This document shows, in pieces, positions 1 to 64,000 of a DNA stretch of 64,000 nt. The position numbers and the translations under genes are program-made. Each line of letters starts with the position of its first letter. Position 1 is the first letter of the stretch. The DNA is from Pirellulales bacterium. Its GTDB lineage: Bacteria; Planctomycetota; Planctomycetia; Pirellulales; Lacipirellulaceae. The notes beneath the pieces were generated by a model. The model searched no databases and was not told where the DNA came from. It saw only the letters and a program-made list of their open reading frames with translations. The stretch spans positions 83,137 through 147,136 of the forward strand of contig JAKVCC010000009.1 of assembly GCA_022448265.1 (NCBI GenBank), read 5' to 3'.

Positions 1-1
1 C

Positions 2-616
2 CGTCGAAACTATTACCAGTTTCGCGACCGTGTCTACCAGGACTTGCGGAGTACCTTGCGTCAGATGCGTTTGAACGAGGTCAACTTTGAATTGCGGCGG
101 GCAGCTGTCCAAGTGGCCATCTCCCAAGTCGATTTGACTCAACTACGTCTCTCGGAACCTCCCAAGCCGGGTGAGACGTCGCAATTCGGCAGCACGACCG
201 CCCGCGACCTGGTGCAATCACTGTCTGATTTGCTCAATGTGCAAAACGATTTTCTCAGTGTTTGGGTCAACTACGAGGTGCAGCGGTTGAATCTAGAATT
301 CGACTTGGGCATCATGGAGCTGACTCCTCAAGGCCAGCGGATCGAGAATAGCATGCCATTGGAAACGTACTTGATCGACCTGCCGATCAATTCGGCCGAT
401 CTAGGATTGTCTGCGGAAGTGTGCGAGCGGGTTACCCTCGGAGAGGTGCATTCCGATTTTCACGAATCGGAACTCCTGCCGCCCCCGGCGGACCCAGACG
501 GTGATGGAACGGGCAGCAAGCTGACATTTCCCAGTGCAGAATCTATAATGAAAGCGGTCGGCGACGCAGATCTCAAGTTAAAGGATTCGTTGCGAGAAAA
601 CGCCCATGTTCAATAA
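2..616 (+). CDS. TolC-like outer-membrane efflux protein, C-terminal part
   Basis: The frame is open from the left edge (R-R-N-Y-Y-Q-F-R...), so the gene begins outside the window and only about 204 C-terminal residues are seen. The segment is mostly helical and charged. A stretch reading SDLLNVQNDFLSVWVNYEVQ resembles the last helical hairpin of TolC/OEP proteins. A TolC-type trimer would form the outer-membrane exit duct for the pump encoded next. The stop overlaps the start of the HlyD gene by 11 bp, consistent with an operon. Family assignment is by pattern and position; the membrane barrel part is not visible. Confidence 0.72.
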   Translation, partial: RRNYYQFRDRVYQDLRSTLRQMRLNEVNFELRRAAVQVAISQVDLTQLRLSEPPKPGETSQFGSTTARDLVQSLSDLLNVQNDFLSVWVNYEVQRLNLEFDLGIMELTPQGQRIENSMPLETYLIDLPINSADLGLSAEVCERVTLGEVHSDFHESELLPPPADPDGDGTGSKLTFPSAESIMKAVGDADLKLKDSLRENAHVQ

Positions 617-2159
617 CATTCATTTGTCGGTAGTGCGCCGAGGGGCGTTGCAGACGACTGTGCTTTTGCTGTTGCTGTTCGTTGGCCTCTTGATGGCCGG
701 GGGCTTTGCCTGGCGATGGAATGCACAAAGGAGCGACGATGGTAGTGGCGGCGCGATCTTGCATTCGGTAGGCCGCGACGTTTTTGTGCTGGCTGTTACC
801 GAACGGGGTGAAGTTCAATCAGCGGGTGTGACCGCCATTCGTTCCAGCGTTAAAAACAAGGGCACTTCGGGCTTAGCCATCATGCGGATCGCACCCGAGG
901 GAACGGAGGTAGGGGAAGGCGACTTTTTGGTTGAGCTGGACTCCTCGGCGCTCGAAGAAGAGCGGACTAGTCAGCGCATCAATCGCAATACAGTGGAATC
1001 GCGTGTGATTGAAGCGAAGAATGTCTACGAAACAGCCCTTATTACAGAACGCGAGTACTTGGAAGGCACCTACGTTCAGGAACGACAAACGATCGAGAGC
1101 GAAGTCTTTGTAGCGGAAGAAAACCTCAACCGGGCAAAGGAGTATTACGCGTACAGTAAGAAACTGGCGGTCAAAGGTTATGTCAACGAGTTGCAGTTGG
1201 AGGCCGATAAGTTTGCCGTCGACAAGTCAGTCAAAGAACTCGAGGCAGCGAAGACCAAGCTAAGAGTTCTCGACGAGTTCACAAAATTGAAGACGACCAA
1301 AGAGCTGGAAAGTAATATTCTCATCGCCCAGGCCAAGTGGGAAGCAGACAAGAATAGCTTTGAATTGGAAGAGGAAAAGCTGCGCGAGATTGAAGAGCAA
1401 ATTGCCCTGTGTACGATTCTGGCGCCTCGCGCCGGTATTGTTAAGTACGCCCACCAGCGCGATCGGCGTGGAAACAATGACTTTATTGTCGAAGAAGGGG
1501 CTGTCGTGCGAGAACGGCAGGAGATTATCCACCTTCCCGATCTGGGATCGATGCAGGTCGAAATCTTGATTAACGAGTCGCAAATCCAGTTTGTGACCGA
1601 GGGCATGCCGGCTAAAGTGGCTCCCATTGGCATGGGCGAATTAGAGCTGATGGGAGTGGTGGAGAGTCTCAGTGAGTATGCCGAGCCGAGTGGGTGGCGT
1701 AAGGCCAATGTCAAGGAATACAAGGCCTTCATAGAAATCGAGCACGCTCCGGCTGGAATGCGAGCTGGCATGACCGCTTCGGTCACGATCCAGTGCATGC
1801 GCATACCCAATGCCATGCTGGTACCCGTTCAGGCTGTATATGCGCACGGCCCGCAGTACTTCTGCCTGACGCACGACGAGGGAAAATGGCTGGCCAAAGA
1901 AGTCGTGTGTGGCGCGACCAATGACATGTTTTTTGTTGTCGAGAAAGGGCTGCAAGAGCGCGATCGGGTCGCGTTGAATCCTCGTCGCTATCTGAGCGAG
2001 GTTGAGTTGCCAGAATTGCCACCCGAACAGCAGCAGCGGGCTGTTCCCCAGGAAAAAAAAGTGGCTGAGCAGGCTGTGGCGGCGCGGGAGGTCGACGGGG
2101 CCGATGCCATCGATCTGGCTGGCTCTCAGGCGGCGAAAGCGGGTTGGCTGATCCGTTGA
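606..2159 (+). CDS. HlyD/MacA-type periplasmic adaptor subunit
   Basis: 517 residues. A single N-terminal membrane segment at about 16-36 is followed by a half lipoyl-like barrel (about 70-115), a long charged helical hairpin (about 115-260), the return barrel with APRAGIVKYA (about 280), and a beta-barrel/membrane-proximal part ending near 460. The last ~55 residues are a Gln/Ala-rich tail without homology I recognise. Such adaptors bridge an inner-membrane transporter and a TolC duct. The ATG overlaps the preceding stop by 11 bp and the ABC ATPase starts 2 bp after the stop, so the four genes are probably co-translated. Substrate unknown. Confidence 0.85.
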   Translation: MFNNIHLSVVRRGALQTTVLLLLLFVGLLMAGGFAWRWNAQRSDDGSGGAILHSVGRDVFVLAVTERGEVQSAGVTAIRSSVKNKGTSGLAIMRIAPEGTEVGEGDFLVELDSSALEEERTSQRINRNTVESRVIEAKNVYETALITEREYLEGTYVQERQTIESEVFVAEENLNRAKEYYAYSKKLAVKGYVNELQLEADKFAVDKSVKELEAAKTKLRVLDEFTKLKTTKELESNILIAQAKWEADKNSFELEEEKLREIEEQIALCTILAPRAGIVKYAHQRDRRGNNDFIVEEGAVVRERQEIIHLPDLGSMQVEILINESQIQFVTEGMPAKVAPIGMGELELMGVVESLSEYAEPSGWRKANVKEYKAFIEIEHAPAGMRAGMTASVTIQCMRIPNAMLVPVQAVYAHGPQYFCLTHDEGKWLAKEVVCGATNDMFFVVEKGLQERDRVALNPRRYLSEVELPELPPEQQQRAVPQEKKVAEQAVAAREVDGADAIDLAGSQAAKAGWLIR

Positions 2160-2161
2160 CC

Positions 2162-2860
2162 ATGCTTGGCCAAGCTGATTTTTCTGCCCGCGTCCAGGAC
2201 ATGCACAAGGATTATGTTCTGGGTGGCGAGACGGTACGTGCGCTGCGCGGCGTAACGTTCGATGTCCCCACAGGCGACTACATATCGATAATGGGCTCTT
2301 CCGGATCCGGGAAGAGCACATTACTCAACCTGCTTGGCTGTCTCGATCGTCCCACTTCCGGACGTTTTCTGTTGGGCGGGGACGACGTTTCCCGATTCAG
2401 CGACGATGAGCTTGCCGAGATCCGGGCTAAGCGAATCGGCTTTGTCTTTCAGTCGTATAATTTGTTGCCGGCACTTTCCGTCTTGGAAAATATCGAAGTG
2501 CCGCTTTACTACAGTGGTCGACGAACACCCCGGGCGCGCAGGCAGTGTCTAGAACTGGCTGAAAAAGTTGGTCTCGGAGATCGCCTGGATCACCGTCCGG
2601 CGCAGCTGTCCGGTGGTCAGCAGCAGCGCGTTGCCATCGCCCGCAGCTTGGTCAACGACCCGCGCTTTATTCTGGCCGACGAGCCGACTGGCAATCTCGA
2701 CTCGACAACGACGTGCGAAATCTTGGAATTGTTGGGCGGTTTAAGCAGCGAGGGCCGCACGATTATTCTGGTCACGCACGAGCATGATGTTGCGGAGCAG
2801 ACCCAGCGCACCATCGTCTTGCGAGACGGGAAGATTTTATCAGACGAAAGGCGCCGGTGA
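2162..2860 (+). CDS. MacB/LolD-type ABC transporter ATP-binding protein
   Basis: 232 residues from ATG 2162, which lies 2 bp after the adaptor stop; an in-frame TTG at 2144 would add six residues. Walker A is GSSGSGKST, the Q-loop is QSYNLLP, the signature is LSGGQQQR, Walker B is FILADEPTGNLD and the switch His is in VTHEHD, so all catalytic parts are present. These ATPases power MacB-like mechanotransmission rather than classic import. The stop overlaps the permease start (TGATG), consistent with translational coupling. Confidence 0.93.
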   Translation: MLGQADFSARVQDMHKDYVLGGETVRALRGVTFDVPTGDYISIMGSSGSGKSTLLNLLGCLDRPTSGRFLLGGDDVSRFSDDELAEIRAKRIGFVFQSYNLLPALSVLENIEVPLYYSGRRTPRARRQCLELAEKVGLGDRLDHRPAQLSGGQQQRVAIARSLVNDPRFILADEPTGNLDSTTTCEILELLGGLSSEGRTIILVTHEHDVAEQTQRTIVLRDGKILSDERRR

Positions 2861-4170
2861 TGACAACCTGGTTGCGAACCATTCAACTGAGTGTCAAGAA
2901 CCTGCTGCTGCACCCGCTACGTTCAGCTCTGACTGTACTCGGGATCTTGATTGGCGTTGCGAGCGTGATCTGGCTGTTGGCGATCGGCGAAGGTATAGGC
3001 CAAAAGGCACAAGAACAGATCGCGAGCCTTGGAGCGCAGAATATTATCGTTCGCACCATCAAGCCCTCGAGTGATGAGGTGGCCGACGGCGGCTATGGGC
3101 TCACGCGCAATGATTATGTTTGCCTGGTGGCGACGGTTCCCACGATCGACGAGGCCTTTCCGATTCGTGTGCTTTCCCAGGAATTTCGTTTTAAGACGCG
3201 GCATTTTGAAGGCCGTTTGGTTGGTTGCACACCGGGATATGCCGAGGTGACAGCTTTGAAACAGGACCAAGGCCGATTTATTACCGACGCGGATCTCGAC
3301 GGTGAACGTAACTATTGCGTGCTGGCCGCTGAATCGGCTGTGAAACTCTTTCCCGGTGGTGACGCTGTGGGGAAAAAGATCATGATTGACAAAGAGTTTT
3401 ACGTCGTCGTCGGCGTCATGGTTTCGCGGGCCCCGTCCGCAGGTATTGGTGGATCGCTTGCCGCAGAGGATTATTCACGCGATGTCTATGTGCCGATCAC
3501 AACACTATGGCGCCGCATCGGCGACATGACAATTGTTACCAAACCCGGCCAGTTTCAACGCGATATTCAAGAAATTAGTCAAATTACCCTCCGCGTCGAT
3601 CAGCCGAGCCACGTTTTGCAGACGGCCGACATCATTCGCAACACCCTTGCTCAATCACACACCCTTGCCGACTTTGGTGTGACGGTACCGCTGGAACTGA
3701 TCGAACAAGCGAACACGACGCGACTCATGTTTATTTTGTTTTTGGGGATGATTGCTGCTGTTTCGCTGGTCGTCGGTGGGATCGGCATCATGAATATTAT
3801 GCTCGCTACCGTTACGGAGCGTACCCACGAAATAGGCATCCGCCGCGCGCTGGGAGCCAAGCGGGGCGACATTACTAGACAGTTCCTGGCGGAGAGTACC
3901 GTCCTCTCGGTGGCGGGAGGCATGCTCGGTATTCTCTGCGGCCTTGCTTGCCGGCCGCTATCCGCATTGATACGCAGTGCCCTTGAACGCTGGTTTCCCG
4001 TCCACATGGAAAGTTTGCCAGATCTGATTCGTACCGTTCAACCCGTGGTGGTAAATTGGTCCATCCCCTTGGCGTTTACAATTTCGATCCTTGTGGGAAT
4101 CTTTTTCGGTGTCTACCCAGCCCTCCGCGCAGCAAGCCTGGATCCCATCGAAGCCCTGCGACACGAATAG
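2860..4170 (+). CDS. MacB-like ABC transporter permease (FtsX/MacB_PCD family)
   Basis: About 436 residues; ATG 2860 overlaps the ATPase stop by 1 bp (a GTG at 2857 is also possible). One membrane helix lies near residues 22-42, then a large periplasmic core domain (about 45-275), then three C-terminal helices (about 285-310, 340-365, 400-425) typical of FtsX-like permeases. The motif HEIGIRRALGAKRGDI after the second helix is characteristic of MacB and FtsX proteins. With the upstream adaptor and TolC-like protein it completes a tripartite efflux or secretion pump. Typical substrates of the family are macrolides, lipoproteins or peptides; nothing here decides which. Confidence 0.92.
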   Translation: MTTWLRTIQLSVKNLLLHPLRSALTVLGILIGVASVIWLLAIGEGIGQKAQEQIASLGAQNIIVRTIKPSSDEVADGGYGLTRNDYVCLVATVPTIDEAFPIRVLSQEFRFKTRHFEGRLVGCTPGYAEVTALKQDQGRFITDADLDGERNYCVLAAESAVKLFPGGDAVGKKIMIDKEFYVVVGVMVSRAPSAGIGGSLAAEDYSRDVYVPITTLWRRIGDMTIVTKPGQFQRDIQEISQITLRVDQPSHVLQTADIIRNTLAQSHTLADFGVTVPLELIEQANTTRLMFILFLGMIAAVSLVVGGIGIMNIMLATVTERTHEIGIRRALGAKRGDITRQFLAESTVLSVAGGMLGILCGLACRPLSALIRSALERWFPVHMESLPDLIRTVQPVVVNWSIPLAFTISILVGIFFGVYPALRAASLDPIEALRHE

Positions 4171-4255
4171 CAACGGGCTAGGAACCGGCTGATCATACGA
4201 AAAAAGCGGTCATCCTACACGTCCCGATTGATCACTTTGTAGCGGTTGAGGATTG

Positions 4256-4525
4256 TCAGTGCTGCTCGGCATGGTTCGCGTCTTCATAACCTGCCAGTCG
4301 GCTGCAAATCGACTGCCGCCGTAACAGCAGAAGCTGGTGTTGTTTGTTGCTACCGATTCGAATTCCCTGGAACGTGTCTTGAACCATTCCAGTTAGCGCA
4401 AACGCTTCATCAAGTTTGCGGTAGGCGAGCAGCTTGGCGTTAGTTGTGATTTGGCTGCCTAAGAAATTTGCCCTCAAGCGGCTGTCAAAACGGATTCGCA
4501 AAGTATCGTTTTTTGCGTCATCCAT
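4256..4525 (-). pseudogene. IS1380-type transposase, N-terminal remnant
   Basis: 89 codons from ATG 4525. The product begins with a segment like the start of IS1380-family transposases (LRIRFDSRLRANFLG followed by QITTNAKLLAYRKLDEAFALT) and ends soon after SRLAGYEDANHAEQH, where the family normally continues (AGYED-N-DAE-L...) for about 350 more residues. The DDE catalytic core is therefore missing. No paired terminal inverted repeats were found. It lies between the efflux operon and the cyclophilin gene and looks like an old truncated insertion. Family call is from memory of the AGYED motif. Confidence 0.6.
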
Positions 4526-4563
4526 TGAGTTTTCCTGTCACTGTGGCATGAAATGTGTCAAAT

Positions 4564-4581
4564 CCCTTTGTTATCAAAGGG
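4564..4581. repeat. Perfect 7-bp inverted repeat, 4-nt loop
   Basis: CCCTTTG at 4564-4570 pairs with CAAAGGG at 4575-4581 around TTAT. It lies about 60 bp past the stop of the minus-strand cyclophilin gene and about 40 bp upstream of the transposase remnant. It might act as a transcript end for the cyclophilin gene or belong to the old IS end. No strong T-tract follows on either strand, so a terminator role is weak. Confidence 0.3.
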
Positions 4582-4639
4582 TTGCCGCAAAAGCACATGC
4601 CAAAGTGGGGTAACTCATCTGGAAATGCGTGTTGACTCC

Positions 4640-5074
4640 TTACTCATCTGCAATCACGAGCTTCTCAATCTTGTCGCCCTGTGCGATCGCGTTGACCACG
4701 TCTTGCCCGTCGCCAATGACTTTGCCAAAGACGGAATGCTTGCCGTCGAGCCAGGGAGTAGCGACATGGGTGATAAAAAATTGGGATCCGTTGGTGTTGG
4801 GGCCCGCGTTGGCCATCGACAAGATCCCGGGGCCGTCATGTTTGAGATCGGGATGAAATTCGTCCTCGAACTGATATCCGGGGCCGCCCGACCCGGTGCC
4901 GTCTGGACAGCCCCCTTGCACCATGAAGTCGTCGATGACGCGGTGAAACGTCAGGCCATCGTAAAATCCGTCGCTGGCGAGTTTCTCAAAATTGGCGACG
5001 GTCTTGGATGTTTTGTCGGCGAACAATTCCAGGCGAATCTCGCCTTTGGTGGTGGTCACTGTGGCAACTTTCAT
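4640..5074 (-). CDS. Peptidyl-prolyl cis-trans isomerase, cyclophilin type
   Basis: 144 residues, close to the small single-domain bacterial cyclophilins. The core motif [25 protein letters not shown] holds the catalytic Arg and the Gln of the active site, and [13 protein letters not shown] and [11 protein letters not shown] are the usual later motifs. No signal peptide is visible, so it is probably cytoplasmic. It catalyses proline isomerisation during protein folding. It stands alone: a 225 bp gap separates it from the LptF/G-like gene upstream. Confidence 0.95.
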
Positions 5075-5299
5075 GGCGATAGACTTTCCAGTTTTGGGTC
5101 GAAGAAGAATTGAGGGTAAAACGTAGACCGGACAGTGGTGCTACGCCAGGATGGCAGGCTGATCACATTTTTGCAACCTCGGAGAGCACCGTGGGGCGAA
5201 GTGTGAGCGGGCAAGACGCGAGGATCCAGGCCCACAAGGGTCGACTGGCGCAATGCCTACAAATGTCGTCTCCTTCTCGCGCGCCGCTTCCCACTCCTT

Positions 5300-6430
5300 T
5301 TATGTCTGCAACGTTCGGCTCATTCCCACAGCAATCGGCAAAAAGACCAGGATCGGTAGCCAGGCAGCCAGTGTGGGGCGCAGCAGGCTGAGCCCGCCTA
5401 AGGACTGACAAGTCAGGATGACTAGAGAAAATGTTACGGCGACTAGCAGGCAAATTCCGATCGACAAAAATACATTGCGCTGCCGGCGCGAAAACATCAG
5501 CGGTAATCCGAGCATCAGTAGAGTTGTGTCGGTGAATGGTTGCATTAGACGGGAATGCACGGCGACGCGCACGTGGGCGTCCACGTCGGTGGTTGGATCG
5601 TTCAATTCGGTGACGATTTCGCGGGTCGAAGCATGCTGATGCCAGGACGAACCTTTGGCCAAACGTTCGAACGGCAATCCCGACACAACAAACGCTTGCC
5701 CGGGCTCAAGCCAAGGTGCGTCCATCGAAGTTAGCAGAATGGGTTGATCTTGCAATGCAAGTGAGCGTCGCGCATCGATCTTTGTGGGAGAGCTAACCTG
5801 ATCGAGCAAGTAGCCTGCGGGGTGCTCCGGATTTGCGTCCAAATAGAATGCGTGTTCAGCGGCTAGCTGCTTACCGTAGCGGGCGAGTCGGTTGGGCAAT
5901 ACAAACATAGGATTGTTGATCTGCCTTGAATGGGCCACCAGAGCCTCGCCACCAATGTGAATGTCATTGGTGTCGAAACGCGCCTCCAAGTCGCGCGGCA
6001 TCATTCCATCGAGGTCTTTCGTGTTGCGGTTGAGTTCTTCCCGAAAGTTGGGAATAAGAATCTCGCGATTGGCAACACCCAGCATGCTTACCGATATCGC
6101 CGCGCAGACCAACGGAATCGCTATCCGCGTTTTGGATACTCCGGCAGCTAGCATGGCCGTCATTTCCTGGTGCCGTTGGAGCCAGGTGACCGTGAACATG
6201 GCTGCGATCATTGCCAAAATGCCGCCTGTATCATCAAAAAAGTTGAGCGACTGGTAGGCGTAATACTTGCAGATAACGTTGAGTAGGTCGCCGCTTTCTT
6301 CGGCGTGTTTAGAAAATCTGTCCAAATGTCCAAAGGCGTCTATGACAACGTACAGCCCCATCAGGCTGAGAAAGCAAATCGCAAAGACTTGCATGAAATG
6401 CCGCAACAGGTAACGGTCGAGGATTTTCAT
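5300..6430 (-). CDS. LptF/LptG family permease (YjgP/YjgQ)
   Basis: 376 residues from ATG 6430 (MKILDRYLLRHF, the usual LptF/G opening). A longer frame to 6481 adds 17 unlikely residues. There are three N-terminal helices (about 10-32, 60-80, 100-120), a periplasmic jellyroll domain (about 125-275) and three C-terminal helices (about 285-370). These proteins form the inner-membrane core of the lipopolysaccharide extractor LptB2FG and pull LPS toward the outer membrane. Its presence supports a Gram-negative type outer membrane. The partner permease and LptB are not in the window. It is divergent from comF across a 171 bp gap. Confidence 0.88.
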   Translation of the reverse strand: MKILDRYLLRHFMQVFAICFLSLMGLYVVIDAFGHLDRFSKHAEESGDLLNVICKYYAYQSLNFFDDTGGILAMIAAMFTVTWLQRHQEMTAMLAAGVSKTRIAIPLVCAAISVSMLGVANREILIPNFREELNRNTKDLDGMMPRDLEARFDTNDIHIGGEALVAHSRQINNPMFVLPNRLARYGKQLAAEHAFYLDANPEHPAGYLLDQVSSPTKIDARRSLALQDQPILLTSMDAPWLEPGQAFVVSGLPFERLAKGSSWHQHASTREIVTELNDPTTDVDAHVRVAVHSRLMQPFTDTTLLMLGLPLMFSRRQRNVFLSIGICLLVAVTFSLVILTCQSLGGLSLLRPTLAAWLPILVFLPIAVGMSRTLQT

Positions 6431-6601
6431 GCGCAGATCGCGGGAGCGGCCGGAGTAGGATGGCAGAACTTTCGGTGGCAAAGACTACAGACGACCGTTT
6501 GCCAGGGTCAAGGGACAGTTGGTCACTGCCCATTCATGCTAGCATCGGCTATAGTGTTGAGCTCCCTTTCACTGACTGGTCGTCGTGTAGGAATCGCGCC
6601 T

Positions 6602-7366
6602 ATGTTGGCTCTGTTAAAGACAGGTGCAAGTTGGCTTGGTGCGATTGGTAGGGGAGCGCAAGAGCTTCTTTTTCCGCTGACCTGCATCGCTTGTCGTGCC
6701 GAATTGATGCCAAGCAGTGCGCATCGAGGTTTTTGCGAGGAGTGTGTCAACGACTTGCCGCTGGTCCGTTGGCCGGTTTGTCAGCGGTGTGCAGCTCGTG
6801 TTCCTGAATTGCCCAAGAACGTCGCATCGTGCAGTCGGTGCGAGCGCGGAACGCTGGCCTTTGATCGCGTCATCTGCTTGGGCAGCTATGATGGCTTGCT
6901 ACGCGATCTGGTGCTGCGGATGAAAAAGGATCGGGGGGAACTGTTGGCCTCTGCGCTAGGTGGACTGGTCCATTCCCACCTGAGCGAGACACTCAGATCG
7001 TTGCCACTTGACGGGATCGTGCCGATACCCATGCCATTCTGGCGCCGCATGGTGCGGGGCACAAATCCGCCCGCCGCCTTGGCCACTGTGCTCAGCCGCC
7101 AGCTGGCCGTTCCGGCCTTTACGGGCCTGCTCAAAAAGTCCCCTAAGGCGAGTCCGCAGCTGGGTTTATCGCGAGCTGGACGATTTCGAAATATTCAGGG
7201 CCAGATCAGCGCAGACGCGGGCTATTCTTTAGAGGACGCGCACTTGCTCTTGGTTGACGACGTATTGACTACAGGCGCTACGTGTAGTGAAGCTGCCAAA
7301 GTCCTTAAACGTTGCGGAGCAAGCAAAGTGACCGTGTTGGTCATTGGGCGCACACCGAACTACTAG
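6602..7366 (+). CDS. comF: ComF family phosphoribosyltransferase-like protein
   Basis: 254 residues from ATG 6602; the frame is open upstream to 6305, but that part overlaps the divergent gene and shows no homology. The N-terminus has four Cys pairs (CIAC, CEEC, CQRC, CSRC; about 22-80), the ComF zinc-binding region. The C-terminal half is a PRTase fold with the PRPP loop LLVDDVLTTGAT (about 217-228). ComF proteins act in DNA uptake for competence, but the family is widespread in bacteria not known to be competent, so the exact role is open. Confidence 0.9.
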   Translation: MLALLKTGASWLGAIGRGAQELLFPLTCIACRAELMPSSAHRGFCEECVNDLPLVRWPVCQRCAARVPELPKNVASCSRCERGTLAFDRVICLGSYDGLLRDLVLRMKKDRGELLASALGGLVHSHLSETLRSLPLDGIVPIPMPFWRRMVRGTNPPAALATVLSRQLAVPAFTGLLKKSPKASPQLGLSRAGRFRNIQGQISADAGYSLEDAHLLLVDDVLTTGATCSEAAKVLKRCGASKVTVLVIGRTPNY

Positions 7367-7553
7367 AACTAGTTTCAAGCCCCGGATTTTGGGCGAACGA
7401 TTCTTCGTGATCTTGTGACTGACGGACCGTCTTGTCATTGGTTTTCGACGATCCAATTCGTCTGATATTATGGTCGTGACGCGACCCATCGCAGGGTTTA
7501 GGAATTGCACTTCGTCTTGCCACAGTGGCTTTGAAGACGCAGAATAGTTGCCC

Positions 7554-8513
7554 ATGGACATTCCCGAAGCAAAGACTGGCAAGAAGCGGCGTGCGCTCGA
7601 TCCTTTCCGTCGTGCCGTGCTGCGCGGTTTGGCCGTCCTCTTGCCGCCGCTACTTACGATTGTGATCTTGCTCTGGGTGGGCAACACGGTTGCGAATTAC
7701 TTGCTGGAGCCTTTCGAAGGCTTTGCCCGCCGGTTGCTCCTGGCCCACTTCCAAAGCGAAATCGTCTCGACGGATAGTCTCCCTCCCGATCAGATTGGTG
7801 ACCGTAGTTCCGAGGCGCTGGCGCTGCCGTTTCAGCGAATCGAAGACGGCTTTGCGGTGCCAACCGACTACGTCAACTTCGTCCGCCGGGAAACAGGCAG
7901 GCCTTTACCGCCGACAGCAAATGAACTGGTCAAGGCGTATGTCGAGTGTCGTTTCTTGCGCCGGCACATCGTCATTCCAATCTTTTTATGCGTCTTCATC
8001 CTGGTCCTGTATTTGCTGGGGAAATTCCTGGCGGCCGGCGTGGGCCGATTTTTTTGGATGCAGTTCGAACGCATTATTAATCGTTTGCCACTGATAAGAA
8101 ACGTTTATTCCTCGGTCAAACAGGTGACCGACTTCATGTTCAGTGAACGCGAAATCGAATACACACGCGTGGTGGCTATTGAGTATCCCAGAAAGGGGAT
8201 TTGGACCTTGGCGATGGTTACCGGTGAGAGCCTGCTTGACGTTCGCTGCGCAGCCAATGAACCTGTTCTCTCAGTGCTTGTGCCGACTTCGCCGATGCCG
8301 TTTACCGGGTTTACCGTCACCGTGAAAAAGAGCGAGACGGTGGACCTTAATATTACCATTGACCAGGCATTTCAGTTTATTGTCAGTTGCGGCGTTGTTG
8401 TCCCGCCTCAGCAGATTGCCGAGGCACTGGCCGACCGCGACCGGGTACTCCCAGGCGTGTCGTCGCTGGCAAGTTCGCAGCGGGAGTTGGGGGCGTCGCA
8501 GGGTGAATCCTGA
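7554..8513 (+). CDS. DUF502 family membrane protein
   Basis: 319 residues from ATG 7554 (an in-frame TTG at 7548 is less likely). A hydrophobic helix at about 25-50 (GLAVLLPPLLTIVILLWVG) and a second at about 140-165 match DUF502 proteins, as does the segment RLPLIRNVYSSVKQVTDF after the second helix. A longer-than-usual loop (about 60-135) separates the helices. Function of the family is unknown. It lies between comF and hemC, all on the plus strand, with gaps of 187 and 134 bp. Confidence 0.85.
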   Translation: MDIPEAKTGKKRRALDPFRRAVLRGLAVLLPPLLTIVILLWVGNTVANYLLEPFEGFARRLLLAHFQSEIVSTDSLPPDQIGDRSSEALALPFQRIEDGFAVPTDYVNFVRRETGRPLPPTANELVKAYVECRFLRRHIVIPIFLCVFILVLYLLGKFLAAGVGRFFWMQFERIINRLPLIRNVYSSVKQVTDFMFSEREIEYTRVVAIEYPRKGIWTLAMVTGESLLDVRCAANEPVLSVLVPTSPMPFTGFTVTVKKSETVDLNITIDQAFQFIVSCGVVVPPQQIAEALADRDRVLPGVSSLASSQRELGASQGES

Positions 8514-8647
8514 TTCGGGCGGGCCCTATGGGCCGGATCCTTTACCCAGGTTTGCGGTTGCGCAACAATTGCCTCTGCTATCGGAAGAGTCTACGGTGAT
8601 GACTGGTTTCGCGAGTCCCCCTTTCGAGTTCCCTTTCTGAGGTCATA

Positions 8648-9565
8648 GTGACCATCGCCCCGCTACGTATCGGAACGCGCGCCAGTCAGTTGGCCCAATG
8701 GCAGGCCCATTGGGTTGCCCAGCGTCTAGGCCAACAGGGAATCGGCGCCGAGTTGGTTGAGATTTCTACTACTGGTGATCGGCAGCAAAGCGATCCCATC
8801 GCTGAATTGGGACAGCCCGGAGTCTTTACCAAAGAAATCCAGGCAGCTGTACTGGATGGGCGCGTGGATGTGGCAGTGCATAGTCTCAAGGACCTGCCCA
8901 CCGAGACAACAGCCGGTTTAACGTTGGCTGCTGTGCCGTCGCGTGCGGTGGCCAGCGATGCCTTAGTCACCCGTCTCGCCTCGACACTCGCCGGGCTGCC
9001 GCGGGGGGCGCGGGTGGGTACTGGCAGCGTGCGTCGTCATGCCCAACTTCAACACCTGCGCGCCGACCTCCAGATTGTCCCGATTCGTGGTAACGTCGAC
9101 ACCCGCTTGCGCAAGCTGGACGAGGGCGAGTACGATGCGCTCATTCTCGCTGCTGCTGGCCTGATGCGATTGGGCCTCGACGATCGAATCACCGAACTAC
9201 TTGAGCCGCCGCGTATGTTGCCGGCGGCCGGGCAAGGGGCGCTGGGGATTGAATGTCGCGACCAGGACGCTACCGTGCGGGAGAGCCTTGCTCAGCTCGA
9301 CGACGATTCATCCCGCCAGACCACTGCCTCCGAACGAGCGATGTTGGCACGACTCCATGGCGGCTGTTCGGCACCGGTAGGGGCCTGGGGGCGGTTAGAA
9401 TGCGGTCGATTGGTTCTCGATGGGCTGGTGGCCAACCCGGCTGGAACACAAGTCTTGCGGGCTTCGGCCACGGGCAGTTTGGCGGCGGCGATTAGCGTGG
9501 GGCAAGAAGTTGCCGAGCAATTGCTAAGCCAGGGAGCGGCGGAGATTATTGGCGCGACGAGGTAA
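8648..9565 (+). CDS. hemC: Hydroxymethylbilane synthase (porphobilinogen deaminase)
   Basis: 305 residues, normal length, starting at GTG 8648. It polymerises four porphobilinogen units to hydroxymethylbilane in haem and chlorin synthesis. Visible motifs are RIGTRASQLAQWQA at the N-terminus, GVFTKEIQ and DVAVHSLKDLP, RRHAQLQHLRADL with the substrate-binding arginines, and HGGCSAPVGA, whose Cys (about 244) carries the dipyrromethane cofactor. No other haem gene lies next to it. Confidence 0.97.
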   Translation: MTIAPLRIGTRASQLAQWQAHWVAQRLGQQGIGAELVEISTTGDRQQSDPIAELGQPGVFTKEIQAAVLDGRVDVAVHSLKDLPTETTAGLTLAAVPSRAVASDALVTRLASTLAGLPRGARVGTGSVRRHAQLQHLRADLQIVPIRGNVDTRLRKLDEGEYDALILAAAGLMRLGLDDRITELLEPPRMLPAAGQGALGIECRDQDATVRESLAQLDDDSSRQTTASERAMLARLHGGCSAPVGAWGRLECGRLVLDGLVANPAGTQVLRASATGSLAAAISVGQEVAEQLLSQGAAEIIGATR

Positions 9566-9974
9566 GTTTTTTAGTGGGCTACGTTCGTACCGTGTTCTTG
9601 TTGGGCAATCGACTTCTGAGCATTTATCTTACCGAGTAGACTGCAGTCGACTTGGTGATCAGGGCGAGCACGGGCGATTCTTTTACGATCAACGTTACCG
9701 GTGCCGACCGCAATTACTTGGAAATCGACAGCATTTTTGCGACGATCATCCGATTGTGCGAGGCACTGGCCATGATACGGACGCCAGCTTGACCAGCGCC
9801 AGCGGCCGGTCGCGGAACGGGCTTTTTCGAACCTCGCCATTTTTGCTGGCTTTCCCATCCGCCCTGAGACGATGAGTCTTATGGGACGGGTTCGTCGTGC
9901 GCTGGGAGTGCCTCGATGGGCTTGATTTTGCCTTAGTATGAGGCAGCTAAGTCAAGGAAGGCGTGGGCAGGCCC
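9566..9974. other. Intergenic gap between hemC and fliW
   Basis: 409 bp. Short open frames exist on both strands (the longest about 108 codons) but their products are Arg/Ser-rich and resemble nothing I know. No RNA gene, repeat or terminator was recognised. The fliW promoter presumably lies in the right part. Confidence 0.5.
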
Positions 9975-10415
9975 ATGGATATTATCACCACACGATTTGG
10001 GACTTTGTCGGTCCAGCCGGTGGATGAATTGCTCTTTGCAAACGGTCTTATCGGTTTGGAGGATTGTCGGACCTGGGTTGTGTTGACCGATTCGAAGAAT
10101 CCCGCGCTGGGCTGGTTGCAGAGTGCCGAGCAGGGGCATATCGCGCTGGGCGTGGTGAGCCCAAGGCGTTTTGTCCCGGACTACCAACTACGTGTAGATC
10201 GCGATGACTTGCGATCGCTTGATTTGACGACGACTGGTGATGCAGAAGTTGCAGTGATTGCCAGCCGGAACGATGCAGGGCTTACGCTCAATTTGCGTGC
10301 TCCGCTGGTGATCAATGTGGAGAAGCGTCGTGGCTGTCAGGTCGTGGCCAAAGATGCTCATCCGATACAGTTTCAGTTAAACGATCCGTCGATGGCCTTG
10401 AAAAAAACTGCCTGA
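9975..10415 (+). CDS. fliW: Flagellar assembly factor FliW
   Basis: 146 residues from ATG 9975; a GTG at 9963 would add four. The sequence MDIITTRFGTLSV, then LIGLEDCRTWVVL and the C-terminal APLVINVEKRRGCQVV, is typical of FliW. FliW binds CsrA non-competitively and relieves its repression of flagellin translation. csrA follows 100 bp downstream, the usual partner order. No flagellar structural gene lies in the window, so the pair may be detached from the flagellar loci. Confidence 0.93.
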   Translation: MDIITTRFGTLSVQPVDELLFANGLIGLEDCRTWVVLTDSKNPALGWLQSAEQGHIALGVVSPRRFVPDYQLRVDRDDLRSLDLTTTGDAEVAVIASRNDAGLTLNLRAPLVINVEKRRGCQVVAKDAHPIQFQLNDPSMALKKTA

Positions 10416-10504
10416 GAGTATTAATCTGGCCAGAAAAAATTGAGCAGCGTGTAGCACTTCCGGAATAACACAAATCATTATGGCGGGCAATGGCCGGCCC
10501 TACC

Positions 10505-10519
10505 AGGAGAGACGGATGC
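10505..10519 (+). promoter_or_regulatory. csrA ribosome binding site with two GGA motifs
   Basis: AGGAGA ends 5 nt before ATG 10516 and a second GGA abuts the start codon (CAGGAGAGACGGATG). CsrA binds GGA triplets near ribosome binding sites, so autorepression is plausible. That role is inferred, not shown. Confidence 0.4.
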
Positions 10520-10755
10520 TGGTTTTGTCGAGACAACGCGACGAGAGCATTATCATTGGCGACAACGTCGTCATCACCGTTGTCGATGTGCGCGGCGATA
10601 AAGTGAAGCTGGGGATTGACGCGCCTAAAGAGATCTCTGTCCATCGCCGCGAAGTCTACGAGGCGATCCAGCGCGAAAACCGCCAGGCTGCAATGCTCAA
10701 TCCCAACGACGCCCGGCTCTTGGACACCAATGGCGAATCGGTTGATTTGCAGTAG
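10516..10755 (+). CDS. csrA: Translational regulator CsrA
   Basis: 79 residues from ATG 10516, chosen because [15 protein letters not shown] is the universal CsrA start and a strong AGGAGA precedes it. The RNA-binding parts (the N-terminal MLVLSR strand and [14 protein letters not shown] near 43-56) are intact. The tail beyond residue 60 (to about 79) is longer than the 61-residue E. coli protein and fits the longer CsrA of bacteria that pair it with FliW. It would regulate translation by binding GGA hairpins in mRNA leaders and be antagonised by FliW. Confidence 0.97.
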
Positions 10756-11023
10756 CCGCATCGTGGAGCAATTCTGGCGTACCACGAAAAGGGCTGCTTT
10801 TACGAAAGCTCTGGAGTGTACCGTCCTGCGGATGTAACGGGGCGACGAAAAGTCTGTCCAGTGGCAGTGCGTTCAGCATCGCGTGCATTGGGTCGCAGTG
10901 TGACTGCTAGCCGTTTTGATAAGGATTGGGCTAAGCTGCAAAGCTGCCTGTCTTTACTCGACTGCATCCGGAAGATCCGGACTTTAACGTGCAGAAAGTC
11001 CAAAAAAGAAAATTTGATGATCG

Positions 11024-11167
11024 CGTCCCGGGTCGGCACGCCCCATATGCGATGGACTTCCAGAATGTTCATCGAAGGCATTTCGCTGGAGGCGTAGTGA
11101 TTGGGCAGCGAGGAGTTGAGCTGTCGGCTGAGGCTTTTTCGGTATGGCCGCATCTGTTGTGGTGCTA
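11024..11167 (-). repeat. Dispersed ~145 bp repeat, copy A
   Basis: Read on the minus strand this segment aligns with 43081-43231 on the plus strand: both begin TAGCACCACAACAGA, share ACCGAAAAA, and have a well-kept block around CCAGCGAAATG, GAACATTC and TATGGGGCGTGCC. The copies differ by many substitutions and a few indels, so they are old. Copy A sits in the 646 bp gap between csrA and mqnD. The rest of that gap shows no gene. Neither copy contains a convincing ORF shared between them. Confidence 0.75.
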
Positions 11168-11401
11168 CTCACGGCTAGCCCCATCGGCTGAGTAGGATTT
11201 TAGGCTGATGCCCTTGTTCATTTTGTGAACTGGGTACACCTTCTGCGGTTGACTCTTCAAATCGTGAACTGCCGGCAATTGACGCGCTTATCAATTCGGG
11301 CCTATCATTTGAAGGGGCAGCAATGGGCTGGCGCCTTTTTGAGGCCGTGTCCTTTTAACGCCAGGACGCGTCCTTGATTCGCAAACAGGAGTACCTATCT
11401 C

Positions 11402-12286
11402 GTGACATTTGCTCAAACCACAGCCCAAACGAAACAACTTATTCGCGTGGGGCATAGCCCTGACCCGGACGATGCATTCATGTTCCACGCCTTGGCAAAT
11501 GCGCACATAGACACAGGGCGTTACCAGTTTACGCATGAGCTGGTCGATATTGAAACGCTTAATCAGCGCGCGTTCTCTGGCGATTTGGAGCTGACGGCGA
11601 TCAGTATTCACGCCTACGCCTACTTGCACGATTTTTACGCGATTTGCAGTTGTGGTGCGAGCATGGGTGAAGGCTATGGTCCCATGGTCGTGGCCCGCGA
11701 AGCGTGTGGCCTATCTGATCTGGCCACCCGGCGCATCGCCGTGCCGGGCAAGCTGACCAGCGCGTTCCTGGCATTGCGACTTTGTCTGGGCGAAGATTTT
11801 GATTACGTCTTGGTGCCATTTGACGAAATCATCTCGGCTGTCAAGCAGGGGACGTATAACGGCGAGGCGATTGATGCCGGCCTGATTATCCACGAGGGGC
11901 AACTCACCTACGGCGACAGCGACCTGCGTTTGGTGGTCGACCTGGGAGTCTGGTGGCACAAGATTTCTGATGGCCTGCCATTGCCCCTGGGCGCAAATGG
12001 GGTTCGCAAGGATCTGGGGTCAGAAACGATTGCCGATGTGCAGCGATTGCTCCACGCAAGTATTCAGTATGGGCTAGATCATCGCAGCGAGGCTTTAGCC
12101 TATGCGTTGCAATACGGTCGTGATCTGGACCAGCAAAAAGCTGATCAGTTCGTGAAGATGTATGTCAACGAGCGGACACTCGATTTTGGCCCGCAGGGAC
12201 GAGCAGCCGTTAGTAAGTTTCTGGCAATGGGATACGAGCAGGGCATCCTGCCGGAATTGGTCGTGCCCGAGTTTGTGCAGGGGTAG
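11402..12286 (+). CDS. mqnD: 1,4-dihydroxy-6-naphthoate synthase, futalosine menaquinone route
   Basis: 294 residues from GTG 11402. The opening GHSPDPDDAFMF is the signature of MqnD, which cleaves cyclic dehypoxanthinyl futalosine to 1,4-dihydroxy-6-naphthoate in menaquinone synthesis. Later motifs are AISIHAYAYL, the glycine-rich GASMGEGYGPMVV and GLIIHEGQLTY, matching the periplasmic-binding-protein-like fold. The related MqnA lacks the SPDPDD pattern, so MqnD is preferred. No other mqn gene is near. Confidence 0.92.
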   Translation: MTFAQTTAQTKQLIRVGHSPDPDDAFMFHALANAHIDTGRYQFTHELVDIETLNQRAFSGDLELTAISIHAYAYLHDFYAICSCGASMGEGYGPMVVAREACGLSDLATRRIAVPGKLTSAFLALRLCLGEDFDYVLVPFDEIISAVKQGTYNGEAIDAGLIIHEGQLTYGDSDLRLVVDLGVWWHKISDGLPLPLGANGVRKDLGSETIADVQRLLHASIQYGLDHRSEALAYALQYGRDLDQQKADQFVKMYVNERTLDFGPQGRAAVSKFLAMGYEQGILPELVVPEFVQG

Positions 12287-12388
12287 GGTGTTCTGGTTTC
12301 ATGGGTATCCGTGAACTTGGAAGCACTAGTTACCCCAGGGGCTTTAGCGGCTTCCTGGATTTCAGTAGATCCTGGATTGGAAAGGTTC

Positions 12389-13609
12389 ATGGATTGGAAA
12401 GGGAAGCTCCGTTCGATCGTCTTGGAGTGCGCTCCAGAAATTGTCGCACTTCGTCGCCATCTGCACGCACATCCGGAACCGAGCGGTGCGGAATTGCAGA
12501 CCAGCCTGTATTTGTACCAGTTGCTAGGTCAACAGAATCTTGACGTGCGGATGGGCCCCGAGGGCTGTGGCGTTGTCGCAGACAGCGTCGTTGTCGCTGG
12601 CGTCGGAAAGGAAAAGTCAGTGGTGGAGCCGCGGATCGCGCTGCGCGGGGATATCGATGCACTACGGATTCAGGACGAAAAGGAAGTCGACTATCGGAGT
12701 GCGAATTCAGGGGTCATGCACGCTTGCGGGCACGATGCACATGCTGCGATTGTTTACGGAGCGGTTTTAGCGCTGACAAAGTTAGTTGAGCAGGGCCTCA
12801 GTCCATGGCCCTGCTCCTACCGGGCCATCTTTCAACCCGCGGAAGAGACTGCGCTGGGCGCGACCCAGATGGTCGAAATGGGTGTCCTGGAAGGCATCAA
12901 AGCCATTTTTGCGTTGCACGTTCATCCCACGCGGAGGACCGGTGAGATCGCGTTGCGATCTGGTTCGATGACGGCCCATTGTGATTCTTTGCAGATTACG
13001 ATTCGCGGTCAGGGAGGCCATGCCGCGCGCCCCCATGAATCGAAAGACCCCATTGCGGCGGCTGCCCAGCTTATCAGCGCGCTGTATCAGTTTGTGCCGC
13101 GCGCCACCGATAGCCACGATGCTGTGGTCTTGACGATCGGTCAAATTCAAGGGGGAGAGAATCCCAATGTGATTCCCGACACCGTTGAATCGTCGGGTAC
13201 CATGCGGACTTTGGATTCGGAGGTTCGCACCCGTACCATCGAACAGATTCGGCAAGTTGCCAGAGGAGTTGCGGAAATCACGGAGACCGAAATAGAAGTG
13301 GCGTTTCGCGTAAGTATCCCTTCGGTGTACAACGACGCGGAGCTGACCCATCTGGTTTGGCACGAGGCCGAGGAAGTCGTTGGTAATGATAACGTGAAAC
13401 TGATAGCCCGGCCCAGCATGGGCAGCGAAGACTTTGCTTGCTATTTGGAAAAGGTTCCTGGCGCCATGTTTCGGTTGGGATGTGCGTCGGATCTGGCCTC
13501 TGTGACGCCCCTGCATACGCCCAAGTTTGACATCGACGAAGCAGCACTGGAAATTGGCGTGCAGGTGCTGGCTCAAACCGTCGTCATGGCCTGCGAGCCG
13601 AAGTCGTAA
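12389..13609 (+). CDS. M20 family amidohydrolase (hippurate/IAA-amino acid hydrolase type)
   Basis: 406 residues from ATG 12389, which has a GGAAAGG upstream; GTG 12311 would add 26 residues without homology. Motifs in order are ALRRHLHAHPEPSG (about 19-32), RGDIDAL, HACGHDAH with the metal ligands, the catalytic pair in PAEET, HVHPT, and HTPKFDID near the C-terminus. It should be a metal-dependent hydrolase of N-acyl amino acids or similar amides, with a dimerisation domain at about 190-300. No signal peptide. Substrate cannot be told. Confidence 0.9.
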   Translation: MDWKGKLRSIVLECAPEIVALRRHLHAHPEPSGAELQTSLYLYQLLGQQNLDVRMGPEGCGVVADSVVVAGVGKEKSVVEPRIALRGDIDALRIQDEKEVDYRSANSGVMHACGHDAHAAIVYGAVLALTKLVEQGLSPWPCSYRAIFQPAEETALGATQMVEMGVLEGIKAIFALHVHPTRRTGEIALRSGSMTAHCDSLQITIRGQGGHAARPHESKDPIAAAAQLISALYQFVPRATDSHDAVVLTIGQIQGGENPNVIPDTVESSGTMRTLDSEVRTRTIEQIRQVARGVAEITETEIEVAFRVSIPSVYNDAELTHLVWHEAEEVVGNDNVKLIARPSMGSEDFACYLEKVPGAMFRLGCASDLASVTPLHTPKFDIDEAALEIGVQVLAQTVVMACEPKS

Positions 13610-13621
13610 AGAAACCCTGTC

Positions 13622-14764
13622 ATGGCTACGATCGACTTTACTTCGAACCAGCGGCCGACGCTCGGCATCGAAATCGAGCTCGGATTGGTCGACCATCGCA
13701 GCATGGCCTTATCGAGTTCATATGCAGAACTGGCAAAGTTATTGCCGGCGGACGACGCCAATCAGTTCAAGCCGGAGCTGATGCAATGCGTGGTGGAAGT
13801 CATCACTGGCGTTTGCAATACGGTAGACGAGGCTGAAACAGATTTGCGAGCAAAAATCGCCATGGTGGAGAACGCTGCCGATCAGGTGGGGCTTCGCTTG
13901 TGGTGGGGGGCCACGCATCCATTTTCGCCTTGGCGTGAACAGCAAGTCACTCCTGACGAGCGTTACCATCAACTCGTTGAGCTGCTCCAGGAACTGGCTC
14001 GCCGACTTGTTACTTTTGGTTTGCATGTTCACGTGGGCGTTGATTCGGGCGACAAGGCGGTCATGATCTGCGACCGCATCCTCAGGCATCTTCCGACTCT
14101 TTTGGCGTTGACGTGCAGCAGTCCCTTTTGGGAAGGCCGGCAGACGGGCTTGCAATCGCATCGGTCAAAAATCATGGAAGGATTGCCGACGGCCGGTATG
14201 CCAACCTTGATGCGCAACTGGAGCGAATACGTGTGGCTCGTGAACCACATGGTGGGCACCGGATTTATTAACACAATTCGAGAGATCTGGTGGGATGTGC
14301 GGCCGCATCATAAATTTGGGACCGTGGAGGTCCGCGTGTGCGACATGCCAGGAAATCTGGAAGATACCCTGGCGGTGTCCGCTTTAATTCAGTGCCTTGT
14401 GAAGTCCCTGTCGGACGAAATTGACGGTGGAACCTATCAGCATGACTGTCACCCGATGATGGTTCGGCAAAACAAGTGGCGGGCGACCCGTTTTGGTACC
14501 GCAGCCCAGCTTGTCGATTCCTATTCCTATCAGGTTGTGACCTTGGCGCAGGCTGTCAACGAACTGGTAGATAAGCTGACGCCAATGGCAGCCGATCTGA
14601 AGTGTGAGCACCATCTCGAGCGGTGCTGCCACATTGCCGGATCGCCCAGTTGGGCGGACCGACAGCTTTCGATACTGGCCGAGACCGGAAGTGCCGAGGA
14701 GATCGTGCGGCAATTAACCGAGGGTTCGAGGGTTTCGCCGGTGAAGGCGACCAGTTATCCGTAA
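13622..14764 (+). CDS. YbdK-type carboxylate-amine ligase (glutamate-cysteine ligase family 2)
   Basis: 380 residues, usual length for the family. LGIEIELGLVD at the N-terminus, the His pair in GLHVHVGVDS (about 140) and the arginine-rich EVRVCDMPGN (about 240) are GCS2 motifs that hold ATP and metal. E. coli YbdK has weak glutamate-cysteine ligase activity; the physiological product of this subgroup is uncertain. It starts 12 bp after the M20 amidohydrolase, so the two are likely co-transcribed, perhaps acting on gamma-glutamyl or other amide-linked compounds (inference). Confidence 0.88.
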   Translation: MATIDFTSNQRPTLGIEIELGLVDHRSMALSSSYAELAKLLPADDANQFKPELMQCVVEVITGVCNTVDEAETDLRAKIAMVENAADQVGLRLWWGATHPFSPWREQQVTPDERYHQLVELLQELARRLVTFGLHVHVGVDSGDKAVMICDRILRHLPTLLALTCSSPFWEGRQTGLQSHRSKIMEGLPTAGMPTLMRNWSEYVWLVNHMVGTGFINTIREIWWDVRPHHKFGTVEVRVCDMPGNLEDTLAVSALIQCLVKSLSDEIDGGTYQHDCHPMMVRQNKWRATRFGTAAQLVDSYSYQVVTLAQAVNELVDKLTPMAADLKCEHHLERCCHIAGSPSWADRQLSILAETGSAEEIVRQLTEGSRVSPVKATSYP

Positions 14765-15158
14765 AGGCCGGGTCGCCCCGATTGGCAGTGTTCGTAAACT
14801 ACCTTGGCGTAGGATGGCATTTTCATCGGTTCGCCAGCACCATGTGCAAAGACCGGGCCTCGGTGACCAAGGAGCATAATGAAGTCATATAATTCGTTTC
14901 CCCCGTGTTGGAATATCCTGATGGGCCAAACCTATGGTCGATCAAATGTCCGACTGCTATCCTGGGTCCTTCGTTGACAGTCGCATGACGATCCCCAATA
15001 ATCTGAGTTTGTGGCAGACCAGTTATCGTGCTTCCCCCGCAGGGAATTCGTGCAATGAACCGCGCGGAATTTTTCCGCGTGTTGATGAACTGGCTCTGGA
15101 ATGACTGGGGCGGGCGTTACTACGATTGGGATTTAGGAGAGACAACACAGGAGTTCAA
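14765..15158. other. Intergenic gap upstream of thioredoxin
   Basis: 394 bp without a supportable gene or RNA. Open frames here have no recognisable product. It must hold the trxA promoter, but no clear -35/-10 pair was identified. Confidence 0.45.
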
Positions 15159-15488
15159 GTGGCTATGGGTATTCAAGAGATTAACGACGAGAATTTTGAA
15201 GCCGAGGTTTTGCAGTCGGCGGATCCGGTGCTTGTGGATTTTTGGGCTCCGTGGTGCGGCCCCTGCCGGCAAATCGCCCCCCTCGTTGAGGAGCTTGCCG
15301 GCGAGAACGACGGTTCGGCAAAAGTCATCAAGCTTAATGTGGATGAAGCCCCAAATTCAGCGCAAAGCTATGGCGTAAGCAGCATCCCCACGTTGATGGT
15401 ATTTAAGAATGGCGAAGTAGTAGATCGCTTTGTCGGTGTGCAGCCGAAGGCGCGGCTGCAAGAGGCCATTGATGCCGCAAAGGCGTAA
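15159..15488 (+). CDS. trxA: Thioredoxin
   Basis: 109 residues. The active site WCGPC sits in [16 protein letters not shown] (about 26-41), with the cis-Pro in SSIPTLMVF (about 75-83). It is a cytoplasmic disulphide reductase. Start choice: a GGAG at 15150-15153 lies 5 nt before GTG 15159 and 11 nt before ATG 15165, so GTG fits the ribosome binding site better, but ATG is possible and would drop two residues. Confidence 0.96.
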
Positions 15489-15790
15489 AGCCAGTGGTTT
15501 GTGGTAGCGGCGAATGGGGGTGGTGACAAGAGTCTCCGGCCCATTGTGTTTTTGCGCTGCGTGCGTGTTGCGTTCTCTATCCCACTAGGCTTTGTAATCT
15601 GCTAGCAACCGATGGCCCTTTCAGGCCCCCTCTTGTCTTTGACGTTGTGCTAGCTGTTTTCGTTTTGCGCAAAAATGCAGTCCAGAATCAATTTCGGGCC
15701 GACTCTTTGCCGATGGGACGATTAGGGAATTTATTCCGTTTGCCCCGAGCGCGTTGGGCATTCGATTCTTGTGCAACGGTAGGCATCCCT
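15489..15790. other. Intergenic gap before the coiled-coil gene
   Basis: 302 bp. The downstream frame is open back to 15647, but that part reads as Arg/Phe-rich non-coding sequence. Nothing else was recognised. Confidence 0.4.
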
Positions 15791-17497
15791 ATGGCAATAG
15801 AGGCATCCCAAGATCCTAGCGACTCCTCCCAGGCTCAAAGCCGCGAAATGCGGATCGATGCAGCCCACGCGATGCAGAGGCCGGGTGGATCGGATCCACG
15901 ACAGAAACTTGTCGCCGCCGAGGCTCAGCTGAGCGACTCAAAGTGTCAAGAGCAAGGACTCTCGGATGTGGAAGAGACGCTTGGCCAATTGCTCAACGGC
16001 GGAGAACCGCCGGAGGCCATTGCCCGGCAGGCTGTCAATCTGGCCCAGCGTTTACAAGATCGATTAGCCGGTCTCGACCGTTGTCAGGCTCAATTGAACT
16101 CTCAGGAGGCGGATTTCGATTCGCGGATTCGCAACGCGCGGCTGTGGCTGGAAGAACGCGAAATCGAACTTGACCAACGGGATGAATCGCTGAGTCAGCG
16201 GGAGGTGGAGCTGGACGAATCCGCGCATCCGGCTGAGCAGGCTCTGAGCGGATCCCACTTGGACGCGCGTGCCGAGGAATTGGAGTCCTTGAGGGAGCAC
16301 ACGGCGCGGCAAAATGACGAATTGGAAATTGCGCAGCGGCAGTTGCAGGAAAACATCAGTGAACTTGATATTGAGACGGCCCTCTGCCATTCCAAGCAGC
16401 AGGAACTCAGCGCTGCAAAGCAGTCGCTTGAAACGCGGCAGCGCGAGCTGGATGCCCGCGAAGCGGACACCTACGATCAGCTCGAGCGCCTCGCTCAAGA
16501 TCAAGTGACGCTGCAAGAACGTACGGAGAAAATCGAAGCTGCCGGCGCGCAGCTTACCCAGCGGCAATACGACTTGCGCGAGTGGGAGACGCGGCTTGGT
16601 GACAGGGCAACTGAAACGGAGTTGTTGCGTGCTGAGCTGGACCGGCAACGGCAAACTTTTGATTTCGATCAGGCAGAACACAAGGAGCTTCTGCGGCAGC
16701 TCAAATATCGTGAGCAGGAAATTAAAACTGCGCAGGAGCGTTATGAAAGACTCGGAATTACTGAGCAGAAAATGATTGATCTGCAAAAGCAAGCAGGCGA
16801 GTTTGACAAACGTGAGGCGGATCTTGCGCGGGCCGAGTCGTTGCTCGCAGATGGGCAGGTCCAATTGGCGGGACGCGAGGCGGAAGTGGAGCGCCGAGAA
16901 TTGGAGCTGGAAAAACTTGTTACCAGCCATCAGCGGAATGTGCAGCAGCAGCAGGCCCAGGGGGCACAGCGGCTGGACCAGCGCGAAGAGAGTCATGACC
17001 GGCGCGAGGCAGAGCTTGAGCAGCGGCAAGCGGCCCTAGAGCAACTGCAAGAAGAGCTTGGTGCTGCCCAACGCGAGGTGCTCGAAATCCGGCTGGCCAC
17101 GGAGGAGACGTGGTTGCAACTCCAGGGGGCGCTGGCGCCTGCCACCTTGTCACGCTCCATCTCCCAGGTCCGAATGCGGTTGGCCGACCATTTCCAGTTG
17201 GCTGCCGACAAGCTGCAAACGCGCCGTCAGGAGTTGGAATCCGTACGAATGGAGTTGATCGGCCAGCACCAGGACTTGCAAGAGCGTCGGCATGAACTCG
17301 ATCAGCGAATGGAGCGGTGCGAGCGCGATATGGAGCAGCGCGCGGCTCGACTCGTGGCGCGGGAGAAGGAGTTAGATAGCCAACAACGGCAGCACGACCG
17401 AGAGGCGCAGGGGTGGAAATCGGAGCAGGGCCAGTACCAGCGAGAAATCCAGAAGTTGCTTGCCGAGCGTCGCGAATCGGCTCGAACTGCGGCCTAA
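15791..17497 (+). CDS. Large coiled-coil protein of unknown function
   Basis: 568 residues from ATG 15791. Nearly all of residues 75-565 is Glu/Gln/Arg/Leu-rich heptad-like sequence with short degenerate repeats such as REVELDE, QRELDARE and RREAELEQRQAALEQ, which predicts a long rod. No membrane segment, signal peptide or enzymatic motif is visible. Low-complexity coiled coils match many unrelated proteins, so no family is claimed. It converges on the Gly-tract exported protein gene 86 bp away. A structural or scaffolding role is possible but unproven. Confidence 0.8.
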   Translation: MAIEASQDPSDSSQAQSREMRIDAAHAMQRPGGSDPRQKLVAAEAQLSDSKCQEQGLSDVEETLGQLLNGGEPPEAIARQAVNLAQRLQDRLAGLDRCQAQLNSQEADFDSRIRNARLWLEEREIELDQRDESLSQREVELDESAHPAEQALSGSHLDARAEELESLREHTARQNDELEIAQRQLQENISELDIETALCHSKQQELSAAKQSLETRQRELDAREADTYDQLERLAQDQVTLQERTEKIEAAGAQLTQRQYDLREWETRLGDRATETELLRAELDRQRQTFDFDQAEHKELLRQLKYREQEIKTAQERYERLGITEQKMIDLQKQAGEFDKREADLARAESLLADGQVQLAGREAEVERRELELEKLVTSHQRNVQQQQAQGAQRLDQREESHDRREAELEQRQAALEQLQEELGAAQREVLEIRLATEETWLQLQGALAPATLSRSISQVRMRLADHFQLAADKLQTRRQELESVRMELIGQHQDLQERRHELDQRMERCERDMEQRAARLVAREKELDSQQRQHDREAQGWKSEQGQYQREIQKLLAERRESARTAA

Positions 17498-17508
17498 CAA
17501 AACGGTAA

Positions 17509-17525
17509 GAGGACCTTTCGTCCTC
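17509..17525. terminator. Possible bidirectional transcription end (short hairpin)
   Basis: GAGGAC at 17509-17514 pairs with GTCCTC at 17520-17525 around CTTTC, between two convergent genes. The stem is only 6 bp and the T-tract is poor, so support is weak. Confidence 0.3.
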
Positions 17526-17583
17526 CCATCTTCCGAAAAGTCGAATGTATGGGCCAAGGGCCACTGTCCCATGCTCTTGTCGC

Positions 17584-18522
17584 TTAGCCCTCAACTTCTG
17601 CATCGGCTTCAAGTTCGGCCTTCGTGTCAATGGCCTTCGTTTCTTTTGCTTCGTAGGGCACTTCGACTGAATCTGTCGAGAGAGATGCTTCTTGATTTTT
17701 CGATGGGTTCCAATTCCGCCTTTTAATTTCTTGCCCGACTGTCATGGCCTCCGCACGATGCACAAGCATCATGGCGGCTTGGATTTCCTGGCTACTGAAA
17801 TAGGGGCCGCGCACGACACTCCGAACGGTTCCGGTTAATTTGGACGCCAAATCGACCCAACTCACATGACTATTAATATGCCAGACTGCGGCCTGCGAAG
17901 CGGCGTGGGGAAGCTCGCCATCAGCATAAGCCTTCACGATTTCGATCAGTGCAGGGCTGTCAACAACATCTTCAATGGGACGGATCTCATAGGGCTTGCT
18001 TGAAGAAGGATCGCGCAAGCCGTGATTGAGGCATAGCAGCGGTACGTCGAGTCGGCCGATTTTTTCTGGGGCCACATTGAACATGCCACCGCCACCGCCA
18101 CCGCGACCACCTCCACCAAAGCCACCACCTCCTCTACCTCCTCCGCCACCGACCGATTGCTGACCTCCACCTCCACCTCCACCTCCACCAAAGCCACCAC
18201 CTCCTCTGCCTCCGCCACCCCCTCCAAAACCACCTTGCTTAAAGGCAACTGGGACTCCGGCAAAGGCTTCGGGAACGAGAATGCTCACTGGCTGTTTTGT
18301 CTGGTTGGTAAAGACCAGTCGCCCCTGCTTGGCATTACGAGCCACAAATTTGACGTCCACCAGTCCCTGGTCCATGGCATCAAACAGATCGACCGGTTGC
18401 GGGCTATTAGTGCCGGCTGCCTGCTCTGCGCGGGCGTCGAGGGGCAACCATCCAGCGGAGAAAACCGCCGCCATCAGAACCCCAGCAGCGAAGGACGCGG
18501 AAAACTTCGGAGAGCTAGTCAT
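17584..18522 (-). CDS. Exported protein with poly-Gly tracts, unknown function
   Basis: 312 residues from ATG 18522. The start MTSSPKFSASFAAGVLMAAVFSAGWLPLDARAEQ is a signal peptide with cleavage likely after ARA. The mature part begins with a small domain (about 45-95) containing VDVKFVARNAKQGRLVFTNQTKQPVSILVPEAFAGVPV, then about 60 residues of Gly with scattered Arg, Phe and Gln, then a helical domain (about 160-265) and an acidic tail. I recall similar planctomycete proteins but no named family. The DNA of the tract is a run of CCACCT/CCACCG-like triplets on the plus strand and likely varies in length. Confidence 0.75.
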   Translation of the reverse strand: MTSSPKFSASFAAGVLMAAVFSAGWLPLDARAEQAAGTNSPQPVDLFDAMDQGLVDVKFVARNAKQGRLVFTNQTKQPVSILVPEAFAGVPVAFKQGGFGGGGGGRGGGGFGGGGGGGGGQQSVGGGGGRGGGGFGGGGRGGGGGGMFNVAPEKIGRLDVPLLCLNHGLRDPSSSKPYEIRPIEDVVDSPALIEIVKAYADGELPHAASQAAVWHINSHVSWVDLASKLTGTVRSVVRGPYFSSQEIQAAMMLVHRAEAMTVGQEIKRRNWNPSKNQEASLSTDSVEVPYEAKETKAIDTKAELEADAEVEG

Positions 18523-18788
18523 GATTTGAATTCGCCTTGCTACGAGCCTCGGATCTCTGCCAGTTGGGTGGGTGGACAGACCAAGCCACCATTCCTTCAG
18601 CATAAACCGAGCCAGTCCAAATGCCAAGGAAAACAGCCTGAAACGCCACACCTTGCGAACCCACGTTGCTTTGTTGGGGGCAAAACCGCAAGAATACGCC
18701 TAGCAGCTCTGGTGAACGCTGCGACGACCGTGTCGCGGGGACCAGCGCAGAGACTACTTCCCCGCCATTCTTCGTAGATAGAATCCTC

Positions 18789-21140
18789 GTGCCATCCTCG
18801 CCCGTCTCAGCCCCCCCTCTGCCACGTCGCCAGGCGTGGATTGTCTCTGCATGGTGGGATTTGTCGTACTTGGTCATTACGCCGGTGCTGATCGTACCGG
18901 TGGTACTCATTGTGGCTCGTCACTGGTCTACGCCAGAAGCAATTTCCCTGGCGGTGATTGCCTTTGCTTCGTTGGGGCACCATTTGCCCGGCTTCATGCG
19001 TGCCTACGGCGATCGAGAGCTTTTCGCGCGGTTCCGCACCCGATTTCTGCTCGTGCCGCCTCTGGCCTTTATGTTGGCCCTACTGTTTTCTCCGCCGCAG
19101 TGGTTGCAGACGGCTCTCCAGTTGCGCTGGAATCATCTCCATGGTTTGGAATTGATTCTACTTTTGTGGGGAACATGGCATGGCATGATGCAAACCTACG
19201 GTTTCATGCGCATCTATGACGTGCGACTGGGCACGGGCGACCGCTGGTCGTCCCGGCTAGACTATTGGCTTTGCGGAGCTGTTTTTGTTGCGGGCGTAGT
19301 TTTCAGTGACGCGCGAGTTTTCGCCTTGGTCAGTACCATGTGGCAGTCTGGCCTGCCATTATTTGGTCCCGAATGGATTGTGCGTGCCCGCTGGCTCGTT
19401 GCGACGGTAGGGTTTTGCGTGCTGGGCGCTTACGCAATCCATTTTTTTTCGAGGTGCCGACAAGGCAAACCTGTCAGTTGGCTGAAGCTTCTGCTGATCG
19501 GCATCACGGGCTGGTTTTATTGGTACACAGGAAGATTGTCGACCAATGTGCTGATCGGCCTGGCGATGTTCGAGATTTATCACGCCGTACAATATTATGC
19601 GATCGTTTGGATTTACAATCGGCGACTATTTGAGCGAGGTAGCCAGAAGTTTGGTTTATTGGGGTTTCTCTTTCGCGACCGCTGGTTGATGTTGGGCATC
19701 TATTTGGCTGCGATCGCAGCTTACAGCTCCATTCGTTTTTTTACCGTTGACGCCAATGAATATGTCTTTCGTGGTGGTAGCCACGATTCCTACCAATGGC
19801 TGGTCGCCCTTTTTGTCACTTCTTCGATTTTGCATTTTTATTTTGACGGCTTCATTTGGCAGGTAAGTGAAAAGAAAACCCAGCGAAACTTGGTTGACGA
19901 ATGTTCGGCTACAGCTACTTCGGACCGCCGCGTTCCCGCCATGGTCCATGCGCTGAAGCTTGCGATGTTTTTTTCGCTGGCGCTCACGCTGGTATTCAGC
20001 GAGCAATTTTTTCTCTTCGATTCGCCGGTGCCAGAAGCCGACCGGGTCGTCGCCTTAGCGGAGCTGACGCCTGAATTGCCAGAGTGCCAGTCGATGCTGT
20101 GCCAGCATGCCCTGCAACAGGGCGATGCCGAGGCGGCTCTGAAGTACGGCGAGCGGGCACGTGTCATGCGACCACGATCGCACACGGCCCGTGCGGATCT
20201 GGCCCTGGCGCTGATCTTGGCGAATCGCTGGGATGACGCGCGTGATTGCTTGCAAGAAGCAATCTCCATGGCACCGCACCAGTGGACCTATCATGTCGAC
20301 CTGGCCACCGTCTTGGAACGCTTGGGCGAAACGGACCAAGCCGAGCGCTTCATCAGGGAGGCCATTCGACTGCAGCCCGATTTGGCGTCACCTCGGCAGC
20401 AATTGGGCGAATTTTTCTTTCGTCAGGATCGGACGGCCGAAGCCGAGGCCGAGTTCGGTATCCTGGCAGAGCGTTTTCCCAACTCGCTCGCCGCTGAGAT
20501 GCATCAGGCCAGGGTTCTGGTAGGTAGGGGAGAGTTCCAGCAGGCGGTTGAGCTGGCTTATTTTTTGGCGATCGGGAATCCGGAGAATCGGCGCGTTCTG
20601 CTGCTGCTCGGGTCTGTGCTCAATGCCATTGGAGATAGGGAGGCCGCCTTCGGCCCGCTGGAGCAATCGCGTCAAATGGGGCGTCCCGTAGCGGAAATCG
20701 ACTATCAACTAGGGATCGCCTGGGTGCAATCCGAACAACCGGGCAAGGCGGTGGGCCATTTGCTCGCTGCACTGCGTACGGATGCGGACCATTTTGAAGC
20801 CCGCTTGTTATTGGCCAACACGTTTTATCTGTTGGCAAAATATGACCGTGCCGTAGCCACGTATGAGCACTGCCTGAAGTTGCGGCCTGAGGAGGCGAGA
20901 GTTTATGCCAACTTGGGCGGAGTCTATGCCCAACTGGGAAAGCTTCAGCAGGCCGAAGCGATCTATCGCCAGGGCATCGCTGTCGACGCGGACTCCGGAC
21001 ATTTGAGCTACAATCTAGGCCTGCTGTTGCTTCAGGCAGGCCACGGCGACGAAGCACGAAAACTAATCCTGCGCGCCCAAGAGCTGGGAATCGAGATTTC
21101 AGCCGAGGTCCGCGCTGTGCTCGAGCGACCGGGCACGTGA
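18789..21140 (+). CDS. Multi-spanning membrane protein with C-terminal TPR repeats
   Basis: About 783 residues if GTG 18789 is the start; the frame runs back to 18666 and the true start is uncertain. The N-terminal half (about 15-395) has roughly nine or ten hydrophobic helices with conserved-looking HH and WGTWHGMMQTYG motifs. The C-terminal part (about 440-770) is a chain of TPR units, for example AALKYGERARVMRPRSHTARADLAL and AEAIYRQGIAVDADSG. This layout resembles O-antigen-ligase-like or mannosyltransferase-TPR proteins, but I cannot place it in one. It probably acts in the inner membrane with the TPR part as a docking surface. Confidence 0.8.
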   Translation: MPSSPVSAPPLPRRQAWIVSAWWDLSYLVITPVLIVPVVLIVARHWSTPEAISLAVIAFASLGHHLPGFMRAYGDRELFARFRTRFLLVPPLAFMLALLFSPPQWLQTALQLRWNHLHGLELILLLWGTWHGMMQTYGFMRIYDVRLGTGDRWSSRLDYWLCGAVFVAGVVFSDARVFALVSTMWQSGLPLFGPEWIVRARWLVATVGFCVLGAYAIHFFSRCRQGKPVSWLKLLLIGITGWFYWYTGRLSTNVLIGLAMFEIYHAVQYYAIVWIYNRRLFERGSQKFGLLGFLFRDRWLMLGIYLAAIAAYSSIRFFTVDANEYVFRGGSHDSYQWLVALFVTSSILHFYFDGFIWQVSEKKTQRNLVDECSATATSDRRVPAMVHALKLAMFFSLALTLVFSEQFFLFDSPVPEADRVVALAELTPELPECQSMLCQHALQQGDAEAALKYGERARVMRPRSHTARADLALALILANRWDDARDCLQEAISMAPHQWTYHVDLATVLERLGETDQAERFIREAIRLQPDLASPRQQLGEFFFRQDRTAEAEAEFGILAERFPNSLAAEMHQARVLVGRGEFQQAVELAYFLAIGNPENRRVLLLLGSVLNAIGDREAAFGPLEQSRQMGRPVAEIDYQLGIAWVQSEQPGKAVGHLLAALRTDADHFEARLLLANTFYLLAKYDRAVATYEHCLKLRPEEARVYANLGGVYAQLGKLQQAEAIYRQGIAVDADSGHLSYNLGLLLLQAGHGDEARKLILRAQELGIEISAEVRAVLERPGT

Positions 21141-21166
21141 GGCTTGTGTGCATTGCAGAGATCGAT

Positions 21167-21593
21167 CTAGTAGATTATCCGTTCTGGACACGCTGCGTCG
21201 GCCAGCCCAGCAGCCGGTGGTGAATTCCCGAAGGGGCATACCGCTATGCGATATGCGTTCATCACGCCAACCACGATGTCTATCTTGCCATCGCTCATGT
21301 GGCGGTTACTCATTGTAGGCATCACCGAATGTAGACATGAGTCTCCAATTGTCCTCTGAGTCACGTGCTAGTTAGCGCTGATGCGGCTGCGGGCCTGATG
21401 ATCCGCTGGCAGAAAGATCGGCTCCTTCTGTGCCTCGGAAAGCGAGGTATAAAACTCTCAAGCGGTGGTTTCCGCTGGGCTGGGCGATGCGGAATCCGCG
21501 CATGCCTGGTGTGTGTCGAAGAGCCGTCGCCGAAGCGGCTCCGGCGACGGCAGCTCCTCCCAATTTAACAAAGTCACAGCGATCCATGCTCAA
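21167..21593 (-). pseudogene. Decayed gene, Tat-like start and DUF3500-like fragment
   Basis: The minus-strand frame from 21593 begins MSMDRCDFVKLGGAAVAGAAS, which looks like a Tat signal (RRDFxKLGG) with one Arg changed to Cys. The reading then shifts frame: another frame over about 21371-21460 encodes EFYTSLSEAQKEPIFLPADH followed by QARSRISAN. A TAG at 21368-21370 interrupts it, after which HVTQRTIGDS continues in the same frame. DUF3500 proteins as I remember them have a tract like FY-SL-x-EQ...DH...RISANWHI...IG, so the TAG would replace a Trp codon. The family call is from memory; the decay is visible. The rest of the 638 bp gap shows nothing. Confidence 0.45.
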
Positions 21594-21778
21594 GTAATCC
21601 GGGCAACTCCGTGGGTGGTTTATGGGTCGGACTCAATACAAATCGAGTGCGTTTCGGAACCTATCACATTTGCGGGCAGAGACTTGAGGTAGTTTGGCAG
21701 CGTTGTTATTTTTCCGTGCAAGTGGGCGACGCGCCTGCGCGTTACGAATCGTTTCCCCGTTAGCTGATCGCAAGCAAT

Positions 21779-24257
<2,479 letters not shown>

Positions 24258-24565
24258 TCTTCCGGCCGTCTCCGGGTGGTACGCCGATGGGAGAATACGG
24301 TAGAATAATGCGTTTGGCCGCCTGTCGAAAGGGCGCGAGGGCTGAAGCCTGGCAGGACTTGAGGACCCAAGGACAACAGCCCTGGGGGGCAGGCAGATTT
24401 TCGGACTGGGGCGGCCGGGCGATTTGACAACGGAGTGGGGGACGGTGGTCCGTGCATTGCGGAGGGACGCGGCCGGTGGCGATAGTTTTTTCCGCCGCCT
24501 GTCCTCAACAGTTCGTCATCCTTGCGCTCGTGCGAAACTAGCCGCTACTCGATATACCGCGTCCC
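24258..24565. other. Divergent promoter region, ligA operon / UvrA-like gene
   Basis: 308 bp between two divergently read units. No operator, riboswitch or RNA was recognised. The left part (CGGTAGAATAATGCG around 24297) could hold a -10 element, but this is not firm. Confidence 0.35.
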
Positions 24566-27433
24566 ATGTACGACTCCACTCGACGAGCTGAAATCCGGTT
24601 GCGCGGTGTCGCGGTGAACAATCTTCGCCACGTCGACATCGATCTTCCGCACCGGCAACTGATCGCCTTTTGCGGTGTAAGTGGCAGCGGAAAAACCAGC
24701 CTGGCGCTGGACACGGTCTATGCCGAGGGGCAGCGTCGTTACATTGAGAGCTTTTCCGCTTATACGCGCCAGTTTCTGAAGCAGCTCGACAAACCGGCTG
24801 CCGAGAGTATTGACGGGATTCCACCTTCGGTTGCCGTTACGCGTAAGAATGTCAGCCGATCGAGTCGGGCCACCGTCGGCAGCGCAACCCAAGTCAATGA
24901 GCATTTGCAGTTGCTGTTCTCGCGCATTGGGCAGGTTGTCTGCCATGGCTGCGGCACGATCGTCAACCAGGATTCGGCAGAATCAGCTGCCCACGCTCTG
25001 GCGGAGCTGCCGCCCGGAACGCGCCTGATGATCGGATTTTCCGCGCAGCGAAGTACAGGGCAGGACGACCGCTCCTGGTTGGCCGACCTAGTTGCCCTGG
25101 GCTACCGGCGCTGTGTGCTGAACGACCAAATGATCGATTTGGAGCCGCGCACAGTGGGTGAGTTGGCCCAACGCGACGCCGTCGACATCGTGCTCGATCG
25201 GGTGAGTTTGTCGCCAGAGTCGCTAGTGCGCCTGTATGATTCTTTGGAAAACTCCATCGATGCGGGACGTGGATCGTGTCTTGTCTGGATCATGGAAGAT
25301 GGTGCGCGGGTTGTTGACGCAGAGTTGACCGATGGCCAACTCATTGGGGAACATTTCTGGCAGCGGCGACGCTTTAGCCAGTTTTTTCGCTGCGAAGCGT
25401 GCGCACTGGACTATCCGGCACCGGAGCCGCAATTATTGAGTTTTAACAATCCGCTTGGCGCTTGTCCCGAGTGCGAAGGATTTGGCAACGTCGTAGACAT
25501 CGATATGGACCGCGTAGTACCTGACCGTTCCAAGTCGCTCCGCGACGGGGCTATTGCGCCCTGGAATACACCGGCCTACGCTCACGAACTCGATGAGTTA
25601 CTGGCCTTGGCCGCTAACTATAACCTGCCGGTGGATGTGCCGTTTCAAGAATTGAGTGAGGAGCACTTGCGCCTGCTGCAGGAAGGTGTTCCTGAACGCA
25701 ATTTTGGTGGCCTGGCCGGTTTCTTTCAGTGGTTGGAGCGGCGCAAGTATAAAATGCATCTGCGCGTGTTTCTGAGTCGCTGGCGAAGTTACTATCCCTG
25801 TCAAGCTTGCCAGGGCGCGCGACTAGGACCCGCTGCACTGGCCGTGCGGGTGGCAGGGCTCAGCGTTGCCGACGTTTCCGCGATGAGGGTTCGCGACGCA
25901 CTCACCTGGTTTCGCTCGGCGGAGCTAACGCCGTGGCAACAGCAGGTGGGCCGATTGCCAATGGAACAAGTTGTTTCGCGAATCGAGTATTTGCAGCGTG
26001 TGGGGCTTGGCTACCTGCAACTGCAGCGCCCGCTGCGCACGCTGAGCGGAGGCGAAGCACAGCGTGTCGCACTTACCTCGGCACTGGGCTCCAATCTGGT
26101 CGGCATGCTGTATGCACTGGACGAACCGTGCGTGGGGCTCCATGCGGCCGATATGCCTCGATTGGTCGATGCGGTTCATCAGTTGCGAGATCGGGGCAAC
26201 ACGGTTGCAGTCGTCGAGCACAATCCAGCCTTGCTACGGGCGGCGGACCAGGTTGTGGAACTTGGGCCGGGCGCGGGCGAATTCGGCGGTCGGGTGGTAT
26301 TTCAAGGAACTCCCGCCGAAATGATGGATTGCCCGGAGAGCAGTACGGGGGATTGGCTTGCGGGCCGCCGCAGCTCCGGGCAAGGAGGTCGGCGGCGCGC
26401 TACCGACCAAGGCTGGTTGCGGTTGCGGGGAGCCAAGGCCAATAACCTGCAGAACATTCATGTTGAATTTCCGCTCGGGGTACTCTGCGTGGTTTCCGGC
26501 GTGAGTGGTGCGGGTAAGAGTACGCTGGTTGAACAAACGTTGTTCCCCGCAGTAGCTCGTGATTTGCACATCGACGTCGACCGGAGGGCGATCTGCGAAT
26601 CCTTGGAGGGAGCAAGCCAGTTGGAAGATGTGGTGTTAATCGATCAGAGTCCTATTGGGCGTACGCCGCGCTCGAATCCGGTAACCTATCTCAAAGCGTT
26701 TGATTCGATTCGGGCCCTGTTTGCGCAGACCTCCGAAGCACAATCGCAGGGATTTAAGGCCAGTCATTTCTCTTTCAACGTGGATGGCGGGCGGTGTGAA
26801 GTTTGCGAGGGTGAAGGTTTTAAAAAAATAGACATGCGGCTGATGGCCGACGTCTACATGCGCTGCGCGGAGTGCAAGGGACTCCGTTATCGGCGCGAGG
26901 TGCTGGACGTCAAATATCGCGGCTGCAGCATCACCGAAGTGTTGGATTTCACAGTCCGCGAGGCCTTTGCTTTTTTTCGTGGCCAGCGCAAGATTCTCTC
27001 CCGCCTAAAATGCCTGATTGATGTGGGGCTGGATTATTTGCGTCTCGGCCAGCCGGCCAACACGCTTTCGGGCGGCGAAGCGCAGCGGCTGAAAATGGCG
27101 ACCTACATCGGGGCGGCTCGCAAAGGACGCACGCTCTTTCTCCTGGACGAGCCCACAACGGGTCTGCATTTTTCAGACGTGTTGCAAATACTGGATTGCT
27201 TCGACTCGTTAATTGCGATGGGGCATTCGCTCGTCGTGGTGGAACACAACTTACTCTTGATACAAGCAGCCGACTACATTATCGATATGGGTCCGGGGGC
27301 GAGTGACGAGGGTGGGAATGTTGTTGCGTGCGGCACCCCGGAGGACATTGGTGCAAACCCCACTTCCGTGACTGGAAAATACTTGTTGGAACAGCAGCGT
27401 CTGGCGATCGAGCCCGCCGCACAAACGGAGTAA
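24566..27433 (+). CDS. UvrA-family ABC ATPase, divergent UvrA paralogue
   Basis: 955 residues. NBD1: Walker A GVSGSGKTSLALDTVYAEG (about 32-50), zinc module CEAC...CPEC (about 275-305), signature LSGGEAQRVAL (about 492) and an unusual Walker B region YALDEPCVGLHAAD. NBD2: Walker A GVSGAGKSTL (about 650), zinc finger CEVC...CAEC (about 745-770), signature LSGGEAQRLKM and LLDEPTTGLH. UvrA recognises DNA lesions with UvrB. Canonical UvrA has DEPSIGLHQRD in NBD1 and NPRSTVGTVTEI near the start; here these read DEPCVGLHAAD and SSRATVGSATQV, so this is likely a second UvrA. It heads a unit with the GH2-like and ThiF-type genes. Confidence 0.88.
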   Translation: MYDSTRRAEIRLRGVAVNNLRHVDIDLPHRQLIAFCGVSGSGKTSLALDTVYAEGQRRYIESFSAYTRQFLKQLDKPAAESIDGIPPSVAVTRKNVSRSSRATVGSATQVNEHLQLLFSRIGQVVCHGCGTIVNQDSAESAAHALAELPPGTRLMIGFSAQRSTGQDDRSWLADLVALGYRRCVLNDQMIDLEPRTVGELAQRDAVDIVLDRVSLSPESLVRLYDSLENSIDAGRGSCLVWIMEDGARVVDAELTDGQLIGEHFWQRRRFSQFFRCEACALDYPAPEPQLLSFNNPLGACPECEGFGNVVDIDMDRVVPDRSKSLRDGAIAPWNTPAYAHELDELLALAANYNLPVDVPFQELSEEHLRLLQEGVPERNFGGLAGFFQWLERRKYKMHLRVFLSRWRSYYPCQACQGARLGPAALAVRVAGLSVADVSAMRVRDALTWFRSAELTPWQQQVGRLPMEQVVSRIEYLQRVGLGYLQLQRPLRTLSGGEAQRVALTSALGSNLVGMLYALDEPCVGLHAADMPRLVDAVHQLRDRGNTVAVVEHNPALLRAADQVVELGPGAGEFGGRVVFQGTPAEMMDCPESSTGDWLAGRRSSGQGGRRRATDQGWLRLRGAKANNLQNIHVEFPLGVLCVVSGVSGAGKSTLVEQTLFPAVARDLHIDVDRRAICESLEGASQLEDVVLIDQSPIGRTPRSNPVTYLKAFDSIRALFAQTSEAQSQGFKASHFSFNVDGGRCEVCEGEGFKKIDMRLMADVYMRCAECKGLRYRREVLDVKYRGCSITEVLDFTVREAFAFFRGQRKILSRLKCLIDVGLDYLRLGQPANTLSGGEAQRLKMATYIGAARKGRTLFLLDEPTTGLHFSDVLQILDCFDSLIAMGHSLVVVEHNLLLIQAADYIIDMGPGASDEGGNVVACGTPEDIGANPTSVTGKYLLEQQRLAIEPAAQTE

Positions 27434-27443
27434 TTACCCGGTT

Positions 27444-28355
27444 ATGCCCCACCGCCATTTAGCATTTTGTCTTGGACATACTGCGCGCAGCGAAGCGACG
27501 GTCTACTTGCAGGCCCATCCAGACGAAGCCATTGTTTGTATCGAGGGCCGCTTACGTGGGCCCTATTGCAAGTGGGCGCGGACCTTGCCGGCGGAGTACG
27601 TTGTGAAGCCGCATGCGGAGTGTCCCTCCCGGGGAGGCCTGGCCCAAGTGCTGGTGCTCGAACCTTGCTACTGGACCCCGCACTTGCCTTTTCAGTACGA
27701 GCTACAGTTGTCGCTGCACGACTCGCGGGGCAATGCTCGGGAGCTGGCAGCCACCGTTGGGCTGCGCCAGTGGGGAGTTGAGGGTTGCAACTTGCTGCTG
27801 GATCGGCGCCGGATTGTGCTCCGCGGGATGAGCTCGGCGCCACTAACCCTGGAACGCATTGACGCCGCCCGCGAGGCCGAAACCGCTCTCCTGGTCGACC
27901 CGCCCAGTGTGGAACTGTGCGCGGCAGCCAGCCGGATGGGCGTGCCGCTGGTTGTCGATCTCCGCCATCTGGGCGCGGACTTTATTGCCGCCTGGCGCAG
28001 ATTGAGTTGGTGTGCTTCTGTGCTGGTCGTTATCCTTACTGCAGATCAAGTTAACCGTACAAGGGCAGCGGGTGAGACGGGGACCCAAGCGTTGATTGCC
28101 CTCAGCATAACGGCCAACACCTCCGGCACGGCCGCAGCCCGTGTGGCATGTGATCTCTATGCGATCGATCTTCAGCCTGGCGAAAGGCCGCCAGCCTGGG
28201 TGGCTGATTGCCCGCTGCCGGTTTTTGGAATACGGCATGAAGCAAACGGCTTCCAACGAGGTTCGGAACGCAATAGTTGCGACCAATTGCAATCAGAATG
28301 GGCTCCCCAATTTGATTTGGCGGGTTACTTCCTTAGATTGGGGACCCTGTTATGA
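27444..28355 (+). CDS. GH2-like protein lacking visible catalytic residues
   Basis: 303 residues from ATG 27444, 10 bp after the UvrA-like gene; its stop overlaps the ThiF-type start by 4 bp (ATGA). Residues about 75-135 (TPHLPFQYELQLSLHDSRG, then ATVGLRQWGVEGCNLLLDRRRIVLRGMS) resemble the immunoglobulin-like domain and linker of glycoside hydrolase family 2. Residues about 145-200 (SVELCAAASRMGVPLVVDLRHLG, RRLSWCASVLVVIL) resemble the early part of its TIM barrel. The Asn-Glu acid/base pair is not found and the barrel is incomplete, so hydrolase activity is unlikely. The call is by eye and tentative; a carbohydrate- or protein-binding role would be a guess. Confidence 0.55.
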   Translation: MPHRHLAFCLGHTARSEATVYLQAHPDEAIVCIEGRLRGPYCKWARTLPAEYVVKPHAECPSRGGLAQVLVLEPCYWTPHLPFQYELQLSLHDSRGNARELAATVGLRQWGVEGCNLLLDRRRIVLRGMSSAPLTLERIDAAREAETALLVDPPSVELCAAASRMGVPLVVDLRHLGADFIAAWRRLSWCASVLVVILTADQVNRTRAAGETGTQALIALSITANTSGTAAARVACDLYAIDLQPGERPPAWVADCPLPVFGIRHEANGFQRGSERNSCDQLQSEWAPQFDLAGYFLRLGTLL

Positions 28356-29407
28356 CCGATGATGCGTCTTCCCGTGATGGCACCGGTCCTGCTGGCCGTT
28401 ATGCGCGGCAGATCCGCTTTGCCCCGCTTGGTGAGACGGGACAAGAAGCGTTGATGGGCGGAAGGGTGCTGATTTGCGGCTGCGGCGCTCTGGGTTCGGT
28501 TGTCGCCGATACGTTGGTGCGTGCCGGGGCGGGCTTTGTGCGGATTGTCGATCGCGATTTCGTTGAACTCAATAATCTGCATCGGCAGGTCCTCTTTGAC
28601 GAAGCCGACGCGTCGGCCCGGCTTCCCAAGGCTGTTGCCGCAGTGGACCGTTTGCGGGACGTCAATTCCAGTGTGGTTCTTGAAGCGGAAGTAGCCGACC
28701 TGCGCGCCGAGAATATCCACCGGCTGGCGGCCGACGTGGATCTGCTCATCGACGGGACGGACAATTTCGAGACCCGTTACTTACTTAACGATTTTTCGGT
28801 GGCCCAGAATATCCCCTGGATCTTTGCAGGTTGCGTGGGCGCAGAAGGCCAGACATTCGCAATTCTCCCAGGAGAGACGCCTTGCCTCTCATGCTTTCTA
28901 CCTGAGCCGCCACCCTCTGCCGCCTTGCCCACTTGTGATACGGCGGGCGTGCTGGAGCCGATCGTCAGTGTCCTGGCGTCATTACAAGCCATGGAAGCGA
29001 TTAAGATTTTGAGCGGCAATCAGGCACAGTTGAATTCGGATCTCACGTTTGTCAATCTGTGGGAAAATAGTTTCCGCTCGATTGGCATGGTTTCCGGGCG
29101 GCGCGAGGACTGCTTAACTTGCGGCCAGCGCCAATTTGTCTGGCTGCGTGGCGAGCGATGTGCTGCGGTCACACAGTTGTGCGGAAGCAGCTCGATTCAG
29201 ATTTTGCCTACTTCCGACGAATCGCTGAACCTGGTCGCGCTCGCAGAAAAACTTCGCACTTTAGGAGCAGTAACCAGCAATCCCTTTCTCGTTCGCCTAG
29301 AGGTAGACGACCATGTGCTGACAATCTTCGCCGACGGCCGCACGATCATCGGAGGCACCGACGATCCGGCGGTCGCCCGCACACTGGTCGCAAAATACCT
29401 GGGGTGA
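28352..29407 (+). CDS. ThiF/MoeB/HesA-type E1-like adenylyltransferase
   Basis: 351 residues. RYARQIRFAPLGETGQEALMGGRVLICGCGALGS is the E1 opening with a GxGxxG nucleotide loop. The Asp in VDRDFVELNNLHRQ and the pair DGTDNFETRYLLND follow, as in MoeB/ThiF. CLSCFLPEPP and CLTC could hold zinc. The C-terminal extension (about 260-351, TLGAVTSNPFLVRLEVDDHVLTIFADGRTIIGGT) is a small domain seen in some ThiF homologues. It should adenylate the C-terminal Gly of a ubiquitin-like sulfur carrier (ThiS/MoaD), but no such partner lies next to it. Cotranscribed with the two upstream genes. Confidence 0.9.
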   Translation: MTDDASSRDGTGPAGRYARQIRFAPLGETGQEALMGGRVLICGCGALGSVVADTLVRAGAGFVRIVDRDFVELNNLHRQVLFDEADASARLPKAVAAVDRLRDVNSSVVLEAEVADLRAENIHRLAADVDLLIDGTDNFETRYLLNDFSVAQNIPWIFAGCVGAEGQTFAILPGETPCLSCFLPEPPPSAALPTCDTAGVLEPIVSVLASLQAMEAIKILSGNQAQLNSDLTFVNLWENSFRSIGMVSGRREDCLTCGQRQFVWLRGERCAAVTQLCGSSSIQILPTSDESLNLVALAEKLRTLGAVTSNPFLVRLEVDDHVLTIFADGRTIIGGTDDPAVARTLVAKYLG

Positions 29408-29560
29408 GGTGAGCGAACCGTCAACAGCGAACCGTACTTAGGCAGAAAACTGTTCTTGCCGACGACGCCAATCTGTACCCCAAGAAAGATTCACGGCGAG
29501 AATCCTACTGCCAAATCTGAGCACATCAAGTCAGCCTTAATTTGGGAGCAGAACGAGACA

Positions 29561-29601
29561 GGGGTTTTTCACACCGCGTCAGCTGCGGCCTGTTAAACCC
29601 C
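29561..29601. repeat. Bipartite hairpin upstream of kinase gene
   Basis: GGGGTTT at 29561-29567 pairs with AAACCCC at 29595-29601, and inside it CCGC pairs with GCGG around GTCAGCT. Unpaired segments of 6 nt lie on each side between the two stems. It lies in the 331 bp gap after the ThiF-type gene, which shows no gene. It may be part of a 5-prime leader or a late transcript end. Confidence 0.35.
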
Positions 29602-29738
29602 GCCTCTTCTCTCCAGCTTAACATTCTCTGGCGGACCTTGCCGCTATCAGATCCCCTGGAGTAGAGCTTTGCCCTACAAAAGCCGATGGTGGGGTGATAA
29701 GCCACCCCCTCGACGCAGCAAGGACGCACCTCAAAGCC

Positions 29739-30680
29739 ATGACACTCGTAGAGACTTCTCCAGCGGCCCGCGCTAATTTTGCGGATACCGAGCAACCACA
29801 GTCTGCCCAGGCGGTAGGCCGGATTGGCGCGTGGCAGCTAGTTCGCTTGCTGCACGAAAGTGATCTTACGCGCGTCTATCAAGCACGCCCGGCGGAGGCC
29901 GACGCTCAGCAGCCGGCAGGCTATGTCATCAAAATGCTCCGCAAGGAGTGGTGGCGAGACGGTTCGGCCATCGAAATGCAGCGCCGCGCCGCTTGGCTTG
30001 GTCAAAAAGTTTCGCACCCCCATCTGCTGCCCGTTTTGTCGGCCAATGTCAAGCAGGCTCCTTTCCATTTTGTGACGCCTAAACTGCACGGACATTCGCT
30101 GGCCGAAATCTTACAGGCTGGAGGCCACTCGCCAAATCAGCGATTGACGTTACCGCTGATGCTGTGGATTATCCGCCAGGTGGCTGAGGCGCTTTCCGCA
30201 TTGCATGAGGCGGCTGGGATGATGCATGCGGATGTAAAACCAGCCAATATTGTCGTGTCGAGCGATGGGCATGCGACGCTGATCGACCTAGGGTTTGCCC
30301 ACGCGCCGTCCGAAGCCAGACACTGGTCGTCGCGCGCCGTTGTTGGCACACTTGGATATACGGCACCCGAAGCAGTGACCTCGAGTCTGGCGGCGGCACC
30401 TGCCAGCGACCTTTACGGGTTGGGTGTGACGCTCTACGAAATGATCGCCGGCAAGATGCCCTTCGAAGCCAGCGCGCCAGACGATCTGGTCCGCATGCAT
30501 CGTGAAACGAAGCCTCCGTGCGTGCGCCATGCAGCACCCCGCTTGCCGAAGCCGGTCGCTTCCCTCGTACACCGGTTGCTCGCCAAGGACCCGCTCCGAC
30601 GGCCGGAGTCTGCCGCGGCAGTAGTGGAAGAACTGATGCGCCTGGAAATTGAGTGTTTTTCCGAGCGGGCTGCCAGCTAA
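29739..30680 (+). CDS. Serine/threonine protein kinase without a glycine-rich loop
   Basis: 313 residues from ATG 29739; a GTG at 29694 would extend it by 15. Kinase motifs: ATP-binding Lys in YVIKMLRKE (about 65), MHADVKPANIVV (161-172) in place of HRD, DLG (183-185) in place of DFG, and GTLGYTAPEAV (about 203-213). The usual GxGxxG is replaced by LLHESDLTRVYQA. No membrane segment follows the domain, so it is probably soluble. The Asp of the catalytic loop and the Lys are kept, so activity is possible but not certain. Confidence 0.82.
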   Translation: MTLVETSPAARANFADTEQPQSAQAVGRIGAWQLVRLLHESDLTRVYQARPAEADAQQPAGYVIKMLRKEWWRDGSAIEMQRRAAWLGQKVSHPHLLPVLSANVKQAPFHFVTPKLHGHSLAEILQAGGHSPNQRLTLPLMLWIIRQVAEALSALHEAAGMMHADVKPANIVVSSDGHATLIDLGFAHAPSEARHWSSRAVVGTLGYTAPEAVTSSLAAAPASDLYGLGVTLYEMIAGKMPFEASAPDDLVRMHRETKPPCVRHAAPRLPKPVASLVHRLLAKDPLRRPESAAAVVEELMRLEIECFSERAAS

Positions 30681-30801
30681 GTGCCGAGCAGGTTTTCTTG
30701 GTTTTTTTGGGCCCCACCCAATGAGCCGCCACCCACTGTTCGATTCTGGGCGGGAGACAGCCTGCTATCTGCGGGGCACAAGTGTCTATACCGCGCAAAG
30801 A

Positions 30802-32067
30802 TCAAGGTGTGGATGCGTAGGCATCGCGGAGGATTTGCATCGTGTGACGAACGCGGATAGGCGAGTCTTTGCTGGCCAAGTGCGTCTGCAACTGTGTTAA
30901 ACAGCCAATGTTGCCGCTGGCCACGATGTCTGGATCGGCTGCCAACACGTGGGCCACTTTTTGTGCGCCCAAGGAGCCTGCGATTTCCGGCTGGTCGATG
31001 TTGTAGGTACCTGCCGAGCCACAGCACAGATGCGCATCGGCAATCTCGCACAGCTCGAGATCAGGAATCATGCGGAGCAACCGGCGGGGCTGTGCCCGCA
31101 CTCCCTGGGCGTTGGCTAGGTGGCAGGCGTCGTGATAGGCCACGCGCAACTTTTCCCCCGTCGCGGGAACCGGTTGCAGACCGCCCAGCTTGTCCAAAAA
31201 TTCGGAAACGTCACAACATTTTTGGCAAAACGCTGCGGCCCGTTCAGCATCGCCAGTTCCCGCGAGGATTAAATCGTATTCGTGCATCGCCGAACCGCAG
31301 CCCGCGGCGTTGGTAACGATGGCGTCCACGTCTTCTGGGAATGCAGCCAGGTTCTGTCGGGCGAATGCCTGGGCTTGGGGGTGGTTGCCCACGTGCCAAC
31401 TGAGCGCGCCGCAACACGATTGGCCAGGCGGCACCAACACCTCCACGCCGTTGCGGGTAAGTACGTCGATGGTAGCCGTGTTGATGTCAGGGTCCAGGAC
31501 ACTTTGCGCGCAGCCGGTCAGCAGCGCGACGCGTGCTCGTCGCGTACCGATCGCCGGATTGATCTTCTGCCAAGATTGTCTTTGGGGCAAACTCGCGGGC
31601 AGCAAGTCGAGCATCACTCGCAGCGACTTGGGTAACCAACGGGCGAGTGGTTTGGCAATTCTTCCCATGCGCGCCGCCAGCCGAAAACGACTAGGATAAG
31701 GCAGTGTCGATTGTGCGAGCGTGCGGCGAAACCTTTCGGCAAGCGTGCGCCGTCGCCCAGGTTCGGTTAGCGCTCGAAAGGGGCTGATCAGATCGTGGTA
31801 GGCCACGCCCGAAGGACACGCGGGCTCGCAGGCAAGACATCCCAGGCAGGGATCGATGTGTGGAAGGGCGGTTTCCACGTCCAGCGTCCCTTCCAGGACT
31901 TCCTTCATCAACACAATACGTCCGCGCGGCGAATCAGCCTCCTGGCCCAATTCCTGGTAGGTGGGACAGGCGGCCAAACAGAAACCACAATGGACGCACT
32001 TGCTAACCGCCGACGCCATCCGCTGGCCCATGGGAGAGTGGTCATCTGCCTGGATGGTGTGTAGCAT
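30802..32067 (-). CDS. glcF: Glycolate oxidase iron-sulfur subunit GlcF
   Basis: 421 residues. Two ferredoxin-like clusters CVHCGFCLAACPTY (about 24-37) and CLGCLACEPACPSG (about 74-87) bind 4Fe-4S. Two CCG domains follow (SCCGALSWH near 210 and LCCGSAGTYN near 345). GlcF passes electrons from the GlcD/GlcE flavoproteins to the membrane chain. It is the last gene of aminotransferase-glcD-glcE-glcF; its ATG overlaps the glcE stop by 1 bp. It converges with the kinase gene. Confidence 0.93.
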   Translation of the reverse strand: MLHTIQADDHSPMGQRMASAVSKCVHCGFCLAACPTYQELGQEADSPRGRIVLMKEVLEGTLDVETALPHIDPCLGCLACEPACPSGVAYHDLISPFRALTEPGRRRTLAERFRRTLAQSTLPYPSRFRLAARMGRIAKPLARWLPKSLRVMLDLLPASLPQRQSWQKINPAIGTRRARVALLTGCAQSVLDPDINTATIDVLTRNGVEVLVPPGQSCCGALSWHVGNHPQAQAFARQNLAAFPEDVDAIVTNAAGCGSAMHEYDLILAGTGDAERAAAFCQKCCDVSEFLDKLGGLQPVPATGEKLRVAYHDACHLANAQGVRAQPRRLLRMIPDLELCEIADAHLCCGSAGTYNIDQPEIAGSLGAQKVAHVLAADPDIVASGNIGCLTQLQTHLASKDSPIRVRHTMQILRDAYASTP

Positions 32068-33185
32068 TAGTTCACCTGGGCCGGTGGGCGGGGGTGACGA
32101 TACAAACTCAAAAACTTGGCAGGCGGGTCCATGGCTGCTTGAACGGCTTGCTGGATTTTTGGCGACTGCCAGACGCCGAGATAGGGCGTGTCATACGTAC
32201 CTCGCACCACCAGCCCCGGGATGTTCATTACTTGAAGTTGCCTGTCGACCGCGGCGAGACCATCCGTGCTGGCGACCAACAGCCAGGCGACGTTTCCGGC
32301 GACGCTTCCATGCATTGCGATCGCCTCCTCGCCGGCGAGACCCTGGTGCAACGCGATGCACTGCGGCGGTGTGGTGGGCACCTTCACGGCCGCCGCCCCA
32401 GGCGCAGACCAGTTTAGTTCGTTGACCGACTGCCAAAAGGTATCCGCCAGAGGCAATTCGGCAACGTCCTCGCCCCAGGTGGTGCCAATCTCGTGATCGA
32501 TAGACTCGATGGCCCGCGCCGGACCTGCCAGCCGTAATACCATGGATCGCTCGCCCGGGCGATAGTCGATCGCGTCCAATTCCCAGCGAGAACAAGCGGC
32601 TTTCGCCATCCGCGCCAGCGCTTGCGTGTGCGAGTCACACTGCACCCGTAACGTGCGGAGCGCGCTAGGTTTTGGAAAGACTTTGAACGTCAATTCCAGC
32701 AAGACGCCCATGCGGCCCATACTGCCGACCAGGAATTTTGGAAGGTCAAATCCGGCTGCGTTCTTGACGACCTTGCCGCCCGCGCAGATCGTTTGTCCGT
32801 CGCCGCTCACGAAGCGAGCGCCCAGCAAAAAATCGCGAATGCCTCCGTAGCGAAAACGACCTGGCCCGGAAAGGCCCGCCGCTGCCGTGCCGCCGATCGT
32901 CGCACCGGCTTCCACAAGCATCGGATCGAAGGGCAAGTATTGCCCCTTTTCAGCCAAGGCAGTTTGGATGTCTGCGATGGGAGTTCCGGCGCGGGCCGTA
33001 AACGTGAATTCGGACGGCTCGTATTCGATGATGCCGCGAAAGGCGCCCAGCGAAATCAGCGCCGCATCCGCGGAGGCTGAGAGCGGAGCCTTGGTACGAT
33101 TGCCGACCGGCAGCACAAATTTTTCTGCGGCCATCATCGTTATCAGATCGTCTGCATGGGCCGGCTTCAGCAAGCGGTTATTCAC
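32067..33185 (-). CDS. glcE: Glycolate oxidase FAD-binding subunit GlcE
   Basis: 372 residues from GTG 33185, overlapping the glcD stop by 8 bp. The FAD-binding part contains [37 protein letters not shown] (about 93-130), the PCMH fold motif. It is shorter than GlcD and lacks the C-terminal GEHGxG of FAD oxidases. GlcE works with GlcD and GlcF in oxidising glycolate to glyoxylate at the inner face of the membrane. Confidence 0.9.
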
Positions 33186-34617
33186 GGCTGATCACCCCCG
33201 CTTTTTCCAGCGGATGCAAGCCGCTGGACGACAATACATCCGCTTCCTTGCCGGGAAACATCTTGCCGGGATTAGAGACCCGTTTGGGGTCAAATGCCTG
33301 TCGCATGCGGTCCATAAGTGCGATGGTTGGCGCGTCAAACATTTCGGGCAGGAATTGCCGTTTTTCCATCCCTACACCGTGTTCGCCCGTAATCGAACCG
33401 CCCATTTCAATGCAGAGCCGCAGCAGCCGGGCCGCCAATGCTTCGGCCCGCTCCAGCGCACCAGCTTGTTTCCCATCGAACATGATCAGCGGATGCAAAT
33501 TGCCGTCCCCTGCATGAAAAACATTGGCGACGCGGAGGTCCGCCTCCTGCGAAAGCTGTTCAATTCGCACGAGGGCCTCGCCCAAACGGTTGCGTGGAAC
33601 GACGCCGTCCTGGACCAGGAAATCTGGGCTCAAGCGGCCCACTGCCGAGAATGCGGACTTGCGGCCTTTCCAAATGAATAAGCGATCGGCTTCGTCGCGG
33701 GCGACGCGCTGCGCGAAGGGGTTTGTCTTTTTCAAGACTTCTTCCAGTTGTTCACGCTCCACGTCGATCTTTTCACGAGGCCCTTCCAATTCGACAATCA
33801 ACACGGCCGCAGCACCCTCGGGATAGTCGCAGGCGACCGCTGCCTCGGCCGCCTCGATGGCCAGCGCATCCATGATTTCCAGTGCGCCGGGCAATAACCC
33901 TGCATCGATGACCGCAGAAACGGCATCACCCGCCGCTTGGAGCGATTGGTAGCCTACCAAAACCGTATGAAACATTTCTGGCTTGGGAAGCAAGCGCAAC
34001 GTGATCTCGAGCGCGATACCAAACAGCCCTTCGCTGCCGCAGAAGAGACCTGTGAAATCCGGGCCTACCGATTCGGCGCTGGGACCGCCCAGCGTGACCA
34101 CTTCGCCGGTTGCCAGTACGGATTTACAGCCCAGGACATGATTCGATGTCATGCCATACTTCAAACAGTGCGCTCCACCGGAATTGAAGGCAACATTACC
34201 ACCAATGGTGCAAACACTCTGGCTCGAGGGGTCCGGGGCGTAGACCAAACCGTGTGGAGCGGCTGCATCGCTGACGTGCTGATTTACGACTCCTGGTTGT
34301 ACCACCGCGATCCGCTCGGCCGCGCGGAGTTCGAGAATCTGGTTGAGGCGATTGAGTGCGATCACAATTCCATCGGCCACGGGCAGCGAGCCACCAGATA
34401 GACTCGTACCGCTGCCCCGCGCCACAAACGGCACCCCGTGGTCGTGGCACCACCGCACGGTGGCAATGACATCCTCCGATGATTCCGGGATCACCACCGC
34501 CAGTGGTTTGGCCCGAAAGGCGGTTAGACCGTCCGATTCGAACGCGGCTTGAAAGGCTGCGTCCCGAAGGAAGCGCGCGGGCGGATAAATCGACGCGAGT
34601 CCGTCAACAGAGCTCAC
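33178..34617 (-). CDS. glcD: Glycolate oxidase catalytic subunit GlcD (FAD-linked)
   Basis: 479 residues from GTG 34617, whose GTGA overlaps the aminotransferase stop by 4 bp; a GTG at 34632 would add five residues. FAD contacts are in [12 protein letters not shown] (about 69-80) and [19 protein letters not shown] (about 130-148); the C-terminal [12 protein letters not shown] and [13 protein letters not shown] are the active-site motifs of the GlcD/D-lactate dehydrogenase family. With glcE and glcF alongside, glycolate is the likely substrate; D-lactate is the main alternative. Confidence 0.93.
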
Positions 34618-35735
34618 TTGATTTCTAAGCACCTTTCAATGGCCGAGAGCAGGGTGTTGATATTGCGTCGTGTCGCGCTATGGCCCATCAATCCGATGCG
34701 CCAAGCCTTTCCAGCAAAGATGCCGAGGCCGCCACCAATCTCAATGTCGTAATCCGTGAGTAGCTGTCTGCGAATCGCCGCTTCGTCAATTCCATTGGGA
34801 ACCGATACGCAGTTGAGCGTGTAGAGCGATTTTTGGGGAATATACTCCAGTCCGAGTCTTTCCAGGCCACCGCGTAGCAGCAAATGCATTTCGCGGTGCC
34901 GGGCCACTCGGTTTTCGAGCCCTTCCTCCAGGACGATCGTCAGCGCTTCCCGCAGCGCATAGACCATGTTGATCGGCGCGGTGTGGTGATAGGCACGTCC
35001 CGCGCCACCCATATAATAATTCTTCAGCAGGGAAACATCTAAGTACCAACTCTGGACCTTGGACTTGCGAGCATCCATTTTTTCAATAGCCCGCGGCGAA
35101 AACGAAACGGGCGAGAGCCCTGGCGGACACGCCAGACACTTTTGTGTTCCCGAGTAAACCGCGTCGATGCCCCACGCGTCGACTTTCAGTTCGTGTCCGC
35201 CGAGTGAGGTGACGGCGTCCACCGCCAGCAACATCTTTGCATCGTGCAGTATTTCTGCCAAGCCGGTCAAGTCTTGATGAGCACCGGTCGACGTTTCCGC
35301 ATGCACGATACCGAGCAATTTTGCGCGGGGGTGCTTCTGTACGGCGGCAGCAATCTCCTCTTGCGAAAACGTTTCACCCCACGGCACCTCCAACGCATGC
35401 ACCGTCGCGCCGGCGCGTTCCATGTTGTCTTTCATCCGGCCACCGAAAACGCCGTTGATGCAAACGATTACCTCGTCGCCCGGTTCGACCAGATTGACGA
35501 CAACCGCTTCCATTCCCGCCATGCCGGTTCCCGAAACAGGGAAGGTGAGTAGGTTCTCAGTTTGATATACCTCGCGCAGCATCTGACAAGTTTCGTCTAG
35601 GTACTCAATATACTGGGGATCCAGATGTCCCAGCGTAGGCGCACCGATCGCCTGCAAGATGCGCTGCGGGACAGTACTCGGTCCGGGCCCCATCAAAAGA
35701 CGTTCGCGCGGATTTAATGAAGCGATAGTGGCCAT
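34614..35735 (-). CDS. Alanine-glyoxylate / serine-pyruvate aminotransferase family
   Basis: 373 residues from ATG 35735. Class V aminotransferase motifs: [10 protein letters not shown] (about 14-23), [10 protein letters not shown] (about 67), [23 protein letters not shown] and the PLP Lys in [15 protein letters not shown] (about 190). Members transfer an amino group from alanine or serine to glyoxylate. As the first gene of an operon with glcDEF it would turn the glyoxylate made by glycolate oxidase into glycine. The pairing is strong context for glyoxylate as substrate. Confidence 0.9.
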
Positions 35736-36102
35736 GTTTGATCTCAATTTTCTGTAGCGAGGCTCTGATTTCCGCACAGAAAAATTTTTCTATGTAGATA
35801 TGGGCAACCCGCACGACTGAAAGGGGCAGATCTCAGTTTTCGGCGTGCACACCCAAGCGGCCAAGAAGCCGCTCGGCCAAAAAGTTAGACCTGATCAAAA
35901 CTAAGTGACAGCCAATCCTAACACTCCGGCGCCAAAACGTTAATAGAAGAAAACCTTTGACGCTATCTACATTACGCCGCAACCGGTTTTTGGCGATCGA
36001 GCAGCATGTTGCCGGCCGTGGCACCGTTCCATTGGCCGCACAATTAGTATGAATAGAAATAGCGTCAGGCCCCGAACACCAAAATGACTTGGGTCGATTG
36101 GC

Positions 36103-36149
36103 CAATAAAAGAAGGGACGCGCCAGCCGGGGGTACAGCTGACGCGCCCC
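36103..36149 (-). terminator. Intrinsic terminator of rpoD
   Basis: A 13-bp stem joins 36114-36126 and 36137-36149 around a 10-nt loop, starting 17 nt past the rpoD stop. Two pairs (36117/36146 and 36122/36141) are A-C and C-A on the plus strand but U-G and G-U on the minus-strand RNA, so the hairpin is complete only in the rpoD direction. TTCTTTTATT follows it. The rest of the 430 bp gap to the aminotransferase gene holds nothing I recognise. Confidence 0.8.
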
Positions 36150-36165
36150 CGTAGGCGGGAGCCTA

Positions 36166-37830
36166 CTAGGTGTGTGTGCGTCCGTGCTGCTGGGTGCAAC
36201 TATTGGGTTTAATTCCCGCATTTAATTGTTGAGGTTCATGGGGTACGGGTTCGGCGCCATCCAAGAATCCAGACAGTGTCCTTGAACGATAGGGCGACTG
36301 CAGTTTGCGTACTGCTTTGGATTCAATTTGTCGGACACGTTCGCGGGTCACTGAGAAGATCTTGCCCACTTCTTCCAATGTGTAGGTGTAGCCGTCGGCC
36401 AGGCCGTAGCGGAGTCTCAGGATTTCGCGCTCGCGGTAGGTCAGTTCAACCATTACAGATTCCAAGCGTTCTCTGAGGGCCTCCAAATTGGTGTCGTACA
36501 GGGGGTCTTCGTCACGATGCTCTTCCAAGAAATCTCCGAAGTAATTGTTGTCGTGATCGCCTACGGGCTGATCCAGCGAGAGTGGCTGGCGGGTCATTTT
36601 TCCAATGCATTTGGCGTCTTCGACCGACAGCCCGGCTCGTTCGGCAACCTCTTCCGGATTGGGTTCTCGTCCAAACTCTTGCACGAAGTCGGCAGTCGCG
36701 GTGCGCATTTTGCTCATCGTGTCGATCATGTGCACAGGTAAGCGGATCGTGCGACTTTGATCGGCAATGGCGCGGGTAATGGCCTGGCGGATCCACCATG
36801 TCGCGTAGGTTGAGAACTTGTATCCGCGTGCATGCTCAAACTTATCCACTGCCCGCATCAATCCCATGTTGCCCTCTTGGATCAGGTCCAAGAAGCTTAT
36901 GCCGCGGTTGCGATAACGTTTGGCGATCGAGACGACCAGACGGAGGTTGGCCGCTGAGAGAGCGCGTTTCGCAGCGTCGTAAGCTGCTTTGCGCTCCACG
37001 GTCCGTCGCGTCAATGTGGCCAAGGTCTGCGGAGTTTCCAGAGTGATTTGCATCAGATAACGGAGTTCTTCGGTAAACTCGTGTATCTGAACTGCATGTA
37101 CCATCTGTTCGGGATGGCGTAATTGCTGTTTTAAAGTGGACATTCGGCTGTAAATTTGCTGGAGCTGTTCAAGTATCGGCAAGAGCTTTTGCAGGCGGAG
37201 GTTCAATTCTTCTACCAGTCGGATCGCCTTATTGCGCCGAACGATAATGCGATGCCAAGCGTCTTTTTTCTGCGATTGTGTGGCACGAGGACTGGCAACT
37301 GCGCGGAAGTCAATGCGATTCTGGGTGAGCAGCCGGCGAATGGTTTCCAGGTTGGGACCAATACGTTTTAGCACGCGTTTTTTTTCCGCCGTGTTGGTGA
37401 CAGAGATCTCAATCGTACGGTCCAGTCGCAAAGTCCCGTCGGCCACTTTTTGCAAAAGATCAGCGGCCCCGTGCAACACAAAGTCGTTGCATAGCATCGT
37501 CCTCCGGAAGTGGTCTCGTGTCTGCTCAATCTGCTTCGCGGACGCAACCTCCAGCTCACGCGAAAGCATCGGGATCTCTCCCATTTGCATGAGGTACATT
37601 CGTACGGGATCTTCAATGGCAGGGCTCCCGGAGTCAGATTCTTCTTCGGATCCGGGGTTGGCGATCTTGTCGAATTCGTCGCTCGAGAGAAGGTTGGACT
37701 TGGCATCGTCCGGTTTTCGGCTCGCGACATCCGCGCCATTTTTTGAGGAAGAGGCTCGTTGGCCTTTGGGCGAGCCATTTCGGCGGGACGTGCCATTGGT
37801 AGGCGGGCGCTGGTGGTTCTTGTTAGACAT
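36166..37830 (-). CDS. rpoD: Primary RNA polymerase sigma factor, RpoD/SigA type
   Basis: 554 residues from ATG 37830, which follows GAGGAGAGCGTC. The first 75 residues are Ser/Lys/Asn-rich. Region 1.2 reads [17 protein letters not shown] linker of about 180 residues (about 110-290) precedes region 2 ([37 protein letters not shown], then the -10 recognition helix [14 protein letters not shown]). Regions 3 and 4 follow, with the -35 reader [24 protein letters not shown]. The full set of housekeeping motifs supports a primary or near-primary sigma. Paralogues elsewhere cannot be excluded. Confidence 0.95.
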
Positions 37831-38113
37831 GACGCTCTCCTCAGGCACAGGCTGATGGGACAGTTTGCTGAGGGCGACCTATTGCAGGCTCTATGCCGGG
37901 ATTCGCCTTGCTGGGGCTATTCAAGCGTTAAGTTTCATGATCATATGGACTTGCGCTGCGACATGGCTGCGTGGGCGGAGTGGACTATCTTGCATGGATG
38001 TTGACCAGATGCCACAAACGCACCGGTGTTGTGATGCATAATCGAAACGTCGCCGAGCGCGGCCAACCTGGTGTTCGGCAGGCTCGGCCTGCAGGTGAAT
38101 TGAACTGGTGTAT

Positions 38114-38911
38114 ATGCAAAGCGATCTGATCGACGTAAAGGTTACCGACTGCGCGGGGACCATTATCCTTAAGCGGCCCGATCACCAGAATAGACTGACC
38201 AAGCGGATGCTGGGCCAGTTGAGCGACGCACTGGATGATCTTTACCGTGAAAAGGCAGTGAGAGCGATTATTCTTGCCGGGGAGGGTGATACGTTTTGTG
38301 CTGGCAGGGACATGGTCGAACTGGGTAAGATCAATCGTTCGACCGAGAATCTGCAAATCGCGGAAAAGGACTGGGGCGAGGCTGTCTCAGCGTACCGCGA
38401 CTTGTTGCTGCAGATGCTGGAGATGACAAAGCCGATTATCGCCTCAGTGAACGGGCCAGCCTTGTCGGCAGGCGCAGGCTTGGTATTGGCCAGTGACCTG
38501 GTGGTGGCTTCGGCGGATGCAAGTTTTGGCCTTCCCGATCCGTGCCAGGGACTGGTCGCGGGGGTGGTTGCTCCGCTGTTGTGTCATCGTATTGGAGTGG
38601 GGCAGGGCGGACGGATCCTGCTGGCGTCGATGACTCTAGAGGCGGACGAAGCCTACCGACTTGGCTTGTTTCACGAGTTGGTCGAGCCCGGAAAGGTTTG
38701 GGCTCGGGCGCTGGAACTCTCCCGGGCCTGTGCCGCTGGCGCTTCTGAGGCGATTCAATTGACCAAGCGATTGCTCAGCGAAACCATCGGCGAACACCTG
38801 GAAACGCAGCTTGCCACTGGGGCGGTGATGCAGGCGACCTCTTATACGACCGAAGCCGCCCAGGAAGGGGTTGCCGCGTTCTTGGAGCAGCGCCCGCCAG
38901 TTTGGCCCTAA
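38114..38911 (+). CDS. Enoyl-CoA hydratase/isomerase (crotonase) family protein
   Basis: 265 residues from ATG 38114 (a GTG at 38108 is possible). The oxyanion-hole parts GEGDTFCAGRDMVELG (about 59-74) and SVNGPALSAGAGLVLASDLVVAS (about 111-133) and the VAPLLCHRIG segment are crotonase features. The usual catalytic Glu of EPELLLGL-type motifs is not clear: the region reads SFGLPDPCQGLVAG, so hydratase activity is uncertain and another crotonase reaction is possible. It is divergent from rpoD across 283 bp. Confidence 0.85.
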   Translation: MQSDLIDVKVTDCAGTIILKRPDHQNRLTKRMLGQLSDALDDLYREKAVRAIILAGEGDTFCAGRDMVELGKINRSTENLQIAEKDWGEAVSAYRDLLLQMLEMTKPIIASVNGPALSAGAGLVLASDLVVASADASFGLPDPCQGLVAGVVAPLLCHRIGVGQGGRILLASMTLEADEAYRLGLFHELVEPGKVWARALELSRACAAGASEAIQLTKRLLSETIGEHLETQLATGAVMQATSYTTEAAQEGVAAFLEQRPPVWP

Positions 38912-38972
38912 GATATACCAGAGTGGTACTAGATCTAGTTATGTTGAGGACTGGGATGCGTCTGTCGAGGGG

Positions 38973-40730
38973 CTAGGGCGCGTCGCTCACAAAGACTTCC
39001 TGATACATGGGCATGTAGCGGTAATAGACTTCCAGTGTGAGAATGGAGAGCGCGGTCGTGTAAAGCCGCCCCCCATTGTTGCTCCACGCTTCCTGGAAAT
39101 ACCAGCTGCCGCGCTCGTGTCCGCTGGTTGCTTGTGACTTGACCAAGTACTCGCGCATCCGCGTGTTCCACCGCTGCCAGCCAGAACCGCCCATATGGTG
39201 GAGCGCCTGGCTGGCATAGTAATTGAAATACATATTGTTTTGGTGGGGCACCTGATCGGCAATGCGGGCCATGCCCTTCCGCAGGGGCGTGTGATCTCGC
39301 GGCCAGCCTAGTAGCATGCGGGAGAATAGGCCGACTACCGACATCGATCGCCGCTCCTTCGACGGAGATTTATATCCATAGGTGGCGCCCCGCTCGTCCT
39401 CGACACTATCCAGAAATTCGGCCGCCCGATACCAAATCGCCCGCGGCACCTTGAGTTGCCCCAGCGACGCACTTTTTAACGCGGTAAGCTGCCAACCGGT
39501 GACCGACGTGTCGCCGGGCTCGTTGGGCTCATAGCGCCAGCCGCCTTTTTCGTGCTGCGCGTGGACGGTGAAGTCGACCGCCTGTTGGGCCGGGCCGGCC
39601 AGATTTTCGTCGCCTGTCATGGCATAGGCTTCGCAGAGGGCCAGCGTGGCAATTGCGTGCGAATACATATCGCCTTGCTTCTTGGTCAATGGAATTCCAT
39701 CGTCCTCGTCTGAGATAATCGAATTGTCGCGCAAGTCTCCGCCAAAACTGGTCAGCAGCATCTTGTTGATCAGATAGTACAGCCCCTTGGCAACCGTCTC
39801 TTGATAGGGACCTTCGTGTTGGGTGTAGCCTGCGCCCATGAAACACAGTAGCGCAAATCCTGTGGAAGCGGTTGTGGATTTCACGAACCCCGAGTTGCGG
39901 CATGCACCGCCACATTGGGGGCAGGTGACAAGGTCAAATCGCCAGCCTCCGTCAGCAAACTGATGGGTTGCCAGCCATGCTAGTCCTAATTCGACAGCTG
40001 CTTCGCTGCCCTCGGTTCCTCCGCCGGAGAGGGCGAGTCCGCGGCGATTCTGTGTAAGGCGTCCGCTCATGCCCCCGCCGCGCGGTGTAAGTGGGCGGCT
40101 GATGTGCTCGATCGCCGGACTCCATACAATCGACTTGCCCGATTCTGTGTGCAGATCGATGTGCGCACGATCAGTGAGGCTGTGCTGGGGCGACGTTTCC
40201 GTGATTGCCGTGTGTTGAGCCGGATTGTGGGGCACAACAAACTGGCCGCCTGCGGCGGCGTCCAAATCGTTGAGATCCAGGTCCAGGGCCGCCAGATTTT
40301 CTTGTTGCCAGGTACCTTCAAGCCAGCCGAGAGAAGCCTGTTGCGGTCGTGTGAATGCCAGCAGCGAGAGCAGCAGGACAGCTGCCGCGTGGACAGTCGC
40401 ACTCGCAAGCCACGACCGTGCAGCACTATCTACTAGCAAATTGCCCAACCAGGCCGTCCATGGTCCGCGCAGCTCGGGTCGCTGTGGTGGCAAGTTGCTG
40501 GCAGGCGGATCAGGTGCCGTTTGAAGCAACAACGATTTGTCAGCGCAGGGAGCCAGATTGACCACATCGGCTGTTGGTACCGGTGGGTCAATAAGAAGTC
40601 GTGGATTTTCTGCAGGGTAAGGATGCACCAGCTCTGCTCGCAAGTCTGCGAGTTCTCTGTTCCGGGTTGAGCCTGAGTCGAGCCCCAGTGGGTCGTTGGC
40701 CGTGGCCTCGTAGGGGCCGTTTTCGGTCAA
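38973..40730 (-). CDS. Membrane-anchored prenyltransferase/squalene-oxidase repeat protein
   Basis: 585 residues starting at TTG 40730, the only start available after an in-frame stop. A membrane helix lies at about 106-128 (WLASATVHAAAVLLLSLLAF) after a Pro-rich cytosolic stretch. The large C-terminal part (about 240-580) is an alpha/alpha barrel with repeats such as LGLAWLATHQFADGGWRFD and VDFTVHAQHEKGGWRYEPNEPGDTSVTGWQLTALKSA, the squalene-cyclase/prenyltransferase repeat seen in many planctomycete exported proteins. A CPQCGGAC knuckle near 275 may bind metal. The DXDD motif of cyclases is absent, so it is unlikely to make hopanoids. Function unknown. Confidence 0.8.
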   Translation of the reverse strand: MTENGPYEATANDPLGLDSGSTRNRELADLRAELVHPYPAENPRLLIDPPVPTADVVNLAPCADKSLLLQTAPDPPASNLPPQRPELRGPWTAWLGNLLVDSAARSWLASATVHAAAVLLLSLLAFTRPQQASLGWLEGTWQQENLAALDLDLNDLDAAAGGQFVVPHNPAQHTAITETSPQHSLTDRAHIDLHTESGKSIVWSPAIEHISRPLTPRGGGMSGRLTQNRRGLALSGGGTEGSEAAVELGLAWLATHQFADGGWRFDLVTCPQCGGACRNSGFVKSTTASTGFALLCFMGAGYTQHEGPYQETVAKGLYYLINKMLLTSFGGDLRDNSIISDEDDGIPLTKKQGDMYSHAIATLALCEAYAMTGDENLAGPAQQAVDFTVHAQHEKGGWRYEPNEPGDTSVTGWQLTALKSASLGQLKVPRAIWYRAAEFLDSVEDERGATYGYKSPSKERRSMSVVGLFSRMLLGWPRDHTPLRKGMARIADQVPHQNNMYFNYYASQALHHMGGSGWQRWNTRMREYLVKSQATSGHERGSWYFQEAWSNNGGRLYTTALSILTLEVYYRYMPMYQEVFVSDAP

Positions 40731-40991
40731 GACAGGGCCGATACCTGCTCAAACTCAAGTATAACTCCCTATTGCTATTTGCTGCGCGGCTATTTCAGCA
40801 CTGGTTAAGGGGCGAAAAAGCCCTTAAAATATGCCGCTTGTGCCTGTCTTGCGGATGGATTTTTCCGTTCGGAAGGTCTTGGCGAAGGGGCCTTAGGGCG
40901 ATTATGAGGCTGCGTTGAGCCTCTTCTCCATGGCCGCATTGGGTTTCAAGTTAGGTATTACATTCCGGCAGAACCAAGTTGAGCGAATACG

Positions 40992-41171
40992 ATGGCTAAG
41001 AAATCGGGTGGTAAGCGGAAGAGGAAAGTGGAATCTGTATTCCTCGTCTGTGAAGAAACGGGTGACTACAACTACACCTTGAGGCGTAAGCTGGGCGGCG
41101 AAAGGCTGCGGGTCAAAAAGTACTGCCCGCGGTTGCGTAAGCACACATTGCATGTGGAGAAGAAAAAATAG
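40992..41171 (+). CDS. rpmG: 50S ribosomal protein L33
   Basis: 59 residues, below the size limit of many ORF callers. The product begins [30 protein letters not shown] and continues with [29 protein letters not shown]. The segments [24 protein letters not shown] and the basic ends match L33. The zinc-ribbon Cys pairs of the C+ type are incomplete (one Cys near 20, one near 44), so it appears to be a zinc-independent form. It stands alone, 120 bp upstream of recJ. Confidence 0.93.
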
Positions 41172-41290
41172 GGTTGGCGGGCCACAGTCGAAGGGTCGCT
41201 GTTGATAGGTGACTGTTGCCGGGACCCTAATGATTGCGCTGGCTACTGCCAACTCCAACTGCCCCACTCTTCCTTTCCCTTGCGGACGAT

Positions 41291-43030
41291 ATGCCTAAGC
41301 GCTGGCGGGTTGCCCATTTCGATGCAGATTCAGTCGCTGAACTTCAGCGTGGGGCTGGTATTCCTGCAGTGGTGGCGCAGTTGTTGGTCTCTCGCGGCAT
41401 CCGAGATGCTGGTGAAGCGCGAGGTTTTCTCGATCCTAAGCTAACCGGCCTGCGCGAACCGGCCGATTTGCCAGATGCCTCTGCCGCAGCCTCGCTGATC
41501 TACGCGGCGATCCAAGCAGACCAGCGCATTACGGTCTATGGAGATTATGATGCCGATGGCATGACAGCCACGGCAATCCTGTTACGTTGTTTGCGCCTCC
41601 TGCACGCCAATGTTGATTACTACGTTCCCCACCGGGTCGACGAAGGATACAGCTTGAACGGCGGTGCCTTGCGTCGTCTCGCAGAACAGGGGACGCAGCT
41701 AGTGGTGACGGTCGACTGCGGCGTCGCCAGTCTGGAAGAGGCGCACCTTGCCAAAAAATTGGGCCTGACGCTAGTTGTGACCGACCATCATCAGATGGCC
41801 GATTCCTTACCCGTGGCTGCGGCGATTGTGCATCCTGGTTTGCCGGGCGCTGGGTATCCCTTTACGGGTTTGTGTGGCGCGGCGGTCGCTTTCAAACTTG
41901 CCTGGGCACTTTGCCAGTGCGCAAGCGATGGCCAGAAAGTCACCGAGCGGCTACGAAATTTTCTGCTGCAGGCAGTAGGTCTGGCGGCGATTGGTACGGT
42001 GTGCGATGTGGTCCCACTCGTCGACGAGAACCGGATATTAGTACGTTTCGGGCTGGATGCTCTAAAAGCGCGGCCGGTGGCCGGAATTGCGGCGGTGATG
42101 CAGCGGACCAAGCTCGACCAAAAGCAGCGCCTTGAGGGTGAGGATATTGGTTTCGTCATCGGACCGCGGCTGAATGCTGCGGGCCGCATGGGGCAAGCGA
42201 ATTTGGGCGTCGAGTTGTTGACTACTGAAAGTGCGGATCGTGCCAGCGCGATCGCGCAATACTTGGATGAGCTTAATCTTCAGCGGCAGTCGCTCGAACG
42301 GAGTATCATGCGATCCGCTGGCAAGCAGATCAAGGAGTCGATCGACATCGACGAAGCGCCTGCCCTAGTACTTGCCGCACACGACTGGCACGCTGGGGTG
42401 ATTGGTATCGTGGCGAGCCGATTGATGGAGAAGTATCATCGGCCGGTCGTACTGATTGCGGGAGACCCATTGGGAGTGAAGGCGGGCATCGGTTCAGCAC
42501 GGAGTGTTCCCGGCTTCAATATCCATGAGGGCTTGGCGGCTTGTACGCATTTTCTGGAGAGCCACGGCGGTCATGCGGCGGCGGCCGGTTTGAGAATCCG
42601 AGCGACCGAGGTCGACGCCTTCCGCACGGCTTTTTGCCAGGTGGCAGCCGAAAGGATTGCCGACGCCAATCAGATGTCGGAACTTCAAGTCGATGGCGAA
42701 ACGTCGTTGCAGATGCTCACGCGCCAGACTGTGGAGCAGATTGAGAGTTTGGCTCCCTTTGGACACGGCAATTCTCGGCCCGTGCTATGCGCCAACGAGG
42801 TACGCCTATTGGGCTCACCCAAGCGCATGGGAGCGACCGGGCGTCACCTCTCGATGACGTTTGATCAACATGGCGTAAAGATGCGTGCTGTAGCCTTTGG
42901 GGGCGGCGACTGGGAGGAGGAGTTGTCTCGCATCGATGGTCCTATGACCATCGCCTTTCGCCCCGTCATCAACACATGGCGCGGCCGCACCTCCGTAGAA
43001 ATTCATTTGGACGACTGGCACATAGATTAA
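41291..43030 (+). CDS. recJ: Single-stranded-DNA-specific exonuclease RecJ
   Basis: 579 residues from ATG 41291. Catalytic motifs: ITVYGDYDADGMTATAIL (about 80-97), VTVDCG, VVTDHHQ (the DHH motif, about 163-169), CGAAVAFKLA, and DHHA1 motifs GVIGIVASRLMEKYHRPVVLI and GGHAAAAGL. A C-terminal OB-fold follows. RecJ degrades single-stranded DNA 5-prime to 3-prime in RecF-pathway recombination and mismatch repair. It is followed at 51 bp by the second copy of the dispersed repeat. Confidence 0.96.
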   Translation: MPKRWRVAHFDADSVAELQRGAGIPAVVAQLLVSRGIRDAGEARGFLDPKLTGLREPADLPDASAAASLIYAAIQADQRITVYGDYDADGMTATAILLRCLRLLHANVDYYVPHRVDEGYSLNGGALRRLAEQGTQLVVTVDCGVASLEEAHLAKKLGLTLVVTDHHQMADSLPVAAAIVHPGLPGAGYPFTGLCGAAVAFKLAWALCQCASDGQKVTERLRNFLLQAVGLAAIGTVCDVVPLVDENRILVRFGLDALKARPVAGIAAVMQRTKLDQKQRLEGEDIGFVIGPRLNAAGRMGQANLGVELLTTESADRASAIAQYLDELNLQRQSLERSIMRSAGKQIKESIDIDEAPALVLAAHDWHAGVIGIVASRLMEKYHRPVVLIAGDPLGVKAGIGSARSVPGFNIHEGLAACTHFLESHGGHAAAAGLRIRATEVDAFRTAFCQVAAERIADANQMSELQVDGETSLQMLTRQTVEQIESLAPFGHGNSRPVLCANEVRLLGSPKRMGATGRHLSMTFDQHGVKMRAVAFGGGDWEEELSRIDGPMTIAFRPVINTWRGRTSVEIHLDDWHID

Positions 43031-43080
43031 AAGAGTAGGTGCCTTTTGGGCGATTTGGGCAATCTGTTTTTCTGGCTGGA

Positions 43081-43231
43081 TAGCACCACAACAGACTTGG
43101 CCCTACCGAAAAATCCGCGGGGTTGCGGCTGCCGTCTCCGTTCCTCGCCCAGCATTTACTACGCCCCCAGCGAAATGTCTTTGACGAACATTCCGGGAGC
43201 CACTGGGTATGGGGCGTGCCTACCCTGGACG
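43081..43231 (+). repeat. Dispersed ~150 bp repeat, copy B
   Basis: Pairs with 11024-11167 on the opposite strand. The best-conserved block is around 43162-43220 (CCCAGCGAAATG... to TATGGGGCGTGCC). It lies in the 367 bp gap between recJ and an exported-protein gene. Nearby 43037-43052 (AGGTGCCTTTTGGGCG) and 43312-43326 (ACCTTTTATTGGCG) look alike, possibly edges of a larger unit. Confidence 0.75.
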
Positions 43232-43296
43232 TGGTAGTGGGTTTGTGCTCTGCCGGCCAGGTGATAGCTGAGCCTTGCAAAACTACCCATTCTTTC

Positions 43297-43318
43297 AAAA
43301 AGGTACCCGACACCTTTT
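43297..43318. repeat. AAAAGGT/ACCTTTT inverted repeat
   Basis: AAAAGGT at 43298-43304 and ACCTTTT at 43312-43318 flank ACCCGAC; an extra A precedes the left arm. I associate palindromes of this AAAAGGTxxxxxxxACCTTTT kind with planctomycete intergenic repeats, but cannot check copy number. It lies 80 bp before the exported-protein start. Confidence 0.45.
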
Positions 43319-43397
43319 ATTGGCGTTTACTGGGGTGAGTAGGATTCGTATTCTTCTACGACGTTGTTTCTTTCTTTTTTTGAATGGAATTCAAGCT

Positions 43398-44204
43398 ATG
43401 GCTATTCGTTGTGATTTCCGGCTGGTGTGTTGTTGGTTGTTTGCCGCCCTCGCGCTATTGGCAGGTGTCTGGGACAGTGCCGCCGGTGGCCAGGAGTTGC
43501 GAATCGAAACTGATGTGTATGTGGGCGATGAGACCGAATCGAAGAGCCACCACGTGACCCTGTTTGATTCGGGCACGGTCTATGACTTTTCCGAGATGCC
43601 TGCACAGATCACCATTTTTCGTCCTCCCACAGCCACACGGCCAGGACAGTTCGTCCTTTTGGACCTTGAGACTCGCCGTCGGACGGAAGTGTCGACACAA
43701 CGGGTAGAAACATTGATGGCGAAGTTGTCGCAATGGGCTGCCGGGCAAGACAACCCAATCTTGCAGTTTTCGGCCGAGCCAGAGTTCATAGAAACATTTG
43801 ATGAATCCTCAGGGACACTGACACTCACACACGCGCTATGGGACTACACCGTAGCCACTGTTCCGGCGGAGGACACGGAAAAGTTGTCGCGATATCGCGA
43901 ATTTACAGATTGGTACTCCCGCTTGCATGCGATGCTGCAAGGAGCCCTTCCTCCCGGACCTCGCTTGGAACTCAATGCGGCCTTTGAAAGGCATGGCATC
44001 GTGCCGGTAGAAATTCGCCGCACTGTTGAGTCTTCGAAGCCACAGCTGCGTGCGACCCACCTATTTTCGTGGCGATTGTCGCGTGCCGACCTCGCCCGAT
44101 TGGAGGAAACTCGCAAATTCTTGACCAGCTTCGAGAAAGTAGACAACAAAGAGTTTCTCGCCCAGCGTGCGGACAAAGGCATTGTGCGCGGACAATCGCA
44201 GTAG
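43398..44204 (+). CDS. Exported protein of unknown function
   Basis: 268 residues from ATG 43398; the frame is open upstream but reads through the palindrome and is not coding. MAIRCDFRLVCCWLFAALALLAGVWDSAAGG is a signal peptide. The mature part has a beta-rich N-terminus (IETDVYVGDETESKSHHVTLFDSGTVYDF) and a helical C-terminus. I do not recognise a family but such VYVGDE...HxTLFxxGxVYDF proteins seem typical of planctomycetes (memory). No catalytic motif. Confidence 0.72.
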   Translation: MAIRCDFRLVCCWLFAALALLAGVWDSAAGGQELRIETDVYVGDETESKSHHVTLFDSGTVYDFSEMPAQITIFRPPTATRPGQFVLLDLETRRRTEVSTQRVETLMAKLSQWAAGQDNPILQFSAEPEFIETFDESSGTLTLTHALWDYTVATVPAEDTEKLSRYREFTDWYSRLHAMLQGALPPGPRLELNAAFERHGIVPVEIRRTVESSKPQLRATHLFSWRLSRADLARLEETRKFLTSFEKVDNKEFLAQRADKGIVRGQSQ

Positions 44205-44607
44205 GTGAGCGCGGGTTAGCGGGCGGCGGTTGCTGCAACGTGTCGCAGTTGAGAATCGCAATCCTACTGGTGCTCTGCAAGCACGCAGTGTGCCCTTTTT
44301 ATTCGGCGGGTGGGCTAGCAGTTGGGGCCCATTGCTAGAGCAAGAAATCAGTTGGTTTTGCGCCACATTCTTGTTTCCGCTCCTGGCGCTCGGTTTTGGT
44401 GCGGTGTTACTCTTGCTGGCTGTGTATCAAGGGCCGTGGTCTGGTCTCTTCCGCAGTCTTTTCTTCGCTAAGATTTCTTGCGGCGCTGGTGTTGCTCCAT
44501 TGGGTCGAGGAACTATCGCTCTATTTCAAGGATTACTGTGTGTACTGGCTTCTACGCTGCACCGAGCCAACTATGATAACACCGGCTTAGCGTCCCCCTT
44601 GAGCAGT
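44205..44607. other. Gap between convergent exported-protein gene and ilvE
   Basis: 403 bp. A plus-strand frame of 167 codons (44230-44733) runs through it into the 3-prime end of ilvE. It has one hydrophobic stretch but no start signal or homology and is not called. No clear terminator was found. Confidence 0.35.
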
Positions 44608-45465
44608 CTAAGACCGAGCCAGATCGTGAAACTGATCTTTGAGATTGAGTGTTACCGGCCCCGGTCGGCCGCAGCCAATATCGCGATCGTCGACGCGCAC
44701 CACCGGAATTACTTCAGCAGCAGTACCCGTTAAGAAACACTCATCGGCAACGTAGACATCGTGTTTGGTGAGCGAGACTTTCAAGACCTCGATCCCCGCG
44801 GTCTCTGCCAACTCCACAACGGCATCCCGAGTAATGCCGCCCAGGATTCCAGCGTCGAGCGGTGGTGTCATGAGCACGCCATCCCGCACCAGAAAAATGT
44901 TGTCGCCCGTGCACTCGGCCACCTCGCCCTTATGATTGAGCATCAGCGCTTCAACACAACCGGCCTTGAGCCCTTCGAGCTTTGCCAGAATGTTGTTCAG
45001 ATAGTTTAGCGATTTGATGCGGGGACTGAGCGCGGCTGGATGATTGCGGATGACGCTGGTGGTAATGATCTCCAGGCCTTTTTCGTAGAGTTCTTCGGAA
45101 TAGAGGGCGATCGAATCGGCGATGATGATCACCTGAGGATCGCTACAGCGGTTGGGATCGAGGCCCAGCGTGCCGGTACCTCGGGTAACGATCATGCGGA
45201 TATAACCGTCCTGAATTCCGTTTGCCGCGACCGCATGATTAGTCGCTTTGCACATTTCCGCAGTGGAAATGGGTATCGCCAGGCGGATCGCTCGTGCGGA
45301 TTCGTACAACCTGCGCACATGCTGCTCCAGGCGAAACACCTTGCCGTTATAGCTGCGCAAGCCTTCAAATACCCCGTCGCCATAAAGCAATCCGTGGTCG
45401 AAGACGCTTACGGTTGCCTGTTCGGAAGGGACCATTTCACCGTTGATGTAGACCAATCGCGACAT
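44608..45465 (-). CDS. ilvE: Branched-chain amino acid aminotransferase (class IV)
   Basis: 285 residues. GLLYGDGVFEGLRSYNGKVFRLEQHVRRL (about 25-53) is the class IV opening, PLP Lys is in PRIKSLNYLNNILAKLEG (about 150), and NIFLVRDG, GILGGITRD and FLTGTAAEVIPV complete the motifs. It should interconvert branched-chain 2-oxo acids and amino acids, last step of Val/Leu/Ile synthesis. D-amino acid transaminase and aminodeoxychorismate lyase are in the same fold, but the motif set fits IlvE best. Confidence 0.9.
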   Translation of the reverse strand: MSRLVYINGEMVPSEQATVSVFDHGLLYGDGVFEGLRSYNGKVFRLEQHVRRLYESARAIRLAIPISTAEMCKATNHAVAANGIQDGYIRMIVTRGTGTLGLDPNRCSDPQVIIIADSIALYSEELYEKGLEIITTSVIRNHPAALSPRIKSLNYLNNILAKLEGLKAGCVEALMLNHKGEVAECTGDNIFLVRDGVLMTPPLDAGILGGITRDAVVELAETAGIEVLKVSLTKHDVYVADECFLTGTAAEVIPVVRVDDRDIGCGRPGPVTLNLKDQFHDLARS

Positions 45466-45630
45466 TCTTTTTTTCGCTCAGAGTCGTCAGTAGGATGGAC
45501 GCAGCATGGACAATTGGCCGTTTCAAGGCCAGCGGCCGGCTGCAAGATCCCAAGTCGTGCGACGCCCAGCCAGATTCGAAACGGGTACCGATTCTCGCAG
45601 ATCCAGCGATTTTACGCTAATCCATTTATT

Positions 45631-46449
45631 TCAAGCTATGAGGCCTGAGGGCCGCTGGGGGTTCGCGGCCGACTCGAGCGGGCCCTCCGTGAGACGACCC
45701 TCCACCAGACGGACTATGCGATCCGCCTGATCGGCAATAAAAGGATCGTGCGTGACCATGACTATCGTGAGCCCCTGGTCGCGATTCAACCCACGCAGCA
45801 TCTGCATGATTTGTTCGCCGGTTGAGCGGTCCAAATTCCCGGTCGGTTCATCTGCCAGGAGTACCTTCGGCTGCCGGAGCAGTGCCCGGGCAATGGCCGC
45901 CCGCTGCATCTCACCGCCCGAAAGTTCGCGCGGCTTATGCTTCGCGCGTCCGCCTAGGCCCACCATGTCTAACAACTCCATCGCCCGCAGTTGGTACTGC
46001 TTGCGGCGAGACCAATAACCGAGCATGCTTTCGCTAATGAGTGCTGGCGCGAGTACGTTTTCAAGCGTTGTGAGCTCGGGTAGCAAGTGGTAAAACTGAA
46101 AGATCATGCCAAAGTGTCGATTGCGCAAGACGTCGCGACTCGCCCCCGGAAGATGGTCGATACGATGGCCTTCAAAGTACACCTCGCCGGCATCAGGCTG
46201 GTCCAAGGTGCCCAGGAGATGGAGAAGGGTGCTCTTGCCGCAGCCGCTTTGGCCGACGATTGAAAGAAACTCACCTTGGTAGACGGTCATGTCGATACCT
46301 TGCAGCACCGGGATACCGATCGCCCCCTTCTGGTAGCTCTTGAACAATCCACGCGTGGCCATGTGTGCAAGTCCGGGCATGGCCGCCCGAGATTCGTTTT
46401 GCGAAGGAGTAGACGTCCGAGGTATGGCAGCCTCCACTAGTTTATTCAT
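45631..46449 (-). CDS. LolD-type ABC transporter ATP-binding protein
   Basis: 272 residues from ATG 46449, overlapping the permease stop by 8 bp; the first ~30 residues are not conserved and a later ATG is possible. Walker A GQSGCGKSTLL (about 66-76), Q-loop QFYHLLPEL, signature LSGGEMQRAAIARAL, Walker B VLLADEPTGNLDRSTG and switch VTHDPF are intact. With the permease it should form a LolCDE-like machine that releases lipoproteins from the inner membrane. Confidence 0.9.
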   Translation of the reverse strand: MNKLVEAAIPRTSTPSQNESRAAMPGLAHMATRGLFKSYQKGAIGIPVLQGIDMTVYQGEFLSIVGQSGCGKSTLLHLLGTLDQPDAGEVYFEGHRIDHLPGASRDVLRNRHFGMIFQFYHLLPELTTLENVLAPALISESMLGYWSRRKQYQLRAMELLDMVGLGGRAKHKPRELSGGEMQRAAIARALLRQPKVLLADEPTGNLDRSTGEQIMQMLRGLNRDQGLTIVMVTHDPFIADQADRIVRLVEGRLTEGPLESAANPQRPSGLIA

Positions 46450-48001
46450 AGCGCAATGCCCTTACCGGATGCAAATGCGCCGCTCGTCTTGCAGGCATGA
46501 CGCTTGCCAGAACGGCGATCAAGATTGCGCCGACACAAATCCAGGCGACGGTTACTGGCGAAACAATTGTGGGAATTTTGGAAAAGTAATACACCGAAGG
46601 ATCGAAAACGGGTTGGCCTGTAATGCGGCCCAGTAGATCGGCGATTTCGTTAATATTTGCCACGAAGGCCAATCCCATCAGCATGCCGACACCGGCCCCG
46701 ACGATACCCAAACTCAGGCCGTAGCCAAGAAAAATACCCATCACTCCACGACCCGATGCGCCAAGCGACTTAAGTATGCCGATGTCGCGAGTTTTCTCCA
46801 CGACAATCATGTAAAAGATGGCTAAGATGCCAAATCCGGCTACCGCAATGATCATGAACAGCAGGACGTTCAGCACGGCCGTTTCCATCTGCACGGCGGC
46901 TAGCAGCGGACCCTGTTTGTCGCGCCACGTGCTGATCGAGTAGAGCTGGGCAGGAAAAGCATCGCGGAGTTGATCGCGAACAAGTTGGGCGTCCACGTCC
47001 GGAGCCAGCTTGATTTGGATCGATGTAAAGCGCCCAATCTTTGTTTCGGGATCGATCATCCCACGACTCGCCTGCAATTCCCGCAGGGGTACAAAAACGA
47101 AATTCGAGTCGTACTCGCTCATCTTGCTCTCGTAGACATCAACGATTGTGTAGGCTTCGTTAATGACTTTGGTAGGCAGCGAGGTCGTGGGGAAGCTTAC
47201 CTTGACGTCATCGCCGGGGAGAGCCACGAAGTGGTCGCTACCGTCGGGCGCACGATAGCCACATGTGCCGATGCCGAGAACCACCCCCACATGGGTCTGG
47301 GTCGCAGGGTCAAAATCACCGGTTTGAGAAGTACCCGCATCGGCGTCGATAGAGCCTGCTATGGCTGCAAAAGGGTTAATCGCACGAACTGGCTGGTCCT
47401 TGGCCTTGCCGGGGTCGTAGGGAGGGTGAGTGCGTTGCTGAGATTGACGCTGCTTTTTTAGTCTGGCCATCTGCCGCCGATGCGGCCAGCCGGCCGTTTT
47501 CATCTGCCATCTCTCTTTAAGCTGGCTGACGTCAGAGGCTTGGGAGTCGTAAACGTCGTAGCCCCCATCGCGGAGTTTAAATTCAAGCTGCTCGCGATTG
47601 GCCGGGTGCTGCAGGTAGTGACCAAACTGGCTGACGCTGGCATAGCTTGCCTGGTCGATGCCGACCAGCGTGACTTGTTTGGTGAGGAGTTGGCCGCGCA
47701 CGTCGATATACATTAGTGACGGTACATGTACTGTGGGCGAGATCCCCTGAATCGAATCGCCGGCGATCTGGTGGATCTTGGCGATGTGTTGGTCTGCGTC
47801 GAGGGCACCGTCGATGGAACGACATTCGAAGACCAGATCGCCCAGCATGCCGTTAATGCGCGCCTGCATTTCATGGGTAAAACCGGCCATCACGCTGTTG
47901 ACGACAATCATCGTCGCGACGCCAAGTGTCACACTAATGATGCAAATCAGCGCGATATAGCGGGTGCGGAGATAGCGCAGGCAGAGGAGGAATTTGTACA
48001 T
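46442..48001 (-). CDS. LolC/LolE-like FtsX-family permease
   Basis: 519 residues. One N-terminal helix (about 15-40) and three C-terminal helices (about 380-400, 425-450, 485-505) flank a periplasmic domain. VEKTRDIGILKSLGASGRGVMGIF after the second helix is the LolC/E signature. The periplasmic part carries a basic Gln/Arg/Lys-rich stretch (about 170-200: QMARLKKQRQSQQRTHPPYD) not usual in LolC. Only one permease gene is present, so the complex may be homodimeric or the second subunit lies elsewhere. lysS is 108 bp upstream. Confidence 0.88.
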   Translation of the reverse strand: MYKFLLCLRYLRTRYIALICIISVTLGVATMIVVNSVMAGFTHEMQARINGMLGDLVFECRSIDGALDADQHIAKIHQIAGDSIQGISPTVHVPSLMYIDVRGQLLTKQVTLVGIDQASYASVSQFGHYLQHPANREQLEFKLRDGGYDVYDSQASDVSQLKERWQMKTAGWPHRRQMARLKKQRQSQQRTHPPYDPGKAKDQPVRAINPFAAIAGSIDADAGTSQTGDFDPATQTHVGVVLGIGTCGYRAPDGSDHFVALPGDDVKVSFPTTSLPTKVINEAYTIVDVYESKMSEYDSNFVFVPLRELQASRGMIDPETKIGRFTSIQIKLAPDVDAQLVRDQLRDAFPAQLYSISTWRDKQGPLLAAVQMETAVLNVLLFMIIAVAGFGILAIFYMIVVEKTRDIGILKSLGASGRGVMGIFLGYGLSLGIVGAGVGMLMGLAFVANINEIADLLGRITGQPVFDPSVYYFSKIPTIVSPVTVAWICVGAILIAVLASVMPARRAAHLHPVRALRYE

Positions 48002-48109
48002 GGTCGTCCGTCCGTGGAGCGGGGAGTTGTGATGCTCGATGCAGAATGTTCGATGGCAGATGTGAGAGGAGGGTGTTCTAACTTGTATCTCGCAACTCGC
48101 ATCACTTGT

Positions 48110-49762
48110 CTACTTTCCTTCGGGGCGCAAGAGGGGAAACAGGATGACATCTCGGATTGACTGGGTGTTGGTTAGTAGCATCACTAGGCGATCGATGCCG
48201 ATGCCTAGGCCGCCTGCTGGAGGCATTCCATAGCGGAGTGCGCCGACGAAATCCATGTCCATCTTGGCCATCGATTCGTCTTCGTCGAGCCCCGCCAATT
48301 GGGTCTTAAAAAGTTCTTCCTGCAGATCAGGGTCGTTTAACTCAGTGTAGGCGTTGGCGACTTCCATGCCATGTACAAACAGTTCAAAACGCTCGGCGAT
48401 GGCGGGGTTTTCTCGCTTGCGCTTGGTGAGCGGGCAAATGCTGCTTGGGTAGTCCGTCACAAAAATCGGCCCCACCAGTGCGCCTTCTACTTTTTCTTCA
48501 AACACATCGTTCTTGATCACGTCGGGATGCCGATCGGCGATTTCCTTACCAAGCGAGGCGGCAAGCTTGGCGATGGCTACTTGGTCGTTGGGATCGACGC
48601 CCGCATGCTCACGAAACAGATCATCGTACGTGCGGCGCTCGAACGGCGGCGTAAAATCAATCTCCGTGTCGCCCCAAACGAGGCGGTACGCCTCCGGCGG
48701 CAAGCGGGAAGACGATTGGTTGCCAGCCGGTTGCTGCTCGGGGCTGACCGGCGCGCCAATCGCCGCGATAGCGCCCGCCACGCACTTTTCCGTCAGATCC
48801 ATCATCGACTGGTAGTCGCCAAAGGCCTGATACACCTCCAGCATGGTAAATTCGGGATTGTGCTGCTGATCGATTCCCTCATTGCGATAGACGCGGCCCA
48901 ACTCGTACACCCGTTCTACGCCGCCCACCATCAGCCGCTTCAGGTGCAGTTCCAGCGCAATGCGCAGGGTGAGGTTGATATCCAGGGCATTGTGATGCGT
49001 TTGAAAGGGCCGAGCGGCGGCGCCACCGGCAATGTTGTGCAACGTAGGGCCCTCGACCTCGATAAAGCCTTCGGCGTTGAGTGTTTCGCGAATCGAGCGC
49101 ACGATCTTAGTGCGATTGAGAAAGCGTGGCAGCACGCCGTCGGTATAGGTGAGGTCGAGATGCCGCTGCCGCTGCCGTTGCTCGACGTCCTGCAGGCCCG
49201 CATGTTTGTCGGGTGGAGTTGCCAGCGACTTCGTGAGAAAGTGGATCCGCTCGGCGAAGATCGACACTTCGCCCGTATTGCTGCGGCCGAGCATGCCATC
49301 GACGCCAATAATGTCGCCCAGGTCAATTTGTTCTACCACCGACCAGTCTGAGCCGACTTGCTTTTGACCGACCATCAGCTGGATGTCGCCTGTATAGTCG
49401 CGGATATCGACGAAGCGGAGTTTTCCCTTGTTGCGGTGCAACACGATGCGTCCGGCGGCCCGAACTTGCGGGCCCACCATTTTTCCGGGGCCCTGGTCCG
49501 CCTTCCACTGCCTGAAATTAAAATCCTCGGGCGCGGCATCGAAATCCGGCATCGCAATAGCTTGGCCGGCTTCGGTCAGAAAGACGATTTCATCGAGTCG
49601 GGCGCGGATATCACCGATCAGGCAGCGGTTGTCAAACCGGCCCCCCCAAGGGTCGTGGCCTAACGCGATCAGTTGGGCCATTTTTTCTCGCCGCGCTGCT
49701 TCCAGCGGAGAATTGGCATCACCGTTAGCGTTTTCGGCTTCGTCGGTCATTACGGTGGCCAT
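48110..49762 (-). CDS. lysS: Lysyl-tRNA synthetase, class II
   Basis: 550 residues from ATG 49762. OB-fold anticodon domain (about 75-190), then class II core with motif 1 near FIEVEGPTLH, motif 2 in VYELGRVYRNEGIDQQHNPEFTMLEVYQA and motif 3 in GLGIGIDRLVMLLTNTQSIRDVILFPLLRP. The length and motif 2 pattern fit LysS rather than AspS or AsnS. Residues about 345-360 (SPEQQPAGNQSSSRLPPEA) look like a small loop insertion. It charges tRNA-Lys. Confidence 0.97.
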   Translation of the reverse strand: MATVMTDEAENANGDANSPLEAARREKMAQLIALGHDPWGGRFDNRCLIGDIRARLDEIVFLTEAGQAIAMPDFDAAPEDFNFRQWKADQGPGKMVGPQVRAAGRIVLHRNKGKLRFVDIRDYTGDIQLMVGQKQVGSDWSVVEQIDLGDIIGVDGMLGRSNTGEVSIFAERIHFLTKSLATPPDKHAGLQDVEQRQRQRHLDLTYTDGVLPRFLNRTKIVRSIRETLNAEGFIEVEGPTLHNIAGGAAARPFQTHHNALDINLTLRIALELHLKRLMVGGVERVYELGRVYRNEGIDQQHNPEFTMLEVYQAFGDYQSMMDLTEKCVAGAIAAIGAPVSPEQQPAGNQSSSRLPPEAYRLVWGDTEIDFTPPFERRTYDDLFREHAGVDPNDQVAIAKLAASLGKEIADRHPDVIKNDVFEEKVEGALVGPIFVTDYPSSICPLTKRKRENPAIAERFELFVHGMEVANAYTELNDPDLQEELFKTQLAGLDEDESMAKMDMDFVGALRYGMPPAGGLGIGIDRLVMLLTNTQSIRDVILFPLLRPEGK

Positions 49763-49863
49763 GGCACCCAAGGGCGCTTAGATGTAGTGCATAACGTCAA
49801 GAGAGGTAAGATTTTAGTGGATAGGGAACCTTGGTCAACTCCAGTGGGGGAGGGGTTTCTTTG

Positions 49864-50259
49864 CTAGCTGCTGCTGGCAGTGACTCGGTAGTTAGTTTCG
49901 TACTGCTCGAATTGCACATCGGAGCCTAGTAGCGCACCGTGCAAGCGAATGTGCTGGCACGAGTCGGCCCTGACCAAAAGCTCGTAGGTGCCGGAATCGC
50001 AGCGGTGAACGTCGCCACGGTCGTCCGTGAGTGGGCCCTCGTAGTCAAGGTAGGCAAGCCGATGATCGGGCAGGCGAACGACAGGCACCGTGTTCGAGTC
50101 GGTCACTGCCTCCACCCCGCACTGCTGGGCCCAGAGGGCAGGCAACTCCCTCAGCTCCCAAGTTTGGAGCGTACCGCCGGATTCCAGCATCAAATCCCAG
50201 TGGCTTGGCCTGCTGAAATTGGCTGGACACAAATGGCGCAACAATACAAAACGGGGCAT
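49864..50259 (-). CDS. LigD-like 3-prime-phosphoesterase domain protein, free-standing
   Basis: 131 residues from ATG 50259. RFVLLRHLCP...SRPSHWDLMLESGGTLQTWELRELP (about 3-40) and LPDHRLAYLDYEGPLTDDRGDVHRCDSGTYELL (about 60-95) match the phosphoesterase part of bacterial LigD, which trims 3-prime ends in non-homologous end joining. The expected metal-binding His and Asp (HWDLM) are present. Here it is alone, with no ligase or polymerase domain. Ku and LigD are not in the window. Its partner gene may be lysS (101 bp), probably unrelated by function. Confidence 0.75.
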   Translation of the reverse strand: MPRFVLLRHLCPANFSRPSHWDLMLESGGTLQTWELRELPALWAQQCGVEAVTDSNTVPVVRLPDHRLAYLDYEGPLTDDRGDVHRCDSGTYELLVRADSCQHIRLHGALLGSDVQFEQYETNYRVTASSS

Positions 50260-50325
50260 GACTTGCCCATTGTCGCACGTTAGACCCATATCGCAAAGAG
50301 TACGTACCTGGCAGTTCGCGCCTCG

Positions 50326-52632
50326 CTATCGCACCGCTTCCACGCTAATGGTCTTTTCAATCGGCTGCTGCAGGGTCTGGCTGGATACGTTGACCGTGAT
50401 GTCGCCGAAGCCCAGTTGATTGACCTTGGCCTGCACGGTGAACCAGAGGCGTTCATCTGGCCGAATCTGATTGATCGTGTCAAAACGCAGTTCGTTGCCC
50501 ACCAGATTGGCCTGGACATTTGCATTGGTGAGGACAGTTGCCGGATCAGGCACGATTCCCAGGGGAAACTGCACGCGGAGATTCACCCGATCATCTGCCA
50601 CCGCCGAGTTGTTGAGTACCACGATCTCGTACTTGGGAAACGTTCCCACACTGACTGGATTGTCAGCAAACGTCCGTAGGCCGAGTTGCAAGCCTCCACC
50701 CTGGGGCGAAGTCCGGGGCGACACATTGCCGAAGGCCGGGTCCCGCTTGGGATTCGGTGGCACGACATTGGAGGGAGGTTCCACGTCGCGGCTGGGCGGT
50801 AAAATCTCGATACACTTCCTGGCGGAGCTTGGAATCCGTCCCCGGCCCGCGCCGGCGTCCGCCGATACGTGTACGGTGGTGCAAGCACTACCCTTGGCTG
50901 CGACACACTGGCATTCCACGTCGAATCGTCGCAAGTCATTAACTTCAAGCCGAGGGATCTTCCAGACAATCCCATTATTGACAATTTTAAAATCTGGTTC
51001 GATGGGCCGAGGCACGAGGGCCGGATCGTATTCGTCCCTGATTTGTATGTCGGTGAGCGGTACCTCCCCAGTGTTCTTGACGGTCACGGTAAACAAGGCC
51101 GTCTGACCGATCACTTTTTGTTGGGGGCCCATTTTTTGCACGTTGATTTGAGCCTGTTTTTGGGGAGTTGGCTGCAACGCAGTCAAACACTTTCCCTCCT
51201 GGGCCTTGGCACCTTCACGGCTGGTGACAAAGACAGTGTGGCAGAGCTCGCCTGCGGTCAGGACGTTGAAATTAGGGTTTACCTTGCGGGAATCTCCCGG
51301 ACTGATATCTCCGAGTGGCATCTGAATTTGCTGATACCCGTTTGGGTCTTTGAGGTGGCTGAGTCCCTTGTCAAACTGGTCGCGCACGACGATGCCGGTT
51401 GCCGTGGCAGTTCCCCGATTGTGAATTACGACCTCAAAGCGAGCTTGCCCGCCCACCGGCGCTTGGGATGGCCCCAGGATCTCGATGTCTAGAACCGGCT
51501 GGGCTGCAAGGGGCGGTACGATGTCTATCGGGATGGGTGTCGAAACCGGCAGGGGATCTGCGCCCACATCGTCGGCAGGGGGCAAATAGGGCGTGCTGGC
51601 GTCAGTCCAATGGATTGTGCTCGCGCCCGTCGCGATGACCAACCGTGGCATATCACTACTGGCATAGCGGGAGGGACGCACAATTTGCATGTTGATGCGC
51701 GAAGCGCTGCCGGAAGTGCCCGTGGGGCTTACGTCGATACTGGCCTGCCCATGGACATCGGTGGGCACTTCGACGACTTGTTCCGACGGGTTGCCCGTCA
51801 GAGTGCCGGTGCCATCATCAACTTCATAGCGAACTAGCCAACCCTCAATGGGTGTGCCGTCGGATTGACGCCTCACGGTGGTGGTAAGTGCCTGCGATCC
51901 GCCTGCCGAAACTGTTGCAGGTGGGAACGTCCACTGGACATCGACCCAGTAAATGGTCGCGGTGGCGCGCCGCCCCGACCAGGCCACGACTTCGGGCGCG
52001 ACTGCAGTGATGTGGCTGGTGCCCTCGACGAGCGATGTGATCGTGGCCCAGGATTCGCCCGGCTCGACCTGTACATCATCGGTCACGTCTGCCGTCCCGC
52101 GGGTAATCGTCAGTGGGACTTTGGCCGAATAGCCGGTTGCGAATTGGTTGTCAATTTTTTTCGGCTTATTCCATGGCAAGAGCGGATTTTGTAGCCAGCC
52201 GCGTCCGCCAAGCTCAACAAACTCCCCTGCGCTTTCCCGCGCGATGAGCCAATCGGTCTTCGTATCGGTAAGCAGGTAATTCTCCGCAGTACACACGCCC
52301 GCTTTGAGCACTACTTCGCTCCCAATCGGTGCGAGCATGCGATTGGGAGTGATTGCCAGCCGGTCTTGCGGTAAGGGTGGCACCACTGCGGCAACCGGTG
52401 TCGTGGAGGCGGGGCTAGGCTGAGGGAAGACCGGATCGGTAAGCACCGGCGGCGTCACCAGGTTGCTCGAAGCTAAAGGAACGGCCGGTACCCGGTCTTG
52501 GGGCCATACGAACACGCGTTCACCGGTGGGATCGATCCGGGGCAGTCGCAGGCCCGCGCAGCCTGCTACTAGCAGAGCGCACAAACTTAGCGCCAGTTGC
52601 AGCCAACTGAGTTGTCGGGCAGTGCAGGTCAT
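50326..52632 (-). CDS. DUF11-repeat lipoprotein
   Basis: 768 residues. The start has a lipobox, LSLCALLVAGC (Cys about 25), so it is lipid-anchored. After a Pro-rich region come beta-sandwich domains; two or three copies of the DUF11 pattern are seen: QAPVGGQARFEVVIHNRGTATATGIVVRDQFDKGLSHL, QKVIGQTALFTVTVKNTGEVPLTDIQIRDEYDPALVP, and VGTFPKYEIVVLNNSAVADDRVNLRVQFPLGI. A Cys-rich strand lies near 590-620. Such proteins are surface or periplasmic structural components. Long planctomycete versions are common. Confidence 0.85.
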   Translation of the reverse strand: MTCTARQLSWLQLALSLCALLVAGCAGLRLPRIDPTGERVFVWPQDRVPAVPLASSNLVTPPVLTDPVFPQPSPASTTPVAAVVPPLPQDRLAITPNRMLAPIGSEVVLKAGVCTAENYLLTDTKTDWLIARESAGEFVELGGRGWLQNPLLPWNKPKKIDNQFATGYSAKVPLTITRGTADVTDDVQVEPGESWATITSLVEGTSHITAVAPEVVAWSGRRATATIYWVDVQWTFPPATVSAGGSQALTTTVRRQSDGTPIEGWLVRYEVDDGTGTLTGNPSEQVVEVPTDVHGQASIDVSPTGTSGSASRINMQIVRPSRYASSDMPRLVIATGASTIHWTDASTPYLPPADDVGADPLPVSTPIPIDIVPPLAAQPVLDIEILGPSQAPVGGQARFEVVIHNRGTATATGIVVRDQFDKGLSHLKDPNGYQQIQMPLGDISPGDSRKVNPNFNVLTAGELCHTVFVTSREGAKAQEGKCLTALQPTPQKQAQINVQKMGPQQKVIGQTALFTVTVKNTGEVPLTDIQIRDEYDPALVPRPIEPDFKIVNNGIVWKIPRLEVNDLRRFDVECQCVAAKGSACTTVHVSADAGAGRGRIPSSARKCIEILPPSRDVEPPSNVVPPNPKRDPAFGNVSPRTSPQGGGLQLGLRTFADNPVSVGTFPKYEIVVLNNSAVADDRVNLRVQFPLGIVPDPATVLTNANVQANLVGNELRFDTINQIRPDERLWFTVQAKVNQLGFGDITVNVSSQTLQQPIEKTISVEAVR

Positions 52633-53023
52633 GGAAGGGGTTTCGGGGAGTACGGATCAGTTTTGCACCTTGCGCGCGCAAAAAATGCTGATAAACTGTA
52701 ACGCCTAGGAAAAGGGATGTAGCCAAATATCAACGTCTACCGTTGAGTTTGGGCCACATTGGCGGCACTGTTCTAAGGCCTGTAGGTGCTGGCGCGGTCG
52801 CAACGATTCGTCTGCGTGGAGTGGCTACAGCCCCATATGGGCTAAAATGGGGGCGAGTCGCTCGGGCCGTACCCAGGGAGGTTGCTGGCGGGCCCGTTTT
52901 TCTTGCTTCCCGCCTTGCCACGAATTAGGATAAAAACTGGCCGACCCCATCTTTTTTTGGTCCCATTTGGTCACGGTCGTCGGTTCTCGGAACAGATTTT
53001 CCCTTTGGTATCTTGAGGTCATC
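52633..53023. other. Divergent intergenic region, DUF11 lipoprotein / DUF1598 gene
   Basis: 391 bp. The only pattern noticed is a short palindrome AGCCC-CATAT-GGGCT at about 52830-52844. No RNA or promoter was identified with confidence. Confidence 0.35.
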
Positions 53024-54541
53024 ATGTCGTCTGGTCGCCTGCAACCCTATATAGCTTCTTTGTTTTGTGCTTGCGCCCTCGGTGCGCTGGCGTGTGGAAT
53101 TGCCTTGACGGGGCATCAGCACGTCGCGCTGGCTCAGCTAGGTGGCGGTGGCGGTGGCGTTGGTGGTGGTGGTGGCGTTGGTGGTGGTGGAGGTGGAGGT
53201 GGTAGGCCCGGAAATACGGGAGGCGGTGCTGGTGGCAACAACACCATGGGGGGGAGCGGCACTTCGGGTGTGGCGGTCGATGCTGACGGTGTGTTGCACC
53301 GACTTACCGTGGGCGATGCCACGGGGCAACTGAATCAACAACGGGCGCTCGAGGCCCTGGCCCGCCTAGACACCGACATTGCCAGATACAGCGCACTGCG
53401 CAAGGTGTCGCTCACTCGACTGGCTCGTTTGATCCGGCAAGCCATTGACGAAGGGCATGGCCCGGATGAGGCGATGAGGCATCTCGCGGGGCTCACGCGG
53501 ATTCAGTACTTATTCTACTATCCTGAAACGCATGACATTGTGGTGGCAGGACCGGCCGAGGGTTGGGTGGAGACGGCTGCGGGCCGCGTGGTAGGCGTGG
53601 AGTCGGGGCGAGCCATTCTGGAACTGCAGGATTTGATTGTCGCACTGCGGGCTTTTCCGGCGGGGACAAAGTCCAATCCGTTGGTGTACTGTTCGATTGA
53701 CGCAACACCCGAGGGGCTGGCGCGCATGCAGCAGTTTAGGCAGCAGATTGGGCGGCAAATTGTCCCGGATGATGAGCAGTATATTGTGCAAGGGATGCAA
53801 GAGAGCCTGGGAATGCAAGTGATCACACTCGGCGGTGTGCCAGCCTCAACCCACTTTGCCCAGGTCATGGTCGAAGCCGACTACCGCATGAAGCTGATCG
53901 GGATTGGCTTGGAGGATCCGCCCGCCCGGATCAGGAGCTACGTATCCCAGGCAAGCTTCACTTCCATCGCCAGAAATGCGATGTGTCGGTGGTGGTTTGT
54001 GCCCGAGTACAAGCGGATTCGGGTTTCCGAAGACCGACACGCTATGGAGTTTGTGGGCCCGGGCGTCAAGCTCGTCGGTGAAGATGAGCTTATCAGTAGC
54101 GACGGGGCTCGTCGGCAAACGAAAAGCCAAAACCGGGCCAGTTACCGCTTCACACAGAACTTTACCGACAAGTTTGCGCAGCTCGCCGAGAGGGCCCCTG
54201 TTTACGGCCAACTGCGTAACTGTATCGACATGCTTGTCGTGGCCGCATTCATGCAAGAGCACGATCTGTATGGCCAGGCCGATTGGGACTTTTCGGTGTT
54301 GGGCGACGAGGCCATCTATCCGGTGGAAACCTATCATGCCCCGCAACAGGTGGCGTCGGCGGTCAACAGTGTTTGGAAGGGCCGTCGTCTGGCAACACCC
54401 ATTGGCGGTGGAGTCCAGATTCGCGCCAGCGAGACGTTGCAAGCCGAGAATCTTCAGGACGATGCTAAAGGGGCGTTGCAAGCAGCCCATGCTTCGGTTG
54501 ATATCGGCGATCTGCCGAACGACACGTGGTGGTGGGATTGA
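53024..54541 (+). CDS. DUF1598 exported protein with poly-Gly tract
   Basis: 505 residues from ATG 53024; a longer frame begins at 52967. MSSGRLQPYIASLFCACALGALACGIALTGHQHVALAQ is a signal peptide. About 35 Gly-rich residues (about 40-75, GGGGG with Val, Arg, Asn) follow, then the conserved domain from about 80 with GVAVDADGVLHRL, LRKVSLTRLARLI, YYPETHDIVVAGPAEGW and the C-terminal FTQNFTDKFAQLAERAPVYGQLRNCIDMLVVAAFM. This is a planctomycete family I know as DUF1598; function unknown. It is the second Gly-tract exported protein in the window. Confidence 0.85.
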   Translation: MSSGRLQPYIASLFCACALGALACGIALTGHQHVALAQLGGGGGGVGGGGGVGGGGGGGGRPGNTGGGAGGNNTMGGSGTSGVAVDADGVLHRLTVGDATGQLNQQRALEALARLDTDIARYSALRKVSLTRLARLIRQAIDEGHGPDEAMRHLAGLTRIQYLFYYPETHDIVVAGPAEGWVETAAGRVVGVESGRAILELQDLIVALRAFPAGTKSNPLVYCSIDATPEGLARMQQFRQQIGRQIVPDDEQYIVQGMQESLGMQVITLGGVPASTHFAQVMVEADYRMKLIGIGLEDPPARIRSYVSQASFTSIARNAMCRWWFVPEYKRIRVSEDRHAMEFVGPGVKLVGEDELISSDGARRQTKSQNRASYRFTQNFTDKFAQLAERAPVYGQLRNCIDMLVVAAFMQEHDLYGQADWDFSVLGDEAIYPVETYHAPQQVASAVNSVWKGRRLATPIGGGVQIRASETLQAENLQDDAKGALQAAHASVDIGDLPNDTWWWD

Positions 54542-54677
54542 GCGAGTAGCGAGGAGCGTGGGAAACTGGCGGCTGCCGGTTTGGTAATGCGGCGCTGCGT
54601 AATCGAATGCGGGCTCGTTGATCGTTGCCCCTGCTATCTGCGGCTAGCGCCGCCAGTTCAATTTTGGCAGCCGGCGG

Positions 54678-56027
54678 TCATCCCTGGCTGCTGCCCACGG
54701 TGACAACTCTCATATCGCATACGTTTGTGTGGGTCGGCCCCGTCTTCAGTAGGCCGTCGACGGACTCGAAGAAATGATAGGCGTCGTTGCGGCGCAAGTA
54801 CTCATTCGCGTCGATCTGCATGTCGCGCGCCCGCGCCACGACGTCTTCGCTGACCACCGCGCCGGCTGCATCAGTGGGACCGTCCTCGCCGTCGGTGCCG
54901 CCGGAGAGGAGTGCCAGGTTCTGCCAGTTTTCGAGACTGGCCAGCGCCGACAACGCGAGCTGCAGATTTCGTCCTCCCAAGCCGCGCTCCGTGATCGGGG
55001 CCAGCGCTACGGTGGGCTCGCCTCCAGAAATCAAGCAATCGGGGCCCGTGTGCTCGCGCATGGCCTGGGCCATCTCCACCAGCCCAGCGGCCACTTCTTC
55101 GGCCGTAGCCTCGGGTTTGGTGGAGGAGATCATAGCATGGCTATAGCCTAGTCGCTCAGCTGCTACGCCCGCGGCATCAACTGCGGTGGCATTATTGCCG
55201 ATGAGCACATGGGTCACTTGGGCAGTGACGTCTGGTTGCGGCTCAATCGGCTTGGTCAACGCACGCTTGACGGCCTCCGTGGCGGCCGAGTCGGGCAACC
55301 CTAGCTCTTGCATCACTTGCCAGGCTGCTGCGGGCGTTGGCCGACGCGCGACCGTGGGACCCGAGGCGATAGTTTCTAGGTCGTCGCCAGGTACGTCTGA
55401 AAGAATCAGTGTCACCAGATGGCCCGCCCGACACGCGCGAGCCAGTCCGCCCCCCTTAACCAAACTAAGTTCCCGCCGGATCGTGTTGAGTTGTCCGATG
55501 GTACCGCCCCGGGCTGAGATGTCTCGGGTCAACTGAACCTTAGCTGCCAGCGGCAGCCCATCGATCGGCGCCGGCAGCAGCGCGGAGCCTCCCCCTGAGA
55601 TCACACAGAGGCACAGGTCGCCGGCCCGCAAATTAGCAACCAATTCGAGTATCTGAGATGTGCCCTGCAGGCCGGCCGGAGTAGGCTCATTGATCGCCGC
55701 GGGCCGGGCTGGGTGAAGGTGTACGCACCGCGTCGATTGCAAGCAGTCTGCCGGCACGTTCACCCAGCCGGTCACTTGTTTCGCCTTGAGGAGTTCGTCG
55801 CCCAGAGCCGTTTCCAGAGCAATGGCCATGCTGGCGCCGGCTTTACCGGCTCCTACAATGGCAATCCGTTCCAAGGCAGGTAAATTAAATTCCTGGTCGC
55901 CGATGCAAAGCCTATTGCCGGCGACCCGAACGTATTGGGGAATCAGCCGTTCTGGATGAACCGCTGCCACACCGGCCCGCCAAATCTGCTCGGCATCGTC
56001 GCGAAGTTGTTGGCTGCTGCGCTCCAT
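54678..56027 (-). CDS. Glycerate 2-kinase (GckA/TtuD, DUF4147 family)
   Basis: 449 residues from ATG 56027 (GTG 56042 would add five). The N-terminal domain has IAIVGAGKAGASMA, the DUF4147 signature, followed by VISGGGSALLPAPIDGLPLAAK, LNTIRRELSLVKGGGLAR and LILSDVPGDDLETIASGPT; the C-terminal domain has SGGEPTVAL, GLGGRNLQLALSA and LLSGGTDGEDGPTDAAGAVV. The family phosphorylates D-glycerate to 2-phosphoglycerate. It is not adjacent to the glycolate oxidase operon but would fit the same C2/C3 metabolism. Confidence 0.92.
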   Translation of the reverse strand: MERSSQQLRDDAEQIWRAGVAAVHPERLIPQYVRVAGNRLCIGDQEFNLPALERIAIVGAGKAGASMAIALETALGDELLKAKQVTGWVNVPADCLQSTRCVHLHPARPAAINEPTPAGLQGTSQILELVANLRAGDLCLCVISGGGSALLPAPIDGLPLAAKVQLTRDISARGGTIGQLNTIRRELSLVKGGGLARACRAGHLVTLILSDVPGDDLETIASGPTVARRPTPAAAWQVMQELGLPDSAATEAVKRALTKPIEPQPDVTAQVTHVLIGNNATAVDAAGVAAERLGYSHAMISSTKPEATAEEVAAGLVEMAQAMREHTGPDCLISGGEPTVALAPITERGLGGRNLQLALSALASLENWQNLALLSGGTDGEDGPTDAAGAVVSEDVVARARDMQIDANEYLRRNDAYHFFESVDGLLKTGPTHTNVCDMRVVTVGSSQG

Positions 56028-56100
56028 GCCACAATGTGACACTTGGTTCCCGGTTGGAAAAGGGGGGGCAGGCGCTGGTACCTAGGTCTCGCTCCTGCAC

Positions 56101-58839
56101 CTATCGTACTTGCGGATCCCTTTGCCGTACTGCCTGGGGTTCTACGGGGCCGCTCGGAGGCCGCACGATCCGCACCGCTAGGTCGTCCACTTGGGCTTTG
56201 CCAAAACCGGTGAGTCCCAACGTGATCGTTACGTCGCAGTCGTCAGTCGCCGCGCGCAAAATGCGGAAGTGGTGCCAGGAAGGAGAGGCAGTTATGCGAA
56301 GCGCCATTTCCGGTCCGCCTAGGGAGTCGATGATCTGCAGCCCGTCGATCGATCCCAGCAGCGCTGCGGGCACCCGGGCCAAGCCGGTGATTTCGATCAA
56401 GTCGCCCCCTTTAACCGCAACCGCGGCCGAACGGATCCAGACCGGCGCGGTGGGCACAACCATGCTCAGCACCGACTCGTCAATCGGTTGAGCCTCAAGT
56501 TCCAGGCAGTAAGAACCGCTATGCGGCGCTTCCGGTGAAAGCCGAACCGCAGACGTAATGCCCTCTAGGTGCAGTTGCTGATGCCGCCAGCCGGCTTGCA
56601 ACATCGCGGGTAAATCCTCGAAGCCACCGCCGAGTAACCGGTTGGTTCCTGCCGGTGCCCGTGTCAAGATTGCTTGCAACTGCAGCTGATCTGGCAGTCT
56701 CTCTAAGCCGTAGTCCCTAGCAAGATGCAACGGTTCGCGCAGCAAACGCTCGTACTGGTCCAGCGATTGCTCTACGATCGCGACGTGTTGGTTCGCCTCC
56801 TCCAGCTTGCCATTGGCCAGCCCTTGATCGCAAGCCTGCAGCTCGCGCCGAGCTTGGCCCAGTACCTGTTGCATAGTGTTGGCGGTTGCCATTTGGCTGT
56901 CCAATTGTTGAGCCACCTGAAACGACGTTTCCAGACGCAGCGCTGCAAGGTCTCGGCGAATGCGGGCGGTTCGCGGTGCATGGCGCCGCAAATAGGCGGC
57001 TACTTGAGAAAAGGCCTGTTGATCGTCGGTCAACAAGAGGAAGGCATCGTGCGGCAACTGGTCTACGGTAACCCGGATGCCACCGGTTACCCGCTGACGG
57101 CGGAGGCGTTGCGGGCCGGCCGAGGTCAGCAGATAGGCCTGTGACGATTCGGCGACGGCGGGTACGACAAAAGAAACGGGACCGATTGTCAGAGGACGTA
57201 GTTTCCCCACCGGTTCTGACCAGTGAACGGGCACTAGCAAATGAGAACGTTCTGTTTGCAGTACCAGCGCGCTCAGATTGGGAACCGTCGCCCGTGCCCC
57301 AGCCAGGACCTGGCCCTTGCTGATCCAAGGTTCGGCCAAACCTAGATGGAGGTTTGCCAGCTCCAGGATTAAAGCTCGGCGACGCGTGACACGATCGGTT
57401 TCGGCCAGGGACGAATGTGAGCGAAAGTAGAATCCGCGACTCTTAGCGCCCAGCGCGGCTGAAGTGATTCCGATGATTTGCGCATGCGAAGCAGAAGTCT
57501 GTTTGCCCGCGGTGGGGCAAAGCGCGGTTGCTTGGCGAGTTGCCGTGAGGCTCCATTGTGTTTCAACGGCGGTGTAAATGGGTGTTCCCGGACGTACCTG
57601 GCGCTGGCGCCGGCCCAGCCAGCTTGAGTAATCGCGGAGCGTAAGATCAGAGTCTAGTAGCGGACGCTCGACAAGGACGCGATCTGCGATTCGACTGGCT
57701 TCGTGCGTATGGAGTGGAGCCGAAATAAGCGTGGGTCGCTTTCGTTGGGTATCGTGTCGTGTGAGCAGTTGTTGCCAACGATTTGCCAGGTCCAGTTCGT
57801 CGGTGGATCGCTGTTCACCTAAGTCCCAAATTGAAACAGCAGACAGTGCCTTACCGAGGGCCTCGGCACTGAGCTGATCTGGAGTGGGTGGCGGGCAGAC
57901 AATTGATAGTCCCAATTGGATGGCCTGCTCCGACTCGGCGGCGGTAGGGAGACGGCCCATTCCCAGGCCATCAAAGCCTAGCTGCGCCAACATTTCCATG
58001 GGCTCGCCCTGCCACTGAATGATCCGCAATGGATAATGGTCTGGTTGTGGAGAATCGCTCGCCGTGGGAGAACGCGCCCCGAGGGCAGGCGAAGTGGTTT
58101 GGGGATTTGGTTGTCCCGCGGCTTGGGGGTCGGACGCCTGGCGCTTGGTCACCTCAGCGCTGACAACACCATAAACTTCGATGCGATCGACCACGACTTC
58201 AGAAACCCCCGGGCCGCCGGGAGCCAGCAGTACGATGCGTGAGACGAACGCTCCGCGTTCGTCTAGTCCGCTGCCGAATCGCTTACGCGCAACCCGCGCC
58301 TGGCGCGCGACGGTCGTGGCAAGTTGGCGCAGGGCCAATTGCTGCCAATTGCCGGGTTGGTCGCTTAGGTTGCCCCGCACCAGTAATTCATAGGGCCCAC
58401 CGGTATTAGCGTTTTTTGTTCGTGGAAGAACTACGGTGGCGGCCAAACGCATTCCGGGTCTGTTGCCCAGTACCCACGCTTTGATTTCCAATTCATCAAT
58501 CACTGGCGCTGGCGGCACATCGTAGGCCAGTTGTGCCGAGCTTCCGGCAGGACACTTCAGCCGGATATGCTCTGAGCCGCTCCCAAAGCGGTAGCGTTTG
58601 CGATCAATGAAATGGTCGACAATGTCTTGTCCGGCTGCACGGTGGGTCAGTCGCAGGGCGGTTTTTGGCCCATCCATGTTGTCCAGCAGAACCGGCGCTG
58701 GGGCATCCGCCTGGGCAAAAACGTTGAGAGGTACCAACCAGAAGAATAGGAGGGCTGCCGGACGGCACCTCCAGCTCGCCCGGTGCCGGCCAACATGTGC
58801 TGACAACGATTGACCGGCGCCCGGCCCCCGTCCGTGCAC
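56101..58839 (-). CDS. Large exported protein of unknown function
   Basis: 912 residues if GTG 58839 is the start; TTG 58806 and ATG 58911 are alternatives, and the frame is open to 58950. A hydrophobic segment AALLFFWLVPLNVFAQ is the signal peptide core. The mature protein starts with a beta-rich part (about 45-240) like a carbohydrate-binding domain (GPYELLVRGNLSDQPGNWQQL), has a Ser/Pro-rich linker, a middle part (about 280-470) with features of a GH-like barrel (GMGRLPTAAESEQAIQLGLSIVCPPP), a helical section and another beta domain at the end. Planctomycetes have related long proteins; no function is claimed. Confidence 0.7.
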   Translation of the reverse strand: MHGRGPGAGQSLSAHVGRHRASWRCRPAALLFFWLVPLNVFAQADAPAPVLLDNMDGPKTALRLTHRAAGQDIVDHFIDRKRYRFGSGSEHIRLKCPAGSSAQLAYDVPPAPVIDELEIKAWVLGNRPGMRLAATVVLPRTKNANTGGPYELLVRGNLSDQPGNWQQLALRQLATTVARQARVARKRFGSGLDERGAFVSRIVLLAPGGPGVSEVVVDRIEVYGVVSAEVTKRQASDPQAAGQPNPQTTSPALGARSPTASDSPQPDHYPLRIIQWQGEPMEMLAQLGFDGLGMGRLPTAAESEQAIQLGLSIVCPPPTPDQLSAEALGKALSAVSIWDLGEQRSTDELDLANRWQQLLTRHDTQRKRPTLISAPLHTHEASRIADRVLVERPLLDSDLTLRDYSSWLGRRQRQVRPGTPIYTAVETQWSLTATRQATALCPTAGKQTSASHAQIIGITSAALGAKSRGFYFRSHSSLAETDRVTRRRALILELANLHLGLAEPWISKGQVLAGARATVPNLSALVLQTERSHLLVPVHWSEPVGKLRPLTIGPVSFVVPAVAESSQAYLLTSAGPQRLRRQRVTGGIRVTVDQLPHDAFLLLTDDQQAFSQVAAYLRRHAPRTARIRRDLAALRLETSFQVAQQLDSQMATANTMQQVLGQARRELQACDQGLANGKLEEANQHVAIVEQSLDQYERLLREPLHLARDYGLERLPDQLQLQAILTRAPAGTNRLLGGGFEDLPAMLQAGWRHQQLHLEGITSAVRLSPEAPHSGSYCLELEAQPIDESVLSMVVPTAPVWIRSAAVAVKGGDLIEITGLARVPAALLGSIDGLQIIDSLGGPEMALRITASPSWHHFRILRAATDDCDVTITLGLTGFGKAQVDDLAVRIVRPPSGPVEPQAVRQRDPQVR

Positions 58840-59206
58840 TCCAATAGAATTCCTGCTGGCTGCCCTATGTGGGTGTTGAGGGCGGACGATGCATGCGTGC
58901 TTTAACAATATCATCTGGATTAAGCCGACAAAGCACGCGTATGTTGCCAAAAGACGACGTAGGTGGCGGATCCTTGGAAACGATATAAGTCCCGCTTATA
59001 ACAGCATTTCCGTGCATGGCCCAGTTCAATCTGATGCGCGGAGGCAACATGGGCGCGTGATGAAAAAAATCAACTTCAGGCCCGTTGATGTGCTGCAAGT
59101 CATTGCCATATAATTACTTGCGTTTGATGTCTGGAAATTGTGGCCGGTTCGGCATGCGTTATGCTTTTTTTGCGTCGCCCCGCCACCATTTTGAAGGAGA
59201 CGCATC

Positions 59207-59494
59207 ATGAGTAGTAATCCGGAATCCTCCGTATCCGTGCCTGAGAAGATCCCTGCAGACCTCCACAAATTGGCTGTGGCACTAAATGGGATGCCCGAGA
59301 AATATTCCGCACAGTTGGCACCGTTGGTCGATGCGGTGATTGAGAGCACCAAACGAAGGCGAAGGATTCTGACCCTAGTGCAAGATGCCCTGGGGCAATT
59401 GCGGCTCGATATGAAATACCTCATGTTCGACTTAGAGGCGACGCGCCGTGAGCGCGATGACTATCGACTCAAGCTGGAAGAACATGAAAACTGA
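59207..59494 (+). CDS. Small helical protein, kinase-operon partner
   Basis: 95 residues from ATG 59207 after a strong GAAGGAG. Residues 30-95 are charged and helical (STKRRRRILTLVQDALGQLRLDMKYLMFDLEATRRERDDYRLKLEEHE), predicting a coiled coil. No membrane segment. I do not know a name, but the clean RBS and the tight link to the kinase (51 bp to its ATG) argue for a real gene. It may be a scaffold or regulator of the kinase (inference). Confidence 0.75.
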   Translation: MSSNPESSVSVPEKIPADLHKLAVALNGMPEKYSAQLAPLVDAVIESTKRRRRILTLVQDALGQLRLDMKYLMFDLEATRRERDDYRLKLEEHEN

Positions 59495-59545
59495 GTGAGA
59501 TTCTGCCAACTGTCTGGATTATCAATTCGTGGGCAGACGCGCACC

Positions 59546-61015
59546 ATGGCCAAGGAATTGACTGCTGAAGAATTGGCCCAACGTGCTTTGGATGTCGATG
59601 TTGTGAAAGAGTCGGACCTGCGTCCTATTTGGGGCGAACTCGGCACCCACAATGTTGATTGCGAGCAATTCAAGAAGCTCTTGGTGCGCCGCGGTCTGCT
59701 CACCAACTTTCAGATAGAACGCCTGCTTCAGGGTCTGCGCGCGGGCTTCTTCTATGGCGATTACAAGGTGCTCTATCTTGTTGGTTCCGGGACGTTTGCC
59801 CGAGTTTATCGTGCAACACATCGGGAGAATAACGAGCTCTACGCGATCAAGGTGCTGCGCAAGAGTAAGAGCGACGATCTGGAGGAGGCCGAGCTATTCC
59901 GCCGGGAAGGTGAGTTGGGAATGGGCCTTAAGCACCCCAACATTGTGGCGATTCACGAGGTTGTTTCCAAGGGTAAGATCCATTTTCTGGTTATGGATTT
60001 TGTTGAAGGAAATAACCTGCGCGACTTTGCCAAAGTGCGGGGCAAGCTGGAGCCCCTGGAGGCAACTCGCATTGCCGAGGGCATGGTTGCGGGTTTGAGT
60101 TACGCGTTCCAAAAAGGTGTAACCCATCGCGACTTGAAGATGTCAAACGTGATCCTCTCTAGCGATGGAGCGTCCAAGCTTGTTGATTTTGGACTGGCGG
60201 GACTTGGTGGGACTGGGATTGAAGACATCGGCGACGGGGGGAATCAACGGGCCATCGATTATGCGGGTCTGGAGCGTTCTTCAAACGTGCGTAAAGGGGA
60301 TAATCGAAGTGACATTTTTTTCGCCGGTTGTATCTATTACCAATTGCTGTGTGGCCGCGCACCAATGAATGAAACGCGAGATCGCGCTCAGCGGCTTAAT
60401 AAATCGAGATTTAAAGATATTGTCCCGATCACGAAGATTTCTCCCGAATTGCCTTTTCCACTAGTACGTGTGGTCAATAAGGCACTGGAATTCGACGTGG
60501 AGCGGCGCTATCAGTTGCCAGGGGAAATGTTGGCCGACCTGAAATTGGCCGTGAAACGGGTCAAGCAGCATGGGGACGGACAGCCAATGGCTCGCATGGA
60601 GTCAGTTCCTATGGAGGGGCATGACGAGTCGGGCGAAGCACGCAAGCTGATGATCGTTGAGTCGGACACGAAGATGCAGGATCTCCTGCGCGCGCTTTTC
60701 AAGAAGCGAGGGTATCGTGTGCTGGTGATCAGCGATCCGGAACGAGTATTTCAGCGATTTTATGAGGACAGCCAGATGGCCGACGTGTTGTTGGTCAGTG
60801 CCGGAAACCTCGGCGCGGCGGCGGTCACAATGTTCAATCGTCTCGGCGAAGAGTCAGCGACCAAACACGTGCCCGCCGTTCTGTTGCTCGGCGATCAGCA
60901 AGGCGGCTGGCAAGACCAGGGCGGTCTTGGCCCTCAGCGCGCGGTAATCCAAATGCCGCTCAAGAGTCGTCAGCTCCGCGAGGCCATATTAGGTGTCCTT
61001 CGCGGTGAGGGCTAA
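59546..61015 (+). CDS. Ser/Thr protein kinase with C-terminal degenerate receiver domain
   Basis: 489 residues from ATG 59546; GTG 59495 abuts the preceding stop and is possible. An N-terminal helical part (1-70) precedes the kinase: GSGTFARVYRA loop (80-90), Lys 102, HRDLKMSN (194-201), DFG (214-216). There is no clear APE; the region reads AIDYAGLERSSN. The C-terminus (about 370-489) has a receiver fold: KLMIVESDTKMQDLLRALFKKRGY, then ADVLLVSAGNLG where the phosphoacceptor Asp should be, then HVPAVLLLGDQ and QMPLKSRQLREA with the conserved Lys. The Asp is replaced by Ser, so it is a pseudoreceiver. Confidence 0.88.
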   Translation: MAKELTAEELAQRALDVDVVKESDLRPIWGELGTHNVDCEQFKKLLVRRGLLTNFQIERLLQGLRAGFFYGDYKVLYLVGSGTFARVYRATHRENNELYAIKVLRKSKSDDLEEAELFRREGELGMGLKHPNIVAIHEVVSKGKIHFLVMDFVEGNNLRDFAKVRGKLEPLEATRIAEGMVAGLSYAFQKGVTHRDLKMSNVILSSDGASKLVDFGLAGLGGTGIEDIGDGGNQRAIDYAGLERSSNVRKGDNRSDIFFAGCIYYQLLCGRAPMNETRDRAQRLNKSRFKDIVPITKISPELPFPLVRVVNKALEFDVERRYQLPGEMLADLKLAVKRVKQHGDGQPMARMESVPMEGHDESGEARKLMIVESDTKMQDLLRALFKKRGYRVLVISDPERVFQRFYEDSQMADVLLVSAGNLGAAAVTMFNRLGEESATKHVPAVLLLGDQQGGWQDQGGLGPQRAVIQMPLKSRQLREAILGVLRGEG

Positions 61016-61154
61016 GAACCTCTTCCAGACAACAAGGCGTCTATAAGAGTAATCGCGATTGAGGCGCCCCCGTCGACAATTCTTGAATAGGCCCGGGGTT
61101 GAGTCTCCCTGCGCGATTGAAGAAACGCGCGCCTACGGAATTGCGCGCCGTGGG

Positions 61155-61622
61155 TTACACAGCGTCTTCGGCGTCTTCGGCGAGTTTCTCCTCGATGGAG
61201 CTGATCTTCTCCACGCGACGCTGATGACGGCCTCCTTCGAATTCTGTCTTGACCCACACTTCGACCATGCGTTCTACACTATGGGGGCTTAGCATGTCGG
61301 CAGACAGGCACAAGACATTGAGATCGTTGTGCCGCCGGCTCATTTCCGCAGTGATTTCGTCAGTACAGGCCGCCGCGCGGACTCCCGGAAATTTGTTGGC
61401 GGCGATTGCCATGCCGATACCGGTGCCACAGACAAGAATGCCTCGCGCACAGTCCCCCACGCTGACCTGCTGGGCCACTAGGGCGGCAAAATCAGGGTAA
61501 TCGACGGACTTCGCCAGCGAGGTTCCCACGTCCGATATGTCGTGGCCTTTTGATCGTAGAACGTCAGCCAGTTTTTCCTTGAGATGATAACCACGATGGT
61601 CGCTGCCGATCACAATTCGCAT
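61155..61622 (-). CDS. rpiB: Ribose-5-phosphate isomerase B
   Basis: 155 residues from ATG 61622. MRIVIGSDHRGYHLKEKLADVL, SVDYPDFAALVA, GILVCGTGIGMAIAANKFPGVRAA and DLNVLCLSADM are RpiB/LacAB motifs; the catalytic Cys is in CGTGIG (about 66). It interconverts ribose-5-phosphate and ribulose-5-phosphate. It starts 34 bp after the Sua5-YwlE fusion on the same strand. The C-terminus (about 140-155, EKLAEDAEDAV) is acidic and extra. Confidence 0.95.
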   Translation of the reverse strand: MRIVIGSDHRGYHLKEKLADVLRSKGHDISDVGTSLAKSVDYPDFAALVAQQVSVGDCARGILVCGTGIGMAIAANKFPGVRAAACTDEITAEMSRRHNDLNVLCLSADMLSPHSVERMVEVWVKTEFEGGRHQRRVEKISSIEEKLAEDAEDAV

Positions 61623-61656
61623 GGGGAAAGACCTTTCAAATAAATCGTTGTGTCGC

Positions 61657-62799
61657 CTAAGAAAAATCAATCTCGGCTATCCGCTCTTGCAGAGCGCTGG
61701 TAATTTGATCGGCACAGGCACGATAAACAGTCAGGGAACCGCCAATGGGATCGTTGATGTCGCCCCCATCACCACGCAAAGTATGCGTCCGTTCCGCGCA
61801 CTCAGGCCAGCGCCGGGTCAGCGCATTTCGATGTCCGCCTGTCAGCGTCAAAATGATGTCAGCGTGACGGACGAGTTTGTCGGTTAGCGGCTGGGACTCG
61901 TGTTTCGAGAGGTCCATGCCGCGTTCCTGCATGACTTCAACGGCTTCACTACTCGGTGCGCAATCCGATAGGGCCGCGATGCCGGCTGAGGCAATGATGA
62001 TGCCGTGCTGTTCAAGTTGGTTATTGGGCCATTGCATTTTTTTCGCGACCAAATGACGCATCACGACCTCGGCCATGGGGCTTCGGCAGGTGTTGCCCGT
62101 GCATACGATTAGTACAACCATGCTAGAAAGACGATCCAATGTGGACTGGCTTACGACTCCCTCGCGAATACAGCGACATTTGCTACCGGTCGTTTGGACA
62201 ACCGAGGATGGTTGGCCGTAGCGACACGGGCCATCGTCAAGCACCAGGGCCACCTGGTCTCCCAAACTGTCTACCGCTTCTTTCGCTGTAACCGCTGCGG
62301 GCTGGCCTGAAAGGTTTGCACTCGTCAAGGCGATGGGGCCTGCCAGCATTCTCAGTGTATCAAGTACCGTGTCGTGTGCTGGCACGCGTAATCCGAGCGT
62401 ACCGTTAGGCGCTACTGCGCGTTGAACCATTTCCGGCAATTGACCGAGCAGTCCTTCGTCGGCAGCGTGCGCTTCGCGTTGAGGCAAGTCGACGACCAGG
62501 GTTACCGGTCCCGGCCAGCAGCGCCGCGCCAATCGCTCAGCCACCCGGCCCAATCCCGGAACGTAATCTAAGGCTTCTTCCGCACTCTTGATAGCCAATG
62601 CTAAAGGGGCCTCCGGGTGCCGGCCTTTCGCAGCGAATATCTTATCGATTCCCGCGGGTTTGCGAGCGCACGCCCCAACGCCGTAGACCGTCTCTGTCGG
62701 GAAGACAACCAGTTGGCCTTCGGTCAACGTTTGGACCGCTCGATGGACGACGTCGCGCCGGTCATCCGTTTTTTTGAGGTCGATCACGATCGGCGGCAT
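61657..62799 (-). CDS. Fusion: Sua5/YrdC threonylcarbamoyl-AMP synthase + YwlE-like phosphatase
   Basis: 380 residues from ATG 62799; the frame extends to 62955 but the first 52 codons lack homology. Residues 1-225 are a Sua5/YrdC domain (GQLVVFPTETVYGVGACARKP, IFAAKGRHPEAPLALAI, PIALTSANLSGQPA), first step of tRNA t6A synthesis. From Met 227 a low-molecular-weight phosphatase begins: P-loop CTGNTCRS (Cys 233, Arg 239) and the general-acid region DINDPIGGSLTVYRACADQI. The Thr at the fifth P-loop position is that of B. subtilis YwlE, a protein-arginine phosphatase. In B. subtilis ywlC (Sua5), ywlE and ywlF (RpiB) are neighbours, as in this operon. Confidence 0.88.
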   Translation of the reverse strand: MPPIVIDLKKTDDRRDVVHRAVQTLTEGQLVVFPTETVYGVGACARKPAGIDKIFAAKGRHPEAPLALAIKSAEEALDYVPGLGRVAERLARRCWPGPVTLVVDLPQREAHAADEGLLGQLPEMVQRAVAPNGTLGLRVPAHDTVLDTLRMLAGPIALTSANLSGQPAAVTAKEAVDSLGDQVALVLDDGPCRYGQPSSVVQTTGSKCRCIREGVVSQSTLDRLSSMVVLIVCTGNTCRSPMAEVVMRHLVAKKMQWPNNQLEQHGIIIASAGIAALSDCAPSSEAVEVMQERGMDLSKHESQPLTDKLVRHADIILTLTGGHRNALTRRWPECAERTHTLRGDGGDINDPIGGSLTVYRACADQITSALQERIAEIDFS

Positions 62800-62885
62800 A
62801 AGCAACAGTCTGAAAACGGGTCCTGTAAGTGTTCCAGATGGCTGCGCGCGGACACCAGATAAGCGAAACGAAACCCTACGTAAAC

Positions 62886-62901
62886 GGTTACGTACGTAAC
62901 C
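62886..62901. promoter_or_regulatory. Perfect 16-bp palindrome upstream of the Sua5-YwlE gene
   Basis: GGTTACGTACGTAACC, 87 bp before ATG 62799. A further TACGTAA lies just to the left (62877-62883). It may be an operator; no regulator is known. The rest of the 398 bp gap (62800-63197) shows no gene. Confidence 0.45.
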
Positions 62902-63197
62902 TGATGACAACGGGTTAGTATACCGATCCTCGACAAAAATGGTCAAGCGGCACAAGGTAGGCAGGTGCTAGGTGTGTTTGATACGCAGACGACCCCGATG
63001 AAGTTGGCAAGTTGGCCTTCCAAGAATGACGGACCAATAGTCTGTAGCCAGCAGGCGTTGATGCGTCAGTGGAGGTGCTCAATCATCCATTGTCTTGATG
63101 GCCATTGAGCAAAAGAGTGCAATTGCAGCTGGAATGAATTGGCGGCGGATGCGGAGGGCGGCTAGGTCAACGTGGTCCGCCCTGAAGGGCCAACTCT

Positions 63198-63914
63198 CTG
63201 TTGCTGCTTGCGCGGCTGGAAAATACCAGAGAGCAAGAACGGCAGGCCCTCCAGTTTGTCCATGGAAGGTGTGGGTCGTTTGTTGGTTGCCGACACACAC
63301 TATTATCGGATGCTGGTCTACACTTTGGGTGGCAGTCCGGACCCCCCAGCCACCATTGGCGGTACCATGGGGCGCCTATCGCGATTCCCGTGCCACTCAA
63401 TGGGCCGCAGATTATTGACTGGCCGCGAAAGAATAGTTTCCCCAAATTTCTAGTTTGACGTGTTGGGATACTTTTCGCGGAGCCAGGGTAGATCGGCCAG
63501 CATTTTTCTTCGAACTGGGCGATTGAGTTGCGTGTGGCTGGGGGTACGGACCAACTGAATGTTGAGTTGCCGAACGGAAGCCGCCGCTTGGTTAAACTCG
63601 ACAGCCCGGGCCAACTTGCGTTTCATGAGACGGGGAAGATCGGAATCTACGAGGTAAGCGACGACAAAAGCGTTGTGAAGCGGTTTTCTGTGAATCTATT
63701 CGATCGTGACGAACGCGACATCCGCCTGCAACTCGGGCAAAAGGTGAACGAGGGTGTGAAGGTCGTTGATTCGCTTTCTATCGGTTATGTCGATGTGTTA
63801 GCCGAATCAACAACCTCACCGGTACGACGGGAACTTTGGCCGACGTTGCTTCTGGGGGCACTAGTTGTCTTGGTCGTGGAGTGGTATATCTATAATCGAT
63901 GCGTATATGTGTAA
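63198..63914 (+). pseudogene. Decayed BatA/VWA-type membrane protein gene, central and C-terminal parts
   Basis: The right part (63528-63914) encodes about 128 residues ending VRRELWPTLLLGALVVLVVEWYIYNRCVYV, with beta-strand sequence before (LDSPGQLAFHETGKIGIYEV, VVKRFSVNLFDRDERDIRL). Planctomycete BatA/VWA membrane proteins end in just this way (WYIYNRRVY, memory). The frame has a stop at 63489-63491. Upstream, one frame gives LENTREQERQALQFVHG (from 63201) and another gives RLLVADTHYYRMLVYTLGG (in frame with 63172), which together resemble the middle of those proteins. So the gene is broken by frameshifts and deletions. The C-terminal 128 codons could still be translated. Confidence 0.55.
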
Positions 63915-64000
63915 TAGAGTGTGGTCTTTTGGCGATTCTAATGAGACGAAATTCCTGATGCACAAGATGCCTGATGTATTGGACGAGAGGTGCGACAGCC

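Follow-up and report, generated by a model that had tools for sequence, protein, structure and literature searches.

Why should a Sua5-family domain, expected to serve the t6A modification of tRNA, and a YwlE-like phosphatase domain of the LMW-PTP class be encoded as a single polypeptide? The window analysed here, a stretch of 64,000 nucleotides from a Pirellulales bacterium, raises this question through a gene that lies directly upstream of rpiB (Table 1). An initial annotation had read the gene as Sua5 fused to a YwlE-like phosphatase with rpiB next to it, and this reading is confirmed, with both domains and the P-loop CTGNTCRS in one frame and only 34 bases between the fusion stop codon and rpiB, which scores 179.2 bits to NCBIfam model TIGR01120 (cut-off 138.65). 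A frame convergent with rpiB, at window positions 59495-61015 on the plus strand, resembles in translation a Ser/Thr protein kinase whose C-terminal part looks like a receiver domain.

Table 1. Features of the Sua5-YwlE fusion gene and its downstream neighbour, in window positions.
Feature	Position	Strand	Remarks
Sua5-YwlE fusion gene	61657..62799	-	ATG at 62799, stop ending at 61657; 380 aa + stop; ORF, Pfam, NCBIfam; homologue-backed start
Sua5/TsaC (YrdC-type) domain	62158..62730	-	residues 24-214; K58, R60, S160, N162 present
Join	62104..62157	-	residues 215-232; Gly214 to Cys233 = 19 residues
YwlE-like LMW-PTP domain	61687..62115	-	residues 229-371
Phosphatase P-loop CTGNTCRS	62080..62103	-	residues 233-240; Thr237 = PX5
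General-acid motif Asp350-Pro351	61747..61752	-	DPI here, DPF in YwlE
Met227 codon at joint (proposed internal start)	62119..62121	-	not conserved
rpiB, ribose-5-phosphate isomerase B	61155..61622	-	155 aa + stop

Pfam finds Sua5_yciO_yrdC (E = 2.5e-45; 154.6 bits to PF01300) and LMWPc (E = 2.3e-25) in the fusion protein, and the Sua5 half scores 149 bits to the equivalog model TIGR00057, L-threonylcarbamoyladenylate synthase, against a cut-off of 123.2. The start at 62799 is supported because a Pirellulaceae homologue, L002, begins with the same thirteen residues, MPPIVIDLKKTDD, from residue 1, and because the stop-to-stop frame of locus L005 measures 379 residues. The KxR and SxN motifs, which form the catalytic motif of Sua5/TsaC, are complete in the Sua5 half. 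The protein thus shares with Sua5/TsaC structures such as 6f89 and 2eqa the YrdC-type catalytic domain and its conserved Lys, Arg, Ser and Asn; unlike two-domain Sua5, it has no Sua5_C (PF03481) among its Pfam matches, and the phosphatase occupies the position where Sua5_C would follow.

We are moderately confident that this is one bifunctional protein, combining Sua5 with a YwlE-type phosphatase, a judgment drawn from sequence. Its N-terminal half is predicted to make threonylcarbamoyl-AMP for tRNA t6A, because it belongs to the family, keeps its catalytic residues intact and is the only PF01300 (Sua5-family) gene found in the source genome, which is 97% complete; two genes of the TsaD family are also present there. 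Joining of neighbouring genes in a Sua5-YwlE-RpiB cluster would most likely have produced the fusion. In B. subtilis, ywlE presumably lies near rpiB, in what we take to be the same Sua5-YwlE-RpiB order (ywlC, ywlE, ywlF).

The fusion is widespread in the phylum. Of 246 Planctomycetota genomes, drawn evenly, 236 match the fusion protein, and 233 match PF00217, the kinase family read here as McsB. We examined 131 loci, one from each of 130 better-matching genomes plus L002, a set chosen by match and not at random, from which some matches were left out. Both domains share one open reading frame in all 131 of these better-scoring loci, so the fusion is not due to chance. Fourteen more fused genes were found among other matches (nine in family f26, three in f58, and one each in f87 and f30), bringing the fusion to at least 144 of the 246 genomes; the first 130 genomes supply 57 family codes, to which f26, f58 and f87 are added. 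A profile search of contigs returned two loci, one of them fused.

Does the Sua5 half remain an enzyme wherever the fusion occurs? Separate Sua5 genes were judged by us from PF01300 tables, with partial cross-checking, and may be missed in incomplete genomes; frames of about 760-950 residues were set aside as HypF by length only. Forty-four genomes are at least 97% complete, and 32 of them carry the fusion. In the 13 of these for which no separate Sua5 was found, once frames of about 760-910 residues had been set aside as HypF, the PF01300 score of the fused half lies between 119.9 and 179.1 bits, versus 93.1 bits or less in 18 of the 19 with a separate Sua5, G194 giving no match. The exception, G200 (5% contamination), has a separate Sua5 yet a fused half scoring 141.2 bits. 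Six of the separate genes (from G087, G048, G002, G111, G200 and G209) were scanned with Pfam, and all six contain Sua5_C. In G209 and G200 (loci L228 and L230) the separate Sua5 with its Sua5_C shares one open frame with an upstream HAD-like hydrolase domain, perhaps another phosphatase-Sua5 fusion, to judge from the domain matches.

The same division appears in the active-site residues. The PF01300 search covered 88 of the genomes behind the 128 labelled loci, and the Lys/Ser/Asn set of the fused half (K58, S160, N162) is broken in 26 of the 29 with a separate Sua5 versus one of the 59 without. The genomes that depart from the pattern are G209, G161 and G031, each with a separate Sua5 and an intact fused half, and G149 (90% complete), with a broken half and no separate gene. 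A plain Fisher test, which ignores kinship, gives p = 6e-18 for the association; a tree-corrected test has only four supported independent pairs, of which a mean of 1.8 agree and none oppose (sign test, p = 0.5). The broken label, set after the alignment had been seen, applies to 27 of 128 loci in nine families, with at least nine changes on a quick tree of the phosphatase domain; L127 and L133, whose Sua5 half is cut by a contig end, and the named locus L002 were left out. In the 27 broken cases, the residues that define the label are kept in 4% (K58), 11% (N162) and 41% (S160), while among residues outside the label T100 (44%), R212 and G40 are kept in 44-48%, and Gly28, Gly97, Pro140 and Gly214 in 100%. 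Where a separate Sua5 exists, the fused half has mostly lost its active-site residues, which is a new finding.

What persists in these proteins is the rest of the architecture. Gly214 and the catalytic Cys lie 19 residues apart in 116 of the 131 loci, 20 in 12 and 21 in three, and in every one of the 27 broken cases the spacing is 19. Because the join is nearly fixed in length, the two domains are probably packed in a defined manner; an AlphaFold model of the fusion protein, made with one relative as added input, was too poor to reveal the packing (pLDDT 45.9). The catalytic Cys, Asn, Arg, Ser and Asp-Pro of the phosphatase are present in all 131 loci, the 27 broken ones included, and 26 of those 27 have Thr at PX5. 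Close pairs of broken loci show purifying selection: of nine such pairs, seven have dN/dS of 0.06-0.18 in the Sua5 half and 0.03-0.20 in the phosphatase half, the other two being saturated. Since the phosphatase site and the 19-residue join are kept and selection is purifying, the Sua5 fold is probably of use to the phosphatase even where catalysis has been lost. The broken fused half would most likely help the phosphatase as a module for structure or targeting; a second role is suggested because its catalytic residues are mostly lost beside a second Sua5, yet selection has retained it. We put forward only tentatively a stronger version, in which Planctomycetota have their phospho-arginine eraser built onto the t6A enzyme, and in which the Sua5 fold became, several times over, a pseudo-enzyme without catalysis whose task is to position or regulate the phosphatase, perhaps by binding ATP, threonine or tRNA, so that arginine dephosphorylation would track the state of translation.

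The same data may also be read as a frozen accident, in which the loss of a stop codon merged two adjacent genes, the halves work independently, the fusion persists only because separation is hard, and a broken half is needed for the folding or translation of the phosphatase. The neighbourhood suits this account, with 91 of the 131 loci having a downstream rpiB in the same orientation (one has it on the opposite strand; of the 39 in which it was not found, 38 offer 700 bases or more of sequence beyond the fusion). So does the solved structure 4egs, an LMW-PTP filed as RpiB, in which, by the entry's molecule name only, a YwlE-like domain is apparently joined to a gene neighbour as in the fusion, although the partner would be RpiB and not Sua5, hinting at a join to the other neighbour. 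Two genomes of family f66 (G231 and G242) have the Sua5 and phosphatase halves apart, and therefore the join can be dispensed with. In 16 intact pairs divergence is similar in both halves, the largest gap being 15 points, and in five wider pairs from family f4 the broken half drifts faster, at 28-44% identity versus 54-73% for the phosphatase, with dN/dS of 0.25-0.44 for the broken half in the four pairs where it could be estimated. Together with the conserved join and phosphatase site and the selection in close pairs, this divergence fits a domain freed of catalysis whose fold or surface would still be needed. A purely passive half, however, should lose its fixed join and drift, but the close pairs retain the low dN/dS and all 27 broken loci the 19-residue join given above. 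We regard the frozen accident as possible and rather doubtful. As a separate observation, the fusions of family f26 appear to drift in reverse of the f4 case, the Sua5 half being intact by eye and the phosphatase divergent.

Under the favoured reading of one bifunctional protein, the C-terminal half would act as a phosphatase of the YwlE type, taking off the phosphate that the genome's own McsB puts on arginines. The likeness to YwlE proposed earlier holds up in a structure search, where the closest solved relative of the phosphatase half is the arginine phosphatase YwlE 4pic (E = 7.1e-22), which we take to be from Geobacillus, followed by 4egs (1.2e-21) and a second YwlE, 1zgg (3.8e-20); the remaining bacterial LMW-PTPs begin at 1.8e-13 and arsenate reductases at 1.7e-7. 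With YwlE of Bacillus and Geobacillus (1zgg, 4kk3, 4pic) the fusion shares the LMW-PTP domain, the signature C(X)4CR(S/T) in the form CTGNTCRS with Thr at PX5, and the general-acid Asp-Pro. Unlike YwlE, it is joined to Sua5, carries some nine additional residues following the first helix, and ends its DPx triad in Ile and not in the aromatic residue of DPY or DPF, which may or may not be a defining feature; across the 131 fused loci the third residue is Phe in 19 and Tyr in 10. The initial annotation singled out the Thr after Asn in CTGNTCRS as the residue of phospho-arginine preference, in agreement with the available part of PMC8001253, where Thr at PX5 is reported to steer YwlE and PtpB to phospho-arginine, and Ile to phosphotyrosine. 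From these features we infer that the phosphatase half would be specific for phospho-arginine.

It is also conceivable that the phosphatase acts mainly on another substrate, such as phosphotyrosine, another phosphoramidate or a small molecule, and that McsB has a different eraser or none; we consider this improbable. At PX5, 108 of the 131 fused loci have Thr and 14 have Ser (122 together), versus Ile in 20 of the non-fusion LMW-PTPs read in the phylum, a sample made up of the higher-scoring matches and a few more with repeats removed, in which Thr occurs in seven, Ser, Ala or Gly in four, and eight did not match the motif pattern. Of the seven Thr cases outside this fusion, six belong to family f13, some of them joined to DUF4202, and the seventh is G231. 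The nearest solved relatives being YwlE, and the occurrence of the kinase family in 233 of 246 genomes, likewise speak for arginine. Another substrate is favoured by the DPI triad and by the PX5 residue of some fused genes, which is Leu, Ile, Met or Arg in nine of the 131 loci and Leu or Ile in eleven more; the genomes concerned all carry the kinase family. All nine fused loci of family f26 (L248-L256) have the P-loop C-x-GNLNRS, with Leu at PX5 and the second Cys replaced by Asn, and Ile stands at PX5 in two of the three fused loci of f58. As all nine of the Leu/Ile/Met/Arg genomes carry the kinase family, Thr at PX5 is a weak marker of McsB.

Several other variants of the phosphatase were noted. 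In f13 (L206, L207, L220) one frame encodes DUF4202 (PF13875) together with a YwlE-like phosphatase that has CTGNTCRS, which gives this phosphatase a second fusion partner, and in L212 (genome G112) an LMW-PTP with the P-loop CTANACRS is joined to a NUDIX domain. The second LMW-PTP of the source genome (L224) has the P-loop CTGNSCRS. Nine of nine loci in family f61 (L108, L109, L114, L115, L117, L121, L122, L149, L159) have Asp in place of the second P-loop Cys; this Cys is tied to redox control in YwlE, and because of its replacement the f61 phosphatases may be insensitive to oxidation.

Protein-arginine phosphorylation in this organism was also predicted by the initial annotation, and the absence of McsB that would speak against it does not hold. 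On contig C4 of the source genome, an McsB gene with a phosphagen-kinase domain and a C-terminal domain follows a UVR-bearing McsA-like gene, with a four-base overlap, and its product matches solved protein-arginine kinases at E = 2.4e-86 (8wtb) and 2.6e-86 (6tv6) over residues 11-358. At the phospho-arginine receptor site of McsB, as described in the available part of PMC8370763, an alignment read by eye shows R337 and R341 kept and D338 replaced by Asn. The R-x3-R pattern occurs in all 12 McsB loci parsed of 30 taken, the other 18 being unparsed because one strand was translated. The genome also encodes a Clp ATPase, taken here for ClpC, that contains IGTEH and VGTEH repeats; such repeats bind phospho-arginine. 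The phosphatase would oppose marking for a ClpC-type protease. A profile search for CtsR found no match in the source genome, the control matching in Lactococcus lactis. The PF00217 control had no match in 14 named genomes, among them B. subtilis, which carries mcsB; Clp_N and CtsR likewise had no match in the B. subtilis control, whose copy may be missing the mcsB-region operon.

Strict pairing of McsB with the phosphatase is rejected. In f45 the kinase family is present in all ten genomes searched, seven of which have no LMW-PTP match, and the kinase likewise occurs without an LMW-PTP match in four of four f76 genomes and five of eight f35 genomes. Because the kinase is present without an LMW-PTP match, these families may have another eraser or none, which lends some weight to another substrate for the fused enzyme. 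Conversely, a kinase match is absent from 13 genomes. Four of these, all incomplete (73-88%), belong to the 130 with the fusion and keep the fused phosphatase, which also favours another substrate; in G004, G028 and G107 the one LMW-PTP read in each has Ile.

Separate production of the phosphatase from the internal ATG at 62121, as had been suggested, is very unlikely, for an ATG, present at the joint here, occurs there in only 21 of the 131 loci (five with a purine-rich tetramer upstream) and not in the other 110, and no Shine-Dalgarno-like site precedes 62121.

Among open-access papers, searched by title and the start of the abstract (subscription papers and preprints lay outside the scope), none concerned the fusion or McsB in Planctomycetes. 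Two candidates were set aside: PMC7293339, on Stieleria, is in its available part about a t6A dehydratase, and PMC4395418, as far as available, mentions McsB only in its reference list. Mycolicibacterium is also named in the accessible portion of the literature on protein arginine phosphorylation.

Protein arginine phosphorylation has been studied chiefly in Firmicutes. A whole phylum in which the kinase family occurs beside a candidate eraser in fused form would extend the known range of arginine phosphorylation and offers a clear target for study. The Sua5 half has decayed repeatedly while the join and the phosphatase were retained, a natural experiment for telling the t6A role of this domain apart from whatever it may do for the phosphatase.
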